A stretch of 64,000 bases of DNA from Blastococcus sp. CT_GayMR19 (GTDB lineage: Bacteria; Actinomycetota; Actinomycetes; Mycobacteriales; Geodermatophilaceae). Under the pieces are notes generated by a model. It was given only the letters and a program-made list of their open reading frames with translations, did no database searches and was not told where the DNA came from. The stretch spans positions 62,001 through 126,000 of the forward strand of contig NZ_SPQL01000001.1 of the NCBI RefSeq assembly GCF_004570385.1, given 5' to 3'. This document shows, in pieces, positions 1 to 64,000 of the stretch (positions are counted from its first letter, which is position 1; each line of letters begins with the position of its first letter). The position numbers and the translations under genes were made by a program.

Positions 1-1
1 C

Positions 2-745
2 AGCGGCGCCCGCAAGAAGATCGCGCTGGTCGGCAAGGGCATCACCTTCGACAGCGGCGGCCTGTCGATCAAGCCGGCGCTGAAGATGGAGGACATGAAG
101 AGCGACATGGCCGGCGCCGCCGCCGTGATCGCCACCGTGTGCCTCGTCGCCCAGCTCGGCCTCCCGGTCGAGGTGACCGCGACCGTGCCGATCGCCGAGA
201 ACCTGCCGAGCGGCACCGCCTACCGGCCGGCCGACGTCGTGACCTTCCGGAACGGCAAGAAGGCCGAGATCACCAACACCGACGCCGAGGGGCGCGTGAT
301 CCTCGCCGACGCGCTCGCCCGCGCCGCGGAGGACCGTCCGGACGTGCTCCTGGAGACCTCCACCCTCACCGGGGCGCAGCTGGTCGCCCTCGGCACGCGC
401 ACCGCCGGGGTCATGGGCACCGACGACCTCCGGGACGCCGTCGTCGCGGCGGGTCGGCGGAGCGGCGAGGGCATGTGGCCCATGCCGCTGCCGGCCGAGC
501 TGCGCCGCGGCCTGGACTCCCCCATCGCCGACTTCGTGAACGCCAACGCCGACCGCATGGGCGGCATGCTGGTCGCCGGGCACTTCCTCGCCGAGTTCAT
601 CCCCGACGGGCTGCCGTGGGCGCACATCGACATCGCCGGGCCGAGCTACAACACCGGATCGGCGTGGGGCTGCACCCCCAAGGGCGGCACCGGCGTGCCG
701 GTCCGCACCCTCCTGGCCACGATCGAGGCCCTGATCGCCGACTGA
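2..745 (+). CDS. pepA: Leucyl aminopeptidase (M17), C-terminal part, cut by window start
   Basis: Cytosolic dimetal aminopeptidase of peptide turnover. The frame is open from base 2, so the N-terminus lies outside the window; 247 residues remain of a family usually near 500. The visible part starts just before the metal-binding lysine region ([15 protein letters not shown]). It contains the M17 signature NTDAEGR at about residues 90-96, followed by LADAL, and later the [13 protein letters not shown] stretch. The metal and active-site residues expected in this half are all visible. It ends shortly before a hairpin at 750-772 and faces a minus-strand gene. Assignment is firm; substrate preference cannot be read. 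Confidence 0.95.
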
Positions 746-749
746 TTCC

Positions 750-772
750 GGGACTTCCACGCGGAAAGTCCC
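750..772 (+). terminator. Hairpin just after pepA
   Basis: The arms gggacttcc and ggaaagtccc pair around acgc with one bulged A, five bases after the pepA stop. There is no T-run, so it is only a plausible actinobacterial-style terminator. Confidence 0.4.
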
Positions 773-800
773 GACGCGGGCCAGTCAGGATCCGCGCCGC

Positions 801-846
801 ATTGCGGGTGCTGTGCCGGCATTGCTCGTGCTGCAGCACCCGCAAT
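801..846. repeat. 13-bp perfect inverted repeat, likely bidirectional terminator
   Basis: Arms 801-813 (attgcgggtgctg) and 834-846 (cagcacccgcaat) are exact reverse complements 20 nt apart. They lie in the gap between the converging pepA and the minus-strand gene at 913-1266, where a two-way terminator is expected. Confidence 0.5.
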
Positions 847-912
847 GGTGGAAGAGCACGCGCAACCTGGGGGGGCGGCGCCGCAGCCGGCCCAGGAGGG
901 GTCCGCGCCGGG

Positions 913-1266
913 TCATTCCTCCTTCTGGCGGGCGCTCCAGTCACGCATCCGCTGCGGGTAGCCGGTGACCTGGGCGTCGTAGACCGGGATCGTCAGGTCG
1001 CGGGACAGCTTGCGGGCGACCTCGGGCCCGTCGATGCGCCGTCGGGTCCACTCGCCGTCGGCCGCGACGAGCACGATCGTGGTCTCGGTGACCGACGTCC
1101 GCGGTTCGACGTACCCCTCGACGCCGCGGCGGGAGGCGACGAACTGCTCGAGATGCGCCAGATCGGCCCGCTGGGAGCCACGGTCGAGCGTTCCCCGGCG
1201 GTCACCGCCGGCACGTCCTCCACCACCCGCGGAGCCCCGCCGGCGCAACCGGTCGAACAGTCCCAT
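913..1266 (-). CDS. Small conserved-looking hypothetical protein (117 aa)
   Basis: I do not recognise the family. The protein starts MGLFDRLRRRG, an amphipathic basic beginning, then a Gly/Arg-rich stretch. A compact alpha/beta-looking region follows with EPRTSVTETTIVLVAADGEW and a C-terminal DLTIPVYDAQVTGYPQRMRD, ending in a charged tail. The ATG at 1266 was chosen because gggag lies at ribosome-binding distance upstream. A far longer open frame continues upstream but runs antisense through lpdA and sucB and is not real. It is transcribed divergently from lpdA across 153 bp. No signal peptide or membrane segment is seen. Confidence 0.7.
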   Translation of the reverse strand: MGLFDRLRRRGSAGGGGRAGGDRRGTLDRGSQRADLAHLEQFVASRRGVEGYVEPRTSVTETTIVLVAADGEWTRRRIDGPEVARKLSRDLTIPVYDAQVTGYPQRMRDWSARQKEE

Positions 1267-1419
1267 GACCTGCTCCCGCCCTTCTGCGACCCCGGCCGGC
1301 CCGGCGTCGCTCGGTACGGCAACGGCGCCCCGGGCCAGCCCGTTCCCGGAGTGGCAGGATGACCTCCGGAACCCCGCCCGCGAGAGCGGGACGCCGACCA
1401 ACTGCATCGAGGAGCACCC

Positions 1420-2799
1420 GTGAGCGAATCCACCTCCCCCGCCGACCTGGTCATCCTCGGTGGTGGCTCCGGTGGCTACGCCGCAGCGTTCCGCGCGACC
1501 GAGCTCGGGCTCAACGTCGTCCTCATCGAGAAGGACAAGGTCGGGGGCACCTGCCTGCACCGCGGCTGCATCCCCACCAAGGCCCTGCTGCACGCCGGTG
1601 AGGTCGCCGACCTGGCCCGCGAGGGCGAGCAGTTCGGCGTGAAGACGTCCCTGGCCGGCATCGACATGGACGGCGTCAACGCCTACAAGGACGGCGTCGT
1701 CTCCAAGCTCTACAAGGGGCTGCAGGGCCTGATCAAGGCCCGCAAGATCACCTACGTCGAGGGCGAGGGTCGGCTGACGTCCCCCACGACGGTCGAGGTG
1801 AACGGACAGACCTACGAGGGCAAGCACATCCTGCTGGCCACCGGCTCCTACGCCCGCTCGCTGCCCGGCCTCGACATCGACGGCACGAAGGTCATCACCA
1901 GCGACCACGCGCTCAACCTCGACCGGGTGCCGGCCTCGGCGATCGTCCTCGGCGGCGGCGTGATCGGTTGCGAGTTCGCCAGCGCCTGGAAGTCCTTCGG
2001 CGTCGACGTCACCATCATCGAGGCGCTCCCCCACCTCGTCCCGCTGGAGGACGAGGCGTCGTCGAAGCTGCTCGAGCGCGCGTTCCGCCGTCGCAAGATC
2101 GGCTTCGAGCTGGGCAGCCGGTTCTCCGGCGTCCAGACCACCGAGAACGGCGTCAAGGTCTCCCTCGAGAACGGCAAGGAGTTCGAGGCCGAGCTGCTGC
2201 TCGTCGCCGTCGGTCGCGGGCCGGTCAGCCAGGGCCTCGGGTACGAGGAGGCCGGGCTGAACATGGACCGCGGCTTCGTCCTCGTCGACGAGCTCTGCCG
2301 CACCAACGTGCCCACGATCTCCGCCGTGGGCGACCTCATCCCGACCCTGCAGCTGGCCCACGTCGGCTTCGGCGAGGGCATCCTCGTCGCCGAGCGGGTG
2401 GCCGGCCTCAACCCCGCGCCCATCGACTACGCCGGCGTCCCCCGCATCACCTACTCCGACCCCGAGGTCGCCTCGGTCGGCCTCACCGAGCCCCAGGCCA
2501 AGGAGAAGTACGGCGAGGTCAAGACCCTCACCTACGACCTCGCCGGCAACGGCCGCAGCCAGATCCTCAAGACCACCGGCGCCGTGAAGCTCATCCAGGC
2601 CGTCGACGGCCCCGTCGTCGGGATCCACATGGTCGGCAGCCGCGTCGGCGAGCTCATCGCCGAGGCGCAGCTCATCTACAACTGGGAGGCCGAGGCCGAC
2701 GACGTCGCCAGCCTCATCCACCCGCACCCGACGCAGAGCGAGGCCCTCGGCGAGGCCCACCTGGCTCTCGCCGGCAAGCCCCTGCACGTGCACGGCTGA
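1420..2799 (+). CDS. lpdA: Dihydrolipoyl dehydrogenase (E3)
   Basis: FAD enzyme that reoxidises dihydrolipoyl groups of 2-oxoacid dehydrogenase complexes with NAD+. The 459 residues match the family length. The FAD site is VILGGGSGGYAAA (residues 11-23). The redox disulfide is Cys45/Cys50 in GGTCLHRGCIPTK. The NAD site IVLGGGVIGCEFAS follows, then the second FAD motif with AVGD, and near residue 434 the C-terminal His-Glu motif HPHPTQSEA. Translation begins at GTG 1420 with gaggag five bases upstream. It lies 51 bp before sucB in the same direction, so E3 and E2 are probably co-transcribed. There is nothing unusual in the active site. Confidence 0.97.
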   Translation: MSESTSPADLVILGGGSGGYAAAFRATELGLNVVLIEKDKVGGTCLHRGCIPTKALLHAGEVADLAREGEQFGVKTSLAGIDMDGVNAYKDGVVSKLYKGLQGLIKARKITYVEGEGRLTSPTTVEVNGQTYEGKHILLATGSYARSLPGLDIDGTKVITSDHALNLDRVPASAIVLGGGVIGCEFASAWKSFGVDVTIIEALPHLVPLEDEASSKLLERAFRRRKIGFELGSRFSGVQTTENGVKVSLENGKEFEAELLLVAVGRGPVSQGLGYEEAGLNMDRGFVLVDELCRTNVPTISAVGDLIPTLQLAHVGFGEGILVAERVAGLNPAPIDYAGVPRITYSDPEVASVGLTEPQAKEKYGEVKTLTYDLAGNGRSQILKTTGAVKLIQAVDGPVVGIHMVGSRVGELIAEAQLIYNWEAEADDVASLIHPHPTQSEALGEAHLALAGKPLHVHG

Positions 2800-2850
2800 C
2801 CCGTTCCGCTCCCCCCTCCCCCGCCCTCCGTCAGAAGGAGCACTGCCCCG

Positions 2851-4740
2851 ATGCCGACGTCCGTCACCATGCCCGCCCTGGGCGAGAGCGTCACCGAGGG
2901 CACGGTCACCCGATGGCTCAAGCAGGAGGGTGAGCAGGTCGAGGTCGACGAACCCCTCCTCGAGGTGTCGACCGACAAGGTCGACACCGAGATCCCGTCG
3001 CCCGCCGCCGGCGTGCTGACCAAGATCCTTGTCTCCGAGGACGAGACCGTGGAGGTCGGCGCCGAGCTGGCCGTCATCGGCGGGGACGGCGACGGCGGTG
3101 GTGGTGGCGCCCCCGCGTCCGCCGACGACGCCGACACCCCGCAGACGCCGGTCGACCAGGTGCAGGACGCCGCTCCCGCCCAGGAGGCCGAGCCTGCCCA
3201 GGAGCCGGCGCCTGCCGAGGAGCCGGCACCGGCCTCGGCTGACAGCGGCTCCGGTGGTGGCGGTGGCGGAGGTGGCGGCGAGGGCACCCCGGTGACCATG
3301 CCGGCGCTGGGCGAGAGCGTCACCGAGGGCACGGTCACGCGCTGGCTCAAGGCGGTCGGTGACGAGGTGGCGGCCGATGAGCCGCTGCTCGAGGTCTCCA
3401 CCGACAAGGTCGACACCGAGATCCCGTCGCCGGCTGCGGGCACGCTGCTGGAGATCACGGTCAACGAGGACGAGACCGTCGAGGTCGGCGCACAGCTGGC
3501 GATCATCGGCACCGGTGGTGGCGGCGCGGCCGCTCAGCCGGAGCAGCCGGATCAGGAGGCGGCACCCGAGGCTCCCGAGCCGAAGCAGGCGGCCCCCCAG
3601 CAGGAGGCCCCCCAGCAGGAGGCCCCCCAGCAGGAGGCCCCCCAGCAGGAGCAGCCGACGCCGCAGGCCCAGCCGGCGTCCGCCCAGCCGGGCGGCGACT
3701 ACGGCGCCAGCGGCGCCCTGCCCAGCAAGTCCCCCACCTCCGCACCCCCGCCCGCCGTGGCACCGCAGGGGGCACCGGCTCAGGCCTCCGGCGGCGACGG
3801 CGGCGGCAGCTACGTCACCCCGCTGGTGCGCCGGCTCGCCGCCGACCGAGGCGTGGACCTCAGCTCGGTCTCCGGCACCGGCGTGGGCGGCCGGATCCGC
3901 AAGCAGGACGTCCTGTCCGCAGCGGACAGGGCGGCCGCACCCGCCGCCGCTCCTGCCGCGGCAGCCGGTGGCGGGGTCCGGACACCGTCCCCGGCCGCCA
4001 CGCCGGACACGTCGGTTCGTGGCCGGACCGAGAAGATGTCGCGCCTGCGCACGGTCATCGCCCGCCGCATGGTGGAGTCGCTGCAGGTCTCGGCACAGCT
4101 GACCACCGTCGTGGAAGCCGATGTCACGCGGATCGCCAACCTGCGCCAGCAGGCGAAGAAGGACTTCGAGGCCCGGGAGGGCGTCAAGCTCTCCTTCCTG
4201 CCGTTCTTCTCCAAGGCTGCGGTCGAGGCGCTGAAGGCGCACCCGTCGGTGAACTCCTCGATCGACCAGGAGGCCGGCACGGTCACCTACCACGACACCG
4301 AGAACCTCGGGATCGCGGTGGACACCGAGCGGGGCCTGCTGGTGCCGGTGATCCATGACGCCGGGGACCTGAGCCTCGGCGGGATCGCCCGCAAGATCGC
4401 CGACCTGGCGGAGCGCACCCGCACGAACAAGATCACTCCGGACGAGCTGGGTGGTGGCACCTTCACGCTGACCAACACCGGCAGCCGGGGAGCCCTGTTC
4501 GACACGCCGATCATCAACCAGCCGCAGGTCGCGATCCTCGGCGTCGGGTCGGTGGTCAAGCGCCCCGTCGTCGTCCAGGACGACGAGCTCGGCGAGGTCA
4601 TCGCTGTCCGGTCGATGGTCTACCTGGCACTGACCTACGACCACCGCATCGTGGACGGCGCCGACGCGGCGCGGTTCCTCACCACCGTGCGCGAGCGGCT
4701 GGAGGCCGGTCAGTTCCACGGCGAGCTGGGTCTCGCCTGA
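2851..4740 (+). CDS. sucB: 2-oxoacid dehydrogenase E2, dihydrolipoamide acyltransferase with two lipoyl domains
   Basis: Core acyltransferase of a 2-oxoacid dehydrogenase complex; annotated as succinyltransferase by actinobacterial convention, though it may also serve pyruvate dehydrogenase. Two nearly identical lipoyl domains lie at about residues 3-77 and 148-222, each with the lipoylated Lys in [15 protein letters not shown]. Ala/Pro/Glu/Gln linkers follow, including a tandem repeat at 3601-3645. The E3-binding domain starts at [14 protein letters not shown], about residue 312. The catalytic domain ends with [14 protein letters not shown] (about 596-609), carrying the catalytic His and Asp. 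The start ATG is preceded by aaggag. It directly follows lpdA, its functional partner. Confidence 0.95.
3601..3645 (+). repeat. Three perfect 15-bp tandem repeats in the sucB linker
   Basis: The unit caggaggccccccag occurs three times in a row, with partial units on both sides. It encodes a repeated Gln-Glu-Ala-Pro-Gln peptide in the flexible linker after the second lipoyl domain. The unit length is a multiple of three, so copy number can vary without breaking the frame. Confidence 0.9.
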
Positions 4741-4748
4741 CCTCCGGC

Positions 4749-4782
4749 GATCAGGGCCCCGGCAGCGTCCGGGGCCCTGATC
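4749..4782 (+). terminator. Strong hairpin terminator after sucB
   Basis: A 14-bp perfect stem (gatcagggccccgg with its complement) closes a 6-nt loop, nine bases after the sucB stop. No long T-run follows. Its position suggests it ends the lpdA-sucB transcript. Confidence 0.7.
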
Positions 4783-4840
4783 ACGGCCGTGCTCTTCCCG
4801 CGTCCGGCGGGCGGAGCTGCACCAGCGGGAGGCACAGCAC

Positions 4841-5749
4841 ATGAAGGTGGCCATTTCCGGCGCCTCGGGTCTCATCGGGAACGCCCTCGTCGCGGCGTTG
4901 CGCGCCGACGGCCACGAGGTGCTCAAGCTCGTGCGCCGCACTCCGCGCACCGCTGACGAGCACCGCTGGGATCCCCGGCACCGCCGGATCGACCCGGCTC
5001 TCCTCGCCGACGTCGATGCCGTGGTCAACCTGGCCGGTGAGCCGATCCGCCCGCGGCCGTGGACGAGCGCCTACAAGCAGCGCCTGCTGACCAGCCGCCT
5101 CGACGCCACGAGCACCCTCAGCGAGGCCCTGGCCGGCGTGGCGGCCGGGGATCCCGACCGGCGCCGGGTGCTGCTGTCGGCGTCCGCCGTCGGCTACTAC
5201 GGGGACACCGGGGACCGGCCGGTCGACGAGACCGCACCGCCCGGTAGCGATTTCCTGGCCGGGCTGTGCGCCCGCTGGGAGGCTGCCACCGCGCCCGCCG
5301 CGGAGGCCGGCGTACGGGTGGCGCTGCTGCGGACCGGTCTGGTGATCGGGCGCGGCGCGATGCTGATGCAGATACTCGGTCTGGTGTTCCGGGCAGGACT
5401 GGGCGGCCGGCTGGGATCGGGCCGGCAGTACTGGCCGTGGATCAGCCTGCGGGACGAGGTCGACGCGATCCGCTTCCTGCTGACGTCGGACCTCTCCGGT
5501 CCCGTGAACCTGACCGCCCCCGGCCCCGTCACCAACGCCGAGTTCACGCGGGAGCTGGGCCGGGTGGTCCGCCGTCCCACGGTGCTGCCCGTGCCGGCAT
5601 TCGTGCTGTCGGCGGTGCTCGGCGAGTTCGCCCGGTCCAGCGTGCTGGGGGGCCAGCGGGCCTCCTCGGCGAAGCTGACGGGGGCGGGGTTCACGTTCAC
5701 CCACACGCGGCTGGACCAGGCGCTGCGGACGGCGCTCGCCCGACGCTGA
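4841..5749 (+). CDS. TIGR01777-family NAD-dependent epimerase/dehydratase-like protein
   Basis: Extended short-chain dehydrogenase-like protein (302 aa) of the YfcH/SulA-type family, whose physiological substrate is unknown. The Rossmann motif is at the extreme N-terminus (ISGASGLIGNALVAAL, residues 5-20). The family signature NLAGEPI and the active-site-like SASAVGYYGDTGD follow. The C-terminal DUF1731-like part is seen in VPAFVLSAVLGEFA. Start ATG 4841 has gggagg upstream. It comes after the sucB terminator, so probably has its own promoter, and converges on the kinase gene with a 12-bp gap. Confidence 0.88.
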   Translation: MKVAISGASGLIGNALVAALRADGHEVLKLVRRTPRTADEHRWDPRHRRIDPALLADVDAVVNLAGEPIRPRPWTSAYKQRLLTSRLDATSTLSEALAGVAAGDPDRRRVLLSASAVGYYGDTGDRPVDETAPPGSDFLAGLCARWEAATAPAAEAGVRVALLRTGLVIGRGAMLMQILGLVFRAGLGGRLGSGRQYWPWISLRDEVDAIRFLLTSDLSGPVNLTAPGPVTNAEFTRELGRVVRRPTVLPVPAFVLSAVLGEFARSSVLGGQRASSAKLTGAGFTFTHTRLDQALRTALARR

Positions 5750-5761
5750 CCGCAGGCCCGC

Positions 5762-7408
5762 TCAGCCCACTCGTTCCGCGCTCTCGATCCGCCACCCCTC
5801 CGGCGTGCGGAGCAGGGCCATGCGCACGGCCGTCTGGGGCCGCCCCGGCTCGGTCCGCAGCGCGGGCGCCTCTCCCGATCCGGCCGCGACGACCTCGTAC
5901 TCCGGGCGGCGGTCCACCAGGTCCAGCAGGGCGCGGTCGTCGGTTACGCTCACCCCGGTCACCTCGACGACGGCCGGGGCGAACCCGCGCAGCGTCTCCC
6001 CGGCGGCTGCCAGGGCCCGGACGTGCGCCTCGTCGGCCGCCCGGAGCGGACTCCCCGGCGCGTAGACGCCGCCGAGCAGCTCGGGGGTGCCGGCGCCGAA
6101 GCACTGCGCCCGGCGCCCGTAGAGCTCCTCGACCAGCAGCTGCCAGGCCGCCGGCGTGCCGGGCGCCTCCTGCCGGTCCGCGAGCCCGGTCCCGGCGGTA
6201 GGGCCTCCGGTCGGAGCGCTCCCTGCCGGAGCTTCTCCCGTCCGGGTCGCGGCGGTGGGCGCCGCGGACGTCGCGGCTGCCAGGGACGCGCCACCCCGCC
6301 CGGCGGTCTCCGCCGTGTCCGTCCAGCGCAGGCCCAGCCAGACCGCGCCGGTCATCGCGGCCAGCACCAGTGCCCCCGCCACGGCCCTGCCGGTCCCGCG
6401 GCGCAGCCACTCCCGGACGCGGGCCCACCGCATGCCCCGCTCCCCCGCAGGCGGGACGACGGCGGGTCGGGTGCGGGGCCGGCGCCCCGGCACCTGGTGG
6501 GTCAGTTCGGTGCGCGGTCCGCGGCCGGTGCGGCCCAGTTCCGCGTCCGGAACGCCGACCATCGGCAGGCGCACCGGATCCGGCCGGCAGGCGTGCCGGA
6601 GGTCCAGCGCGAACGCGGCCGCCGAGCCGCGATGGTGCGGGTCGGGGGCGAGGCCCCGGGCGATGACCTCGAGCAGTGCGGGCGGCGCCCCCGGCGCCAG
6701 CTCGGTCAGGTCGGGCAGCAGGCCCGTCGCGGCGACCTCGAGGGTGTCCCCCGGAGTGGCGGCGTTCCAGGGGGCGATGCCGGTGAGCGCGTGGAAGGCC
6801 GCGGCCGCCACGCCGAAGACGTCCGACGCGGCGCCGGGGGCACCCCCGCGGGCCACGGTGGGGTCGACGTAGGCCGGGGTGACCTCCCCCGCCGCCGCCT
6901 CGCCGAGCACCCGGGCGACGCCGAGGTCGGTCAGGACCGGACGGCCCTCGGCCGTGAAGACGATGTTGCCCGGCGACAGGTCACCGTGGACGACGCCGTT
7001 CTCGTGGGCGTGGGCCAGCGCCGCCGCCACGGGCGCGATGGCGGTGACGACCTCACCGGGGCGGAGCCGACCCCGGCGGGCGAGCAGGGCCGCGAGACTT
7101 CCGCCGGCCAGCAGCTCGAGGACCAGCACCACCCGAGGGGCTCCGCCGCGCCGCGGCTGGTGGACCACCTCGAGGAGCCGGACCAGGTGCGGATGGTCGA
7201 GCTCCCCGAGCAGGGCCGCCTCCCGGCCCTGCCGCTCCGGGTCCCCCGCCACCAGGACCTTGACGGCGACCGGAGTGCCGCCCCGGCGCGGCACGGCGCG
7301 CCAGACCTCGCCCGATCCGCCCCGCCCGAGCAGCTCCTCCAGGGTGTAGCCGGGGACGACCGGGGGCTCGTCGGGCGCCGGTTCCCCCAGGGGCACAGCA
7401 ACGGACAT
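5762..7408 (-). CDS. Membrane serine/threonine protein kinase (PknB-like)
   Basis: Predicted 548-residue receptor-type kinase. The Gly-loop GRGGSGEVW is at residues 28-36, the ATP-anchoring Lys is Lys50, the catalytic loop is HGDLSPGN (141-148) and the metal motif is DLG (161-163). The usual HRD Arg is Gly, so this is a non-RD kinase that may not need activation-loop phosphorylation. After about 330 residues comes a single membrane segment (AVAGALVLAAMTGAVWLGL). An Ala/Thr/Gly-rich outer linker and a roughly 130-residue extracytoplasmic domain of unknown type follow; it ends in a LLRTPEGWRIESAERV strand region. The start was set at ATG 7408, seven bases behind a TACGGT box; an upstream in-frame start would add 16 unlikely residues. 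Confidence 0.9.
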   Translation of the reverse strand: MSVAVPLGEPAPDEPPVVPGYTLEELLGRGGSGEVWRAVPRRGGTPVAVKVLVAGDPERQGREAALLGELDHPHLVRLLEVVHQPRRGGAPRVVLVLELLAGGSLAALLARRGRLRPGEVVTAIAPVAAALAHAHENGVVHGDLSPGNIVFTAEGRPVLTDLGVARVLGEAAAGEVTPAYVDPTVARGGAPGAASDVFGVAAAAFHALTGIAPWNAATPGDTLEVAATGLLPDLTELAPGAPPALLEVIARGLAPDPHHRGSAAAFALDLRHACRPDPVRLPMVGVPDAELGRTGRGPRTELTHQVPGRRPRTRPAVVPPAGERGMRWARVREWLRRGTGRAVAGALVLAAMTGAVWLGLRWTDTAETAGRGGASLAAATSAAPTAATRTGEAPAGSAPTGGPTAGTGLADRQEAPGTPAAWQLLVEELYGRRAQCFGAGTPELLGGVYAPGSPLRAADEAHVRALAAAGETLRGFAPAVVEVTGVSVTDDRALLDLVDRRPEYEVVAAGSGEAPALRTEPGRPQTAVRMALLRTPEGWRIESAERVG

Positions 7409-7415
7409 GTCGGCG

Positions 7416-7421
7416 ACCGTA
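7416..7421 (-). promoter_or_regulatory. -10 box for a leaderless kinase transcript
   Basis: TACGGT read on the minus strand ends seven bases before the kinase ATG, the spacing expected when transcription starts at the start codon. Confidence 0.5.
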
Positions 7422-7514
7422 GGATGATCGGCCCGATGGCCGTGCCGGCTGTCCACAGGCCCGCGGCCGCTCCACCGACCGCCCCCGCCGCGGTTGGCCG
7501 CCTGCCGCAGCGGC

Positions 7515-7520
7515 TACGTT
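7515..7520 (+). promoter_or_regulatory. -10 box for a leaderless oxidoreductase transcript
   Basis: TACGTT ends six bases before the ATG at 7527, which has no ribosome-binding site. With the kinase box it makes a compact divergent promoter region of 118 bp. Confidence 0.5.
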
Positions 7521-7526
7521 CCGACG

Positions 7527-8792
7527 ATGTCGTTGCCGGCGCACGCGGAGGTCCTGGTCGTCGGGGCCGGACTGGCCGGTCTGTCCGCTGCCACGCGCCT
7601 CGCCGCTGCCGGCTGCGACGTCCACGTCCTCGAGGCCGGCAGCTCCGCCGGTGGTCGGCTCGCGACCGAGCGGGTCGACGGGTTCGTCGTCGACCGCGGG
7701 TTCCAGGTGCTCAACACCGGCTACCCCCGAGCCGCCGACCTCGACCTGGACGCACTCGGCCTGGGGTGGTTCGAGCGGGGTGCGGTGGTGCGGGTGGACG
7801 GCCGGGCCCACCGGGTGGTCGACCCCAGGCGGCGCCCCGCCTCCGTGCTCGGCTCCCTGAGGGCGCCGGTCGGCTCGCTGCGCGAGAAGGCCGCCCTCGC
7901 CGCGTTCTCGCTCCGGGCCGGCTACACCCCCGTCGACCGGCTGCTCGCCGCTCCGGAACTCACCGCCGAGTCGGCTCTGCGGCACGCCGGCGTCGGGGAC
8001 ACGGCCCTGGAGCGCTTCTTCCGCCCGTTCCTGGCCGGCGTCCTGCTGGAGGACGACCTGGTCACCTCCAGCCACTACCTGGACCTGCTGTGGCGCTCCT
8101 TCGTGCGCGGGGCGATCGGCCTGCCCGCCGGCGGCATGCAGGCGGTCGGCAGGCAGCTCGCCGACCGGCTCGATCCGGAGCGGCTGCATCTCGGCACCCT
8201 GGTGCACGCGGTCGCCCCGGGCTCGGTGGACGTCGACGGCCGCACGGTGCACGCCGACGCCGTCGTCGTCGCCACCGATCCCTCGTCCGCGGACCGGCTG
8301 CTCCCCGGCCTGGGAGCCGCCGCGCCGCGGCAGGTCACCACCCACTTCCACGTCCTGCCCGCCTCCCCCTGGGCGATGCCGCTCATCGTGCTGGGGCAAC
8401 CGGGAGGCCGGCTGGTCAACAGCGCCGTGGTGTCCGACGCCCAGCCGGCGTACAGCCCCGACGGCCGGGCGCTGGTGGCGAGCTCCACGCTGCTCCCCAC
8501 GAGTGAGCGGGACGTCCGGGCCGAGATCGCGGCCGCGCACGGCGTCGGCCCCGCCGAACTGCTGCACCTCACCACGGTCACCGTCACCGGCGCCCAGCCG
8601 GCCGCACTGCCTCCGCTGCAGCTGCGCCGGCCGGTCGAGCTGGGCGAGGGCCTGTACGTGTGCGGCGACCACCGCGACACCCCCTCCATCCAGGGCGCGA
8701 TGGCCAGCGGCGCCCGCGCGGGGCGGGCGGTGCTGCGCGCGCTCCGCCCCTCCGGGAGCCCCTCCGACCGCCCCGCCCGAGGAGCCGCCTGA
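7527..8792 (+). CDS. FAD-dependent amine-oxidase/phytoene-desaturase-like oxidoreductase
   Basis: Flavoprotein of 421 residues in the NAD(P)/FAD superfamily (protoporphyrinogen oxidase/phytoene desaturase-like). The dinucleotide-binding motif VVGAGLAGLSAATRL lies near residues 10-24, followed by GGRL. The C-terminal FAD motif is YVCGDHRDTPSIQGAMASG. These match the common actinobacterial FAD-dependent oxidoreductase group with no established substrate. ATG 7527 was chosen over an upstream TTG because the Rossmann strand then begins about eight residues in and a -10 box sits just upstream. The stop overlaps the next start by one base (TGATG), so the peptidase gene is translationally coupled. 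Confidence 0.88.
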   Translation: MSLPAHAEVLVVGAGLAGLSAATRLAAAGCDVHVLEAGSSAGGRLATERVDGFVVDRGFQVLNTGYPRAADLDLDALGLGWFERGAVVRVDGRAHRVVDPRRRPASVLGSLRAPVGSLREKAALAAFSLRAGYTPVDRLLAAPELTAESALRHAGVGDTALERFFRPFLAGVLLEDDLVTSSHYLDLLWRSFVRGAIGLPAGGMQAVGRQLADRLDPERLHLGTLVHAVAPGSVDVDGRTVHADAVVVATDPSSADRLLPGLGAAAPRQVTTHFHVLPASPWAMPLIVLGQPGGRLVNSAVVSDAQPAYSPDGRALVASSTLLPTSERDVRAEIAAAHGVGPAELLHLTTVTVTGAQPAALPPLQLRRPVELGEGLYVCGDHRDTPSIQGAMASGARAGRAVLRALRPSGSPSDRPARGAA

Positions 8793-9538
8793 TGCCCGCG
8801 TCCGAGCCCACGATCCTGGCCACCAGCATGGGGTTCGCCGGCCGCAACCGCGGTCCCTACGACTGGCGCCCCGGACCGGTCTTCGACCTGGCCTTCGAGC
8901 TCGCCGAGGCGCCCGACCGGCCCCGTCTCTGCTACCTCGGCACCGCCACGGGCGATGACCCGGCGCGGGTCGCCGGCGTGTACGGGGCGTTCGCCGGCAG
9001 CGCGGTCCAGGTGAGCCACCTGAGCCTGTTCACGATGCCGACGGTGCCGGACGCCCGGGCCCACCTGCTCGCGCAGGACGTGATCTGGGTGGGCGGGGGC
9101 AGCGTGGCCAACCTGCTGGCCGTCTGGCGGGTGCACGGCCTGGACGAGGTGTTCGCCGAGTGCTGGCGGGCGGGCGTCGTGCTGGCCGGGGTCTCCGCCG
9201 GCTCGCTGTGCTGGCATGTCGGCGGAACGACCGACTCCTTCGGTCCCGCCCTGCGCCCCGTCACCAACGGGCTCGGCCTCATCCCCACGTCGAACGGCGT
9301 CCACTACGACTCCGAGGAGCAGCGCCGCCCGCTGTACCACCGGCTGGTGGCCGACGGCACGCTCCCCGGCGGTCACGCCACCGACGACGGCGTCGGGCTG
9401 CTGTACCGCGGCACCGAGCTCGCCGAGGCCGTCTCGGACCGGCCGGACGTCGCTGCCTACCGGGTTGAGCGCGGTCCCGACGGGGCAGCGGTCGAGACCC
9501 GCATCGAGCCGCGGCGGCTCCCCGACCCGCGCGCCTAG
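8792..9538 (+). CDS. Peptidase S51 family protein (dipeptidase E/cyanophycinase-like)
   Basis: Cytosolic serine peptidase fold of 248 residues. The nucleophile elbow is [11 protein letters not shown] with Ser135, and the preceding turn [13 protein letters not shown] is typical of S51. Family members cleave Asp-X dipeptides or cyanophycin; the substrate here is not determinable. It begins at the ATG overlapping the previous stop and ends at a TAG that is also part of the lipB promoter box. The closest relatives are probably the Xaa-Asp dipeptidase-like actinobacterial proteins rather than true cyanophycinase, because the protein is short. Confidence 0.85.
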
Positions 9539-9541
9539 GCT
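9536..9541 (+). promoter_or_regulatory. -10 box of lipB, overlapping the upstream stop codon
   Basis: TAGGCT begins with the TAG stop of the peptidase gene and ends seven bases before the lipB GTG. This is the leaderless spacing. Confidence 0.55.
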
Positions 9542-9548
9542 AGGCGTC

Positions 9549-10217
9549 GTGGCAGAGCTGGAGATCGTGCGTGCGGGGCTGGTTCCCTACGAGGACGCCT
9601 GGGCGCGGCAGCGCGAGCTGCACGCCGCCCGCGTGGCCGGCGAGGGCCCGGACACACTGCTCCTCCTGGAGCACCCGTCGGTCTACACCGCCGGGCGGCG
9701 CACCGCGGCCCACGAGCGTCCCTTCGACGGGACGCCGGTCATCGACGTCGACCGCGGCGGCAAGATCACCTGGCACGGCCCGGGCCAGCTGGTGGGCTAC
9801 CCGATCGTCGCCCTGCCCGATCCGGTGGACGTCGTCGCGTACGTCCGCCGGCTGGAGGAGGCCCTGATCGAGGTCTGCGCCGGCTTCGGGCTCGCGACCG
9901 GACGGGTCGACGGCCGCAGCGGCGTCTGGGTCGCCGCCGACGGACCCGGTGGTGCCGGCCGGCCGGAGCGCAAGGTCGCCGCCATCGGCGTCCGCGTCGC
10001 CCGCGGGGTGACCATGCACGGTTTCGCTCTGAACTGCGACCCCGACATGACCGCGTTCAGCAACATGATCCCGTGCGGCATCCCCGACGCCGGCGTCACC
10101 TCGCTGTCCGCCGAACTCGGCCGGGACGTTCCCGTCGCCGAGGCGATCGAGCCGGTCGAGGCCGCGATGCGCCGGGTCCTGGCCTTCGAGGCAGCGCCGG
10201 CCGGTTCCGCCGCCTGA
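9549..10217 (+). CDS. lipB: Octanoyl-[acyl carrier protein]:protein octanoyltransferase
   Basis: Transfers octanoyl groups from ACP to the lipoyl-domain lysine of E2 and H proteins, the first step of de novo lipoylation. The 222 residues fit the family. The substrate-site motif [18 protein letters not shown] is present. So are the catalytic Lys in [21 protein letters not shown] and the catalytic Cys in [13 protein letters not shown]. The GTG at 9549 was chosen because it follows a TAGGCT box and gives the usual N-terminus; the open frame upstream belongs to the peptidase region. It serves SucB and the H protein together with LipA, 12.5 kb away. Confidence 0.96.
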
Positions 10218-10220
10218 CCG

Positions 10221-10240
10221 GGCCGGCTGGGCAGCCGGCC
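10221..10240 (+). terminator. Hairpin immediately after lipB
   Basis: ggccggctg and cagccggcc form a 9-bp perfect stem four bases after the lipB stop. There is no T-run. Confidence 0.45.
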
Positions 10241-10322
10241 GGGACCGGCCGTCCCGGAAGGCGTCCGACGCCGCGTGCTCGGGTCACCGGCGCCGGGCCC
10301 GCGGATCCACCGCCGGACCCAT

Positions 10323-10350
10323 CCCCTGTCCGGGTGTACCCGGACAGGGG
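10323..10350. terminator. Bidirectional terminator between lipB and leuS
   Basis: The 13-bp perfect stem cccctgtccgggt with its complement has a 2-base spacer and sits between two converging genes. Neither side has a long T-run. Confidence 0.65.
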
Positions 10351-10369
10351 TTCACCGGCGTCGTGTCCG

Positions 10370-13258
10370 TCAGCCGAGGACGAAGTTCACCAGCCGGCCA
10401 GGGACGGCGACGACGCGGCGCACGGTGGCGCCCTCCAGCCAGCCCGCGATCTTCTCGTCCCCGCGGGCAGCCGCCTCCAGGGCTGCGGCGCCGGCGTCGG
10501 CCGGCACGGTGACCTGCGACCGCACCTTGCCGTTGACCTGCACGGCGACCTGGACGGTGTCCTCCACGAGCCACTGCTCGTCGGCGACCGGGAACGGCGC
10601 CCAGGCCAGTGACTCCCCGTGGCCCAGCCGCGACCAGAGTTCCTCGGCGAGGTGCGGGGCCAGCGGGGCGACCATCAGCACCAGCGGCTCCACCACGGAC
10701 CGAGGGACCGGTGACGAGGCGCCGTAGGTCGCCGTCAGGTGGTTGGTCAGCTCGGTGACCCGCGCGATCGCGATGTTGAACCGGAGCGTGGTGAACCCGT
10801 CGCGGACACCGGCGATCGTCCGGTGCAGCGCGCGCAGCGTCTCCTCGCCGGGCGCGTCTTCCGAGGCCCGGACGGCGCCGGTCCCCTCGTCGACGACCAC
10901 GCGCCAGATCCGCGCCAGCAGCCGCTGCGAGCCGACGACGGCCTTGGTCTCCCAGGGGCGGGACTGGTCCAGCGGGCCCGTCGACATCTCGTAGACCCGG
11001 AAGGTGTCGGCCCCGTACGCGCCGATCATCTCGTCGGGCGTGACCATGTTCTTCAGGCTCTTGCCGATCTTCCCGTACTCGCGGTTGACCGGCTTGCCCT
11101 CGTAGACGAACTGCCCGTCCTTCTCGACGACGTCTGCCGCGGGCACGTAGAACCCGCGCTCGTCGGTGTAGGCGTAGGCCGAGATGTAGCCCTGGTTGAC
11201 CAGCCGGCGGAAGGGCTCCTCGCTGGAGACGTGGCCCAGGTCGTGCAGCACCTTGTGCCAGAAGCGGGCGTACAGCAGGTGCAGGACGGCGTGCTCGACA
11301 CCGCCGACGTAGAGGTCGACGCCGCCGACGTCGCCGGGCGAGCGCGGACCCAGCCAGTACCGCTCCAGCTCCGGATCGACCATCTGCGTGTCGTCGGAGG
11401 GGTCCAGGTAGCGCAGGTGGTACCAGCACGACCCCGCCCAGTTGGGCATCGTGTTGGTCTCCCGGCGGTACTTCTTCGGCCCGTCGCCGAGGTCGAGCTC
11501 CACCGTCGTCCACTCGGTGGCGCGTGACAGCGGAGGCTCGGGGGCCGAGTCGGCGTCGTCGTCGGGGAACGTCTTGGGTGAGTAGTCGTCGACCTCGGGC
11601 AGCAGCACGGGCAGCATCGAGTCCGGCACGGCGATCGGCAGGTCGTTCTCGTCGTAGACGATCGGGAACGGCTCACCCCAGTAGCGCTGCCGGCTGAACA
11701 GCCAGTCGCGCAGCTTGTAGGTCGTGGTCGCCTCGCCGTGGCCATGGGCGACCAGCCACTCGGTGATCGTGGCGATGGCGGTGGCCTTGTCCAGCCCGTT
11801 CAGCGAGATCTCGTCGTTGGCCGAGTTGATCATCGGGCCGGTGCCCGTGTAGGCGCCGCCCTCGAAGGCCTCCGGCGGCTGCACGGTCCGGATCACCGGC
11901 AGCCCGAACTTGTCCCCGAACTCGAAGTCGCGGACGTCCTCGCCGGGCACCGCCATGATCGCGCCGGTGCCGTAGCCCATCAGCACGTAGTCGGCGACGA
12001 AGACGGGCAGCTCGCGGCCGTTCACCGGGTTCACGGCGAACGCGCCCGTCCAGACGCCGGTCTTGTCGCGGCCCTCGGTCTGGCGCTCCAGCTCCGAGCG
12101 GCGGGAGGCCTCCCGCCGGTAGGCGGCCACCGCCTCGGCGGGCGTGGCGGCCCCGCCGGTCCAGCGGGGATCGACCTCGGAGGGCCAGGCCGACGCGGTC
12201 AGCGCGTCGACCAGCGGGTGCTCCGGGGCCACGACCATGTAGGTGGCCCCGAACAGCGTGTCGGGCCGGGTGGTGAAGACCTCGATGGTCTCGGCCCCGC
12301 AGGAGAAGCCGATCCGCGCGCCGGTCGAGCGGCCGATCCAGTTGCGCTGCATCTGCTTCAGCGACTCGGGCCAGTCCATCCGGTCCAGGTCGCCCAGCAG
12401 GCGGTCGGCGTAGGCGGTGATCCGCATCATCCACTGGGTGAGCGGGCGCCGGAAGACCGGGAAGTTGCCCCGCTCGGAGCGCCCGTCGGCCGTGACCTCC
12501 TCGTTGGAGAGCACCGTCCCCAGGCCGGGGCACCAGTTGACGGGAGCCTGGTTCAGGTAGGCCAGCCGGTGGGCGTCGACCACCCTCTGCCGCGCGACCT
12601 CGTCCAGCTCCGTCCAGGGCAGCCCGGAGGGATTGGTGCCGGGGGCGGGGACGCGCGTGCCGGCGTCCAGCTCGGCGACCAGTTCCTCGATCGGGCGCGC
12701 CCGACCGGCATCAGGGTCGAACCAGGCGCCGAAGATCTGCAGGAAGATCCACTGGGTCCACTTGTAGTAGCCCGGGTCGATCGTCGCGAAGGTGCGCCGC
12801 GTGTCGTGGTCGACCCCGAGGCGGCGCAGCTGCGCGGCGATGGCCGCGATGTTCGCCTCGGTCGTGACCCGCGGGTGCTGCCCGGTCTGGACGGCGTACT
12901 GCTCGGCGGGCAGGCCGAAGGCGTCGTACCCCATGGGGTGCAGGACGTTGTGCCCGTCCATCCGCAGGAACCGGCTGGTGACGTCGGTGCCCAGGTAGCC
13001 CAGGGGGTGCCCGACGTGCAGCCCGGCGCCCGAGGGGTACGGGAACATGTCCATCAGGAACGCCTTGGGCCGGTCGGCCACCCGCTCGAAGCCCTCGCTC
13101 AGCGGGCCGACGGGGTTCGGCGTGTGGAACGTGCCCTCCGCGTCCCACCGGTCCTGCCAGGCGAGCTCGATCTGCTGGGCCAACGCCGGCGTGTACCGGT
13201 GCGGCGGGGCGCCGTCGGCCGTCGCGTCGGCGCTCGGCTGGCTGGCCGTCTGGCTCAT
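10370..13258 (-). CDS. leuS: Leucyl-tRNA synthetase
   Basis: Class I synthetase charging tRNA-Leu (962 residues). The HIGH-type motif appears as HVGH within [16 protein letters not shown] near residue 77. The CP1 editing domain follows, with [20 protein letters not shown]. The KMSKS-type motif is KIGKSLKNM, then the anticodon-binding and C-terminal regions. The start was set at ATG 13258 (MSQTASQPS); upstream in-frame codons would read into the attenuator terminator. Expression is probably controlled by the leader peptide and terminator at 13307-13395: the transcript must read through a U-tract terminator before reaching this start. Confidence 0.97.
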
Positions 13259-13306
13259 GGTCGGTGCTCCCGGGTCATCTGGTGCGCTCGTACCGGCGGC
13301 GGGCAG

Positions 13307-13332
13307 AAAAAAACCCCTCACGCGTGGAGGGG
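13307..13332 (-). terminator. Intrinsic terminator (attenuator) in the leuS leader
   Basis: Read on the minus strand, cccctc and gaggg(g) arms form a 6-bp stem with a 7-nt loop, followed by seven consecutive T. It lies upstream of leuS and in the leuS direction, not at the end of any gene. This is the only hairpin in the window with a long T-run, which argues for regulated early termination. Confidence 0.85.
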
Positions 13333-13335
13333 TCG

Positions 13336-13368
13336 CCGTGCTGCGAGAAGCGTCTCAGGTCAGCACGG
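13336..13368 (-). promoter_or_regulatory. Leader hairpin (pause/anti-terminator element) before leuS
   Basis: Exact 8-bp arms (ccgtgctg at 13336-13343 and cagcacgg at 13361-13368) lie 17 nt apart. The upstream arm, in the transcribed direction, covers the last two codons and stop of the leader peptide. A ribosome that finishes or stalls there would change folding of this element relative to the terminator. The alternative anti-terminator pairing is not obvious by eye. Confidence 0.65.
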
Positions 13369-13395
13369 CCGGAGAAGCAGGAGCCGGCCGGTCAC
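13360..13395 (-). CDS. leuS leader peptide with four consecutive Leu codons
   Basis: An 11-codon frame starting GTG reads (M)TGRLLLLRPC then TGA. Four adjacent leucine codons (ctc ctg ctt ctc), two of them rare for this GC-rich genome in ending or form, sit just upstream of a hairpin and terminator before leuS. The start lies seven bases after a TAGGAT box, so it is predicted leaderless. Classical attenuation of leuS has been predicted in some Streptomyces; this layout fits that model. The peptide itself needs no function; stalling on Leu codons when charged tRNA-Leu is scarce would be the sensor. Confidence 0.8.
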   Translation of the reverse strand: MTGRLLLLRPC

Positions 13396-13402
13396 GGGCC
13401 CG

Positions 13403-13408
13403 ATCCTA
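13403..13408 (-). promoter_or_regulatory. -10 box for the leuS leader transcript
   Basis: TAGGAT on the minus strand ends seven bases before the leader-peptide GTG. No clear -35 hexamer is seen. Confidence 0.6.
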
Positions 13409-13501
13409 GCGCGGGACGGCACCGCGCCGCCCGGCAGGCGGGCCACCCCGGTCTCCCCTTCCGGGGGAAAGGCGCCCGCTCGAGTCGAGTCCGGCCGCCC
13501 G

Positions 13502-15883
13502 GTGACCGATGAGGACCGGGTGGAGCAGACCCGGGGACGGCTGACGCCGTCCTCCCGGACGCTGTTCCTCCTCACCCTCGCCTGCGCGACCCTGTTCGCC
13601 GCCACCGTGGGGCCGCGGCCGGCGGGCGACTCGTGGGACCGGTTCTTCGACGTCGTCCTCTACAACGCGGCCTACCTGCCCGCCGCCGCCACGTCCTGGC
13701 AGGCGTCCCGGCGGGTCCGGGCGGAACGCACCGCGTGGCGCGCGCTCGCCGTCGCCCTGGTGCTGAGTGCCCTGGCCAACATCCTGCGCACCCTCGCGGC
13801 CGGAACGGAGGGCAACGGCCCCTATCCCCCCGCGATCGACGGCCTGGCGTTCGCGGCGTACCTGCTGCTGTACGTGACGATGGTGGCCCTGATCCGTTCA
13901 CGGGTGCCGCGCTTCCACCCGAGCATGTGGCTCGACGGCATCATCGGCGCCCTCGGCACCATGGCGATGGGCGTGGCGTTCCTGATCGCGCCGTACCTCG
14001 ACACCGCCGCCGGCCGCGCCGCGCTGCCGGTCACCGAGCTCGCCCTGCCGTCGGCGGACCTGCTGCTGCTGTCCCTGCTCGTCGCGGTGGGCGCCATCCT
14101 CGGTGTCCGGTTCGACCGCACCCTCGTGCTGGTCACCGCGGCCCTCTTCATGGTCTTCGTCGGCGACGTCGTCCTCTTCTCCCAGACCGTGCAGGGCAGC
14201 TACGTGGACGGCGGGCCGCGCGAGCTGCTCTGGCTGGCCGGGATCGCCCTGACGGCGGCCGGTGCCCACGCCGCCCGGCCGGACCCCGCACCTCTCGTAG
14301 AGGACCACGACGGCCGGTCGCGGATCGGCTGGCGCCTGCTGGCCCTCCCGCTGGCCTGCAACGTCGCGAGCCTCGTCGTGCTCGCGATCGGCTGGGGCGA
14401 CGAGCTGCCGGTCGCGGCCGCCTGGCTGGCGATCGGGTGCGTCGTCGCCGCCCTGGCCCGGACCGCGGTCACCTTCCGCGAGGTGCGGGCGTTCCACGAG
14501 GTCAAGCTGCAGGCGCGCACCGACGAGCTGACCGGCCTGCCCAACCGGCGGGCCCTGCTGGAAGAGACGGCACGGGTCCTGACGACGGCGACCGCCCGCC
14601 GTCCCGCCGCCCTGCTCCTGCTGGACCTGGACGGCTTCAAGGAGGTGAACGACAGCCTCGGTCACCACGCGGGCGACCAGTTGCTCCGGCAGGTGGGCCC
14701 GCGCCTCCGGCCCGCGCTCCGGGCCGGAGAGCTCCTGGCCCGGCTGGGTGGCGACGAGTTCGCCGTCCTGCTCCCCGACGCGGGGCTGGACGAGGCCGAG
14801 GCGCGCGCCGCGCGGCTGCGGCAGCTGATCCAGCTGCCGTTCAGCGTCGAGGACATCCGGCTGCACGTGGGCGTCAGCATCGGCGTCGCGACGGCGCCCG
14901 TGCCCGCCGCCTCCGTCCAGGAGCTGCTGCGCTGCGCCGACGTCGCCATGTACACCGCCAAGTCCGGACGCGAGGGCGTGCACGTGTACGTCCCCGATCC
15001 GCACGGTGGCACCGGTGACCGGCTGCGCACGATGGAGGAGCTCCGGACGGCGCTCACCTCCGGCGAGCTGGAGGTCTACCTCCAGCCGCAGATCGACCTC
15101 GGCGACGGGCGCGTCGTCGGCGCGGAGGCCCTCGTCCGGTGGAACCACCCCACGCGCGGCCTGCTCTCCCCCGCCCAGCTCCTCCCCGCTGCCGAGCAGG
15201 CCGGCCTCCTCCGCCCGCTCACCGACACCGTGCTCGAACTGGCGCTGGCCGCCGCCGCCCGGTGGTGGCCGCAACGCCGGGTACCGGTCTCGGTCAACCT
15301 CTCGGCTGCCAACGTCAACGACCTCGACCTGCCGAGCAAGGTCGCCGCCGCCCTGCGGGCGCACGGGCTGCCTCCCGCGGCGCTCACGCTGGAGCTCGTC
15401 GAGGACACCCTCATGGCCGATCCCGAGCGGGGCCGGCAGGTGCTCGCCGACCTGCGGCGGCGCGGCGTCCGGACGTCGATCGACGACTACGGCACCGGGT
15501 ACAGCTCGCTGGCCTACCTGCGTCACCTTCCCGCGGACGAGCTCAAGCTCGACCGGAGCTTGACGGCTGACGTCGACAGCGACCAGCGGGCTGCCTCGAT
15601 CGTCGAGCACACGGTCGCCCTGGCCCACGCCCTGGGCCTGCGGCTGGTCGCCGAGGGCGTCGAGGACGCCGCGACGGGAGCCGCGCTGGCCGCCCTCGGG
15701 TGCGACGTCGCCCAGGGGTACGCGATCGCCCGCCCCATGCCTGCCGCGGACTTCCTGCGATGGCTGGGCACCCCTCAGCCCTTCCTCCTCGACCCGCACG
15801 GCGGCGATCGCCCACGCGTCGTCCACCCGCGGAGCAGGAACACGTCGAACTCGGGTCGAGACGGAGGGTCCCGCGGCCGATGA
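13502..15883 (+). CDS. Membrane GGDEF-EAL cyclic-di-GMP enzyme, paralogue 1
   Basis: A 793-residue protein with about ten membrane segments in the first 330 residues, then a GGDEF domain (c-di-GMP synthesis) and an EAL domain (c-di-GMP hydrolysis). The GGDEF sequence is intact in ARLGGDEFAVLL, but the product-inhibition I-site reads RAGE instead of RxxD. EAL residues look complete: EALVRWNHP, SVNLSAANV, LELVEDTL, IDDYGTGYSS, ELKLDRS and VAEGVED. GTG 13502 was chosen as the first start before the first membrane helix; the frame stays open far upstream, antisense to leuS, and is a shadow there. It overlaps the next paralogue by four bases (ATGA), so the two are coupled. The N-terminal sensor is unrecognised. 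Confidence 0.9.
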   Translation: MTDEDRVEQTRGRLTPSSRTLFLLTLACATLFAATVGPRPAGDSWDRFFDVVLYNAAYLPAAATSWQASRRVRAERTAWRALAVALVLSALANILRTLAAGTEGNGPYPPAIDGLAFAAYLLLYVTMVALIRSRVPRFHPSMWLDGIIGALGTMAMGVAFLIAPYLDTAAGRAALPVTELALPSADLLLLSLLVAVGAILGVRFDRTLVLVTAALFMVFVGDVVLFSQTVQGSYVDGGPRELLWLAGIALTAAGAHAARPDPAPLVEDHDGRSRIGWRLLALPLACNVASLVVLAIGWGDELPVAAAWLAIGCVVAALARTAVTFREVRAFHEVKLQARTDELTGLPNRRALLEETARVLTTATARRPAALLLLDLDGFKEVNDSLGHHAGDQLLRQVGPRLRPALRAGELLARLGGDEFAVLLPDAGLDEAEARAARLRQLIQLPFSVEDIRLHVGVSIGVATAPVPAASVQELLRCADVAMYTAKSGREGVHVYVPDPHGGTGDRLRTMEELRTALTSGELEVYLQPQIDLGDGRVVGAEALVRWNHPTRGLLSPAQLLPAAEQAGLLRPLTDTVLELALAAAARWWPQRRVPVSVNLSAANVNDLDLPSKVAAALRAHGLPPAALTLELVEDTLMADPERGRQVLADLRRRGVRTSIDDYGTGYSSLAYLRHLPADELKLDRSLTADVDSDQRAASIVEHTVALAHALGLRLVAEGVEDAATGAALAALGCDVAQGYAIARPMPAADFLRWLGTPQPFLLDPHGGDRPRVVHPRSRNTSNSGRDGGSRGR

Positions 15884-18189
15884 AGAGTTGTGCGCAATCG
15901 GACGTCGGGTCGATGAGCCACGGCCTGCCGTGGTCGCGGCTCCTGCTCGTGCTCACCTGCACGTCGCTCGCGCTCTTCGCCACGGGGGTCGGGCCCCGCC
16001 TCGACGGCGAGATCTGGACCGTCGCCTACGACCTGGTCCTCTACAACGCCGTCTACGTCGGTGCCGCCCTGGTCTGCATCGCAGCCGCGCGGCGTGCCCG
16101 GGCCGACCGGATCGCCTGGGCCTCGCTCGCCGTCGCCATCCTGCTCGGGGTCGTCGGCAACCTGGTCTACACGCTGGCGATCGCCCCGATGGAGAACGAG
16201 CCGTTCCCCTCGATCGCGGATCTCTTCTACCTCGCGTACTACCTACCGCTGTACGTGACCCTGGTGGCGCTGATCCGTGCCCGGGTGCCGCGCTTCCACG
16301 CGAGCATGTGGCTCGACGGCATCGTCGGCGCGCTCGGCGCCGGGGCCGTGTCGGTCGCCGTCCTGCTCGGACCCGCGCTGGAACTGACCGAGGGCGATCC
16401 GTCCGCCGTGGTCACGAGCCTGGCCTATCCGGTCGCCGACGTCGTCCTGCTCGCGCTCCTCGTCGCGGTCGGCGCGATCCTCGGCATCCGGCGCGACCGG
16501 ACGCTGCTGCTGCTGGTGGCGGCCATCACGGCGAACCTCGTGGGCGACATCGTCTTCCTCGACCTGGCCACCCAGGGGATCTACGTCGAGGGCGGCTGGC
16601 TGGACCTCACCTGGCTGACCGCCGTCACCCTCATGGCCCTGGCGGCGCACACCAGCGACGGCGACCCCGTGGAGCCGCCGGCCCGGGCCGGGTCGACCAC
16701 CCGCGTCGGGTGGCGGGTGCTGGCCGTTCCGCTGGTGTGCAACGTGATCAGCCTGGTCGTCCTCGGCTACGACTCGGGCAACCGGTTCAACCCGGCCGCC
16801 GCCTGGCTGGCGGTCGGGTGCGTGCTGGCCGCCCTGGCCCGCGTCGCGATCACCTTCCGCGAGGTCCGGGCGTTCAACGAGGTCAAGGAGCAGGCCCGGA
16901 CCGACGACCTCACCGGGCTGCCCAACCGGCGCGCGCTGCTCGAGGACGCGCGCGCCGCCCTGGCGACGGCGTCCGCGCGCCGGCCGGCGGCCCTGCTGCT
17001 GCTCGACCTCGACGGCTTCAAGGAGGTCAACGACGGCCTCGGCCACCACGCGGGTGACCAACTGCTGCGTCAGATCGGCCCCCGGCTGAGGGGTGCGCTC
17101 CGGTCCGGTGACGTCCTCGCGCGGCTCGGTGGGGACGAGTTCGCGGTGCTGCTGCGCGACGCCGGCCTCGACGAGGCGCAGGACCTGGCCGAGCGGCTGC
17201 GCGAACTGGTGCTGCAGCCCTTCACGGTCGAGCAGATCCGCCTGCACGTCGGCGTCAGCATCGGGGTCTCGACGGCACCCGTGCCGGCAGCCACCGTCGA
17301 GGAACTGCTGCGGTGCGCCGACATCGCGATGTACGCCGCGAAGTCGGGCCGGGAGGGCGTGCACGTCTACGTGCCCGATCCCACCTCCGGGACCGGGGAC
17401 CGCCTGCGCACGATGGAGGAGCTCCGGACGGCGATCTCCGACGGGCAGCTCGAGGTGCACCTCCAGCCCCAGGTCAGCCTGGCCGACGGCCGGGTCGTGG
17501 GCGCGGAGGCACTGGTCCGCTGGAACCACCCGATCCGCGGGCTGCTCTCCCCCGCCGAGCTGCTGCCCGCGGCGGAGCAGGCCGGCCTGCTCCGCCCGCT
17601 CACCGACACGGTGCTGGAACTGGCCCTCGCCGCGGCCGCCCGCTGGTGGAACCTCCGCTCGGTCCCGGTGTCGGTGAACCTGTCCGCCGCCAACGTCACC
17701 GACCTGGACCTGCCCGGCAAGGTCGCCCTCGCGCTGGTCCGGCACGCCCTGCCGGCCCGGGCCCTCACCCTCGAGCTCGTCGAGGACACCCTCATGGCCG
17801 ATCCGGAGCGGGGCCGGCAGGTGCTCGGGGAGCTACGGCGTCTCGGCGTCCGCACATCCATCGACGACTACGGCACCGGGTACAGCTCCCTGGCCTACCT
17901 CCGGCACCTGCCCGCCGACGAGCTCAAGCTCGACCGGAGCTTGACGGCTGACGTGGACAACGATCGCCGTGCCGTGGCGATCGTCCGGCACACCGTCGCC
18001 CTGGCCCACGAGCTGGGCCTGAGCCTGGTGGCCGAGGGCGTGGAGGACGCCACGACCGCCGGCCTGCTCGCGGACCTCGGCTGTGACGTGGCCCAGGGCT
18101 ACGCCGTCGCCCGGCCGATGCCGGTCACGGAGTTCCTCTCCTGGCTGAGCCGGACCCATGTCTTCGCGTTCGACGACGCCACGGCCTGA
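15880..18189 (+). CDS. Membrane GGDEF-EAL cyclic-di-GMP enzyme, paralogue 2
   Basis: Tandem duplicate of the previous gene (769 aa), with the same multi-helix N-terminus and almost identical linker (TFREVRAFNEVKEQARTDDL). The GGDEF motif is intact and the I-site is RSGD, so feedback inhibition is possible here but perhaps not in paralogue 1. The EAL catalytic set is present (EALVRWNHP, LELVEDTL, DDYGTGYSS, KLDRS, AEGVED). The start at 15880 forms an ATGA overlap; ATG 15913 (MSHGLPW) is the alternative. Long stretches of near-identity in the catalytic parts show recent duplication or gene conversion. Confidence 0.9.
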   Translation: MKSCAQSDVGSMSHGLPWSRLLLVLTCTSLALFATGVGPRLDGEIWTVAYDLVLYNAVYVGAALVCIAAARRARADRIAWASLAVAILLGVVGNLVYTLAIAPMENEPFPSIADLFYLAYYLPLYVTLVALIRARVPRFHASMWLDGIVGALGAGAVSVAVLLGPALELTEGDPSAVVTSLAYPVADVVLLALLVAVGAILGIRRDRTLLLLVAAITANLVGDIVFLDLATQGIYVEGGWLDLTWLTAVTLMALAAHTSDGDPVEPPARAGSTTRVGWRVLAVPLVCNVISLVVLGYDSGNRFNPAAAWLAVGCVLAALARVAITFREVRAFNEVKEQARTDDLTGLPNRRALLEDARAALATASARRPAALLLLDLDGFKEVNDGLGHHAGDQLLRQIGPRLRGALRSGDVLARLGGDEFAVLLRDAGLDEAQDLAERLRELVLQPFTVEQIRLHVGVSIGVSTAPVPAATVEELLRCADIAMYAAKSGREGVHVYVPDPTSGTGDRLRTMEELRTAISDGQLEVHLQPQVSLADGRVVGAEALVRWNHPIRGLLSPAELLPAAEQAGLLRPLTDTVLELALAAAARWWNLRSVPVSVNLSAANVTDLDLPGKVALALVRHALPARALTLELVEDTLMADPERGRQVLGELRRLGVRTSIDDYGTGYSSLAYLRHLPADELKLDRSLTADVDNDRRAVAIVRHTVALAHELGLSLVAEGVEDATTAGLLADLGCDVAQGYAVARPMPVTEFLSWLSRTHVFAFDDATA

Positions 18190-18277
18190 GCCCGGCCGTC
18201 GTGCACGGCGCGGAACGGCCCCATGTGGTGGCGTCACTGAACCGGCCCGGGGACCGGATGTGGCACCCTCCGGCCCC

Positions 18278-20476
18278 ATGGTCTCCATGGCCCCCGAGCG
18301 ACAGACGCGCTGGTGGGATGCGCGGCCCCGCTTGCTGGTCCTGCTGACCGCCTCCATCGCACTCGGGTTCGCCATCGGCGTTCCCCTGGTTCCGCACTCG
18401 CCCGTCGAGATGGTCGTCTTCGACGTCGTACTGCTCAACGCCGCTCCGCTGGTCGCGAGCCTGCTGTGCCTGCGCGCCGCCCGACGGGTGCCCCAGGAGC
18501 GGCTCATCTGGTGGGGCGCGGCCGCTGCCTCCGTACTGAACGTCGTCGGCAGTCTCGTCTACGCGCTCGCCGTCGCACCCCTGCCGGAGCAGCCCTTCCC
18601 CTCGGTCGCCGATGTGTTCTGGCTGGCGTCCTACCCGGCGCTGTGCGTGGTCGCCCTGGCCCTGCTGCGCTCTCGAGTGCCCCGACTGCAGCTCAGCATC
18701 TGGCTGGACGGTCTCGTGGGCGCGCTCGGGGTGACTGCCGTGGCGGCGACGCTGTTCATCACGCCCGCGATCACCGCGCCGCACCTGGATGCCCTCGCGA
18801 CGGCGGCCAACCTGGCCTACCCGGTGGCGGACGTGCTGCTGCTGGCACTGCTCGGCGCGGTCCCGGCCGTGCTGGGAGCCCGCATCGACGGCGTCGTTGC
18901 GGTGCTCTGCGTCATCCTCGCGTCGAAGCTCGTCGGCGACGTCCTGGTGGCCGCGGCCCAGGCAGGCGACGGATACGAGCCCGGCGGGCCCATCGACCTC
19001 ATGTGGATGGCGAACGCCGTGCTGACCGCTGCGGCCGCCGCGGCCGCACGCCCGAGGAGATACAGCTGGGCCTCGCCGGCCGCCGGCCCCGGCTGGCACG
19101 CCCTGGGCGTGCCGCTGGTCTGTACCGTCGCCGCCCTCGCCGTGCTCGCCCTGGAGTGGGGAGACGGCCGGCTGGGCGTAGGCGAGGTGTGCGCTCTCGC
19201 CTGCGTACTCGCCTCCTTGGCCAGGAGCACCCTCACCTTCCAGGAGCTCCGGTCGCTGCACGAGGTCCGGCGCCAGGCGGCCACCGACCACCTCACCGGG
19301 CTGCCGAACCGCCGGGCCCTCGAGACGGAGATGGACGTCCTGGTCGGCGACGGACGTCGCGTCGCCCTGATCGTGCTCGACCTCGACGGGTTCAAGGCCG
19401 TCAACGACGGGCTCGGTCACCACGCGGGCGACGACCTCCTGCGCCGACTGGGCGACCGCCTGCGGCCGGCGTTGCGCCCCGGGGACCTGCTGTTCCGCCT
19501 GGGCGGCGACGAGTTCGCCGTCCTCCTGCCGGGTGCCACCGGGGAGGCGGCCGACGAGTGCGCCCGGCGCATGCACGACCTGGTCTGCCGCCCGGTGGAG
19601 CTCGACGGGGTGCAGGTGCGGGTGGGAGCCAGCCTGGGCATCGCCACCGCTCCCGATCAGGCGACGACGGTCGACGACCTCCTGCGCTGCGCCGACCGTG
19701 CGATGTACACGGCGAAGTCCGCGCGCGGTGGCGTGCGGTGGTTCTCGCCGGCGGACGGGGCCGACGTGATGCGGGGCCGTGATGCCGGTGACCCCGACCG
19801 CGGCCTGGCGTTCTGCCCCCGGGTGACCGCGGACGGGCGGGTGGTCGCCGTCGTGGCCCTGCTCGCCGAGCGACGCACCGAGCGGTGGCGGGCCGCCGAC
19901 CTCGGCGCGCTCGACGACGCCGGCGAGGCGGTGGCCGGCTGGTGGCCCACGTCGCAGGTCCCCGTCCAGCTGTCCGTGAGCGCGTCCGACCTGGCCCTGC
20001 GCCGCCTCCCCGACCGGGTCGCCGCGGCCCTCCTGCGTGCCGGCCTCCCCGCCACCGCGGTGCTGCTGCGGCTGGACCGTTCTGCGCTGTCCGCCGCCCC
20101 CGAGGAGATCCCCGTGCTGCTCGCCGGTCTGCGGTCGCGTGGCATCCCGACCGTCGTCGAGACGTACGGGAGCGGCGCGGTGGCCCTCGCCCGGCTCCGG
20201 GATCTGCCGGCCGACGGGATCGTCCTCGATCCGGCCGTGGCAGCAGACGTGGTCACCGACGCGAGGTCGGCCCTCGTAGTGGGACACACCGTGGCACTCG
20301 CGCGCGCACTCGGCAGCACCGTGCACGCCGACTCGGTGGACGTGCACACCGATGCGACCCTCGCCCGCCTCGGCTGCCAGGTGCTCCGTACCGCCGGCGA
20401 TCCCCTGCCGGCGGACGACCTGGAACGGTGGCTGCGGCAGCGGGACGGCAGTCCACCCGGCGTCGCCGTTCACTGA
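18278..20476 (+). CDS. Membrane GGDEF protein with degenerate EAL domain, paralogue 3
   Basis: Third member of the tandem set (732 aa). About ten N-terminal membrane helices precede an intact GGDEF domain (FRLGGDEFAVLLPG) with a RPGD I-site. The C-terminal EAL-like domain has lost its catalytic residues. EALVRW is replaced by VALLAERR, LELVEDTL by LRLDRSAL, the DDYGTGYSS loop by VETYGSGAVA, the KLDRS lysine by a VLDPA sequence, and AEGVED by ADSVDV. It should therefore make but not degrade c-di-GMP, or use the EAL fold as a receptor. ATG 18278 was chosen over ATG 18290 and upstream codons that overlap paralogue 2. It converges on the LLM gene with a 7-bp gap. Confidence 0.88.
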   Translation: MVSMAPERQTRWWDARPRLLVLLTASIALGFAIGVPLVPHSPVEMVVFDVVLLNAAPLVASLLCLRAARRVPQERLIWWGAAAASVLNVVGSLVYALAVAPLPEQPFPSVADVFWLASYPALCVVALALLRSRVPRLQLSIWLDGLVGALGVTAVAATLFITPAITAPHLDALATAANLAYPVADVLLLALLGAVPAVLGARIDGVVAVLCVILASKLVGDVLVAAAQAGDGYEPGGPIDLMWMANAVLTAAAAAAARPRRYSWASPAAGPGWHALGVPLVCTVAALAVLALEWGDGRLGVGEVCALACVLASLARSTLTFQELRSLHEVRRQAATDHLTGLPNRRALETEMDVLVGDGRRVALIVLDLDGFKAVNDGLGHHAGDDLLRRLGDRLRPALRPGDLLFRLGGDEFAVLLPGATGEAADECARRMHDLVCRPVELDGVQVRVGASLGIATAPDQATTVDDLLRCADRAMYTAKSARGGVRWFSPADGADVMRGRDAGDPDRGLAFCPRVTADGRVVAVVALLAERRTERWRAADLGALDDAGEAVAGWWPTSQVPVQLSVSASDLALRRLPDRVAAALLRAGLPATAVLLRLDRSALSAAPEEIPVLLAGLRSRGIPTVVETYGSGAVALARLRDLPADGIVLDPAVAADVVTDARSALVVGHTVALARALGSTVHADSVDVHTDATLARLGCQVLRTAGDPLPADDLERWLRQRDGSPPGVAVH

Positions 20477-20483
20477 CCGCGCG

Positions 20484-21413
20484 TCAGGGCAGCTGAGGGG
20501 CCACCTCGCCCGCCACGAGGTCCAGGTGATCGAGGTCGCCGAGATCCAGCACCTGCAGGTACACCCGCTGCGCGCCGGCCTCGGCGTAGCGGCCGAGGAC
20601 GTCGACCGCCTCGGCCGGCGTTCCCGCCACCCCGTGCTCGCGCAGCTCGCCGACCTCCCGGCCGATGGACGCCGCCCGACGAGCCAGCTCGGCCTCGTCC
20701 TTCCCCACGCACAGGACCAGCGCCGAGCTGTAGACCAGCGACGCAGGGTCGCGGCCCGCCTCCTCACAGGCCTCGCGCACCCCGGCGAACAGCCGGGCGT
20801 TCTCGCCGGTCGAAGAGAAGGGGACGTTGAACTCGCTCGCGTACCGGGCCGCCAGCCGCGGGGTCCGCTTCTTCCCCCTGCCGCCGACGATGATCGGGAT
20901 CCCGCCGTCCTGCACCGGCTTGGGCAGCGCGGGTGAGCCGTCGACCCGGTAGTGCGTGCCGTCGAAGTCGAACGTCAGGCCCGGCGGGGTGTTCCAGAGC
21001 CCGCTGACGATCGCCACCTGCTCCTCGTAGCGGTCGAACCGCTCCCCCAGCTCCGGGAACGGGATGCCGTAGGCCGAGTGCTCCGCCTCGAACCAGCCGG
21101 CGCCGATGCCGAGCTCGACCCGGCCACCGCTCATCTGGTCGACCTGGGCGACCGAGATCGCCAGCGGTCCGGGCAGCCGGAAGGTGGCCGCCGTCATGAG
21201 CGTGCCGAGCCGGATCCGGCTGGTCTCGCGGGCCAGCCCGCCGAGCGTCACCCAGGCGTCGGTCGGTCCGGGCAGACCGTCCCCGCCCATCGTCAGGTAG
21301 TGGTCGGACCGGAAGAAGGCGTCGAAGCCGGTGTCCTCGGCCCGCCGTGCGACGGCGAGGAGGTCGTCGTACGTGGCGCCCATCTGGGGCTCGGTGAAGA
21401 TCCGCAGCTGCAC
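20484..21413 (-). CDS. LLM-class F420-dependent oxidoreductase
   Basis: Luciferase-like monooxygenase family protein of 309 residues, probably using coenzyme F420 as in many actinobacterial relatives. Family features include FDAFFRSDHYL near residue 34, ISVAQVDQMSGGRVELGIGAGW, and FPELGERFDRYEEQ. The latter two are typical of the TIGR03560-like group. GTG 21413 follows a TAGCGT box by six bases. The substrate is unknown. The flanking genes (c-di-GMP enzymes and a divergent coiled-coil protein) give no hint of its job. Confidence 0.85.
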   Translation of the reverse strand: MQLRIFTEPQMGATYDDLLAVARRAEDTGFDAFFRSDHYLTMGGDGLPGPTDAWVTLGGLARETSRIRLGTLMTAATFRLPGPLAISVAQVDQMSGGRVELGIGAGWFEAEHSAYGIPFPELGERFDRYEEQVAIVSGLWNTPPGLTFDFDGTHYRVDGSPALPKPVQDGGIPIIVGGRGKKRTPRLAARYASEFNVPFSSTGENARLFAGVREACEEAGRDPASLVYSSALVLCVGKDEAELARRAASIGREVGELREHGVAGTPAEAVDVLGRYAEAGAQRVYLQVLDLGDLDHLDLVAGEVAPQLP

Positions 21414-21419
21414 CCCCCG

Positions 21420-21425
21420 ACGCTA
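21420..21425 (-). promoter_or_regulatory. -10 box for a leaderless LLM-oxidoreductase transcript
   Basis: TAGCGT on the minus strand ends six bases before GTG 21413. Confidence 0.5.
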
Positions 21426-21529
21426 GCCAGCGCGGGCCCCGACCGCCCGTCCGATTGACCGCTGGGGGTGTGCTCCTCGGCCGGACCGTGCAGGATGGCG
21501 CCGAGACGATCAACTCGGAGGTATAGCTC

Positions 21530-22579
21530 GTGTTCCGCAAGAAGACGCGTGGTCAGGTCATCGGCGCCGAGCTCCAGGAGGGCTTCACCCACATCGCCAC
21601 CGCCGTGAACGAGGCGGGCCGCCTGGCGGTCGAGCAGCTCGGTCCGCGGGTGGAGGCCGCGCGGGAGGCGGCCACGCCCGCGTACGAGGCCGCCCAGAAG
21701 GCGGTCGCCCCCAAGGTCGCAGCCGCGGTGGCGGTGGCCGCTCCGGCCGTGGCGTCCGCCCGGGAGAGCGTCACGTCCGCGCGCGACACCATCGCGCCCC
21801 GGGTCGAGGCCGCCCGAGACGCCGCGGCGCCGCGGGTCGCCGCCGCCGTGCTCGCCGCCCAGAAGGCCGCGCACGACCTGGCTCCGCACGTCGAGGCCGC
21901 CCAGAAGACGCTGAAGGACGACGTCGTCCCGCGGCTCAGCGCGGCGCAGGGGGCCGCGCTGGCCTACGCGACGCCGCGGGTGTCCGCCGCCCGCGACGCC
22001 GTCACGCCGGCCCTGGAGAGCGCCCGCGAGACGCTCGTGGCCGGCGTCGAGAGCGCGCGCAGCGAGATCGACGCCCGCCGCGCCGAGGTCGTCGCCGGCG
22101 CCGCCGAGTCGACGCGGAAGGCGCGGAAGTCGGCGAAGAAGGCGCGCAAGGTCGCCGCCCAGAAGCGCGGGGAGTTCGAGAAGAAGGCCGCCGCCACCGC
22201 CAAGCAGGTCAAGCGCCGGACCGGCGTCGCGCCGGAACCGCGGCGCTGGCCGTGGCTGCTGCTCGCCCTCGCCGTCGGTGCAGCGGTGTTCGCGCTGCTC
22301 CGCCGCAAGAAGAACGACGACTGGACCCCTGCGCCGGCCGGCGACGGCCCCGTGCCCAGCTACCGGGAGGACCCCGTGCCCAGCTCCCCCAGCGACTCCG
22401 GCAAGACCGTCTCCGCCGTCCCCGACGCTCCCGGCGACGCCACCCCGCCCGACACCGACCTGGGCATGCAGACCGCCCAGCTCGCCGAGGGCGAGACCGG
22501 CACCGAGGAAGGCGCCCCGGGTGCGGGCACCCCGGGCGGAGCCACGGGCGGCGACACCCCGGGCGGCGACAAGGCCTGA
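21530..22579 (+). CDS. Ala-rich amphipathic coiled-coil protein with one membrane anchor
   Basis: Unrecognised 349-residue protein. Residues about 10-185 are a run of apolipoprotein-like amphipathic repeats (units such as [19 protein letters not shown]) rich in Ala, Glu, Arg and Lys. A strongly basic histone-H1-like stretch follows ([20 protein letters not shown]). One membrane helix ([18 protein letters not shown], near residue 240) ends in RRKK. The acidic, Gly/Pro-rich C-terminus looks disordered. GTG 21530 is preceded by ggaggt. The layout suggests a membrane-tethered protein whose basic coiled coil faces the cytoplasm, perhaps touching DNA or membrane; that is inference. A strong hairpin follows. 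Confidence 0.8.
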
Positions 22580-22601
22580 CGCCGCCGACCCCCGTTCGGC
22601 C

Positions 22602-22631
22602 GACGCCCCCGCTGCACGCAGCGGGGGCGTC
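22602..22631 (+). terminator. Terminator hairpin after the coiled-coil gene
   Basis: A 14-nt arm (gacgcccccgctgc) is followed after two bases by its exact complement; in practice a 13-bp stem with a 4-nt loop. It lies between the coiled-coil gene stop and lipA. Confidence 0.7.
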
Positions 22632-22661
22632 GCTGTTCAGGGGCCCCGGCCGGCCTGCGGG

Positions 22662-22667
22662 TACCGT
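22662..22667 (+). promoter_or_regulatory. -10 box of lipA
   Basis: TACCGT ends seven bases before the lipA ATG. No ribosome-binding site is visible, so the transcript is predicted leaderless. Confidence 0.5.
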
Positions 22668-22674
22668 TGGGTTC

Positions 22675-23649
22675 ATGAGCGAGTCCGTCGTCCCGACTCC
22701 CGCCCCGGGCTCCGGGATCGCGCCGGCGGGTCGCAAGCTGCTCCGCCTCGAGGTCCGCAACAGCCAGGTGCCCATCGAGCGCAAGCCCGAGTGGATCAAG
22801 ACCCGGCTGAAGACCGGTCCCGAGTACACCGAGCTCAAGTCGCTCGTGCGCCGCGAGGGGCTGCACACGGTCTGCGAAGAGGCCGGCTGTCCCAACATCT
22901 ACGAGTGCTGGGAGGACCGGGAGGCCACCTTCCTCATCGGTGGCGACCAGTGCACCCGGCGCTGCGACTTCTGCCAGATCGACACCGGCAAGCCGGAAGA
23001 CTTCGACGCCGACGAGCCGCGCCGCGTGGCCGAGAGCGTCGCCACGATGGGGCTGCGGTACGCCACGGTCACCGGCGTAGCCCGCGACGACCTCCCCGAC
23101 GGCGGCGCCTGGCTGTACGCCGAGACGGTCCGCCAGATCCACGCCCAGCTGCCCGGCTGCGGCGTCGAGCTGCTCATCCCCGACTTCAACGCCGAGCCGG
23201 ACCAGCTCGCCGAGGTGTTCTCCTCCCGCCCCGAGGTGCTGGCGCACAACGTCGAGACCGTCCCCCGCATCTTCAAGCGGATCCGGCCCGGCTTCCGGTT
23301 CGACCGTTCGCTGTCGGTGATCACCGCTGCCCGCGAGGCCGGTCTGGTCACCAAGTCGAACCTGATCCTGGGCATGGGCGAGGAGCCGCACGAGGTCGTC
23401 GAGGCCATGCAGGCGCTGCACGACGCCGGCTGCGACCTGCTCACGATCACCCAGTACCTGCGCCCCTCCCCCCGGCACCATCCCGTCGTCCGCTGGGTGA
23501 AGCCCGAGGAGTTCGTCGGGTTCCAGGCCGACGCCGAGCGGATCGGCTTCGCCGGCGTGCTGGCCGGGCCGCTGGTCCGCAGCTCCTATCGCGCCGGGCG
23601 GCTCTACCAGCAGGCCATCGAGGCCCGCGGACTGACCCAGCCGGCCTGA
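22675..23649 (+). CDS. lipA: Lipoyl synthase (radical SAM)
   Basis: Inserts two sulfurs into protein-bound octanoyl chains, consuming two SAM and releasing two 5'-deoxyadenosines per lipoyl group. The 324-residue protein has the radical-SAM cluster motif [11 protein letters not shown] and the family-specific auxiliary cluster [12 protein letters not shown] upstream of it. The C-terminal RSSYRAG carries the Ser ligand. ATG 22675 (MSESVVPTP) was chosen; the longer open frame begins inside the coiled-coil gene. It is followed by the DUF4191 gene, a common actinobacterial neighbour. Confidence 0.97.
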
Positions 23650-23698
23650 CCACCGGCACGTCCGTCCGCCGTGCGCGGGACCTGGTGGCGCACGCCCC

Positions 23699-23704
23699 TA
23701 TCCT
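23699..23704 (+). promoter_or_regulatory. -10 box of the DUF4191 gene
   Basis: TATCCT ends six bases before ATG 23711, the leaderless spacing. Confidence 0.5.
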
Positions 23705-23710
23705 GTGGGC

Positions 23711-24535
23711 ATGGCACGCAGCAAGCCCACAGACCCCAGCGCTCCGAGCGGCAATGCCGGACGCGCTCCCAAGGACGCTGGGCGGGGACGTAGTTCGGGC
23801 TCCACGGCGTCCGGGGCGGTGAAGCTGAACCGCAAGGGCAAGCCGAAGAAGCAGCGGCTGAAGAAGCTCGGTGCCCAGGCCAAGATGATCAAGCAGGCCT
23901 ACACGCTGACGCGCAAGAACGACGCCAAGCTGCCCTGGATCATGCTCATCGCCTTCGTCGTGGTCGCGGGCGCGATCGAGCTGATCGGGATCCTGTTCAA
24001 CTCGCCGTTCCTCTTCCTGCCCCTGGCGCTCATCTCCGGGGCGCTGGCCGCGCTGGTCATCTTCGGCCGGCGGGCGCAGGGTTCGGCCTACCGCCAGGTC
24101 GAGGGACAGCCGGGCGCCGCCGCGTGGGTGCTCGAGGGGATGCGCGGCGACTGGCGGGTCAGCGCCGGCGTCGCCGGCACGACCCAGCTGGACGCCGTCC
24201 ACCGGGTGCTCGGCCGCCCCGGCGTGATCCTCGTGGCCGAGGGGGTGCCGGCCCGGGTGCGCGGTCTCCTGGCGCAGGAGAAGAAGAAGATCGCCCGCAT
24301 CGTCGGCGACACCCCGATCTACGACATCGTCGTCGGGGACGAGGAGGGCCAGATCCCGCTGCGGAAGCTCAGCGCCCACGTCATGAAGCTGCCCCGGAAC
24401 CTCACCGCCGGCGAGGTCAATGCTCTCGGCCGCCGGTTGAGTGCCATGGGTGGCAGCCGGATGCCGGTGCCCGGCGGTCCGCTGCCCGGCGGCAAGCAGA
24501 TGTCGGTCAGCCAGCGGCAGGTCCGCCGCCGCTGA
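23711..24535 (+). CDS. DUF4191 membrane protein
   Basis: Protein of 274 residues with a basic, disordered N-terminus (about 70 residues). Two adjacent membrane helices follow (WIMLIAFVVVAGAIELIGIL and FLFLPLALISGALAALVIFG). A soluble C-terminal domain starts near QGSAYRQVEGQPGAAAWVLEGMRGDW, a stretch typical of DUF4191. No function is established for this family, which often follows lipA in actinobacteria. ATG 23711 was chosen over an in-frame GTG six bases earlier because it sits at leaderless distance from a TATCCT box. Confidence 0.85.
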   Translation: MARSKPTDPSAPSGNAGRAPKDAGRGRSSGSTASGAVKLNRKGKPKKQRLKKLGAQAKMIKQAYTLTRKNDAKLPWIMLIAFVVVAGAIELIGILFNSPFLFLPLALISGALAALVIFGRRAQGSAYRQVEGQPGAAAWVLEGMRGDWRVSAGVAGTTQLDAVHRVLGRPGVILVAEGVPARVRGLLAQEKKKIARIVGDTPIYDIVVGDEEGQIPLRKLSAHVMKLPRNLTAGEVNALGRRLSAMGGSRMPVPGGPLPGGKQMSVSQRQVRRR

Positions 24536-24624
24536 TAATCGGTTTCGACGAGTGGGGGGCCGGAGGCCTCCCCGAGGAGAACTGACCGGCTCAACGCCGA
24601 CCGGGTACGGCACGTGGCCGCGGT

Positions 24625-24641
24625 GTCGTCCGGAGGACGAC
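24625..24641. terminator. Small hairpin between converging genes
   Basis: gtcgtcc and ggacgac pair around a 3-nt loop, right before the stop of the minus-strand acetyltransferase gene. Weak evidence. Confidence 0.3.
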
Positions 24642-24645
24642 GGTG

Positions 24646-25155
24646 TCACAGCCGCCGGAACGGCTCCGCGTAGCGGAACGTGCCCTGGACGGCCGGGCCG
24701 TTCAGGTGCCGCGCCTGGAAGTGCCTGCCCCACGCCGGGTCGGGCGCGGTGATGCCGAGGTCGGTCGCCGGCACGAATCCGAAGCGCGCGTAGTACTCCG
24801 GCGAGCCCAGCAGAGCGACCAGCCGCTCGTCGGCGGCCTCGGCGACGGCCAGGAGGGCGTGGACGAGCACGGTGCCGACGCCGGCTCGTTGCTTCGCGGG
24901 GTGCACGCCGAGCGGGCCCAGCCCGAGGACCGGGTGCCCGAGCGGCTCGAGCCAGCCACGGGTCGCGATCACGTGGCCCACGATCGTCCCGCCGTCCGCC
25001 GCCACCAGGGACAGGTAGGGCAGGAAGCCGGCGTCCTCCCGCAGCTCGTCCACCAGCCGGCCCTCGACGACGTCGCCGCCCGGTGGCCGGAAGGCCGCTT
25101 CGTGCAGCGCACGGACGGCGGCGTGGTCCTGCGGGCGCTCGCGACGGACGATCAC
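24646..25155 (-). CDS. GNAT-family N-acetyltransferase
   Basis: Single-domain acetyl-CoA-dependent acyltransferase (169 aa). The strand beta4 and acetyl-CoA loop are GLGPLGVHPAKQRAGVGTVLVHALL, with the Q/RxxGxG/A motif read as QRAGVG. C-terminal YYARFGFVPATDLGI resembles the YhbS-like subgroup. The acceptor is unknown. The GTG start at 25155 overlaps the RDD gene stop by four bases (GTGA), so the two genes are translationally coupled with RDD first. Confidence 0.87.
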   Translation of the reverse strand: MIVRRERPQDHAAVRALHEAAFRPPGGDVVEGRLVDELREDAGFLPYLSLVAADGGTIVGHVIATRGWLEPLGHPVLGLGPLGVHPAKQRAGVGTVLVHALLAVAEAADERLVALLGSPEYYARFGFVPATDLGITAPDPAWGRHFQARHLNGPAVQGTFRYAEPFRRL

Positions 25156-25574
25156 CGGTCGCGGACGACGGCGGTGTCGGTGAGCCGGTCGTGCAGACCG
25201 CGGCCGTCGGCGTCCACCAGCAGGGCGGGCACCAGCAGGCACAGCAGCGCCGTGCGGACGACGGCCCGCCACAGCGCCAGCCGCTGGCCCTGCCGCGGAT
25301 GCGCCAGGCGCAGCCCGAGCAGACGCATGCCCGGCGTCTGGCCGACCAGGACGAGCGTGACGATCGTGACCGCGACGAAGGCGACCAGGCTCCAGTTGCC
25401 CGGGAGATCCGGCGCAGTGAACAGGGCCGCCAGGAACGCCGACCCGATCCCGTCTATCAGGAAGGCGCCGACGCGCGTCTGGAAGCTTGCGAGCGACCCT
25501 GGGCCATCGGCGGGCAGACCCAGAGAGGCGCCGCGAACGCGCTCCTGAGAGGGTGGCGACGAGTCCCTGACCAT
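25152..25574 (-). CDS. RDD-family membrane protein
   Basis: Small integral membrane protein (140 aa). The RDD signature is visible as TRVGAFLIDGIGSAFLAALF, followed by VTIVTLVLVGQTPGMRLLGLRL (the TPGMRLLGLRL motif is diagnostic) and a third hydrophobic stretch ALLCLLVPALLVDADGRGLHDRL. RDD proteins are often of unknown role; some behave as ion transporters. ATG 25574 was preferred to an upstream start because a TACGCT box precedes it by seven bases. It is the first gene of a two-gene unit with the acetyltransferase. Confidence 0.87.
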   Translation of the reverse strand: MVRDSSPPSQERVRGASLGLPADGPGSLASFQTRVGAFLIDGIGSAFLAALFTAPDLPGNWSLVAFVAVTIVTLVLVGQTPGMRLLGLRLAHPRQGQRLALWRAVVRTALLCLLVPALLVDADGRGLHDRLTDTAVVRDR

Positions 25575-25581
25575 GACCGCA

Positions 25582-25587
25582 AGCGTA
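25582..25587 (-). promoter_or_regulatory. -10 box of the RDD-GNAT unit
   Basis: TACGCT on the minus strand ends seven bases before ATG 25574. Confidence 0.45.
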
Positions 25588-25653
25588 GGACCCGCCCGCA
25601 CCCGCCCCGGGGACGGCGGAGCGGCACCCCAACGGCGACACGCCGGGCCCGGT

Positions 25654-25691
25654 GTTACCGCTCCGAAACACTCGGGACACCCGGGGGCAAC
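25654..25691 (+). promoter_or_regulatory. Candidate GlnR-binding box upstream of glnA
   Basis: Four pentamers with exact six-base spacers, GTTAC-n6-GAAAC-n6-GACAC-n6-GCAAC, reproduce the actinobacterial GlnR pattern (alternating GTnAC and GAAAC sites). The box ends 51 bases before the glnA start and 10 bases before a TAGTTT -10-like hexamer, a good place for an activator. Confidence 0.75.
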
Positions 25692-25701
25692 TCCCCGCTC
25701 G

Positions 25702-25707
25702 TAGTTT
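25702..25707 (+). promoter_or_regulatory. Possible glnA -10 hexamer
   Basis: TAGTTT lies 34 bases upstream of ATG 25742, just downstream of the GlnR box. Confidence 0.4.
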
Positions 25708-25741
25708 CTGGTTCGGCTGTCCGCCCTATCCCGGAGGATCG

Positions 25742-27175
<1,434 letters not shown>

Positions 27176-27182
27176 GTTGAAC

Positions 27183-27223
27183 GAGAGGGCCTGACCAGGC
27201 AATTTGCCTGGTCAGGCCCTCTC
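27183..27223 (+). terminator. Strong terminator after glnA
   Basis: An 18-bp perfect stem (gagagggcctgaccaggc and complement) closes a 5-nt AT-rich loop seven bases after the glnA stop. The hairpin is symmetrical and may stop transcription both ways. Confidence 0.85.
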
Positions 27224-27771
27224 TGTGTCTCAGGACCGTCTGAGCCGGTCTCGGCCGGCCTCAGTTCGGTCACCCCTCGGCCGCCGGCCGCGCGGTGTGC
27301 AACTCACACAGCCGGGCGTCCGCCCCCTCCGCGCCGTACCGTCGCACCCCTCAGCGAACGTTGGCTCCGGGTTCTCCTCAGTAGCGGAACGGTGTGCGCC
27401 AACCAGCAGTCCTGGGTTGAAAGTGCTCCTCAGCGCACACCGTTCGTCAGCGGAGGTGTCCCTTGGGCCGCCTTCTGGGACACACCGGTGTGCGCCTCTC
27501 GACCTCCGGTGCATCTCCAGCGGTATGGGGACCGGCAAGCCGAAGCATTGGCCCGCCCAGCGACGCCGCCCGATCGGTGATCCGAACAGGATCAGGTTGG
27601 TGGGCGGGCTGCTCCGCCGTCGACGCAGACATGATCTTGTGTCGAAAGTCACGGTATGGATACGGGCTGGCGCGGCGCGCCGTGTTACAGGAGTGACTGA
27701 CGGGACTCTTGTGCCACGGCCCAGCAACGGATGGCGTAGGGGCCTGACTCAGTGAGGAGTTGAGTTCGACG
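27224..27771. other. Gene-poor, lower-GC stretch between glnA and the next small gene
   Basis: About 550 bases with visibly lower GC than its flanks and without a convincing coding frame. Open frames on both strands have mixed codon positions and no recognisable domains. It contains the inverted repeat at 27387-27445 and further scattered copies of a gtgtgcgc motif. It could be decayed insertion or prophage debris, or a non-coding RNA region; neither is demonstrated. Confidence 0.5.
27387..27445. repeat. 13-bp perfect inverted repeat, with a related third motif nearby
   Basis: gaacggtgtgcgc at 27387-27399 and gcgcacaccgttc at 27433-27445 are exact reverse complements with 33 bases between. 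A related accggtgtgcgcc occurs at about 27484-27496. Each arm is preceded by a similar ctcctcag. This may be a structured RNA, an operator or the remains of a mobile element end. Confidence 0.6.
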
Positions 27772-28053
27772 ATGTTCGAACCTGGAAGGTGCTCCGGCGG
27801 CAAGCACCTGGCCCCGAAGACCGGTGGATCGTGCCCGTGCGGGATGGTCACCCGCATCCCGGCCCCGAAGCGGCCCGCTGCCGTACCCCCATCCGAGGTC
27901 CTGGCGCTGCTCGCGCAATGCCTGGACGAGGGGTCCGAGGGCCTCGACGCGGCGGCCGCCGGACTGCTCCGCGAGCGGGCCGACCGGCTGCTGGCCGCGC
28001 TCACCACGGCCGGACTGCTCAGCGCGGGGGCGGTGGACCAACTGGCGGCCTGA
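27772..28053 (+). CDS. Small Cys-containing hypothetical protein (93 aa)
   Basis: Not recognised. The frame has strong G/C in third positions, unlike the DNA before it, so it is probably coding. The N-terminal third has three cysteines around CSGGKHLAPKTGGSCPCGM, resembling a small metal-binding knuckle. The rest is an Ala/Leu/Glu-rich helix pair (LLRERADRLLAALTTAGLL). ATG 27772 follows gaggag by about ten bases. It converges on another small Cys-containing protein gene, with a hairpin between them. Confidence 0.6.
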   Translation: MFEPGRCSGGKHLAPKTGGSCPCGMVTRIPAPKRPAAVPPSEVLALLAQCLDEGSEGLDAAAAGLLRERADRLLAALTTAGLLSAGAVDQLAA

Positions 28054-28142
28054 GGGCCTCAGCGCTCCTTGGACTCTTGGTTGGTCGAGCGGCCGACGGC
28101 CGCTGGACCCACCTGGCTCCCTGTCCAAGTCGCAGCGCCCAC

Positions 28143-28178
28143 AGCGGCCCCCGTCCTCGCCCGAGGACGGGGGCCGCT
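28143..28178. terminator. Bidirectional terminator
   Basis: A 16-bp perfect stem (arms 28143-28158 and 28163-28178) with loop gccc sits between converging small genes. Its strength and place make it a convincing terminator although no T-run follows. Confidence 0.75.
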
Positions 28179-28193
28179 CTGCGTCCGGTCTCG

Positions 28194-28529
28194 TCACACC
28201 CGATCGAGGACGAACTGCAGGGCCGTCCAGGCGCCGAGCACGAAGAGCGCGACCCCGGCGGCGAAGAGCAGGAAGCAGCCGCCGATCGCGACCCGGTCGG
28301 ACCACGTGGTGGGGCTGGGAGTCGACCGAGTCACGGCCTCGGGCAAGGGCCCGCGAAGCCACTCCGCGGCGTGCTCCTGCGAGCAGAAGTCACCGACCCA
28401 GTACAACGGCTCCCCGTGCTCCTCGCGGGTCAGCTCGACGCGGAGCTCGTCCCGCCCTTCGTCGACCTCCTCGCACACCCGGCCGCAGAACGTGCAGTGC
28501 AGCCCGTCGGCGGTGTCGTTCTCGGGCAC
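28194..28529 (-). CDS. Small zinc-ribbon-like membrane protein (111 aa)
   Basis: Unrecognised. The N-terminal half has CTFCGRVCEE and later DFCSQEHAAEW, resembling a treble-clef or MYM-like metal site (CxxC, then FCSxEHA). One C-terminal membrane helix follows (VAIGGCFLLFAAGVALFVLGAW), so the metal-binding head is likely cytoplasmic and tail-anchored. Translation is set at GTG 28529; a weak gaggt is about 11 bases upstream. The 150 bases before the next gene hold nothing I can identify. Confidence 0.65.
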   Translation of the reverse strand: MPENDTADGLHCTFCGRVCEEVDEGRDELRVELTREEHGEPLYWVGDFCSQEHAAEWLRGPLPEAVTRSTPSPTTWSDRVAIGGCFLLFAAGVALFVLGAWTALQFVLDRV

Positions 28530-28679
28530 GAGGAGGCACCTCAGGCGACCCTGCCGCCATCCTCATGCTGATTTGTCCGGAGTGCGTCGGCGGGAAGATG
28601 CGCAGACCATCCCAGGTGATCCGAGCGCCCGCGTCCACCTGCCGGCCCGCGGCCCCGGGCGTGGCCGTCCGAGCCGTGG

Positions 28680-29408
28680 TCAGCCGTAGCGCGCGACGAA
28701 GTTCGCGAGGAGCCGCCCGGGCTGCGTGATCACGGCCGGGCTGACCCGGGCAATCAGCTCGTCGATCTCGTCGGGCGGGAAGTAGCCGAAGTGCTGGTAG
28801 ACGTGGATCCGGGTCACCAGACCGGGCACATCCAGTTCGGGGTGGAACTGGGTGGCGTACACGTTGTCCTTCACCCGGAACATCTGCACGGGGCAGGCCG
28901 GCGCGGTCGCCAGCAGCACCGCGGACGGCGGCAGCTCGCGGCAGGCCTCCTTGTGCCCGACGAACGCGTCGAACTCGGGCTCCACGCCGGCCAGGACCGG
29001 GTCCGCACGCCCCGCATCGGTGAGCCGCACCCGGACCGCCCCGATGGGCTCCGCGTACGTGCGGTCGACGGTCCCGCCCTGGTGCACGCCCAGCGTCCCG
29101 ATCCCGTAGCAGGCGCCGAAGAAGGGGAAGTCCCGCGCGACGATCTCGTCCAGGAGCGCGCGCATGTCGGCCTCGACCCGGCGCTGCACGGCGCCCTTGG
29201 CCTCCGGCGGGTCGCTGGAGTTGAACGGGCTGCCGCCCACCATCACGCCGGCATAGTCGTCGAGCCGCAGCGGAGGCAGCGGCGCGGCCTCCATGCGGAC
29301 ACGGTGCAGCCGCTCGGGTGGCAGGCCGGTGAACCGGAGGAACGCGTCGTACTCGCCGTCGGCGGCCACGTCCTCGGCGCGCGAGGACAACAGGAGGAAG
29401 GGCCGCAC
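28680..29408 (-). CDS. Class I glutamine amidotransferase (GATase1) domain protein
   Basis: Stand-alone GATase1 protein of 242 residues, GuaA-N-terminal-like. The nucleophile is in GACYGIGTLGVHQGG and the His-Glu pair in ATQFHPELD. The oxyanion strand region GVMVGGSPFN is also present. Such proteins are often called GMP synthase-like or gamma-glutamyl-gamma-aminobutyrate hydrolase-like; the substrate cannot be assigned. GTG 29408 follows a TAGGAT box by six bases. A second GATase of the same class lies at 59788-60519 but shares little beyond the motifs. Confidence 0.83.
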   Translation of the reverse strand: MRPFLLLSSRAEDVAADGEYDAFLRFTGLPPERLHRVRMEAAPLPPLRLDDYAGVMVGGSPFNSSDPPEAKGAVQRRVEADMRALLDEIVARDFPFFGACYGIGTLGVHQGGTVDRTYAEPIGAVRVRLTDAGRADPVLAGVEPEFDAFVGHKEACRELPPSAVLLATAPACPVQMFRVKDNVYATQFHPELDVPGLVTRIHVYQHFGYFPPDEIDELIARVSPAVITQPGRLLANFVARYG

Positions 29409-29414
29409 GCGCGG

Positions 29415-29420
29415 ATCCTA
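29415..29420 (-). promoter_or_regulatory. -10 box of the GATase gene, overlapping the MFS stop codon
   Basis: TAGGAT on the minus strand begins with the TAG stop of the upstream transporter and ends six bases before GTG 29408. Confidence 0.55.
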
Positions 29421-30671
29421 GGTTGCCGGCTCAGCGGCAGGTCTCAGCCGGGAACTGATCGCCAGCGCCAGGGGGGGCAGCAGCAGCAGCCCGCCGATGG
29501 CCCAGGCCAGGCCGTAGGCGTCGGCGAGCACGCCGAGCACCGGCGTCACGGCCCCGCCGGCGGACACGGCGAGGCCGAGAGTGACGCCGGACGCGGTACC
29601 GATGCGGTTGGGCAGGTACTCCTGGCCGAGCGTGGTCTGCACGGAGAAGGGCAGGTAGACACCCACGCCCAGCAGGGCGGCCGCGGCGACGGCCACCGGC
29701 CAGTCCGGTGCCATCAGCAGGACGACGAGCCCCGGCAGCGCGAGGGCGTACCCCAGGCGGACGGCGAAGAGCCGGCCACGCCGGTCGGCGAGCCAGCCTC
29801 CCGCCAGGGTGCCCGCCGCGCCGACGCCGAGGAAGGTCGCCAGGGTGGCGGAGCCGATGGCCTGCTCCACGTCGAAGCGCGCGATCACGTACAGGGCCAG
29901 GAGTGAGGACAGCCCGAAGTACAGGACCGAGCGGGCCACGACCAGCCCGGTCAGCCAGCCGAACGAACGCCAGTCGTCGACCCCGGCGACCTCGGCGGGC
30001 CGGCGGGCCGCCGTCCGGGCCGCCCTCGCCTGCGTCCGGCGGTGCACGGCGAGCAGGAACACCGCCATCGCCATGGCCGGCAGGGCCAGCAGCGGCGTTC
30101 CGCTGACGCCGTAGGCGAGGAGCACGGGAGTGACGACGACCGGTCCGAGCGCGAGTCCGGCGTTGCCTCCGACCGCGAACCAGCTCATCCCCTGCGCCGA
30201 GGCTCCCGCCGCCGCCCTCGCCGCCCGTGCGGCTGCCGGGTGGTAGGCCGCCACCCCGAGACCCGACAGGGCCACCGCCGACCACGTCCACCAGTAGGAG
30301 TCCCCGATGCCGGACAGCCCGATGCCGACGCCCGCGACGAGCAGCCCCACGGGGGTCAGCCACGGCAGCGGCCGGCGGTCGATCAGCACCCCGAAGGCCG
30401 GCTGCACCACGGACGACAGCACCGTCGCGGCCAGGATGATCCCGGTCGCCGCGGTATAGGAGTACCCCCGGTCGAGCACCAGGAAGGGCAGCAGGGCCGG
30501 CACCGCCCCCTGGTAGAGGTCGTCGACGACGTGGCTCGCCGTCAGCACGATCACGCCCCGGCGGTCCACGACGCCACCGCCTGAGCCGGAGCGCGGCCGC
30601 GACGGCTCCGCCCCCGCCGAGCGGACCGGCGCAGCGGCAGCGTCCGGCGGCAACCGGTCGGGGACGGTCAC
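29418..30671 (-). CDS. MFS transporter (fosmidomycin-resistance/Fsr-like)
   Basis: Proton-coupled efflux-type permease of 417 residues with about twelve membrane segments. A disordered N-terminal 35 residues precede the first helix. HVVDDLYQGAVPALLPFLV in helix 1 resembles the Fsr/fosmidomycin-resistance group, and the loop-2 motif is FGVLIDRRPLPW. The C-terminal half contains the related FLGVGAAGTLAGGWLADRRGR. GTG 30671 has gaggag upstream. The substrate is unknown. The gap of 278 bases upstream holds only a probable promoter for the divergent VOC gene. Confidence 0.85.
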   Translation of the reverse strand: MTVPDRLPPDAAAAPVRSAGAEPSRPRSGSGGGVVDRRGVIVLTASHVVDDLYQGAVPALLPFLVLDRGYSYTAATGIILAATVLSSVVQPAFGVLIDRRPLPWLTPVGLLVAGVGIGLSGIGDSYWWTWSAVALSGLGVAAYHPAAARAARAAAGASAQGMSWFAVGGNAGLALGPVVVTPVLLAYGVSGTPLLALPAMAMAVFLLAVHRRTQARAARTAARRPAEVAGVDDWRSFGWLTGLVVARSVLYFGLSSLLALYVIARFDVEQAIGSATLATFLGVGAAGTLAGGWLADRRGRLFAVRLGYALALPGLVVLLMAPDWPVAVAAAALLGVGVYLPFSVQTTLGQEYLPNRIGTASGVTLGLAVSAGGAVTPVLGVLADAYGLAWAIGGLLLLPPLALAISSRLRPAAEPAT

Positions 30672-30877
30672 CGCGACTCCTCGGCCTGAAGGGGGTTGTT
30701 GTCGCCGAATTGTTCCTCAGGCCTCCCACCGGGGCCGATCGAACGGCGGCGGGCCCGGCGATTGCAGGAGCCGGCTACCGGCGACCTCGCCGAGCACGGT
30801 GCGTACGTCCGTGGCGCCGGGCACGTCACGACCGGCCCCGCCGGCCGGACGTCGGCCGTGCCGCGCGACCGCGGTCA

Positions 30878-30907
30878 TTGCTGCCGGCGCGGGCCGGCGG
30901 CTAACCT
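30878..30907 (+). promoter_or_regulatory. Promoter of the VOC gene
   Basis: TTGCTG (30878-30883), an 18-base spacer and TAACCT (30902-30907) resemble a housekeeping-sigma promoter 42 bases before ATG 30950. Confidence 0.45.
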
Positions 30908-30949
30908 CCCGGGCCTCGCGGGGGGACCCCGATCCCGAGCGGAGCAGAC

Positions 30950-31342
30950 ATGCTGAGCGACAGCAAGGTCGAAGCCAACATCCCCGCCAGCGACCTCCAG
31001 CGGGCGCGGGCGTTCTACGCCGAGAAGCTGGGGCTGACGCCGACCGCCGAGTTCGGCGATGAGGCCCTGGCCTTCCGGACGGCCGGCGGCACCACGTTCA
31101 ACGTCTACCGGACCGCCTACGCGGGACAGGCCGGCCACACGATCGCCCAGTGGCACGTGGCCGACATCGAGTCGGAGGTCCGGGACATGAAGGCGAAGGG
31201 CGTCACCTTCGAGGTCTACGAGGACATGCCCGGCGTCCGGTGGGACGGCGAGATCGCCGACCTCCCGGGTATGGGGCGGGCCGCCTGGTTCAGGGACAGC
31301 GAGGGCAACACCATGTGCGTCGACGAGGAGCATGCCGGCTGA
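30950..31342 (+). CDS. VOC-fold (glyoxalase/bleomycin-resistance-like) protein
   Basis: A 130-residue single vicinal-oxygen-chelate module set. It starts KVEANIPASDLQRARAFYAEKLGL, the typical beta-alpha-beta opening, and ends with GRAAWFRDSEGNTMCVDE, containing the terminal Glu strand. Members include metal-dependent lyases, dioxygenases and antibiotic-binding proteins; this one cannot be placed further. The metal ligands are incomplete by eye: no His at the usual first position. ATG 30950 follows cggagc. It converges on the class II aldolase gene with a 12-bp gap. Confidence 0.85.
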   Translation: MLSDSKVEANIPASDLQRARAFYAEKLGLTPTAEFGDEALAFRTAGGTTFNVYRTAYAGQAGHTIAQWHVADIESEVRDMKAKGVTFEVYEDMPGVRWDGEIADLPGMGRAAWFRDSEGNTMCVDEEHAG

Positions 31343-31354
31343 ACGGCGGCCTTC

Positions 31355-31990
31355 TCACGCGTGGTGCAGGTCGGCGAACGCCGCAGGGGGGAACGTCGTG
31401 CCGGTGTCGCCGACCGCCAGGCAGCGGTAGGTGGCGGTCGCGGCCTCCTCGAGGTTGAGCGCCCGCCGGTAGGCCATGCCGACGTCGGCGCCGAGCGCGG
31501 AGCAGCCGTGGTGGGACAGCACGATGCAGTCGTGCTCGCGAGCCTGCTCGGCAGCGGAGTCGGCGAGCTCGTCGGAACCGTTCGGGAAGTAGGGCACCGT
31601 TCCGATCGACCGCACGTAGTACGCGTGGTCGAGGGTGATCAGCCGGATCGGATGGCCCAGGGCGTCCACCAGGACGGCGTGCTGCGGGTGCAGGTGGACG
31701 ACCGCGTTGACGTCGGGGCGCACCTGGTAGGTCCGCTGGTGCAGCTTCCACTCGCTGGACGGCCGCTCCGCCTCCCCGACGACGTCGCCGTCCAGGGTCA
31801 TGACGCTGAAGTCGGCGGGGGTGAGCCGGTCCAGCCAGGTCCCGGCGCCGGTGACGACGAACTCGTCGCTGCCGGGCAGCCGCGCGGAGAGGTTCCCCCC
31901 GCTGGCCAGCGCCAGCCCGCCGCCGACGGCCATCCGGCCCACCTCGGCGAGTGCGTCCAGCAGGTCCTCGCGGGTCTCGGGCGTCTTCAC
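31355..31990 (-). CDS. Class II aldolase/adducin family sugar-phosphate aldolase
   Basis: Zn-dependent aldolase (211 aa) of the fuculose-1-phosphate aldolase fold. The substrate loop is SGGNLSARL (30-38), the catalytic acid is Glu80 in PSSEWKLH, and the Zn ligands are His99 and His101 in VVHLHP with His161 in SHHG. It is the last gene of the nucleoside operon; its GTG overlaps the deaminase stop by four bases (GTGA). By context it probably cleaves a ketose-1-phosphate made by the upstream isomerase into DHAP and an aldehyde (acetaldehyde, methylthioacetaldehyde or glycolaldehyde). Plain fuculose or rhamnulose phosphate is a possible but less likely substrate. Confidence 0.88.
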   Translation of the reverse strand: MKTPETREDLLDALAEVGRMAVGGGLALASGGNLSARLPGSDEFVVTGAGTWLDRLTPADFSVMTLDGDVVGEAERPSSEWKLHQRTYQVRPDVNAVVHLHPQHAVLVDALGHPIRLITLDHAYYVRSIGTVPYFPNGSDELADSAAEQAREHDCIVLSHHGCSALGADVGMAYRRALNLEEAATATYRCLAVGDTGTTFPPAAFADLHHA

Positions 31991-33318
31991 AGCCGCTCCT
32001 TCAGGTCGAGGGACCGGGTCCGGCGGAGGTCCGTCATCCGATCGAGGACGCTTGCCTCGTCGATGGTCCGGAGCACGCGGTCGCGCAGCAGCACCCGGCC
32101 GTCGACGATCGTGTGCCGGACGTCGGCGGGGGTCAGCCCGTAGGCGACGGCGGACCAGACGTCGGTGTTCGGCACGACGTGGAGGCGGTGGAGGTCCGCG
32201 ACCACGATGTCGGCGCGGCGTCCCGCCGTCAGGGCACCCACCCGGTCCCCGAGGCCCAGCGCGGCCGCTCCCCCGGTGGTGGCCAGCCGCACCGCCCGCT
32301 CCGCCCCGACCGTCCGGGGGTCCTGCGTCACGCCCTTGTGCAGCATCGCGGCCAGGCGGATGCCGGCGAAGATGTCCAGCGCCCCGCACGAGGCGGCCCC
32401 GTCCGTGCCGATCCCCACCGGGACGCCGGCCTGCAGGAGCTGCGGCAGCGGGGCGATGCCGCAGCCCAGGAAGAGGTTGGAGACCGGGCAGTGCGCCACG
32501 GCGGTGCCTCGGCGGGCGAGCAGCGAGATCTCGCCGGCGTCCAGCTGCACCCCGTGGGCCAGCACCGTGCGCGGCCCGAGGACGCCGGCCGCGTCCAGCA
32601 CGTCGATCGGCCGCTCCCCGTGCCGGTCGAGCACGGCGGCGGTCTCCCCCGGGCTCTCCGCGGCGTGGGTGTGGACGCGGGCGTCGAACCGGCGCGCCAG
32701 CGCCATCACCCGCTCCAGCTGCTCGCGGGAGAGCATGTACGCCGAATGCGGCATGACCCAGACGGGCGCGGCGGGGTCGGCCGCGCGGCGTTGGGTGAGG
32801 AGCTCCTCCGCCCACGCCATCCGCCGGTCGAAGTCCCGGCCGTCGGGGTCGATCACGTCCATGAACGACGGCCCGTTGAGCAGCCGGAAGCCGACGCGGT
32901 CGGCGACCTCGGTCGCCGCCTCCGGATACCAGTACATGTCCAGCGCGGTGGTGATGCCGCCGCGGAGACACTCGGCGAGCGCGGCCTCGACCCCCACGGC
33001 GACCGCCTCGGCGGTCAGCTGCACGAGTTCGGCCCTCAGCACGCGCCGGAGGAACTCCTCGAGCGACACGTCGTCGGCCTCGCCCCGGAACAGGTTCATG
33101 GCCAGGTGTGCATGGGTGTTCACCAGGCCCGGCATCACCAGGCAGCCGCGGACGTCGAGCACCTCGGCCGGCTCGTACCGGCCGGCCACGACGTCGGCGG
33201 GGCCGACCTCGACGATCGTCCCGTCCCGGACGACGACCGCGCCGTCGGGGACGACGGTCCCCGGCTCGTCGACGGTCAGCACGGTGCCGCCGGTGATCAG
33301 CAGATCGGCAGACCTCAC
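31987..33318 (-). CDS. Amidohydrolase, MtaD/TRZ-ATZ-like adenosine-analogue deaminase
   Basis: Metal-dependent hydrolase of 443 residues. The metal motif is NTHAHLAMNLFRG with His69/His71. Later ligands are VHTHAAESPGE and VLAHGVQL, and the Asp is in GIGTDGAASCGALD. These match the 5-methylthioadenosine/S-adenosylhomocysteine deaminase branch, whose usual Asn run after GTDGAAS is altered here (CGALD). It probably converts an imported or internal 6-aminopurine nucleoside to the inosine form before phosphorolysis. Guanine- or 8-oxoguanine-type deamination is an alternative. It overlaps both neighbours by four bases. Confidence 0.85.
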   Translation of the reverse strand: MRSADLLITGGTVLTVDEPGTVVPDGAVVVRDGTIVEVGPADVVAGRYEPAEVLDVRGCLVMPGLVNTHAHLAMNLFRGEADDVSLEEFLRRVLRAELVQLTAEAVAVGVEAALAECLRGGITTALDMYWYPEAATEVADRVGFRLLNGPSFMDVIDPDGRDFDRRMAWAEELLTQRRAADPAAPVWVMPHSAYMLSREQLERVMALARRFDARVHTHAAESPGETAAVLDRHGERPIDVLDAAGVLGPRTVLAHGVQLDAGEISLLARRGTAVAHCPVSNLFLGCGIAPLPQLLQAGVPVGIGTDGAASCGALDIFAGIRLAAMLHKGVTQDPRTVGAERAVRLATTGGAAALGLGDRVGALTAGRRADIVVADLHRLHVVPNTDVWSAVAYGLTPADVRHTIVDGRVLLRDRVLRTIDEASVLDRMTDLRRTRSLDLKERL

Positions 33319-34046
33319 CGAAGCCGGACCAGCGCGTCCAGCGCGACGTCCATCGCCCGCTCGACGCCCGCCGCGACCACCTCCCGATGCGGGTCGTATC
33401 CGGTGGTCTCCCGCAGCTCGTCGGCCGCCACTCCGTCGATCACGAGCACCCCACCCGTCGTCAGCCCGTGCAGGGAGCCGTGCACCAGCAGGGCCGAGAG
33501 CTCCATCTCGATGGCGAGCACGCCCGCCCGCACGTAGGCCGGCATCGGCACCGGCAGCAGGCCGGGATAGAACGCCGCCCGGGTCCAGACCAGGCCACGG
33601 TGGGACGGCGCCTGCCGCTCACGCGCGGCCGCCACGAGCGCCAGCACGAGCTCGGCGCTGGCGACGGCGGGGTACTCCGGCGGCACGAGCTGCTGGGTGA
33701 CGCCGTCGTCGCGCACGGCCGCCTCCGCGATGACCAGGTCGCCGTCCGCGATGCCCGCCTGCATGGCACCGGCGGTGCCCAGCCGGAGGATGGTGCGGAC
33801 GCCGGCGTCGGCGAGCTCCTGGAACAGGCAGATCGCGCCCGGGCCGCCCACCCCGTGCGAGGAGACGATCACCTCCGTGCCCTGCCACGCCCCCCGGAAC
33901 GTCCGGTACTCCCGCGCGTGCGCCACCTCGACGGCGTCGGTGAGCCGCTTCGCCAGCAGCTCGGCGCGGAACGGGTCGCCGACGACGATCGCCCGCGGCG
34001 GGAGCCCCGTCCGCGGGATCCGGGTGACCGGCAGGAGATCGCTCAT
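33315..34046 (-). CDS. Nucleoside phosphorylase (NP-I family, DeoD/Udp-like)
   Basis: Phosphorolyses a nucleoside to base plus (deoxy)ribose-1-phosphate (243 aa). The phosphate-binding GDPFR is at 23-27, with HGVGGPGA and Arg88 in RLGTAGA. The ribose-binding Glu pair is in AIEMELSALL and the purine-site loop is VIDGVAADELR. This loop has no SD pair typical of DeoD, so the base specificity (purine or uracil) is open. Start ATG 34046 overlaps the isomerase stop by four bases. Its product, a pentose-1-phosphate, is exactly the substrate class of the upstream MtnA-like isomerase. Confidence 0.88.
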   Translation of the reverse strand: MSDLLPVTRIPRTGLPPRAIVVGDPFRAELLAKRLTDAVEVAHAREYRTFRGAWQGTEVIVSSHGVGGPGAICLFQELADAGVRTILRLGTAGAMQAGIADGDLVIAEAAVRDDGVTQQLVPPEYPAVASAELVLALVAAARERQAPSHRGLVWTRAAFYPGLLPVPMPAYVRAGVLAIEMELSALLVHGSLHGLTTGGVLVIDGVAADELRETTGYDPHREVVAAGVERAMDVALDALVRLR

Positions 34047-35086
34047 GCCCGCTCCCCCGCGTAGTAGGAGGGCAGGTCGTACGGCGAGAACCGGCCGCGG
34101 TCGGTGACGACCGCGCGGACGAACCTCGCCGGGGTGACGTCGAACGCGGGGTAGATCCCGGTGACGAGTTCGGAGGCCGTCCGGCGTCCGAGGCAGTGCA
34201 GGACCTCGTCGCCGTCGCGGTCCTCCAGCTCGACCGAGGCCGCGTCGGGCGCCTGCCGGTCGGGCGCCTGCACGAGCGCCACGTACGGGACGTCGAAGGC
34301 GTGCGCGGAGATGGCGATCTGCAGGGTGCCCACCTTGTTGACCACGGAGCCGTCCATCGTGATCCGGTCGGCGGCCGTCACGAAGGTCGTCACCTCACCG
34401 CGGCTCATCAGGTGTGCCGCCATGCCGTCGGTGATCAGCCGGGTGGGCACCCCCATCTCGGCCAGGCTCTCCGACGTCAGCCGCGCGCCCTGCAGGTAGG
34501 GCCGGGTCTCCGTGCAGATCGCGTCCACCCGCTTGCCCGCGCGCAACACCGCCGCCAGGGTCTCGGTGATGTAGGACTCCGCCCAGCAGTGGGTGAGCAC
34601 CGTCGCGCCGTCGGGGATGAGCACGGCGGCGTGCTCCCCCATGACCCGGCTCCGGGCCAGGTAGCGGTCGCCGGCGGCCAGCGCGGCGCGCTCGACCGCC
34701 TCGGCCAGGGGCTCGCCGGCGGCCACCGTCGCCTCGCTGATCTCCAGCAGCTCGGCGACGACGTCCCGGATCTGGTTGTTGGTCCGCCGCGTGGCGACCA
34801 GCCGGCGGCCGGCCGCGGTCATGAACTCCCGCCGCTCGTCGGCGGAACCCAGCCGGTCGGCGTCGCGCGCGGCGAGGGTCATGCCACCGGCCGCGGCGAA
34901 GAGCGGGCCGCTGCTCTGGGTGACCATGGCCTCGATCGCCTGGGCGACCTCCTCGTGGTTCCGGCAGGTCACCCAGGCCTTCTCGAACGGGAAGACGCGG
35001 CGGTCGAGGATCCGCACGGCGTCCGGCTCGATGAGCACGTTCTGGCTGATGATCGTCGGGACGGGCACGTCGATGGTGGCGCTCAC
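34043..35086 (-). CDS. MtnA/R15P-isomerase-like sugar-1-phosphate isomerase (eIF2B fold)
   Basis: Aldose-1-phosphate to ketose-1-phosphate isomerase family (347 aa). The catalytic Cys is Cys167 in VLTHCWAESYI and the catalytic Asp is Asp240 in AADRITMDG, with VVNKVGT following and TRPYLQGARLTS before it. Two canonical MtnA segments differ: the RPTAVN-type methylthio pocket reads RRTNNQ (about 101-106) and HCNAG reads HCWAE. It is therefore likely specific for something other than methylthioribose-1-phosphate, such as 5-deoxyribose-1-phosphate or ribose-1-phosphate. ATG 35086 lies 49 bases after the permease gene. Confidence 0.85.
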   Translation of the reverse strand: MSATIDVPVPTIISQNVLIEPDAVRILDRRVFPFEKAWVTCRNHEEVAQAIEAMVTQSSGPLFAAAGGMTLAARDADRLGSADERREFMTAAGRRLVATRRTNNQIRDVVAELLEISEATVAAGEPLAEAVERAALAAGDRYLARSRVMGEHAAVLIPDGATVLTHCWAESYITETLAAVLRAGKRVDAICTETRPYLQGARLTSESLAEMGVPTRLITDGMAAHLMSRGEVTTFVTAADRITMDGSVVNKVGTLQIAISAHAFDVPYVALVQAPDRQAPDAASVELEDRDGDEVLHCLGRRTASELVTGIYPAFDVTPARFVRAVVTDRGRFSPYDLPSYYAGERA

Positions 35087-35135
35087 GAGGCGTTCTCCGG
35101 GGTTCGGCGGGCGGGCGGGACGGGTTCGGGCACCG

Positions 35136-36077
35136 TCACTCCCGGGACACGTGCGTGCTGGCGGCCGGGTTCTCGACCGGTGGGCGGTCCTCCGACGGGA
35201 CCTCGCCGGGCGCCCGGCCGAGGACCCGGCGTGCGCGCACGCTGGCGACGATCAGCGCGATCAGGGTCAGCACGTAGGGGGTGGCGGACGCCAGCTGCGA
35301 GGGCAGGCCGACGCCCTGCAGCCGGAAGCCGAGCGCCTCCGCCGTCGCGAAGAGCAGCGCGGCCAGCAGGACGCCGAACGGCGCCGCCTGGGCGAGCAGC
35401 ACCGCCACGACGGCGACCCAACCGCGGCCGGCGGTCATGTTCTGCGAGAACAGGACGACGTTGCCCAGCGACAGCTGGGCGCCGGCCAGCCCGCAGAGGA
35501 CGCCGCTGGCGAGCACGGCCCCGTAGCGGTACTTCACGGTGTCGACGCCCAGGCTGCGGGCGGCCTCGGGCGCCTCGCCCACGCCCTGGAGCCGGAAGCC
35601 CCACACGTGTCGCCGCAGGAAGACCGCGAGGACCGGCACGAGGAGCCAGGCCAGGTAGGTCAGCGGCGTCTGCCCGGCGATCGTCGGCAGCCCCTGCAGG
35701 GTCGGCTCGGTGAAGGTGCCCTGCCGGCCGAAGACGGTCCGCAGCAGGAAGGCGGTCAACCCGACCGCCAGCAGGTTTAGTGCGATCCCGACGATGATCT
35801 CGTCGCCGCCGTACTTGACCGAGGCGATCGCCAGCAGGGCCGCCATCCCGGCACCGGCGAGGACCGCGGCGAGCACCCCGACCCAGGCCGACCCGGTGAA
35901 CCAGCTCCCGGCGACGGCGGCGAAGGCGCCGACGAGCATGAAGCCCTCGAGACCGACGTTGAAGACGCCGGCCTTGGCGCAGATCGCACCCCCGAGGGCG
36001 GCGAGCAGCACCGGGGTGAGCGCCCGCAGGATCGACGGGATCAGCGAGAGGTCGACCAGCTCGGTCAGGACGTTCAC
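35136..36077 (-). CDS. ABC transporter permease 2 (BMP/nucleoside type)
   Basis: Membrane subunit of 313 residues with about nine helices, beginning LIPSILRALTPVLLAALGGAICAKAGVFNVGLEGFMLVGAFAA. The AGVFNVGLEG motif is the branched-chain/nucleoside permease (BPD_transp_2) signature. GFRLQGVGEAPEAARSLGVD is the ATPase-coupling loop. The basic, proline-rich tail is cytoplasmic. GTG 36077 overlaps the first permease stop by four bases. With permease 1 it forms the channel of a NupPQ-like importer. Confidence 0.92.
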   Translation of the reverse strand: MNVLTELVDLSLIPSILRALTPVLLAALGGAICAKAGVFNVGLEGFMLVGAFAAVAGSWFTGSAWVGVLAAVLAGAGMAALLAIASVKYGGDEIIVGIALNLLAVGLTAFLLRTVFGRQGTFTEPTLQGLPTIAGQTPLTYLAWLLVPVLAVFLRRHVWGFRLQGVGEAPEAARSLGVDTVKYRYGAVLASGVLCGLAGAQLSLGNVVLFSQNMTAGRGWVAVVAVLLAQAAPFGVLLAALLFATAEALGFRLQGVGLPSQLASATPYVLTLIALIVASVRARRVLGRAPGEVPSEDRPPVENPAASTHVSRE

Positions 36078-37222
36078 GAGTCCACCTCGCCGGCGCTCGT
36101 CGTCCCCGTTCGCGTCCGGACGGCTCCGCCCTCCGGTGAGCTCGGACGCTCGCTCACGGCCGTGTCTTTCCGCGTGCGCGCGCGCCGGGCGGTGGCCGCC
36201 ACCGTCGCCGCGAGGATCACGATGACGGTCGCCTGCAGGATCGAGCTGAGCTCCCGTGGCACCTCGGTCTCGCGCTCCATCCCGAACCCGCCCACCTGCA
36301 GCGCGGCGAAGAACACCCCGGCGGCGACGGCGCCCAGGGGGTTGGCGCGGGCGAGCAGCGCGGCGAGCAGTCCCGTCCACGTGTAACCGGGCACCACCAG
36401 CGCGCCGTCGATGTAGCGGTAGGGCACCGAGGTGACGACCATCGCGCCGATGAGCCCGGCGATCCCGCCGCCGGTGAACATCAGCCGGGTCACCATGCGG
36501 GGGACGTCGACGCCGGCGTACTCGGTGAACCGCCGGTTGTGGCCGGTCAGCCGCACCTCGTAGCCGAACGGCGTCCGCGAGTCGACCTGCACGACCAGCG
36601 CGATGACGACGGCCAGGACGACGGCGCTGAGGCCGATCCCGAAGAGGACGGGCATCCGGTAGGCCTCCTCGAACACCCGGCTCTGCGGCAGACCGGTGCC
36701 GGGGTCCCGGAGGGGGAAGCGCACGACGTAGGAGGCGAGGGCGACCACGGGGTAGGACAGCAGCAGCGAGCTGACCAGGAGGGGCACACCGAGCCGGTTC
36801 TCCAGGACGGCGGGGATCGTGCCGAGCAGGCCGCCCGCGAGCGCGCCGGCGCTCAGCGCCGCGACCAGGGACAGCGGCATCGGCAGGTCGACCGTGGCCG
36901 CGACGACGGCGGCCGTGATCCCGCCGAGGACGATCTGCCCCTCCCCGCCCAGGTTGACCACGCCCGCCCGCAGCGGCACGGCGACGGCGAGCGCCATCCC
37001 GACGACCGGCACGGCCACGATCAGCGTGTTGCGCCACTGGGTGGACCCGAAGGCGCCGTCGACCATGGCCGCGTAGGCCTCGATCGGGTTGCCGCCGGCG
37101 CCCAGGAGCATGACCGAGCCCAGCAGCAGCGCGCCGAGGATCGACAGGAGGATCGGCGACCGGAGCAGCGCGCGGGCGCGGGCCGCCGGCGTGGCCGCGG
37201 GCGCCGTCGGCGTCGTCGTCAC
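36074..37222 (-). CDS. ABC transporter permease 1 (BMP/nucleoside type)
   Basis: 382-residue membrane subunit with about ten helices. The AGVVNLGGEGQIVLGG motif is the family signature. The coupling loop is YEVRLTGHNRRFTEYAGVDVPR. The disordered 40-residue C-tail (TGTTSAGEVDS) is unusual but harmless. ATG 37222 overlaps the ATPase stop by four bases. This pair of permeases, a double ATPase and a BMP lipoprotein is the standard arrangement for purine/pyrimidine nucleoside uptake systems. Confidence 0.92.
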   Translation of the reverse strand: MTTTPTAPAATPAARARALLRSPILLSILGALLLGSVMLLGAGGNPIEAYAAMVDGAFGSTQWRNTLIVAVPVVGMALAVAVPLRAGVVNLGGEGQIVLGGITAAVVAATVDLPMPLSLVAALSAGALAGGLLGTIPAVLENRLGVPLLVSSLLLSYPVVALASYVVRFPLRDPGTGLPQSRVFEEAYRMPVLFGIGLSAVVLAVVIALVVQVDSRTPFGYEVRLTGHNRRFTEYAGVDVPRMVTRLMFTGGGIAGLIGAMVVTSVPYRYIDGALVVPGYTWTGLLAALLARANPLGAVAAGVFFAALQVGGFGMERETEVPRELSSILQATVIVILAATVAATARRARTRKDTAVSERPSSPEGGAVRTRTGTTSAGEVDS

Positions 37223-38808
37223 GACCCGGTCCCCGGGGCACCGGTGGACGCCGGGATGCCGGCCATCGCCAGGCCCACGTTCTCCTCCGTCGCGTCCGCT
37301 CGGTCGAGATCGGCGACCACCCGCCCCCCGAACATGACGAGCACCCGGTCGGCCAGCGCCATCAGCTCGCTCAGCTCCGCCGACGCCAGCAGCACCGCGT
37401 GGCCGGCGTCGCGGTAGGCCCGCAGCCGGCCGTGGATGTTCTCGATGGCGCCGATGTCGACGCCCCGGGTGGGCTGGTCGACCAGCAGCACCGGGGCGTC
37501 GTGCGCCATCTCGCGGCCGACGACCAGCTTCTGCAGGTTGCCCCCGGAGAGGGTGCCGGCCGCCACCGCCGGGGTGCTGACCTTGATGTCGAAGTGCTCG
37601 ATGATCCGGCGGGCGTGGTCCCGCACCGCGGACCGGTCCAGCCGCCAGCCGCGGCGCAGCGGCGACCGCCGGTGGAAGCCCACGGCGAGGTTGTCGGCGA
37701 CCGACGCGGCCACGGCCGACCCGGTCGCCGCACGGTCCTCCGGGATGTAGGCGATCCCGGCCTCGCGGCGCCGGCCGGCGGAGAAGCCGTGCAGGCCGGT
37801 GCCGCCGACCCGGACCGACCCGGACCGGGAGGGCCGCAGCCCGGCGATCGCCTCGAGCAGCTCCAGCTGGCCGTTCCCCGCGACGCCGGCGATGCCGACG
37901 ATCTCGCCGGCGCGGACGGTGAGGGAGACGTCGTCGACGACCGGGCGGCCGGTCGGTGGGCCGACGGTGAGCCCCTCGACCGTCAGGACGGCGGCCGCGG
38001 GCGTGCCCGGGACGTAGTGGCCGTCGAGGTCGACCGCCCGGCCGGTCATGTGCCGGGCGATCTCGGCCCCGGTCGTCTCCGCCGTGACGAGCCGGGCGAC
38101 GGTGCGCCCGTCGCGGAGGACCGTGACGTTGTCGCTGAGCTCCAGCACCTCGCCGAGCTTGTGCGTGACGATGACGACGGTCCGGCCGCTGTCGCGCAGG
38201 CCGCGCAGCACGTCGAAGAGGAGGCGGGTCTCCTGCGGGGTGAGCACGGCGGTCGGCTCGTCGAGGATGAGCACCTGCGCGTCGCGGTGCAGCGCCTTGA
38301 GGATCTCCACCCGCTGGAGCACGCCGACCGAGAGGTTCCGGATGCGCGCCCGGGGATCGACCCGCAGGCCGTACCGCTCCGACAGGTCCTGCACCGCCCG
38401 GACGGCGGCCCGCCGGTCGAGCAGCCCCGCCGTCCCCCGTGTCTCCGCCCGGTAGACGACGTTCTCGGCCACCGTCATCGACGGGAACAGCCGGAACGCC
38501 TGGTGCACCATGCCCATCCCGGCCTCGACGGCCTCGACCGGCGAGCGGAAGCGCACCGGCTTCCCGGCCACGCGGATCTCTCCCTCGTCGGGCGCGATCA
38601 GGCCGTAGAGCACCGACATCAGGGTGGACTTGCCCGCCCCGTTCTCACCCACGAGTGCGTGGATCTCGCCGGTGGCCAGCCGCAGGTCGGCGGCGTCGTT
38701 GGCGACGACGTCGCCGAACCGCTTGACGATCCCGGCCAGCTCGACGCGGGGCTCGCCCGCCGGATCACCGCCCGACTCGGCTGAGGGCTCAGCCTTCCGC
38801 GGGGTCAT
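37219..38808 (-). CDS. ABC transporter ATP-binding protein, two fused ATPase domains
   Basis: 529 residues with two nucleotide-binding domains. Domain 1 has Walker A GENGAGKSTL, signature LSVGVLQRVEILKAL and Walker B VLILDEPTAVLTP. Domain 2 has a degenerate Walker A (GVAGNGQLEL), signature LSGGNLQKLVVGREM and Walker B VLLVDQPTRGVDIGA. One active and one degenerate domain is normal for the BMP/CUT2 transporter class. ATG 38808 overlaps the lipoprotein gene by 20 bases, the largest overlap in the operon. Confidence 0.95.
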   Translation of the reverse strand: MTPRKAEPSAESGGDPAGEPRVELAGIVKRFGDVVANDAADLRLATGEIHALVGENGAGKSTLMSVLYGLIAPDEGEIRVAGKPVRFRSPVEAVEAGMGMVHQAFRLFPSMTVAENVVYRAETRGTAGLLDRRAAVRAVQDLSERYGLRVDPRARIRNLSVGVLQRVEILKALHRDAQVLILDEPTAVLTPQETRLLFDVLRGLRDSGRTVVIVTHKLGEVLELSDNVTVLRDGRTVARLVTAETTGAEIARHMTGRAVDLDGHYVPGTPAAAVLTVEGLTVGPPTGRPVVDDVSLTVRAGEIVGIAGVAGNGQLELLEAIAGLRPSRSGSVRVGGTGLHGFSAGRRREAGIAYIPEDRAATGSAVAASVADNLAVGFHRRSPLRRGWRLDRSAVRDHARRIIEHFDIKVSTPAVAAGTLSGGNLQKLVVGREMAHDAPVLLVDQPTRGVDIGAIENIHGRLRAYRDAGHAVLLASAELSELMALADRVLVMFGGRVVADLDRADATEENVGLAMAGIPASTGAPGTGS

Positions 38809-39847
38809 CCACGGTCACCTCGCCGGCCACGATCTGGTCGCGCACCGACTCGACCTGGGCGATGACGTCGGGGTGGTCGGCGATGAGGCACTCGGACTCC
38901 GCGACGCCCTCCTGGAGACCGGTCAGCGTCACGCCGCCCTCCTCGAGGCCGTAGGACTTCAGGCCACCGCCGTCGCCGGCCAGGATCGTGGCGATGCTGT
39001 CGGCGGTGACGACGTCGACCTCCTTGATGACGTTGTCGACCACCAGCCCGGGGGCGCCGGGGCACTGGTTGACGTCGACGCCGAAGGCCTGGAAGGAGCC
39101 GTCCTTCGCCGCGTCGAAGACGCCGAGGTTGCCGGCGGCGGCGGCGGCCATCATGGAGTCCACGCCCCGGGCGACCAGCGAGAGTGCCTGCTCCTTGGCG
39201 CGGGCGGGGTCGTTGAACGGGCTGTTCCCGCCCACGTAGAGCGGGGTGAAGGCGATCTCGGGCTTCACCGACTGTGCCCCGGCCCCGAAGGGGTCGGAGA
39301 AGCGCCGGATCTGCGGGGTGTCGAGGGCGACGACCGCGCCGACCTGGCCGGACTGGCTCAGCAGGCCCGCCTCCACACCGGCCAGGTACACGCCTTCGTG
39401 CTCCCGGAAGACCGCGCAGGTGACGTTGTCGAACTCGTCCGCGGTGCATGCGTCCACGAAGAGGAACTGCTGCTCGGGGTTGGCGGTGGCGGCCGCGGCG
39501 ACGGAGTCGCCGAACTCGAACCCGACGACCGCGAGCACGTCCGGTGCATCGGCGATGGCGGCGTCCACCTGCTGCTGGATGTTGGTCGGGTCCTGGCTCT
39601 CGAAGATCCGGGCCTCGCCCCCCGCGTCCTCCGCCGCCTGCTCGACCCCGTCCACCGCGAGCTGGAGGAACGGGTTCACGCCGACGGGCTCGGGCGTGAT
39701 GAGGATGAGCGACGGTCCGCTCGCGGTGTCGCCGCCCTCGCCCCCGCCGTCACTGTCGCTGGAGCTGGCGTTGCAGCCGGCCAGCACGGAGACTCCGAGG
39801 GCTCCGGCCGACAGAACCGTCACGAGGTGCGAGCGCTTTCCGAGCAT
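38789..39847 (-). CDS. BMP-family nucleoside-binding lipoprotein
   Basis: Surface-anchored substrate receptor (352 aa). The signal peptide of residues 1-24 ends in the lipobox VLAGC with Cys25 as lipid site. A Ser/Asp/Gly linker follows. The mature domain contains DAAIADAPDVLAVVGFEFGDSVAAAA and a Thr-Cys-Ala-Val-Phe-Arg-Glu-His-Glu-Gly region typical of PnrA/BMP proteins that bind purine nucleosides. First gene of the operon; its promoter region shares a palindromic operator with the divergent GntR gene. BMP proteins can also bind simple sugars or autoinducer-like ligands, so nucleoside is the best but not the only choice. Confidence 0.92.
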   Translation of the reverse strand: MLGKRSHLVTVLSAGALGVSVLAGCNASSSDSDGGGEGGDTASGPSLILITPEPVGVNPFLQLAVDGVEQAAEDAGGEARIFESQDPTNIQQQVDAAIADAPDVLAVVGFEFGDSVAAAATANPEQQFLFVDACTADEFDNVTCAVFREHEGVYLAGVEAGLLSQSGQVGAVVALDTPQIRRFSDPFGAGAQSVKPEIAFTPLYVGGNSPFNDPARAKEQALSLVARGVDSMMAAAAAGNLGVFDAAKDGSFQAFGVDVNQCPGAPGLVVDNVIKEVDVVTADSIATILAGDGGGLKSYGLEEGGVTLTGLQEGVAESECLIADHPDVIAQVESVRDQIVAGEVTVDDPAEG

Positions 39848-39861
39848 GAGCCGGGCTCCAT

Positions 39862-39887
39862 GTCAGTCGTCTGACGTCTGGCGTCAG
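39862..39887. promoter_or_regulatory. Overlapping palindromes, candidate GntR operator
   Basis: gtcag-tcgt-ctgac (39862-39875) overlaps ctgacg-tctgg-cgtcag (39871-39887). They lie in the 99-bp divergent region, downstream of the predicted operon start point, where a repressor would block transcription. Confidence 0.6.
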
Positions 39888-39901
39888 GGTAAGGTGGCGC
39901 C

Positions 39902-39931
39902 ACTATCGGGGGCCGAGGGGACGCTCGTCAA
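39902..39931 (-). promoter_or_regulatory. Promoter of the nucleoside operon
   Basis: On the minus strand TTGACG (39926-39931) is followed after 18 bases by GATAGT (39902-39907). It points at the lipoprotein gene with the palindromes between it and the start codon. Confidence 0.55.
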
Positions 39932-39946
39932 GGGTGTCGGAGGAAC

Positions 39947-40675
39947 ATGACGAACCCGTTGCGGGATGCCCGCCCGCTGCCCGCCCAGCTCGCCGACCGG
40001 CTGCGGGACCGCATCGCCGACGGCGACTGGGAGCCGGGCCACCGGCTCCCCTCCGAGCAGGAACTGGCCCTCGAGTACGGCGTCAGCCGGCCGACGGTCC
40101 GCAGCGCGGTCGCCCGCCTGGTCGACAGCGGGATCCTGCGCGTCCGGCACGGCGCGGGCACGTTCGTCACCTCCCACCACGGCGGCATCCAGGCGGGACT
40201 GCAGGAGCTGCGGTCCACCAGCCGGATCATCGCCGAGCAGGGCTACAACTGCGAGGTGGTCTACCGGTCGCGCGAGCTGCGCCCGGCCTCGGCCGAGGAG
40301 GCCGAGCGGTTCGCGGGGCTCCCAGGCCTGCCCGTCATCGCGATCGAGCGCTGCTTCCTCGCCGACGACGAGGTGGTGGCGTTCGAGCACGACCTGATCA
40401 ACGCCGCCGTCCTGCCCGACGGGGTGGCGGCCGAGGACATCAGCGGCTCGGTCTTCGAGTTCATGGAGCCGCTCGGCCTGCTGCCCGTCCAGGCGCTGGC
40501 CCACGTGCGCGCCGTGTACGACGCGGCCATCGGCTGGGGACCGCGCCGGCCGGAGCAGCCGCTCTACGTCTGCCTCGACCAGGTGCACTACCTCGCCGAC
40601 GGCCGCGCCGTGAGCTGGTCCCAGGCCTTCTTCGTCGAGGACAAGTTCGAGTTCACGCTCGTCCGCACCCGGTAG
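39947..40675 (+). CDS. GntR-family regulator with UTRA domain (HutC type)
   Basis: Ligand-sensing DNA-binding protein of 242 residues. The winged helix at about residues 8-77 includes LPSEQELALEYGVSRPTVRSAVARLVDSG and the wing LRVRHGAGTFV. The UTRA ligand domain covers about 95-238. ATG 39947 has ggagg at good distance. It is divergent from the importer operon and almost surely controls it; the ligand is probably the imported nucleoside or a phosphorylated breakdown product. Sequence does not tell whether it represses or activates, but the operator position favours repression. Confidence 0.92.
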   Translation: MTNPLRDARPLPAQLADRLRDRIADGDWEPGHRLPSEQELALEYGVSRPTVRSAVARLVDSGILRVRHGAGTFVTSHHGGIQAGLQELRSTSRIIAEQGYNCEVVYRSRELRPASAEEAERFAGLPGLPVIAIERCFLADDEVVAFEHDLINAAVLPDGVAAEDISGSVFEFMEPLGLLPVQALAHVRAVYDAAIGWGPRRPEQPLYVCLDQVHYLADGRAVSWSQAFFVEDKFEFTLVRTR

Positions 40676-40712
40676 GCGGGTTCGCCGGGCCCGCCGCGGG
40701 GCCGGCCGCTCC

Positions 40713-40718
40713 TAGGCT
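40713..40718 (+). promoter_or_regulatory. -10 box of the HD-GYP/LuxR gene
   Basis: TAGGCT ends six bases before GTG 40725; leaderless spacing. Confidence 0.5.
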
Positions 40719-40724
40719 GCCGCT

Positions 40725-42298
40725 GTGACACCGGCCGAGCAGGACACGGGGGTCACGCTGGCCGAACTGCTGGCCGCGTACTCACTCGCCACCGATCTGG
40801 GCCTCGGCCAGCCGATGGAGCACCTGCTGCGTGCGTGGCGGATCGCCTCCCTCCTCGGCGAGCACGTCGACCTGACCGACGAGGACCGGGCCGCGCTCTT
40901 CTACGTCGCCGTCCTCTCGTGGGTGGGGTGCGTGGCCGACACCCCGGAGGTCGCGAGCTGGTTCGGCGACGACATCGCGTTCCGCAGCGCCAGCTTCCAG
41001 GTCGACTTCTCCGGACTGCCCGCGCTGACCTTCATGCTCGGGCACGTGGGCACCGGACGTCCGGCCCTGCACCGGTTCGGGCAGGCCACCACCCTCGTCG
41101 CGACCCGCGCCAAGGGGATCGAGCGCGGACTGCTGTCGCACTGCGTGTCCACGTCGGTGCTGGCCGACCGGCTCGGGCTCGGGCCCGCGGTGGGGACCGC
41201 CGTGCGGCAGTTCTTCGCCCGCTGGGACGGCAGCGGCGTGCCCTCGGGCGTGGCCGGCGAGGAGATCACGCTCCCGGCCCGGCTCGTCCACCTCGCGGAC
41301 GTCGTCGAGGTCTTCTCCCGCACCGCGGGTGTCGAGGCCGCGGTCGCGGTGGCCCGTGCCCGGCGGGGAACCAAGTTCGACCCCGGGCTCGTCGACGTCT
41401 TCTGCTCGGTCGCCCCGGAGGTGCTCGGCGCCGTCACCGACGGGCCGGACGTCCACGAGATGATCTCCGCCGATCCGCTGCTGCAGGACCGTCTCACCGG
41501 CCGCGAGCTCGACGCCGCGCTCGAGGCCGTCGCCGACTTCACCGACCTGCGCTCCCCCGGGCGGGCCGGACATTCGCGCGCCGTCGCGGCGCTCGCCGGG
41601 CAGGCGGCCGGCGCGACCGGGCTGCCGCCCGAAGCGGTCGACACAGTGCGGCGCGCGGGCCTGGTGCACGACATCGGTCTGCACGGGTCCCGGCCACGAT
41701 CCTGGAGAAGCCGGGCCGGCTGACCGCGACCGAGTCCGAGCGGATGCGGGTGCAGGCGTACTACACCGGCCGGGTGCTCGCCCGGCCGGCGGCGCTCGCC
41801 CGGATAGGGGCGGTCGCCGCGCTCACCCACGAGCGGCTCGACGGCTCGGGGTACCACCGTGGGCTGAGCGGGGCGGCGATTCCCGCGGGGGCCCGCATCC
41901 TGGCCGCCGCGGACGCCTACCGCGCGATGACCGAACCGCGGCCGCACCGGCCGGCGCTGTCGGCCAAGCAGGCAGTTGCCGCCCTCAGGGCCGACGTCCG
42001 GGCCGGCCGGTTCGCCGCCGACGCCGTCGACGCGGTGCTCGCCGCGGCGGGCGAGTCGACGCCGCGACGCCGCACAGGTCCGGCGGGCCTCACCCCGCGC
42101 GAGGTGGAGGTGCTGGCGCTGGTCGCCCGCGGCGCCTCCACCCGGCAGGTGGCCCGGCGGCTCGGCATCAGCCCCAAGACCGCGGGCACCCACGTCGAGC
42201 GGATCTACCTCAAGACGGGGGCCACGACCCGGTCGACCGCGACGCTGTTCGCCGTCCAGCACGGCCTGCTGGACACCCTGGAACCGCTCGATCCGTAG
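40725..42298 (+). pseudogene. HD-GYP-like phosphohydrolase/LuxR-type regulator, frameshifted
   Basis: Two overlapping frames together encode one family protein. Frame one runs from GTG 40725 to a stop at 41723 and carries the N-terminal HD-like part, up to GLVHDIGLHG. Frame two continues from about 41687 with VPATILEKPGRL, then THERLDGSGYHRGLSG (HD-GYP core with GYH) and a LuxR-type helix-turn-helix (LTPREVEVLALVARGASTRQVARRLG) to 42298. Adding one G in the ggg run at 41685-41687 joins them into a 524-residue protein reading HDIGLHGVPATILEKPG, close to the family consensus. The single-base loss is either a real mutation or a sequencing error; the second half has kept normal codon use, so any decay is recent. 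Confidence 0.85.
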
Positions 42299-42333
42299 GG
42301 CGAACTCCCGACGACGCCGTCCCGTCGCGTTCC

Positions 42334-42339
42334 TAGCGT
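42334..42339 (+). promoter_or_regulatory. -10 box before the DsrE-like gene
   Basis: TAGCGT lies 39 bases upstream of ATG 42379, which has its own aggagg ribosome-binding site, so this transcript has a short leader. Confidence 0.4.
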
Positions 42340-42378
42340 GGCTCGCACCACCCAAGGACGACGCACCAGGAGGCAGCC

Positions 42379-42744
42379 ATGCCCGGTAAGGCCGTGATCA
42401 GCCTGACCACCGGACTCGAGGACCCGGAGAAGGTGACCGTCGCGTTCCTCGTCGCCGTGGGTGCCGCCGAGACCGGCCGCCCGACCCTCATGTTCCTGAC
42501 CAAGGAGGCGGTCCGCCTCGCGCTCGACGGCTTCGCCGTCGGCGTGGCCTGCGACGGCTGTCCCCCGCTGGCCGACCTGGTGAAGCGGTACGAGGCCGCG
42601 GGAGGCCAGTACTACGTCTGCCCGGTCTGCTTCAACGCCAAGCAGCTCGACGCCGGCAACCTGATCGCCGGCGCGGAGGTCCAGGGCACCATCCCGATGT
42701 GGCAGTGGATCGGCGACGACGGCGCCACCACCTTCAGCTACTGA
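42379..42744 (+). CDS. DsrE/DsrF-like family protein
   Basis: 121-residue DsrE-fold protein. The opening strand KAVISLTTGLEDPEKVTVAFLVAVGAAETG and RPTLMFLTKEAVRLAL are characteristic. Four cysteines lie in two pairs (CDGCPPL and CPVCFNAK), which could handle sulfur or bind metal; the second pair is an addition relative to minimal DsrE proteins. ATG 42379 is preceded by aggagg. No sulfur-metabolism genes lie nearby, so a role in redox or persulfide handling is only inference. Confidence 0.8.
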   Translation: MPGKAVISLTTGLEDPEKVTVAFLVAVGAAETGRPTLMFLTKEAVRLALDGFAVGVACDGCPPLADLVKRYEAAGGQYYVCPVCFNAKQLDAGNLIAGAEVQGTIPMWQWIGDDGATTFSY

Positions 42745-42755
42745 CCGGAGGACCG

Positions 42756-42801
42756 CGCGCTCGTGCGCCTGTTCGGCAGCTCCGACAGGTGCACGAGCGC
42801 G
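42756..42801. terminator. Long imperfect hairpin between converging genes
   Basis: Outer arms cgcgctcgtgc and gcacgagcgcg (11 bp) enclose cctg/cagg and tcgg/ccga pairs around loop cagct. It sits between the DsrE-like gene and the minus-strand DUF1353 gene. Confidence 0.7.
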
Positions 42802-42808
42802 ACTGCTC

Positions 42809-43342
42809 TCAGGTGCGCAGGGAACCGGCGTCGGTCGCCCGGGTGCCGGGGGACACGATGCCCTCGACGACGCCGTACACCGCGAGGGCCGCCAGGATCA
42901 GCAGGGCCGGGGGGACGACGACCGGCGCAGCGACCGCCGTGATGGCCAGGACCCCCGGTGCGCTGATCACCCAGCCCGGCCGGCGCAGCGGAGTCGTCAG
43001 CGCACCCCAGCGCACCCCGGTCCACATCAGCCACCGCCGCGCCACCGGGACGCCGAGCTCGCGCATGGCCCGCCGGAAGATGCCGTCCGCCTCGCGGGAG
43101 GTCACCACGCCCGTCTCGATGCCCCTGGTGCACAGCCAGTCGTGCAGGACCGCGGGGAGCGTGTAGCGGCCGAAGCGCGGGATCAGCCACACCACGACCC
43201 TCGGCACGGTCGCGAAGTCCGTCGGGAAGCCGTCCGGCACCACGAACACGTCCGACTTGCCGTGGTAGACGAGCTCGCCGACCACCTTCCACTCGTCGTC
43301 GTTGCTGCGCGTGACGGTGATGCTGTCGTCCTCGAACGGCAC
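42809..43342 (-). CDS. DUF1353 protein with C-terminal hydrophobic segment
   Basis: 177 residues. The DUF1353 core is clear: VVPDGFPTDFATVPRVVVWLIP, then LPAVLHDWLCTRG and READGIFRRAMRELGV. This family is found in bacteria and in phages and has no firm function. An added C-terminal stretch of two hydrophobic segments (GVLAITAVAAPVVVPPALLILAALAVYGVV) suggests membrane attachment. GTG 43342 has gagggggag upstream and lies 18 bases after the STAND gene, so the two form a pair. Confidence 0.85.
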   Translation of the reverse strand: MPFEDDSITVTRSNDDEWKVVGELVYHGKSDVFVVPDGFPTDFATVPRVVVWLIPRFGRYTLPAVLHDWLCTRGIETGVVTSREADGIFRRAMRELGVPVARRWLMWTGVRWGALTTPLRRPGWVISAPGVLAITAVAAPVVVPPALLILAALAVYGVVEGIVSPGTRATDAGSLRT

Positions 43343-43360
43343 GTCTCCCCCTCGGTCGGC

Positions 43361-45946
43361 TCAGGATCCGGACAGGTGCTCGGCGGAAGCGAGGGACCGG
43401 ATCGGCGCGCAGGCGAGCGCGAACAGGTCGTCCCCCGGCAGGTGTCTGCCCTCCTCGTAGGCCTCGGTGAACCCGGCCTCCCCGAGCGCCTCGCGCAGGG
43501 CCGCTTCCGTCGTCGCATGGATCGGGCGGTCGGTGACCCATACACCGAGGCCGACCGCCCGGCGGACCTGCTCGGCGGCTCCGAAGAGCACCGCGCCCAG
43601 CCGCGGCTGATCCTGCACCGCCACCCTCGCCAGGGCTTCGAGCGCCCGGGCCTTGGCCTGCTCGTCGGCGCTCGTGGCCTCGCCGAAGGCGCGGCGGAAC
43701 GCGGCGCGCGCACCCTCGGGGTCCCCGAGTCCCAGGCGCGCCCAGCCCAGGTTCAGGACGGCGTAGCTGAGCAGCGGGTGCGGCGCGGGTGCGTGGATCA
43801 GGCTGACGCTCTCCTCGAGGATGGGAAGGGCCTCGGCGTACCGCCCGGCCATGATCAGGACCCGCGCGAGGGTGAAGAGGCCGTAGGCGTACTGCCATGG
43901 CAGCCCGCCCTCCCGCAGCACGGCGACCGCCTCCCGCTCCAGCCGTTCCGCCGTGGCCGGGTCGCGCATCGCGAGGATGAGCCCGAGCTGGAGGCTGTCG
44001 AGTGCCGCCCGCACGTCGTCGCCCAGCGCACGGTGGAGGGTGTAGGCCTCCTGCAGTGCCGGCTCGCCGCGCTCGTAGTCGCCCTGGCCGAACGCGAGAA
44101 CTCCCTCGATGCACAGCGCCTGCGCCCGTCCGGCGGGGCTGATCGAGGGCCGCTGGAGCGCTGCCCGCATCCACGCCTTGCCCTCGTCGAAGCGCGACCC
44201 GCCCCACCACACGGGCCAGAGACCTTCACCCATCGCGGCGACCCGGTCCGGCTCGTCCTCGTCCAGGAGCCGCTGCAGCACGACCCGCAGGTTGTCGGAA
44301 TCGGCGACGAACCGTTCCCAGGTCTGCCCCTCCCCCTCGACGTCGAACCCGACGACCGAGGCATGTGCCATGCGCTCGAAGAACTCGGTGTGCGCCCGCC
44401 GCAGGGGGTCAACCTCGGCGGATTCCGCGAGACAGCCGTCCGCGTACTCGCGGACGGTCTCCAGCATCGCGAAGTGCGGCAGCTGCGTCTCGACGGGGTC
44501 GACGCGGACCAGGCTCTTGTCGACCAGCGACGCCAGCCCGTCGAGGACGTCGCCGACCTCGTCGTCCTGGCAGATCTGCTCCGCCGCGTCGAGGAAGAAG
44601 CCACCGCTGAAGACCGCCAGCCGGCGGAACAGCCGCCGGTCACGGTCGTCGAGCAGGTCGTAGCTCCACTCGATGGTGGCGCGCAACGCCTGCTGCCGAC
44701 GGGCGACGTCCCGCGGGCCGCCGGTGAGCAGCACCAGCCGCTGGTCCAGGCGCTGAAGGAGAACCTCCGGCTCGAGCAGACGCACGCGCGCGGCGGCCAG
44801 CTCGATGGCCAGCGGCAGGCCGTCCAGCCGGCGGCAGATCTCGTGGACGACCCGCAGCCGGTCGGCGTCCACGGCGAGATCCGGTCGGACGGCCCGGGCA
44901 CGGTCCAGGAACAGCTCGACGGCGTGCGACGGCTCCGCGGCACCGCCCTCGCCCACCGGGAGGGGCTGCACCGCGAAGACCCGCTCACCGGTGAGGTGCA
45001 GGACCTCCCGGCTGGTGACCATCACCCGGAGGTGCTCGGTGCCGCCCAGGATCTGCGTGACGGCGGGGGACGCCTGGATCACCTGCTCGAAGTTGTCCAG
45101 CACGAGCAGGGTCCGCCGTCGGCGGAGGAAGTCGATGATCGCGGCCAGGGGTGACCGGCCGAAGGTCTCCGGCAGGCCCAGCGTCGTGGCGATCTCCGGC
45201 GGCACCTGCTCCGGGGAGGTGAGGGCGGCCAGCAGCACGGCGACCACGCCGTCCGGGAACTGGTCGCGCAGTTGCCCCGCGACCGTGAGGGCCAGCCGCG
45301 TCTTCCCGATTCCCCCCGGCCCGACCAGGTTGACCAGCCGGACCCCGTCCGAGGTGAGGACCCGGCGCAGTTCCTCGATCTCGTCGTCCCGGCCGATGAA
45401 CCGGTTCGGCAGGGTCGGCAGGTGCCAGTCCGGCTCGCGCGCCGCCGGAGCGGATTCGGCCGGCGGCCCGGGTGCGGTGTCGGGGGGGCCGAAACGCTCG
45501 CTGAGCAGCACGGCCAGGTCGTCGACCACCAGCCCGGCGAGCTCCTCCGGGGAACTGAACCGCCGGTAGGACAGTCCCTCGTTCCCGATCCTCCCCAGCA
45601 GCTCGGCCAGCCGGGGTTCCCGCCCCGGGGCGGGCGACTTGACGTAGACGAGCCTCGGCTTGTCCTCGGAGGCCAGGTACTCGTCCTCCAGGCCCGAGAC
45701 CGTCTCCCCGGGCGCGATCCAGCCGTACTGCTCCCAGTAGATGCCGAGGAAGACGTGGCTCTGCCGCAGGTAGGCGAGGTAGAGCTCCTTCGGCGGGTGC
45801 GGCCGGGCCCCGAGCTCGAACAGGACGGGGGTCAGGCGCAGGCGCTCGACGGCCTCCCGGACCGCGGCACGCTCCGGCGCCCACTCCTTCATCGTCGAGC
45901 TGATGAACACCCGGACCCGTTGGTCGGGGGTCTGGATCGTCGCCAC
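43361..45946 (-). CDS. DUF4062-STAND (NB-ARC) ATPase with TPR-like C-terminus
   Basis: 861-residue signalling ATPase. DUF4062 at residues about 10-150 opens RVRVFISSTMKEWAPERAAVREAV and includes FLGIYWEQYGWIAPG. The NB-ARC domain starts NRFIGRDDEIEEL. Its Walker A is GPGGIGKT (209-216), Walker B is TLLVLDNFEQV and the sensor is VMVTSREVLHL. The winged-helix and helical parts carry LRRHVVQR-type and EWSYDLLDDRDRRLFRRLAVFSGGF. The C-terminus (about 600-861) is TPR-like. Unlike AfsR or LuxR relatives it carries no DNA-binding domain, so it likely acts as a sensor or effector-linked switch. GTG 45946 has ggagg upstream. Paired with the DUF1353 gene downstream. Confidence 0.88.
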   Translation of the reverse strand: MATIQTPDQRVRVFISSTMKEWAPERAAVREAVERLRLTPVLFELGARPHPPKELYLAYLRQSHVFLGIYWEQYGWIAPGETVSGLEDEYLASEDKPRLVYVKSPAPGREPRLAELLGRIGNEGLSYRRFSSPEELAGLVVDDLAVLLSERFGPPDTAPGPPAESAPAAREPDWHLPTLPNRFIGRDDEIEELRRVLTSDGVRLVNLVGPGGIGKTRLALTVAGQLRDQFPDGVVAVLLAALTSPEQVPPEIATTLGLPETFGRSPLAAIIDFLRRRRTLLVLDNFEQVIQASPAVTQILGGTEHLRVMVTSREVLHLTGERVFAVQPLPVGEGGAAEPSHAVELFLDRARAVRPDLAVDADRLRVVHEICRRLDGLPLAIELAAARVRLLEPEVLLQRLDQRLVLLTGGPRDVARRQQALRATIEWSYDLLDDRDRRLFRRLAVFSGGFFLDAAEQICQDDEVGDVLDGLASLVDKSLVRVDPVETQLPHFAMLETVREYADGCLAESAEVDPLRRAHTEFFERMAHASVVGFDVEGEGQTWERFVADSDNLRVVLQRLLDEDEPDRVAAMGEGLWPVWWGGSRFDEGKAWMRAALQRPSISPAGRAQALCIEGVLAFGQGDYERGEPALQEAYTLHRALGDDVRAALDSLQLGLILAMRDPATAERLEREAVAVLREGGLPWQYAYGLFTLARVLIMAGRYAEALPILEESVSLIHAPAPHPLLSYAVLNLGWARLGLGDPEGARAAFRRAFGEATSADEQAKARALEALARVAVQDQPRLGAVLFGAAEQVRRAVGLGVWVTDRPIHATTEAALREALGEAGFTEAYEEGRHLPGDDLFALACAPIRSLASAEHLSGS

Positions 45947-46048
45947 CCCGCACCTCCGCGCCGGCCCCGGTGGGTCACCCTGACGAGCGCGGGCCTCCCC
46001 GTCAAGGCCGGGAGGCCGGACCCCGGTCGTCGCCGCGGCGACCGTGCG

Positions 46049-48379
46049 TCAGGTCCCGGTGATGTGCTCCGGGCGGATCGGCACCCGTCGCAGCGGCTTC
46101 TTCGTCGCGTCCCGCACGGCGGCGGCCACGGCCGGGCCGGAGGAGATCGTCGGCGGCTCCCCCACCCCGCGGACGCCGTACGGCGCGTGCGGGTCGGCGT
46201 ACTCGAGCACCTTCACCTGCATCGGCGGCATGTCGAGGATCGTCGGGATCAGGTAGTCGGTGAACGACGGGTTCCGCACGTGCCCGTCGGTCACGATGAT
46301 CTCCTCCATCAGCGCCAGGCCCATGCCCTGCGCCGACCCGCCGTGGATCTGGCCGAGGACGGCGTCGGGGTTGATCGCCCTGCCGACGTCCTGCGCGGTG
46401 TCCAGCGCGACCACCTTCACCAGGCCGAGCTCGACGTCGACGTCGACCACCGCCCGGTGCGCGGAGAACGCGAACTGCACGTGCGCGTCGCCCTGGCCGG
46501 TCTCGGGGTCGATCGCGTGCGTGGGCCGGTGGTGCCACTCGACGGTCTCCTCGACGGCGTCGTCGCCGAGCACCTCGCCGAGGCTCGCCAGCACCTCGCC
46601 CGACGTCCCGACGATCTTCTCGCCGTCCAGCCGCAGGTCGGCGGCGGGGCGCCCCAGCCCCATCGACGCCCGCTCCAGCACGGCGGCGCGCACCGCCTCG
46701 CACGCCGCCTTGACCGCTCCCCCGGTCACGTAGGTCTGCCGGGACGCCGACGTCGACCCACCCGATCCGACCGACGTGTTCTTCGGGTGGACGACGACCC
46801 GCTCCACCCCCAGCTCGGTGCGGCAGATCTGCTGCTCCACGGTGATCAGCCCCTGCCCGACCTCGGCCGCCGCGGTGTGCACGGTGGCCACCGCTTCGCC
46901 GCCGGTCATCTCCAGCCGGACCCGGGCGGTCGAGTAGTCGTCGAAGCCCTCGGAGAAGCCGACGTTCTTGTAGGTCACCGAGTAGCCGATGCCGCGGCGG
47001 ACACCCTCGCCGTGGGTCGTGTTGCCGACCGCTCCCGGCAGGGCGCGGATGTCGGAGGGGTCCAGCGGCGGCGGCATGGGCAGGTCGCGCACGATCTGCA
47101 GCAGCTCGGCGACCGGCGCCGCCGAGTCGATGATCTGCCCGGTGATGTTGCGGTCGCCCTCCCGCATGCCGTTGCGCTGCCGGATCTCCACCCGGTCGAC
47201 GCCGACGGCGTCGGCGAGCTCGTCCATCAGCGCCTCGTGCGCGAACGCCGCCTGCACGCAGCCGAACCCGCGCATCGCGCCGCACGGCGGGTTGTTGGTG
47301 AACACCCCGTAGGCGTCCACGGCGACGTTCGGGATCCGGTAGGGGCCCAGCCCCAGTGTGCCGGCATTGCCGACGACGGCATTGGTCGACGAGGCGTAGG
47401 CACCGCCGTCCAGGAGCACGTCGGACTTCGCGTAGACGAGCGTCCCGTCGGTCTCGGCGCCGAACTCGTAGTGCATCACCGCGGGGTGCCGGTGCACGTG
47501 GCCGAAGAAGGACTCCTCGCGGCCGTAGCTCATCTTCACCGGCTTGCCGGTGCGCAGCGCCAGCAGGCAGGCGTGCACGTGCACCGACAGGTCCTCACGG
47601 CCGCCGAAGGCGCCGCCGACGCCGGAGAGGGTCAGCCGCACCTTCTCGGTCGGCATGCCCAGGGCCAGGCAGATCTGCCGCTGGTCGACGTGCAGCCACT
47701 GGGTCGCGACGTAGAGGTCGACGCCGCCGTCCTCGGCCGGCACGGCGAGCCCGGACTCCGGTCCCAGGAAGGCCTGGTCCTGCATGCCGACCTCGAAGTC
47801 GAGGGAGACGACGACCGGCGCGACCGGGTCGACCTCGCCGCGGCGGAGCTTCAGATGCCGCACCAGGTTGCCCGGCCGGTGCACGGCCGGGGCGTCGGGG
47901 TCCATCGCGCGCCGCGGGTCGGTGACCGCGGGCAGCACCTCGTAGTCGACCCGGATCTTCTTGGCCGCGCGCCGGGCGGTCTCGGGGTGGTCGGCGGCGA
48001 CGAGCGCGACCGGCTCCCCCTCGTAGCGCACGAACTCCGAGGCCAGCACCGGCTGATCGGCGTGCTCGAGGCCGAAGGCGTTGTCGCCGGGGACGTCGTC
48101 GGCGGTGAGCACCGCCCAGACCCCGGGAACGGTGAGCGCCTCGGTGATGTCGATGCCCGCGATGCGGGCGTGCGGGTGCGGGCTGCGCAGTGTGACGCCC
48201 CAGCACATCTCGTCGTGCCACAGGTCGCTGGCGTAGGCGAACTCGCCGGTGACCTTGAGCGTCCCGTCGGGCCGCAGCGGGCTGTCCCCGATCCGGCCGC
48301 TCCCCGTCACGGGAGGCGCGACGGTCGTCGTCGTGCTGTCGGTCATCGCGCGGCCAGGATGGCCATTCTGGCCGCTCAT
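46049..48379 (-). CDS. Xanthine-dehydrogenase-type molybdenum subunit (PucD/XdhD-like)
   Basis: 776-residue Mo-cofactor hydroxylase subunit. It holds VGGAFGGREDLSVHVHACLL, GREESFFGHVHRHP, GAMRGFGCVQAAFAHEA (Mo-cofactor site), EVGQGLITVEQQ and the C-terminal GVRGVGEPPT with the catalytic Glu. The sequence belongs to the purine-hydroxylase side rather than CO dehydrogenase, because no active-site CSFR loop is seen. ATG 48379 makes an ATGA overlap with the FeS gene. ATG 48346 (MTDSTTTT, 765 aa) is an equally good start because a palindromic repeat fills the bases between. Likely substrates are hypoxanthine/xanthine, which the nucleoside operon would release. Confidence 0.85.
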   Translation of the reverse strand: MSGQNGHPGRAMTDSTTTTVAPPVTGSGRIGDSPLRPDGTLKVTGEFAYASDLWHDEMCWGVTLRSPHPHARIAGIDITEALTVPGVWAVLTADDVPGDNAFGLEHADQPVLASEFVRYEGEPVALVAADHPETARRAAKKIRVDYEVLPAVTDPRRAMDPDAPAVHRPGNLVRHLKLRRGEVDPVAPVVVSLDFEVGMQDQAFLGPESGLAVPAEDGGVDLYVATQWLHVDQRQICLALGMPTEKVRLTLSGVGGAFGGREDLSVHVHACLLALRTGKPVKMSYGREESFFGHVHRHPAVMHYEFGAETDGTLVYAKSDVLLDGGAYASSTNAVVGNAGTLGLGPYRIPNVAVDAYGVFTNNPPCGAMRGFGCVQAAFAHEALMDELADAVGVDRVEIRQRNGMREGDRNITGQIIDSAAPVAELLQIVRDLPMPPPLDPSDIRALPGAVGNTTHGEGVRRGIGYSVTYKNVGFSEGFDDYSTARVRLEMTGGEAVATVHTAAAEVGQGLITVEQQICRTELGVERVVVHPKNTSVGSGGSTSASRQTYVTGGAVKAACEAVRAAVLERASMGLGRPAADLRLDGEKIVGTSGEVLASLGEVLGDDAVEETVEWHHRPTHAIDPETGQGDAHVQFAFSAHRAVVDVDVELGLVKVVALDTAQDVGRAINPDAVLGQIHGGSAQGMGLALMEEIIVTDGHVRNPSFTDYLIPTILDMPPMQVKVLEYADPHAPYGVRGVGEPPTISSGPAVAAAVRDATKKPLRRVPIRPEHITGT
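48350..48375. repeat. 26-nt palindrome, copy 1
   Basis: gcggccaggatgg and ccattctggccgc are complementary with one mismatch. It fills the space between the FeS-subunit stop and the alternative ATG of the Mo subunit. The same element, longer, occurs at 60547-60578. Confidence 0.7.
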
Positions 48380-48846
48380 GGCCGGGCCTGCCGGGTGGCG
48401 GCGAGCCGGACGGCGTCCAGGATCTTCTCGTAGCCGGTGCAGCGGCAGAGGTTGCCGGCCAGCGCCTCGCGGATCTCCAGGTCCGACGGGCTCGGCACCC
48501 GGGCGAGGAGGTCGTGCGCGGCGACGACGAGGCCGGGTGTGCAGAAGCCGCACTGCACCGCGCCGCACTCGACGAACGCCTCCTGCACCGGGTGCAGCCG
48601 CTCGCCGTCCGCGAGCCCCTCGACCGTCACCACCTCGCGGCCGATCGCCTGGCCGGCGGCGACCAGGCAGGCGCAGACCGGCTCGCCGTCCAGGTAGACG
48701 GTGCAGGAGCCGCACTCCCCCTGCTCGCAGGCGTTCTTGGCACCCGGCAGGCCCATCCGCTCGCGCAGCACGTACAGCAGGCTCTCGCCGGGCCAGACGT
48801 CGTCGACCGACTGCTCGGTGCCGTTGACCGTGGTGGTGACGCGCAT
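48376..48846 (-). CDS. [2Fe-2S] subunit of the xanthine-dehydrogenase-type enzyme
   Basis: 156-residue ferredoxin-like electron-transfer subunit. The first cluster is in [16 protein letters not shown] with Cys40, Cys45, Cys48 and Cys60 (CAC); the second in [12 protein letters not shown] and [11 protein letters not shown]. It passes electrons from the Mo centre to the FAD subunit. ATG 48846 begins two bases after the FAD-subunit stop; longer frames upstream are antisense to nothing and unnecessary. Confidence 0.95.
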
Positions 48847-48848
48847 CG

Positions 48849-49721
48849 TCAGGCCGCCTTCCGGTAGTCGTTCCAGGCCCAGGTGGCGGCGCGCCGGGCC
48901 ATCACCGCCAGCGAGTGCAGCCGGTAGGCGGCGCTCCCCCGGACGTCGTCGATGGGTGAGGCGGCAGCCGCCACGCGCTCGCCGAAGGCGGCGGCCAGCG
49001 TCTCGGGCAGCTCGCCGCGGGACTCCCACAGACCGGCGGCCTCGAGCTCGCCGGCGAGGAACGTCTCGGCCTCCGGCGCCCGCCGCGGGGTCGGCGCGGC
49101 TGAGCCGATGCCGGTGCCGACGGCGCCGCGGTCGGGGTGCAGGGCGCAGGCGAACGCGGAGACGGCGATGACCATGGCGTTGCGGGTGCCGACCTTGCAG
49201 AACTGCTGCGGGCCGGCCGCCGCCGGCACGAGCACCGCCGCGATGAGCTCGTCGGGCTCGAGGGCGTTGCGCTTCACGCCGAGGTAGAACTCCGCGGCCG
49301 GGACCAGCCGCACCCCGCGGGCGGCGGAGGCGATCTCGACGACCGCGCCGGCGGCCAGCAGCGGCGGGTGCGCGTCACCGGCCGGGGACGCCGACCCGAG
49401 GTTGCCGCCGACCGTGCCCCGGATCCGGATCTGCGGAGAGCCCACGGTGCGCGACGCCATCGCCAGCCCGGGCAGCTGCGCCCCCAGGTCCTCGATCACC
49501 CGCGCGTACGGCACGCCGGCGCCGAGCCGGATCCGTCCGTCGTCCGCACCCCACTCCCGCAGCTCGGCCACGCGGCCGAGGTCGAGCAGGGCGCCGGGCC
49601 GGCGCCGGTCGAAGTTGAGATCGACCATGACGTCGGTGCCGCCGGCGATCGGCAGGGCATCGGGGCGTTCCGCCCGCAGCGTCAACGCCTCCGCCCACGT
49701 CGTCGGCTGCAGGAAATCCAT
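48849..49721 (-). CDS. FAD subunit of the xanthine-dehydrogenase-type enzyme
   Basis: 290-residue FAD-binding domain protein (CoxM/XdhB-like). The flavin site is LPIAGGTDVMVDLNF at about 28-42 and TVGGNLGSASPAGD. A CO_deh_flav_C domain begins near ELDPDELIAAVLVP. First gene of the three-gene FAD-FeS-Mo operon. ATG 49721 follows gaggag; the upstream in-frame codons would add 14 residues without homology. No molybdenum-cofactor maturation factor gene is adjacent. Confidence 0.93.
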   Translation of the reverse strand: MDFLQPTTWAEALTLRAERPDALPIAGGTDVMVDLNFDRRRPGALLDLGRVAELREWGADDGRIRLGAGVPYARVIEDLGAQLPGLAMASRTVGSPQIRIRGTVGGNLGSASPAGDAHPPLLAAGAVVEIASAARGVRLVPAAEFYLGVKRNALEPDELIAAVLVPAAAGPQQFCKVGTRNAMVIAVSAFACALHPDRGAVGTGIGSAAPTPRRAPEAETFLAGELEAAGLWESRGELPETLAAAFGERVAAAASPIDDVRGSAAYRLHSLAVMARRAATWAWNDYRKAA

Positions 49722-49820
49722 GCGCGCTCCTCGCGGTCCCCCGTAGATGTTCCTGGAAGACAACAGTGCGCGGAAGGGACTGGCAAGGGTGCCGCGGCGT
49801 CCGGCACCGGTTCGTGACGG

Positions 49821-50342
49821 TCAGGGGCGGCCGAACGTCGCGATCGAGTCGACCGCCAGCTCGAACAGCACGCGCCGCTCGTTCTTCCCGGGGTCACGCA
49901 GCCCGTACGGGGGCTCGTTACCGGTGTACTTGGTCCAGATCCGGTCGAGCTGCGCGGTGACGCGCGGACCCTCCTCGGGATCGTCCTCGGAGATCTCCCG
50001 CGTGACCGTCGCCTTGATGCTGAGCCAGTGGTAGGGGTTGGCGGGATTCATCAGCATGAACGTCGCCTGCGGGTGGGCCCGCAGCCACTCGACCTTCTTG
50101 CGGTGCGTGGCCAGGTTCAGCAGGACCGTGCTGCCCTCGTAGTCGAACCACACCGGGGTCAGGTTCGGCCGGCCCGTGTTCCCGAGCACCGCCACGACCG
50201 CGGTGACCGGCTGGTCGATCAGCTGCTTGTAGACCGGATCCAGATCCTCGAGGCTCTGCACCGCCTCGTGCGCCCCGACCTGGAACTGACCGGGTTGCGT
50301 CCCCTCGGCGACGTCCCGGAACTTCGCCACCGTGATCGACAT
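49821..50342 (-). CDS. Pyridoxamine-phosphate-oxidase-like (PPOX, split-barrel) protein
   Basis: 173-residue split-barrel flavin or F420-binding protein. The typical strands TAVVAVLGNTGRPNLTPVWFDYEGSTVLLN and KKVEWLRAHPQATFMLMNPANPYHWLSIKATV match the TIGR03618-like PPOX class F420-dependent group, with EGPR(V)TAQLDRIWTKYTG following. It is probably an F420- or FMN-dependent reductase; the substrate is unknown. ATG 50342 was chosen because gaggagag precedes it. The 99 bases after its upstream neighbour hold a terminator-type hairpin for the MFS gene at 50465-50501. Confidence 0.85.
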   Translation of the reverse strand: MSITVAKFRDVAEGTQPGQFQVGAHEAVQSLEDLDPVYKQLIDQPVTAVVAVLGNTGRPNLTPVWFDYEGSTVLLNLATHRKKVEWLRAHPQATFMLMNPANPYHWLSIKATVTREISEDDPEEGPRVTAQLDRIWTKYTGNEPPYGLRDPGKNERRVLFELAVDSIATFGRP

Positions 50343-50464
50343 GCGAGCTCTCCTCCGCCTCCGGAGGCCGACGCCCCCCTGAGGTCGGACAGTAATCTGC
50401 GTCACATCCCGGGTCGCGGTGGGAGCTCACGAGCGGCCCGCCCGTCGGCTGTCCCCCCACACAG

Positions 50465-50501
50465 GCCGGGACCCGGGATCGGCGCGATCCCGGGTCCCGG
50501 C
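50465..50501 (-). terminator. Terminator of the MFS carrier gene
   Basis: A 16-bp perfect stem (gccgggacccgggatc with complement) and a 5-nt loop lie 34 bases downstream of the MFS gene stop on its strand. Confidence 0.75.
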
Positions 50502-50534
50502 GTGCGGCGGACCGCGGCGCTGCGTCGCGCCTGC

Positions 50535-52031
50535 CTACGGGCGCGCCGCCCCCTCGGCGCGGGTGCCCGGACGGCGCATCGACAGCGGTGTGGCGACGTC
50601 CTCGAGGGACTTGCCCTCCGCGGAGACGCCGATGAGCGCAGCCACGAGACCGCCGACGATCATGACGCCGGCACCGAGCAGGTAGCCGCCGAACAGCGGC
50701 CCCCGGTCCGAGCCGTCGCCGATCAGCCAGCCGTAGATGAGCGGCCCGAGGGCACCGAAGCACTGGGCGATGGCGAAGAACACGGCGATCGCCTTCGCCC
50801 GGACCTCCTGCGGGAAGATCTCGCTGACGGTGAGGTACGCCGAACTGGCACCCGCCGAGGCGAAGAAGAAGATCGCGCACCAGGCGATGGTCTGCGTCGT
50901 CGCGGTCAGCGCGTCCGCCTGGAAGAGGAACGCCGTGACCGCCAGCAGGGCCCCGGCCAGGATGTACGTGCCGGAGATCATCTTCTTGCGGCCCACCGTG
51001 TCGAACAGGTGCCCCAGCAGGAACGGCCCCGCCAGGTTGCCCACCGCGAAGGCGATGAGGAACAGCGGCGCCTTCTTCTCGTCCACGTCGTAGAACGTGG
51101 TGAGGACGATCGTGTAGGTGAAGAAGATCGAGTTGTAGAGGAACGACTGCGTGATCATCAGCGTGGCGCCGTAGATCGCCCGCTGCGGGTACTCCTTGAA
51201 CAGCACTCGGGCCAGCGCGAAGTAGCCGATCTGCTCCGTCGGGCTGATCTCGACGGCCTTCTCGTCGGGCACCGGCGGCAGGTGCCGGCCGCCGGTCTCG
51301 GCCTCGTGCTCGATGTAGGCGATCGTCTGCTCGGCCTCGGCCTCGTGGCCGTGCATGACCTGCCACCGCGGGCTCTCCGGGAGGTTCCGGCGGACGAGGA
51401 TGATCACCAGGCCCAGAACCGGGCCGAGGAGGAAGGCCACCCGCCAGGCGATGCCCGGGTCGAGCTGGTTGAGGAAGACGTAGGTGCCCAGGGTGCCGAT
51501 GAGCGCCCCGGCCCAGTAGGTGCCCATCACCATGATGTCGACGCGGCCCCGGAACCGGGCGGGGATCAGCTCGTCGATGGCGGAGTTGATCGCCGCGTAC
51601 TCCCCGCCGATGCCCATGCCGGCGATGAACCGGGTCGCGTACAGGAAGACCAGCGAGCCCACCCCGTTGCCCAACGTGAAGGCGGTGAGGCCGCTGCCGA
51701 TCAGGTAGACGGCCAGGGTGATGATGAACAGCTTCTTGCGCCCCAGCCGGTCGGCCAGGGAGCCGAAGAACAGTGCCCCGACGACCTCGCCGGCCAGGTA
51801 CACGGTGGCCATGAGGCCCGCCTGGAAGGTCGTGATGCCGAGCGTCTCCTCCTTGGTCAGCGTCGCGACGACGGCACTGGCGACGGTGATCTCCAGCCCG
51901 TCCAGGATCCACGCGATGCCGAGCGCGATGACCATCCGGGTGTGGAACGGCGACCAGGGCAGTCGGTCGATCCGGGCCGGGATGAGGCTGCGAATTGCTC
52001 CGGGCTTCGTCGCCTCGGCAGCAGTCGTCAT
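50535..52031 (-). CDS. MFS metabolite:H+ symporter (sugar-porter-like)
   Basis: 498-residue carrier with twelve predicted membrane segments. The helix-2/3 loop motif is FFGSLADRLGRKK, and EYAAINSAIDELIPARFRGRVD and FLLGPVLGLVIILVRRNLPESPRW are the MFS sugar/metabolite motifs (PESPRW). A roughly 65-residue central cytoplasmic loop follows helix 6. In the second half, GHLFDTVGRKKM repeats the first-half motif. ATG 52031 follows ggagga. The substrate may be an organic acid or sugar; neighbours do not help. Confidence 0.87.
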   Translation of the reverse strand: MTTAAEATKPGAIRSLIPARIDRLPWSPFHTRMVIALGIAWILDGLEITVASAVVATLTKEETLGITTFQAGLMATVYLAGEVVGALFFGSLADRLGRKKLFIITLAVYLIGSGLTAFTLGNGVGSLVFLYATRFIAGMGIGGEYAAINSAIDELIPARFRGRVDIMVMGTYWAGALIGTLGTYVFLNQLDPGIAWRVAFLLGPVLGLVIILVRRNLPESPRWQVMHGHEAEAEQTIAYIEHEAETGGRHLPPVPDEKAVEISPTEQIGYFALARVLFKEYPQRAIYGATLMITQSFLYNSIFFTYTIVLTTFYDVDEKKAPLFLIAFAVGNLAGPFLLGHLFDTVGRKKMISGTYILAGALLAVTAFLFQADALTATTQTIAWCAIFFFASAGASSAYLTVSEIFPQEVRAKAIAVFFAIAQCFGALGPLIYGWLIGDGSDRGPLFGGYLLGAGVMIVGGLVAALIGVSAEGKSLEDVATPLSMRRPGTRAEGAARP

Positions 52032-52192
52032 GGAGGGTCCTCCGGTAGGGGGTACGTGAGGTGGCGCCCCCGCCTACCCGCCGGGAACTCGTTGATGCAC
52101 GAAACTTTCTCCGGCACCCGGCGGGGTGAATCCCGGTCGTCCCGGATGAATGCCCAGGAAGCGACGGGGGTCCGGCCGAGGCCGGACATGCG

Positions 52193-52225
52193 TCGGCGGC
52201 GACCCCCCGGGGGGGGAGCCGCCGC
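52193..52225 (-). terminator. Terminator of the 5'-nucleotidase gene
   Basis: cggcggc plus a c-run pairs with a g-run plus gccgccg, 23 bases past the nucleotidase stop. A second 8-bp hairpin (52170-52187) lies just beyond. Confidence 0.55.
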
Positions 52226-52247
52226 GGACGTGCGCGCGGACGGCGGG

Positions 52248-53981
52248 CTACTGGACGGTGATGCGGTCCGTCGCCGGCGCCGACACCGGCTGGTTCGCCG
52301 CCAGGTAGGCGGTGAACGCGTCGAGATCGATCGGTCCGGTCACCGCGTTCTGCCCTCCGGGCAGCACGGTGAAGCCGTCACCTCCGCCGGCCAGGAAGTT
52401 GTTCACCGTGACCCGGTAGGTCTGCCCGTCGACGACGGCCGCCCCGCCGATCGTGAGCGTCTCGTTGAGCACGCGCCCACCGGCGCAGCTGCCGGTCGTG
52501 CTGGGCGCGCCCGCGGCGGTGACGGTGTAGCGCACCGTGGCGGAGGGCTGGAGCACCCGGATCGCCGGTCCGACGTACTGCTCCTCCAGCAGGCACTGCA
52601 GCTGGGCGCCCGTCAGGTCCAGGGTCACCAGGTTGTTGGCGAAGGGCTGGACCGTGAACGCCTGCTCGTAGGTGACCGCGCCCGCCGGCAGGTCGGCACG
52701 GACGCCGCCCGGGTTCATGAAGGCGGCCACGGCGCCCTCCTCGTCGTCGGTGGCCGCCAGCTGCGCGTCGGCGATGAGGTTGCCCAGCGCGGACTCCCCG
52801 CTCGCGACGGCCGCCCGGGTGATCACGGCGCTGGTCGTCCCGACCACCTCGGTCGCGATCGGCCCCAGCGCCGTGCGGTAGCGCGCGATCAGCTCGGTCT
52901 GCGCCGCATCCTTGGCCACCGTCCGGTCGACGAGGACGTTGTCGGCCGAGGCCGTCACCACATCACCGGTGCGCTTGTCGATCTGCAGGTCGATGTCGGT
53001 GACCAGTCGCCCGAACGAGCTGGCGCTGGTGACCAGCTTGCCGTCGAGCTCGCAGTTGTAGGCCTGGTGGGTGTGACCGGAGACGACCACATCGATGGAG
53101 TCGCTCATCCCGGTCGCGATGTCGACGATCGGGCCGGACAGCCCGTTGCAGCCGTTGACGTCCCACGCGTCCGCCCCGGTCTGGACACCGCCCTCGTGCA
53201 GGAGGACGACGATCGACTCGACGCCCTTCTCCTGCAGCTTCGCGGCGTGGGTGTTGGCGGTCTCCACCTCGTCGGCGAAGTCGAGACCGGCGACGCCCTC
53301 CTGGCTGACGATCTGCTTGGTCCCCTCGAGGGTCATGCCGATGAACCCGACCTTCACCCCGGCCACCTCGTGGACGGCGTACGGATCGAGCAGCGGCTCC
53401 CCGGTCTCGGTGACGAACGCGTTGGCCGACAGGTACTCGAACTCCGCCCCCTCGTACGGGGTGCCGTCCGCGCACCCGTCGACCGGGTGACAGCCGCCGT
53501 CCTGGATGCGCAGCAGTTCGGCAGCGCCCTCGTCGAACTCGTGGTTGCCCACGCTGGCGTAGTCCAGGCCGGCCAGGCCGAGCGACTCGATGGCCGGCTC
53601 GTCGTGGAACGCGGCCGACAGGAGCGGCGAGGCCCCGATCAGGTCGCCCGCGGCGACGGTGATGGAGTTGCCCGCCTCCTGCGCGGCCTCGAGCTGGGCC
53701 AGCTGGGTGGCCAGGTACTCGGCGCCGCCCGCGTCCACCGTCGGGGCCGTCGCCGCCCCGGCGCCGTCCGGGTCCGCACCCGTCTGGATCCGGCCGCCGG
53801 AGCCGCCGGGCGGCTCGAGGTTGCCGTGGAAGTCGTTGAGGGCGAGCAGCTGGACGTCGACCAGCTTGGCCGGCTTGTCGCCCGCCGCGGCCGGGGACAG
53901 GGTCGCGACGACCGTCAGGACGGACGACGTCGTCGTCACGGCGGCGACGGCAGCCATGCGGCGCAGGATGGTTCGTTCCAT
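52248..53981 (-). CDS. Secreted 5'-nucleotidase/metallophosphoesterase (UshA-like)
   Basis: 577-residue exported enzyme that dephosphorylates nucleotides outside the cell. The signal peptide of about 33 residues ends ...LSPAAAGDKP. The metal motifs are LALNDFHGNLEP, GNHEFDEG, LLHEGG and SGHTHQ. The C-terminal 5_nucleotid_C domain has FMNPGGVRADLPAGAVTYEQAF and NFLAGGGDGF (base-stacking loop). No cell-wall sorting signal is seen, so it is free or loosely bound. ATG 53981 was chosen because the signal peptide begins there; the open frame upstream is antisense to the next gene. Together with the BMP importer it can supply nucleosides. Confidence 0.93.
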   Translation of the reverse strand: MERTILRRMAAVAAVTTTSSVLTVVATLSPAAAGDKPAKLVDVQLLALNDFHGNLEPPGGSGGRIQTGADPDGAGAATAPTVDAGGAEYLATQLAQLEAAQEAGNSITVAAGDLIGASPLLSAAFHDEPAIESLGLAGLDYASVGNHEFDEGAAELLRIQDGGCHPVDGCADGTPYEGAEFEYLSANAFVTETGEPLLDPYAVHEVAGVKVGFIGMTLEGTKQIVSQEGVAGLDFADEVETANTHAAKLQEKGVESIVVLLHEGGVQTGADAWDVNGCNGLSGPIVDIATGMSDSIDVVVSGHTHQAYNCELDGKLVTSASSFGRLVTDIDLQIDKRTGDVVTASADNVLVDRTVAKDAAQTELIARYRTALGPIATEVVGTTSAVITRAAVASGESALGNLIADAQLAATDDEEGAVAAFMNPGGVRADLPAGAVTYEQAFTVQPFANNLVTLDLTGAQLQCLLEEQYVGPAIRVLQPSATVRYTVTAAGAPSTTGSCAGGRVLNETLTIGGAAVVDGQTYRVTVNNFLAGGGDGFTVLPGGQNAVTGPIDLDAFTAYLAANQPVSAPATDRITVQ

Positions 53982-54206
53982 TCCGGAGGCTCCTGGAGAA
54001 GGCGGATCAGACAGGCTCTGCGGCGACCTCGGCGGTTCCGGACCATCGGCCTCTGCACCTGCGGCCGCTCGATGGGCGATGGATGGATCGTGCATGACCA
54101 CGACCCGGATGTCAGTTCCTGATCGCCGCCCCCCGGTGTGTCCGGTCCCACCCACCGTCCGGGTGATGTGCGCATCGTCGGCCGCCCGGGTGGGCATGAT
54201 CGGCCC

Positions 54207-55211
54207 ATGCACCTTCCCGAGCCCCGCGGACCGCTCAGCGAGGCCCTGTTCCGGAACCTGGCCGCGGGCACGCTCGCGCCGGGCACCGTCGAGCAGGCCG
54301 AGCGGGTCACGCCGGACGACCCCATGCGCGACGACGACCTGCAGATCAGCCTGGCCGTCCTGTACGAGCTGCACTACCGGGGCTTCTCCGGCGTTCCGGA
54401 CGCCTGGGAGTGGGACCCGGGGCTCCTCGGGCTCCGCGCCGTTCTCGAGCAGCGGCATCTCGATGCCCTCCGCGACCGCACCGGGCCGATCGCGGTCACC
54501 GACGAGCCGGTCGACCGGCAGCTCGCCGCCCTGATCGCCGCGGACGACGGCCCGTCGCTGTCCAGCTTCATGGCCAAGCAGGGCACGCTCGAGCAGTGGC
54601 GGGAGTACCTGACGCTGCGGTCGGTCTACCACCTCAAGGAGGGCGACCCGCACACGTTCGCCATCCCCCGCCTCGGCGGCCGCGCCAAGGCGGCGATGGT
54701 GGAGATCCAGGCCGACGAGTACGGCGGTGGGTCGCTGGTGCGGATGCACAGCGAGCTGTTCGGGGGCCTGATGTGCGACCTCGACCTGGACTCGACCTAC
54801 GGCGCCCTCTGGGACGACGCGCCCGCGGCCGCCTTCGCCTCGGTCAACACGATGTCCCTGTTCGGCCTGCACCGTCGCTGGCGGGGCGCAGCGGTCGGCC
54901 ACCTGACCGCCGTGGAGATGACGTCGTCGGAGCCCAGCCGCCGGTACTCCGCCGGGCTGCGCCGGCTCGGGTACGGCGAGCGGACGACGGTCTTCTACGA
55001 CGAGCACGTGGAGGCCGACGCCGTCCACGAGCAGATCGCGTCGGTGGACATGTGCGGCTCGCTGGTCGCCGAGCAGCCGGACCTGCTGCCCGACGTCCTG
55101 TTCGGCGCCGCCGCGTCGCTGGCCATGGACGCCGTCGCCGCGGAGCACCTCCTCGGCGCCTGGGCGGCCGGGCGGTCGGCCCTGCGCCGGGAGCGCCCGC
55201 TCGCGGCCTGA
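54207..55211 (+). CDS. Haem-oxygenase-like iron-containing redox enzyme family protein
   Basis: 334 residues. The helical C-terminal two-thirds resembles the Haem_oxygenas_2 (iron-containing redox enzyme) family. Candidate metal ligands are in VEIQADEYGGGSLVRMHSELF, EMTSSEPSRRYSAGLRRLG and EHVEADAVHEQIASVDMC. Members of this fold include di-iron oxidases that fragment amino or fatty acids, and a role in specialised metabolism is possible but unproven. The N-terminal roughly 110 residues are extra. ATG 54207 (MHLPEPRG) was chosen over the 54138 start; no ribosome-binding site precedes it. It converges on the symporter gene with a 3-bp gap. Confidence 0.78.
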   Translation: MHLPEPRGPLSEALFRNLAAGTLAPGTVEQAERVTPDDPMRDDDLQISLAVLYELHYRGFSGVPDAWEWDPGLLGLRAVLEQRHLDALRDRTGPIAVTDEPVDRQLAALIAADDGPSLSSFMAKQGTLEQWREYLTLRSVYHLKEGDPHTFAIPRLGGRAKAAMVEIQADEYGGGSLVRMHSELFGGLMCDLDLDSTYGALWDDAPAAAFASVNTMSLFGLHRRWRGAAVGHLTAVEMTSSEPSRRYSAGLRRLGYGERTTVFYDEHVEADAVHEQIASVDMCGSLVAEQPDLLPDVLFGAAASLAMDAVAAEHLLGAWAAGRSALRRERPLAA

Positions 55212-55214
55212 CCG

Positions 55215-56105
55215 TCAGGCGCCGGCCGGCGCCTCGGCGGGGACCTCCCGGTCCGCGGTCCGGCTGATCGCCCAGCCGAACAGCGCCGCCACCGGGAACA
55301 TCAGCACGCTGTAGACGGCGGCCGGGACGGCGAGTTCGACGCTGTCCAGCACGGAGATGGCCACGGCGATGGCCAGGGTGCCGTTGTGCACGCCGATCTC
55401 GAAGGCGCTCGCGATCGCCTGCCGCTGCACCACCCCCAGCGCCCGTGGCACGAAGAAGCCGGCGGTCAGGCTGGCAAGGCAGAACAGGAGCGCGGGCAGC
55501 CCGACGTCGCTGAGGTAGCCGAAGAAGTCCTCCCGCTCGGCGACGATCGTGCCGACGATGACGAGGGCCAGCACCACGGCGGACAGGATGCGCACCTGCT
55601 TGTCCATGCGGTCGGCGAACGCCGTCGCGCGATGGCGGACCAGCATCCCCAGCGCGACCGGCACGAGCACGATCACGAACACCTGCAGGGTCTTGCCGAG
55701 CTGCAGGCCGAGGTCTCCGCCGTCAGCCGGGTCGAAGTACGCGATGGCCAGGTTGGTGATCAGGGGCAGCGTGACGACGGCGATCAGCGAGTTCACGGCG
55801 GTCAGCGTGATGTTGAGCGCGACGTCCCCGCGGAAGAGGTGGCTGAACAGGTTGGCCGTCGTGCCACCCGGCGACGCCGCCAGCAGCATCAGTCCGACGG
55901 CGAGCAACGGCGGCAGGTCGAAGGCGAGCACCAGCCCGAAGCACACGGCGGGCAGGACCAGCAACTGCAGGGTCAGGGCGATGAGGACGGCCTTCGGCGA
56001 ACGTCCGACGCGGGCGAAGTCGCCCACCGTCAGCGACAGTCCGAGGCCGAACATCACCAGGGCGAGCGCCAGCTGGAGCGCGACGGTGGTGACTGATGAA
56101 CCCAT
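55215..56105 (-). CDS. Bile-acid:sodium symporter family transporter
   Basis: 296-residue SBF-fold membrane protein with about ten helices. Helix-pair motifs include LMLLAASPGGTTANLFSHLFRGDVALNITLTAVNSL (the crossover with the AASPGGTT stretch) and AFEIGVHNGTLAIAVAISVL. Bacterial members of this branch move organic anions such as pantoate or bile acids; the substrate is unknown here. ATG 56105 is preceded by ggaggg. It seems transcribed alone. Confidence 0.88.
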   Translation of the reverse strand: MGSSVTTVALQLALALVMFGLGLSLTVGDFARVGRSPKAVLIALTLQLLVLPAVCFGLVLAFDLPPLLAVGLMLLAASPGGTTANLFSHLFRGDVALNITLTAVNSLIAVVTLPLITNLAIAYFDPADGGDLGLQLGKTLQVFVIVLVPVALGMLVRHRATAFADRMDKQVRILSAVVLALVIVGTIVAEREDFFGYLSDVGLPALLFCLASLTAGFFVPRALGVVQRQAIASAFEIGVHNGTLAIAVAISVLDSVELAVPAAVYSVLMFPVAALFGWAISRTADREVPAEAPAGA

Positions 56106-56213
56106 GGGGCCCTCCGATCAGGTGCCGGAGGCCCACGTGCGGATCCGCCCGGCGGGACGTGCCGCACATCGTCGGGCACGACCGGACCGTTTCCGGTCCC
56201 CGGACACGCCGGA

Positions 56214-56612
56214 TCACCCGCGGGGGTCGTCCTCGGTGCCCGGTCGGATGAGCTCCCGGATGGTCTGCACGGGCCGGGGGCGGCTCGGCGCGCTCGGCGC
56301 GGAGAACCCCGACCGCTTGTGCGAGCCGTCGCAGAACGGCTTGATGCCCGACTTCCCGCACCGGCAGAGTGCGATCGTCTCCCGGCCGGGGTCGATCTCG
56401 CCGCCGTCCTGGTCCAGCAGCCGGAAGTCCCCGCGCACGATCAGCGGGCCGTCCCGGTACGGCGTGATGGTCGCCCCGCCGTCCTGCGCGGGCGCGAGGT
56501 GGGCATCGTCGGGCAGGCCGGGCTCGTCGGGCAGCGGTCGGGACACGACCCTCCCCTGCCCGGCCGGTTCCCCCGGCACACCCTCACTCACTCGAACGAC
56601 GTGCTCCCCCAC
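56214..56612 (-). CDS. CDGSH iron-sulfur domain protein
   Basis: 132-residue protein with the mitoNEET-type [2Fe-2S] motif CRCGKSGIKPFCDGSHKRSGF near residues 83-103: three Cys and one His as ligands. The N-terminal half has the strand IVRGDFRLLDQDGGEIDPG common in bacterial CDGSH proteins. The role is redox or iron-sulfur transfer, not further defined. The start is uncertain: GTG 56612 gives MGEHVVRVSEG; a shorter internal start is possible. Confidence 0.85.
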   Translation of the reverse strand: MGEHVVRVSEGVPGEPAGQGRVVSRPLPDEPGLPDDAHLAPAQDGGATITPYRDGPLIVRGDFRLLDQDGGEIDPGRETIALCRCGKSGIKPFCDGSHKRSGFSAPSAPSRPRPVQTIRELIRPGTEDDPRG

Positions 56613-56614
56613 CG

Positions 56615-56677
56615 GTTGATCATCGGCAGGCGGCCGCTCGCCACGCCGACGGCCTCAGCCATCTGGCGATGATCAAC
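56615..56677. repeat. 11-bp inverted repeat at the glnE end
   Basis: gttgatcatcg (56615-56625) and cgatgatcaac (56667-56677) are exact complements 41 bases apart; the second arm overlaps the last bases of glnE. This is a weak terminator candidate. Confidence 0.45.
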
Positions 56678-59600
56678 TCGCCGGCGTCTGGCCGTAGAAG
56701 ACCTGTTCCACGACGGCCCGCGCGCGGCGGGTGGTGCGGCGGTAGTCCTCGACGAACCGGCCGGCGTCCAGGTCGGGTCCGTATCCGCAGGCCCGGGCGA
56801 CGCCGACGAGCTCGGAGCCGGGGCGGGGCAGCTGGTCACTGGGCCGGCCGCGGACCAGGAAGATCGCGTTGCGGGCGCGGGTGGCGAGCTCCCAGGCCGC
56901 GTGCAGCGCCTCGGTCTGATCGCCGTCCAGCAGGTCGGCATCGCCGAGTGCGGCGAGTCCGTCCACGGTCGACGGCGTCCGCAGCGCCGGGACGTCAGCC
57001 GCGTGCTGCAGCTGCAGGAGCTGGACCGTCCACTCGACGTCGGAGAGCCCCCCGCGGCCGAGCTTGGTGTGGGTGGCCGGATCCGCGCCGCGCGGCAGCC
57101 GCTCCCGCTCGACCCGGGCCTTGATCCGGCGGATCTCGGCGACCTGCTCGGCAGTGAGGCCCTCGGCCGGATACCGGATGGGATCGATCAGGGTCACGAA
57201 GTCGGCACCGAGCTGCTCGTCGCCGGCGACGGGCACCGCGCGCAGCAGCGCCTGCACCTCCCAGACCGAGACCCAGCGTTCGTAGTACTCGCGGAAGGCG
57301 TCGATGCTGCGCACCAGCGCCCCCTGCCGGCCCTCGGGACGCAGGTCGGCGTCCACCTCGAACGCCGGGTCCGGCGCGGGCTCGCTCAGCAGCCGGCGCA
57401 GCGTGTGCGCGACCGCGTTCGCGGCGGCCGTCGCCTTCCCCTCGTCGGCACCCTCGCGGGGGCGGTGGACGAACAGCACGTCGGCGTCGGACCCGAAGCC
57501 CATCTCGCCACCGCCGAGGCGGCCCATGCCGATCACCGCGAGGTCCATGGTCACGTCGGCGGGCTCGATGCCGGTCTCCTGGGCGTGGGCCCGCAGCGCG
57601 ACGTCCAGGCCGGCCTGCAGGGTGGCGACGGCGATGTCGGTGAGCGCCCGGCCGAGCCGGGCGACGTCGAGGCGGCCGAGCAGGTCGGCGCATGCGACCC
57701 GCAGCAACTCGTGCCGGCGCAGGCCGCGCAGCACCCGCATGCCCGCCTGCGGGTCGGGGGCCCGCGCGGCGGCCTGCCGCCACGCCCCGGCGAGCGCGCC
57801 CGCGCCCCGCGGCTCCAGCTCGGCGTCCTCGGCCAGGATGCGCAGCGCCTCCGGCGTCCGGGTGAGCAGCGACGCGACGTACTGGCTGGAGCCCAGCAGC
57901 TGGGCCAGCCGCTCGGCCACCTGCCCCTCGTCGCGCAGCAGCCGCAGGTACCACTGGTTGCCGCCCAGGGCCTCGCTCACCTGGCGGTAGGCCAGCAGAC
58001 CGGCGTCCGGGTTGGGCGCGGAGGCCAGCGCCTGCAGGAGGACGGGCAGCAGGTATTTCTGCATCGACGCCGAGCGGGAGACGCCGCCGGTCAGCGCGCC
58101 CAGGTGCCGCAGGGCCCCCTCGGGATCGGCGAAGCCGAGGGCACGCAGCCAGTCGCCGGCCGCCTTCGACCCGAGCTGGAGGTGCTGGCCCGGCACCCGG
58201 GCCACCGCGGAGAGCAGCGGCCGGTAGAAGAGCTTCTCGTGCAGCCGCCGCACCTCGCGGGTGTGCAGCGCGAGTTCCGCCTGCAGGACGTCGACGGCCT
58301 CACCGCGGTGGTCGGGCTTGTAGCCCAGCGACCGGGCGAGCCAGCGCAGCTGCTGCTCGTCGGTGGGCAGCAGGTGGGTGCGGCGCAGCCGCAGCAGCTG
58401 GAGCCGGTGCTCGACGGTCCGCAGGAAGCGGTAGGAGGCGATCAGCGTGGCGGCGTCCTCGCGCCCGACGTACCCCCCGGAGGAGAGCGCCTGGAGCGCG
58501 GGGAGCGTGCCGCCGAGCCGGAGGGTCTGGTCGACCCGGCCGTGCACCATCTGCAGCAGCTGGACGGCGAACTCGACGTCGCGCAGGCCGCCCCGGCCCA
58601 GCTTGAGCTCCCGGTCCGCCTGCGCGGCCGGGATGTTGGCCTCCACCCGTCGGCGCATCGCCTGCACCTCGCCGACGAATCCGGGCCGGTCACCGGCGGT
58701 CCACACCCGCGGCCAGAGGGCGTCGACGTAGGCACGGCCCAGATCGGGGTCGCCCGCGACGGGCCGCATCTTCAGCAGGGCCTGGAACTCCCAGGTGCTC
58801 GCCCACTGCTCGTAGTAGGCGGCGTGCCCGGACACCGTGCGGACCAGGGCGCCGGCCTTGCCCTCGGGGCGCAGCGCGGCGTCGACCTCCCAGGCCGCCT
58901 CGTGGCAGATCCGCATCAGGGCGGCTGCCACCCGGGTGGCGCTGCTCAGGGCGGGTCCCTCGGCGTCGGTCGGGTCGACCGGCTCGGCCACGAACACGAC
59001 GTCGACGTCGCTGACGTAGTTGAGCTCCCGGCCGCCGCACTTGCCGAGCCCGATGACGGCCAGCCGGCAGGCCGCGGCGGAGGCGGGCTGCTCGGCGACG
59101 GCGAGGGCCAGCCCGGCGGTGAGCACGGCGGCGGCGATGTCGGCCAGCTCGGCGGCGGCGTCCTCCGCGGGCAGCCCGTCCCCGAGATCGCGGCCGGCCA
59201 GCGAGAGGACGGCGCGGCGGTAGGCCAGGCGGAGCGCGGCGATCCGCTTCGGCGAGGCGTCGGGTGCCGCCTTGCCCAGTCGCACACCCCACGGCGGGTC
59301 GTCGGGATCGGCACCGACGGCGAGGAGCATCTGCCGTTCCAGCTCGCGGGCCGACGGACCGTCGGCGCCGCGGCCGGCCCCGTCCCCGTCGGCGTCCAGC
59401 ACGGCCCAGTCGGCGGGGCGGGCCGCGAGGTGGTCGGCCAGCCCGGAGCTGGCCCCCAGCACGGCGAGCAGCCGGCTGCGCAGCAGCGCGGACCCCCGCA
59501 GCCGGGCCAGCAGAGCGGCGGCGAACCCGCCGCTGCTGTCGGCGGAGTCCAGCGCCTCCACCAGCCGGTGCAGCGAGCGGAGGGCCAGATCGGGGTCGCC

Positions 59601-59783
59601 GGCCCGCGCGAGGGCGGCCACGACGGGGCCCGCCTCGGGGTCGGCCGGCTCGTTGCGCTCCAGGTCCCACAGGCCCAGGGCGGGGTCGGCCAGCAGGCGC
59701 GCGGCGCGTTCGCCGTCCTCGAAGCCGAACCGCACCAGCCGCACCACCGCCCGGCGCGGGACCTCCACCTCGGCCCTCGTCAT
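56673..59783 (-). CDS. glnE: Bifunctional glutamine synthetase adenylyltransferase/deadenylylase
   Basis: 1036-residue regulator that adds or removes AMP on the tyrosine of glutamine synthetase. Two nucleotidyltransferase domains are visible: the N-terminal one with GKCGGRELNYVSDVDVVFV and the C-terminal one with GMGRLGGGEMGFGSDADVLFVH. Each is followed by a helical bundle (QRTVEHRLQLL, and KLGRGGLSDVEWTVQLLQ). Both GSD-type metal motifs are intact, so both activities are predicted. The target glnA (25742) has Tyr405; the nearby glnA2 does not. It starts four bases after the GATase gene stop, in the same unit. Confidence 0.96.
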   Translation of the reverse strand: MTRAEVEVPRRAVVRLVRFGFEDGERAARLLADPALGLWDLERNEPADPEAGPVVAALARAGDPDLALRSLHRLVEALDSADSSGGFAAALLARLRGSALLRSRLLAVLGASSGLADHLAARPADWAVLDADGDGAGRGADGPSARELERQMLLAVGADPDDPPWGVRLGKAAPDASPKRIAALRLAYRRAVLSLAGRDLGDGLPAEDAAAELADIAAAVLTAGLALAVAEQPASAAACRLAVIGLGKCGGRELNYVSDVDVVFVAEPVDPTDAEGPALSSATRVAAALMRICHEAAWEVDAALRPEGKAGALVRTVSGHAAYYEQWASTWEFQALLKMRPVAGDPDLGRAYVDALWPRVWTAGDRPGFVGEVQAMRRRVEANIPAAQADRELKLGRGGLRDVEFAVQLLQMVHGRVDQTLRLGGTLPALQALSSGGYVGREDAATLIASYRFLRTVEHRLQLLRLRRTHLLPTDEQQLRWLARSLGYKPDHRGEAVDVLQAELALHTREVRRLHEKLFYRPLLSAVARVPGQHLQLGSKAAGDWLRALGFADPEGALRHLGALTGGVSRSASMQKYLLPVLLQALASAPNPDAGLLAYRQVSEALGGNQWYLRLLRDEGQVAERLAQLLGSSQYVASLLTRTPEALRILAEDAELEPRGAGALAGAWRQAAARAPDPQAGMRVLRGLRRHELLRVACADLLGRLDVARLGRALTDIAVATLQAGLDVALRAHAQETGIEPADVTMDLAVIGMGRLGGGEMGFGSDADVLFVHRPREGADEGKATAAANAVAHTLRRLLSEPAPDPAFEVDADLRPEGRQGALVRSIDAFREYYERWVSVWEVQALLRAVPVAGDEQLGADFVTLIDPIRYPAEGLTAEQVAEIRRIKARVERERLPRGADPATHTKLGRGGLSDVEWTVQLLQLQHAADVPALRTPSTVDGLAALGDADLLDGDQTEALHAAWELATRARNAIFLVRGRPSDQLPRPGSELVGVARACGYGPDLDAGRFVEDYRRTTRRARAVVEQVFYGQTPAS

Positions 59784-59787
59784 GGAG

Positions 59788-60519
59788 TCAGGCGGCCGAT
59801 CGGGCGCGGGCCCGGACGAGGTCGGCGAACCGCGCCGCGAAGGGCGCCCACGCCTCCGCCACGTCGGGATGGGCCGCGTCGGAGCGCAGGCAGATGGTCT
59901 CCCGGTCGTGCGGGCTCGCCGCGACGCCGACCACGTCGCGCTCGGCCCACTCGTGCACGACCTCCGGCGTCGTCTCGATGTGGAACTGCAGGCCGTAGAC
60001 GTGCCGGCCGACGCGGAAGGCCTGGTTCTCGTAGAACGGGTTGCTCGCCAGCAGCGTGGCCCCGGTCGGGAGCCGGGAGATCTCGTCGTGGTGGAACTGG
60101 ATCACGTCCGGGGAGAGCGGCAACGGGCCGAACACGGGGTCGGCGTCCGCGGCGTCCCGCTTGGCGACGAGGGTCGCGCCGACCTCCGGGCCGTCGACGC
60201 CGGGCCGCACCGTTCCGCCACCGACGTCGGCGAGGAGCTGGGCGCCCAGGCAGATGGCCAGCGTCGGGAAGTCGGCGGCCAGTGCCTGCCTCAGCAGATC
60301 GCGGACCGGGACGAGCTCGGGGCTGGTCGCCTCGTCGTCCGTCGCCGACTGCGGCCCACCGAGGACGACCATCCCGTCGTGACCGGCGAGGTCGTCCGGC
60401 AGCGGTTCGCCGAGGCCCAGGTGCCGCTCGTCGAGCTCGAGGCCGGCGTCCCGCAGCCAGTCGCCGAGCCGGGCGAGCGGATCGGTCTCATGGACGACGA
60501 GGACGAGCAGGCGGGCCAC
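59788..60519 (-). CDS. Class I glutamine amidotransferase domain protein
   Basis: 243-residue stand-alone GATase1. The nucleophile elbow is LAICLGAQLLADVGGG with Cys in ICLG, and the His/Glu are in GLQFHIET. GGPQSATDD supplies the oxyanion loop. It is related to the amidotransferase lying with glnA2-type genes in actinobacteria, suggesting a role in glutamine or gamma-glutamyl metabolism (inference). GTG 60519 follows a TAACCT box by seven bases; the open frame upstream overlaps the palindrome and glnA2 and was rejected. Confidence 0.82.
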   Translation of the reverse strand: MARLLVLVVHETDPLARLGDWLRDAGLELDERHLGLGEPLPDDLAGHDGMVVLGGPQSATDDEATSPELVPVRDLLRQALAADFPTLAICLGAQLLADVGGGTVRPGVDGPEVGATLVAKRDAADADPVFGPLPLSPDVIQFHHDEISRLPTGATLLASNPFYENQAFRVGRHVYGLQFHIETTPEVVHEWAERDVVGVAASPHDRETICLRSDAAHPDVAEAWAPFAARFADLVRARARSAA

Positions 60520-60526
60520 GCCGTCG

Positions 60527-60532
60527 AGGTTA
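60527..60532 (-). promoter_or_regulatory. -10 box of the GATase-glnE unit
   Basis: TAACCT on the minus strand ends seven bases before GTG 60519; leaderless spacing. Confidence 0.5.
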
Positions 60533-60546
60533 GTTCCCGCTGCACA

Positions 60547-60578
60547 CGGGCGGCCAAGATGGCCATCCTGGCCGCCCG
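60547..60578. repeat. 32-nt palindrome, copy 2
   Basis: A 16-nt arm and its complement (one mismatch) with no loop, core gcggccaagatgg/ccatcctggccgc. It lies in the 62-bp gap between the glnA2 stop and the GATase start. It shares the core with 48350-48375. Confidence 0.75.
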
Positions 60579-60581
60579 GGG

Positions 60582-61931
60582 TCAGAGGCCGGGGAGGTAG
60601 CGCTGCAGCTCGAAGGGCGTGACGTTCTGACGGTAGGAGTTGAACTCCTCCCACTTGTTGCGCAGGAAGAACTCGAAGACGTGCTCGCCCAGGGTCTCGG
60701 CGACCAGCTCACTGCCCTGCATCGCGGTCAGCGCCTCGCCCAGGGACACCGGCAGGTCCTCGTAGCCGGCGGCGCGACGCTCCGTGTCGGTGAGCGACCA
60801 GACGTCGTCCTCGGCCTCCGGCGGCAGCTCGTAGCCCTTCTCGATCCCCCGCAGGCCGGCGGCCAGGAGGACCGCGAAGGTCAGGTACGGGTTGCAGGCG
60901 GAGTCCGGCGACCGCACCTCGATCCGTGCCGACTGGGCCTTGCTCGGCTTGTACGACGGCAGCCGGACCAGCGCCGACCGGTTGGCCCGGCCCCACGTCG
61001 CCGCCGTCGGCGCCTCGGTGCCGGCCAGCAGGCGGCGGTAGGAGTTGACCGTCTGGTTGGTGACGGCGGTGAACTCGCGGGCGTGGGTGAGCAGGCCGGC
61101 GATGAACTGCTTGCCCGTCGTGGACAGGCGCATCGGGTCGGCGGCGTCGTGGAAGGCGTTGCGGTCGCCCTCGAACAGCGACACGTGGGTGTGCATCGCC
61201 GAGCCGGCCAGGTCGGTGAACGGCTTGGGCATGAACGTGGCGTGCACGCCCTGGGCCAGCGCGACCTCACGGACGACGTGCCGCAGCGTCATGATGTTGT
61301 CGGCCATCGACAGCGCGTCGGCGTAGCGCAGGTCGATCTCCTGCTGCCCGGGTGCGACCTCGTGGTGGCTGAACTCCACCGAGATCCCCATGGCCTCCAG
61401 CGCGAAGACCGCCTCCCGCCGGAAGTCGTGCGCGACGTTGTGCGTGGACAGGTCGAAGTAGCCGCCGGTGTCGGCCGGCTGGGGCGGGCTGCCGTCGGTG
61501 GGGAGGTCCTTCAGCAGGAAGAACTCGACCTCGGGGTGCGTGTAGAAGGTGAACCCCATGTCGGCGGCCTTGGCCAGCGCCCGGCGCAGCACGTGGCGCG
61601 GGTCGGCCCAGGCCGCGGAGCCGTCGGGCAGCGTGATGTCGCAGAACATGCGCGCGGTGTCGCTGGCCTGCCCCTTGGCCGCCGGCATGACCTGGAAGGT
61701 GCCGGGATCGGGCTTGGCGAGCATGTCGGACTCGTAGACCCGGGCGAAGCCCTCGATCGCCGAGCCGTCGAAGCCGATGCCCTCCGCGAACGCCGCCTCG
61801 ATCTCGGCCGGTGCCACCGCGACGGCCTTGAGGTAGCCGGAGACGTCGGTGAACCAGAGCCGCACGAAGCGGATGTCGCGCTCTTCGAGGGTGCGCAGGA
61901 CGAACTCCTGCTGGCGGTCCATGCTGGCCAT
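60582..61931 (-). CDS. glnA2: Glutamine synthetase type I paralogue (GlnA2-like), no adenylylation Tyr
   Basis: 449-residue GS-family protein. It has GFDGSAIEGFAR, ATP and metal stretches PEVEFFLLKD, FSHHEVAPGQQEIDLRYADAL, MPKPFTDLAGSAMHTHVSL and NRSALVRLP. The C-terminal region that carries the adenylylated Tyr in glnA reads EDDVWSLTDTE, with Trp, so GlnE should not act on it. Actinobacterial GlnA2 proteins may be glutamine or gamma-glutamyl-polyamine synthetases; that cannot be settled here. Starts at 61931 or 61922 (MDRQQEF) are both possible; no good ribosome-binding site is seen. It lies directly upstream of the GATase and glnE. Confidence 0.92.
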   Translation of the reverse strand: MASMDRQQEFVLRTLEERDIRFVRLWFTDVSGYLKAVAVAPAEIEAAFAEGIGFDGSAIEGFARVYESDMLAKPDPGTFQVMPAAKGQASDTARMFCDITLPDGSAAWADPRHVLRRALAKAADMGFTFYTHPEVEFFLLKDLPTDGSPPQPADTGGYFDLSTHNVAHDFRREAVFALEAMGISVEFSHHEVAPGQQEIDLRYADALSMADNIMTLRHVVREVALAQGVHATFMPKPFTDLAGSAMHTHVSLFEGDRNAFHDAADPMRLSTTGKQFIAGLLTHAREFTAVTNQTVNSYRRLLAGTEAPTAATWGRANRSALVRLPSYKPSKAQSARIEVRSPDSACNPYLTFAVLLAAGLRGIEKGYELPPEAEDDVWSLTDTERRAAGYEDLPVSLGEALTAMQGSELVAETLGEHVFEFFLRNKWEEFNSYRQNVTPFELQRYLPGL

Positions 61932-61945
61932 GATCGCGTCCGCTC

Positions 61946-61961
61946 GTTTCCGGGGTGTGAC
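61946..61961 (-). promoter_or_regulatory. Possible GlnR half-box before glnA2
   Basis: On the minus strand GTCAC, six bases, GAAAC match one half of the GlnR pattern, 14 bases upstream of the start. A second half is not found, so this may be chance. Confidence 0.3.
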
Positions 61962-62126
61962 AGCGCCTTGATTCAGCCCTCAGCCTGCCCCGTCCGGGTT
62001 GTCGCTGCACGGGTGGGCGCCGGATCGCGTTCCGTGTCTCCGTGGGAATCACCGTCCGGGTGCACGGCCGCGCGGCGCGTCGGCCCGTGTTCCGCGCACG
62101 CGGACGACGATCGACGGCGGGAACGT

Positions 62127-63353
62127 TCAGCTCGCCAGCTCCTCCAGGGGCGTGTCCGGATCCGCGAGGCGGTCGGGCTCCACCTGCCGCTGCGAGCGGA
62201 TCAGTTCCTGGATCGGGTCGGTGACGTCCCAGACGTTGACGTTCATGCCCGCGGTGACCCGGCCGTCCGCCGTCCAGAAGGCGATGAACTCCCCGTCGTC
62301 GGGGTTGCCGCGGCAGACCACCGTGTCGCCGCGCCCGCCCAGGCCCGAGTACTCCATGCCGAGGTCGTACTGGTCGGTGAAGAAGTACGGCACCCGCTCG
62401 TAGCTCACGTCCTGGCCGAGCATCGACCGTGCCGCGGCCGGCCCCTGGTTCAGGGCGTTGGCCCAGTGCTCGACGCGCACGTGCCGGTCGTAGAGCGGGT
62501 GGAACGCCGACGCGATGTCGCCGGCTGCGAACACATCGGCGGCCGACGTCCGGAGTGCCGCGTCGGCGACGACGCCGTTGTCCACGTCCAGCCCGCCCGA
62601 GGTGGCGAGGTCGGTGTTCGGGACGGCGCCCACGCCCACGACGACGACGTCCGCGGGCAGCTCCTCGCCACCGTCGGTGACGACGGAGGTCACCGAGTCG
62701 GCGCCCCGGAACTCGCGCACCCCGGTACCGGTCCGCACGTCGACACCCTGCCCCCGGTGCAGCCTGGCGAACACCTCCCCCATCTCCGCACCCAGGACGG
62801 CGTGCAGCGGGGTGGGCTGCGGCTCGACGATGGTCACCGCGTTCCCGTAGGTACGGGCGGCCGCGGCCACCTCCAGGCCGATCCAGCCACCACCGACGAC
62901 GACGACGTTCCGCCCGCCGCCGGAGAGGTCGTCCAGCAGCCGGTCGGAGTCGGCCAGCGTGCGCAGGTAGCGGACGCCGTCCAGCTCGGCGCCCGGGACG
63001 GGCAGCCGCCGCGCCGACGACCCGGTCGCGAGGAGCAGCTTCGCGAACGCGAGCTCCTTCCCCGTGTCGAGCGTGAGGTGGTGCCCGGCGGGATCCAGGC
63101 CGGTCGCCCGGACGCCGGTCCGCAGGTCGACGTCGTTCGCCGCGTACCACCCGGCGTCGTGCACCCGGGCCTTCTCCCGCTCCGCCGTGCCGAGGAGGTA
63201 GCCCTTCGACAGCGGCGGCCGCTCGTAGGGGTTCTCCGGCTCGGCGGCGACGAGGACGAGCGGCCCCTCGTAGCCCTCGCCGCGCAGCGTCTCCGCCGCC
63301 TTCGCGCCGGCCAGTCCGCCGCCGACGATCACGAAGGGCTCTGTGTTCGGCAT
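62127..63353 (-). CDS. NAD(P)H:ferredoxin/rubredoxin reductase-like flavoprotein
   Basis: 408-residue two-Rossmann reductase. The FAD motif FVIVGGGLAGAKAAETL is at residues 5-22, with ERPPLSKGYLLG. The NAD motif is VVVVGGGWIGLEVAAAA. VFAAGDIASAF closes the second FAD site, and the C-terminal reductase domain has HWANALNQGPAAARSMLG. It resembles ferredoxin reductases of dioxygenase or P450 systems. No partner ferredoxin is seen nearby. ATG 63353 was chosen because gggagg lies nine bases upstream; TTG 63362 was rejected. Confidence 0.9.
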   Translation of the reverse strand: MPNTEPFVIVGGGLAGAKAAETLRGEGYEGPLVLVAAEPENPYERPPLSKGYLLGTAEREKARVHDAGWYAANDVDLRTGVRATGLDPAGHHLTLDTGKELAFAKLLLATGSSARRLPVPGAELDGVRYLRTLADSDRLLDDLSGGGRNVVVVGGGWIGLEVAAAARTYGNAVTIVEPQPTPLHAVLGAEMGEVFARLHRGQGVDVRTGTGVREFRGADSVTSVVTDGGEELPADVVVVGVGAVPNTDLATSGGLDVDNGVVADAALRTSAADVFAAGDIASAFHPLYDRHVRVEHWANALNQGPAAARSMLGQDVSYERVPYFFTDQYDLGMEYSGLGGRGDTVVCRGNPDDGEFIAFWTADGRVTAGMNVNVWDVTDPIQELIRSQRQVEPDRLADPDTPLEELAS

Positions 63354-63564
63354 CGTGCTCAACCTCCCGCTCGGGTGAGGGCGAGAAACTCCATCCGGGA
63401 GCGAGGATCCTCCCGCAGCAGCCCGTGCAGGGCAGATGTCGTCGTGCGGGGTCCGGCGCCCCGTCTCCGGACTACGATGTGGTCCTCGTCACAGGACGCC
63501 CGGACCCGGGGCGGTTGGCCGTTCCGAGCCGCGCGGCACCGCGGGCGGGGCGCCGGAGGGCGAC

Positions 63565-64000
63565 ATGACCGCCATTCTCGTAGTGCTCGCGATCCTGGTC
63601 CTGGGCCTGCTGGTGCTCCTCGGTGCGAGCGTCCGCGTGGTCACCCAGTTCGAGCGGGGCGTGGTCCTCCGCTTCGGTCGGTTGCGCGGTGACCCGCGGG
63701 GTCCGGGCCTGAACCTGATCAACCCGGTGGCCGATCGGCTGCACAAGGTGAACATGCAGATCGTGACGATGCCGGTGCCCGCGCAGGAGGGCATCACCCG
63801 CGACAACGTCACCGTCAAGGTGGACGCGGTCGTCTACTTCAAGGTCTTCGACCCGGTCCGGGTGGTCGTCGACGTGCAGAACTACCAGGCCGCCATCGCC
63901 CAGGTCGCCCAGGCGTCGCTGCGCTCGATCATCGGCAAGAGCGACCTCGACGACCTGCTGTCCAACCGCGAGCGGCTCAACCAGGGCCTCGAGCTGATGA
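63565..64000 (+). CDS. SPFH-domain slipin/stomatin-like protein, cut by window end
   Basis: The frame is open to the last base. The N-terminal membrane hairpin AILVVLAILVLGLLVLLGASV is followed by the SPFH opening VVTQFERGVVLRFGRLRG, PGLNLINPVADRLHKV, and a body through DNVTVKVDAVVYFKVFDPVRVVVDV. Slipins oligomerise on membranes and are often paired with an NfeD protease-like protein, which would lie outside the window. ATG 63565 is preceded by ggaggg. Confidence 0.92.
   Translation, partial: MTAILVVLAILVLGLLVLLGASVRVVTQFERGVVLRFGRLRGDPRGPGLNLINPVADRLHKVNMQIVTMPVPAQEGITRDNVTVKVDAVVYFKVFDPVRVVVDVQNYQAAIAQVAQASLRSIIGKSDLDDLLSNRERLNQGLELM

Follow-up and report, generated by a model that had tools for sequence, protein, structure and literature searches.

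Is the short leader ahead of leuS in Blastococcus sp. CT_GayMR19 an attenuator, and if so, which part of its RNA responds to the position of the ribosome? The locus lies in a stretch of 64,000 nucleotides, referred to here as the window. A preliminary description of the letters alone had called it a complete Leu-codon attenuator: a leaderless 11-codon peptide with four consecutive Leu codons, and a terminator with a U-tract 49 bases before leuS. Its coordinates and its leader were borne out on the minus strand, where the locus has the following parts.

10370..13258, minus strand: leuS, leucyl-tRNA synthetase, 962 aa (NCBIfam leuS_bact, 878 bits, cut-off 548)
13403..13408, minus strand: -10 promoter element TAGGAT, 7 nt upstream of the leader GTG (13395-13393)
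13360..13395, minus strand: predicted leaderless leader ORF, GTG to TGA, peptide VTGRLLLLRPC-stop, with homologous peptides in the family
13372..13383, minus strand: four consecutive Leu control codons, CTC CTG CTT CTC, the third being the conserved rare CTT
13361..13369, minus strand: hairpin A 5' arm, GCCGTGCTG, including the first two stop-codon bases, with compensatory changes
13335..13343, minus strand: hairpin A 3' arm, CAGCACGGC, its end separated by 1 nt from the terminator stem
13313..13333, minus strand: intrinsic terminator stem-loop, ACCCCTC-CACGCGT-GAGGGGT, stem 13333-13327 / 13319-13313
13307..13313, minus strand: terminator T-run, seven T, the first paired within the stem
13259..13306, minus strand: read-through segment up to leuS, with an SD-like GGGAG at 13271-13267

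Along the minus strand from 13395 to 13360, the leader codons are GTG ACC GGC CGG CTC CTG CTT CTC CGG CCG TGC TGA, with the stop codon TGA at 13362-13360. Hairpin A has 9 bp (13369-13335, minus strand), its 5' arm overlapping the leader stop codon, and the terminator stem has 8 pairs when one G-T pair is counted. The terminator had been placed correctly, but the distance from its last T to the leuS ATG at 13258 is 48 bases, one fewer than claimed. One terminator-like site occurred in the 1.2 kb searched, against a shuffle mean of 0.1, and by the criteria used the leuS leader is the only leaderless-type small ORF in the 64-kb window with a terminator after it. A single-sequence fold of the leader was uninformative (z of -1.0). 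Rfam covariance models gave nothing at gathering level over the window and seven matches at the leuS locus, all at chance level, on which ground a T-box riboswitch or another Rfam family was rejected for the leader.

Conservation of the unit in Geodermatophilaceae

Of 57 genomes from the family, 56 yielded a leuS orthologue; a C-terminal fragment from one genome was left out. The -10 element, leader, hairpin A and terminator are all present upstream of leuS in 56 of 56, and because of this conservation the leader, hairpin A and terminator before leuS are confirmed as a real observation. Loss of the Leu codons or the terminator in close relatives, which the preliminary description had named among the results that would refute it, was thus looked for and not seen in these 56 leuS regions. 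A TAnnnT box lies 6-7 nt ahead of the GTG or ATG in all 56, and all 56 leaders encode 10-13 residues with two to four consecutive Leu, mostly three, the peptides ending in PC, PR, PY or CR. A strict T-tail scan was passed by 53 of the 56 terminators, the other three having an interrupted T-run or a stem mismatch. Candidatus Blastococcus massiliensis and Modestobacter caceresii, both Geodermatophilaceae, have records that match two of the 56 loci without a difference over 250 nt.

Both sides have changed in four of ten hairpin A pairs and in one of seven terminator pairs of the family alignment, and the counts of pairs or cells changed on both sides were matched by none of 500 shuffles. Taken as a measure of covariation, further pair types in the same alignment did not rise above shuffles (250 of 500 as high).

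Range across the class

A covariance model built from the 56 family elements was used to follow the unit beyond the family. The class-wide leuS search gave a match in 142 of 148 genomes, from which 68 loci were scanned (29 best hits and 39 N-terminal matches); the scan omitted the LeuS type of about 830 residues, though some of these carry the element. The model found the unit upstream of leuS in 35 of the 68. The 33 loci without it by the model include all 11 from one family of the same order (f2), and at least one of the 33 is an artefact, as locus L067 begins at a contig edge and the element lies on another contig of the same genome. For f2, none of the 11 leuS loci and none of the 20 genomes listed carries the element, three of its genomes giving only weak model matches (E about 0.03). 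No leaderless small ORF was found in the 26 element-less class loci with a recognised LeuS N-terminus.

Whole-genome scans with the same model gave matches in 74 of 101 genomes of the order at E<=0.1 (65 with the cut-off set to E<=0.001) and in 120 of 296 genomes and 52 of 106 genera of the class at E<=0.001. When best matches were fetched, leuS lay in the fetched stretch for 36 of 37, the remaining one being near a contig end. Among 19 mostly weak or second matches, 6 precede leuS and 13 do not, so the genome-scan counts are upper figures for leuS, and at least 9 of the 120 owe their inclusion to the leader of ilvB, cimA or another gene.

Named genomes were also scanned independently with a pattern of hairpin and terminator only, with no leader, which returned at least 118 loci. 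Among the matches listed, leuS follows in 108 of the 110 assessable loci (of at least 118), eight loci lack downstream sequence, two lie elsewhere without leuS or a Leu leader, and LL is found in frame to a stop in 116 of 118. The 80 loci listed, of at least 118, come from Streptomyces, Micromonospora, Amycolatopsis, Jiangella, Blastococcus, Geodermatophilus and others. Across the class, both partners differ in seven of 17 pairs, a count reached by 0 of 500 shuffles, though in an alignment fitted to the model, which favours covariation.

The LeuS proteins of the class fall into two length types, of about 960 and 830 residues, and either can carry the element. One genome (G320) has two leuS genes of different type (L288 and L289), each with an LLL leader, a hairpin and a terminator.

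Control codons and spacing

All distinct finder matches among the loci collected form a set of 193 elements. The finder required a -10 element 5-8 nt before the start, an LL, IL or LP pair, a terminator, and a hairpin arm 0-4 nt from the terminator; spacer and stop-in-arm figures for this set are thus partly by construction, and about 76 of the elements are Streptomyces-type and not independent. The Leu run has three codons in 160 elements, four in 23 and two in 10. The four consecutive Leu codons claimed for the window are indeed there, but the fourth is unconserved and a run of three is the rule. The last Leu codon of the run is CTT in 161 of the 193 (CTC in 28, CTG in 4), and CTT accounts for 273 of the 592 Leu codons within runs compared with 13 of 2396 in leuS genes; in the window copy CTT is the third of the four. 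Rare control codons would suit a sensor of tRNA charging.

Arm 1 of hairpin A lies 8 nt from the last Leu codon in 152 of the 193 elements. The loop of hairpin A is 11-38 nt long, with a conservation of 0.1-0.7 bits in its first ten positions. A spacing count free of finder selection comes from the 56 family leaders, three of which have no passing terminator and four no perfect 8-bp stem: a perfect stem of at least 8 bp lies 0-1 nt from the terminator in 49 of the 53 leaders with a passing terminator. Against this, a stem lies at 0-2 nt in 2 of 63 other terminators in the named loci, the terminator seed being TT for the family count, slightly looser than the TTT for the background. At the level of sequence, then, the leader, its control codons, hairpin A, the spacing and the terminator are established.

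Hairpin A is predicted to follow the position of the ribosome

To ask what responds to the ribosome, we folded 193 leaders with the RNA masked to the front edge of a ribosome, 13 nt from the first A-site codon base. Hairpin A formed at P>0.5 in 193 of 193 leaders with the ribosome on the first Leu codon, and in none of the 193 once it had reached the stop codon. Varying the footprint from 10 to 16 nt left the first-Leu count at 173-193 of 193 and the stop count at 0 of 193. When the ribosome sat on the last Leu codon, the hairpin was only part-formed, at a mean of 0.38 for the 13-nt footprint and 0.01 at 16 nt, and the count swung from 176 to 0 over the same footprint range. The terminator had a mean P of 0.95-0.99 in every ribosome state and fell below 0.5 in 0-6 of the 193. 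In these calculations hairpin A is the only element that follows ribosome position. As the terminator is folded in every computed state, a model without steric effects predicts no switch.

The general parts of an attenuator are both present, namely a leader with Leu codons and an intrinsic terminator between it and leuS, and, as in the 1:2 hairpin of the trp type, the leader stop codon lies within arm 1 of hairpin A. The overlapping antiterminator that the trp type requires was not found among the 193 elements by thermodynamic folding without pseudoknots. On a stall at the Leu codons, a classical trp-type switch would have either the hairpin A 3' arm or some other segment pair with the 5' arm of the terminator, perhaps kinetically or through a pseudoknot or triplex beyond the calculation. 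Such a switch would agree with Seliverstov et al. 2005, who described the leuS leaders of Streptomyces as attenuators of the classical kind, with antiterminator hairpins (PMC1262725), and with the ilvB-II motif of Corynebacterium, for which an antiterminator involving the P1 loop has been proposed (PMC10272879). However, pairing of arm 2 with the terminator region at P>0.5 occurred in 0, 0, 2 and 1 of 193 leaders with no ribosome and with the ribosome on the first Leu codon, on the last Leu codon and at the stop, respectively. Before the 3' arm of the terminator is made, its 5' arm was tied up upstream in only 1 (first Leu) and 5 (last Leu) of the 193, the states in which such a switch would need it, compared with 20 with no ribosome and 37 at the stop. 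We consider a trp-type switch unlikely here. The word "complete" in its classical sense accordingly overstates the preliminary case, since no structure competing with the terminator was found, and the hairpin that responds to ribosome position had been overlooked.

A proposed steric model for the switch

Attenuation of leuS is very likely. For how it works, we favour ribosome-mediated, leucine-responsive transcription attenuation with hairpin A acting sterically, a model we regard as probable, if with some reserve. Transcription would start at the leader GTG, as the spacing of the -10 element and the report on S. lividans suggest, and a ribosome would translate the 11 codons. With ample Leu-tRNA it would reach the stop codon, and, since this codon lies inside the 5' arm of hairpin A, a ribosome there should prevent the hairpin. 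In the absence of hairpin A, the terminator would fold and transcription end ahead of leuS. With scarce Leu-tRNA the ribosome would stall at the first Leu codons, immediately 5' of hairpin A, which could then form right at the foot of the terminator, 0-2 nt away. The abutting stem and a closing terminator should not fit together in the RNA polymerase exit channel, so that the terminator would fail and leuS would be made. Hairpin A itself would thus be the antiterminator, acting by its bulk and not by pairing with the terminator, and it may in addition keep the polymerase waiting for the ribosome.

The presence of hairpin A on a Leu stall and its loss at the stop would give the response a physiologically sensible sign. 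A role of hairpin A as antiterminator is suggested because its loop varies in length and sequence while the distance to the terminator stays fixed. A terminator hairpin probably enters the exit channel, and in phage P7 termination is reported to be blocked when that channel is filled (PMC6624301); a rigid stem set against the terminator foot should therefore act alike. No RNA precedent for this step was found in the portions of the literature covered. In the stop state the 5' arm of the terminator is paired upstream in 37 elements, 27 of them Streptomyces-type, and such pairing would count against the steric model, as do the part-formed hairpin A at the last Leu codon and the 33 of 68 class loci that lack the element by the model.

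Hairpin A might instead be only the partner of a tandem terminator or a pause hairpin, with polymerase pausing and the closeness of the ribosome governing read-through, possibly with the opposite sign. Double adjacent hairpins have been described as terminators (PMC8355165), and a pause-like signature is present, the first YG step of the terminator loop lying 10 nt from hairpin A in 169 of the 193 elements, with G at -10 in 159. The consensus E. coli pause is -10G/-1Y/+1G with a hairpin 10-13 nt upstream (PMC10268239), to which the YG step and hairpin distance of the leuS elements come close. In the window copy, however, the loop is one base longer, which puts YG at 11 nt and A at -10, and a hairpin A that aided termination would shut leuS off under leucine shortage, which makes poor sense. 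Taken as the whole explanation, this reading seems improbable, somewhat more so than the trp type. A pause role for hairpin A is compatible with the steric explanation and may be part of it.

We give a distinctly smaller chance to a leader that acts mostly after transcription, through pairing of the Leu codons with the SD box, re-initiation or mRNA stability, as discussed for the LEU element of actinobacterial leuA. In its favour, pairing between the transcript 5' end and the stretch that follows the U-tract is stronger in the family than in all of 2000 permutations. Resolved by clade, though, the gain is slight or absent in two of eight family clades (g7 and g9), and permutation gives no support in the other clades permuted: in three other groups 170, 571 and 179 of 1000 permutations were as good. 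Streptomyces-type rows did worse than shuffled 5' ends, while a MAG-type group did better. A pairing of Leu codons with the SD box as in the LEU element was rejected, own pairs being no better than permuted ones (1095 of 2000 as good), and a post-transcriptional role would leave the conserved terminator unexplained.

In the window, 13395-13376 at the transcript 5' end can pair with 13306-13277 after the U-tract. Such a pairing could hide the leaderless start codon on the read-through mRNA.

Since hairpins form readily in GC-rich 5' regions, one might suspect that the terminator and the Leu run arose by chance, or that the terminator is simply a constitutive one. The presence of the unit in 56 of 56 family members, the 108 of 110 assessable pattern loci (among the matches listed), the compensatory changes and the CTT bias refute a chance origin and leave this reading, the constitutive form included, next to no probability.

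A layout shared with ilvB and cimA leaders

Several of the weak model matches are leaders of other branched-chain genes. In the genome of the window, the ilvB (acetolactate synthase) leader ends in LVVA-stop, and a 13-bp hairpin abuts an intrinsic terminator (L274, G000:C7:47255-47324). A cimA gene of this genome, whose product shares 64% identity with a protein scoring above the citramalate synthase cut-off, has the leader MHMTGSIIIS-stop, with three ATC codons, and again a hairpin abutting a terminator (L368, G000:C16:4700-5300).

We surveyed 30 loci each for ilvB and cimA across the class with a strict, bulge-free stem finder. For cimA, a terminator was found in 26 of the 30 loci (from 59 genomes); 13 loci had a scorable hairpin within 15 nt, 11 of these at 0-1 nt, and 13 had no hairpin. 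Similar cimA leaders, containing LIIG, LIIT or LLIIGRRAG, occur in other class members. For ilvB, a terminator was found in 8 of 30 loci, and of seven hairpins three were at 0-1 nt; because the bulge-free finder missed the terminator before the window genome's own ilvB, its ilvB negatives mean little.

These layouts suggest a distinct actinomycete form of attenuation, in which an abutting hairpin would bar closure of the terminator in the exit channel and the ribosome on the leader would decide, the device being common to leuS (Leu), ilvB (Leu-Val-Val) and cimA (Ile-Ile-Ile). We put this forward tentatively, with less credence than the steric model for leuS itself. Codon substitutions upstream of S. 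coelicolor ilvBNC, which left regulation unaffected (cited in PMC1262725), speak against it and lowered our estimate slightly. The same source calls the mode of ilvB regulation not clear and that of some leucine operons unknown. If true, a shared device could explain the seemingly missing components of actinobacterial branched-chain leaders, and how these leaders regulate despite such gaps becomes a testable question.

Comparison with known systems

Attenuators of leuS were predicted in S. avermitilis and S. coelicolor by Seliverstov et al. 2005 (PMC1262725), and in S. lividans TK24 the leader LeuL2, MRAVRLLLSEPR, is reported to be leaderless and followed by a hairpin and uridines (PMC8079986). 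The Streptomyces LeuL2 shares with the window element the same gene, a leader with a Leu run that is leaderless (by prediction in the window copy), a hairpin and a U stretch. The exact LeuL2 peptide, MRAVRLLLSEPR, is encoded by 47 of the 193 elements, named Streptomyces records included, and the family-built model gives scores of 54.6-67.2 bits to 12 class loci whose leader is of the Streptomyces MRAV type. The window unit is a Geodermatophilaceae member of the leuS attenuator known from Streptomyces, and this attenuator is present in much of the class.

The preliminary interpretation is therefore partly supported. It was right in kind, as a Leu-codon attenuator ahead of leuS with a predicted leaderless start outside Streptomyces is supported by our analysis. 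It was wrong on novelty, having set a leaderless start and compactness against Streptomyces, since the S. lividans leuS leader is homologous and is itself reported to lack a leader and to be followed by a hairpin and a stretch of uridines (PMC8079986); and without hairpin A it was incomplete. As a leaderless leuS attenuator was already known in Streptomyces, the window element adds new range, and we found no report of one outside Streptomyces in the open-access literature searched.

The portions of PMC1262725 and PMC8079986 that describe the Streptomyces leader do not mention a range across the class, a bias to CTT, a stop codon in hairpin A, the abutting spacing or the lack of an overlapping antiterminator. 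New here are the CTT bias at the last Leu codon, the finding of no overlapping antiterminator, and hairpin A as the predicted ribosome-dependent element. What was in 2005 a prediction for two Streptomyces species becomes a probable regulator found conserved in much of the class, with a candidate switch hairpin named.

Two other actinobacterial leaders invite comparison. In Corynebacterium ilvB-II a uORF runs over a stem, P1, and is followed by a terminator stem, P2, with uridines (PMC10272879). This layout resembles the leuS element, but different amino acids are involved and an antiterminator between P2 and the P1 loop has been proposed (PMC10272879). The LEU element of leuA is likewise actinobacterial with a Leu-codon leader; unlike the leuS element it forms a pseudoknot in which the SD box pairs with Leu codons, and no attenuator terminator is described for it in the available portions of PMC1262725 and PMC8079986.

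The leuS element appears to be an attenuation variant with a non-overlapping, abutting hairpin as antiterminator. The classical attenuators trp, his, leu and pheST of enterobacteria combine control codons, a leader peptide, a terminator and ribosome position as the sensor. The leuS element has the same parts, with ribosome position as its predicted sensor, but, unlike in the enterobacterial type, an overlapping antiterminator was not found. An untranslated leader of the trp type is OFF. If the steric model is right, an untranslated leuS leader would be ON, the opposite of the trp type, and attenuation would have a simple design rule, with predictions of sign unlike those for trp.
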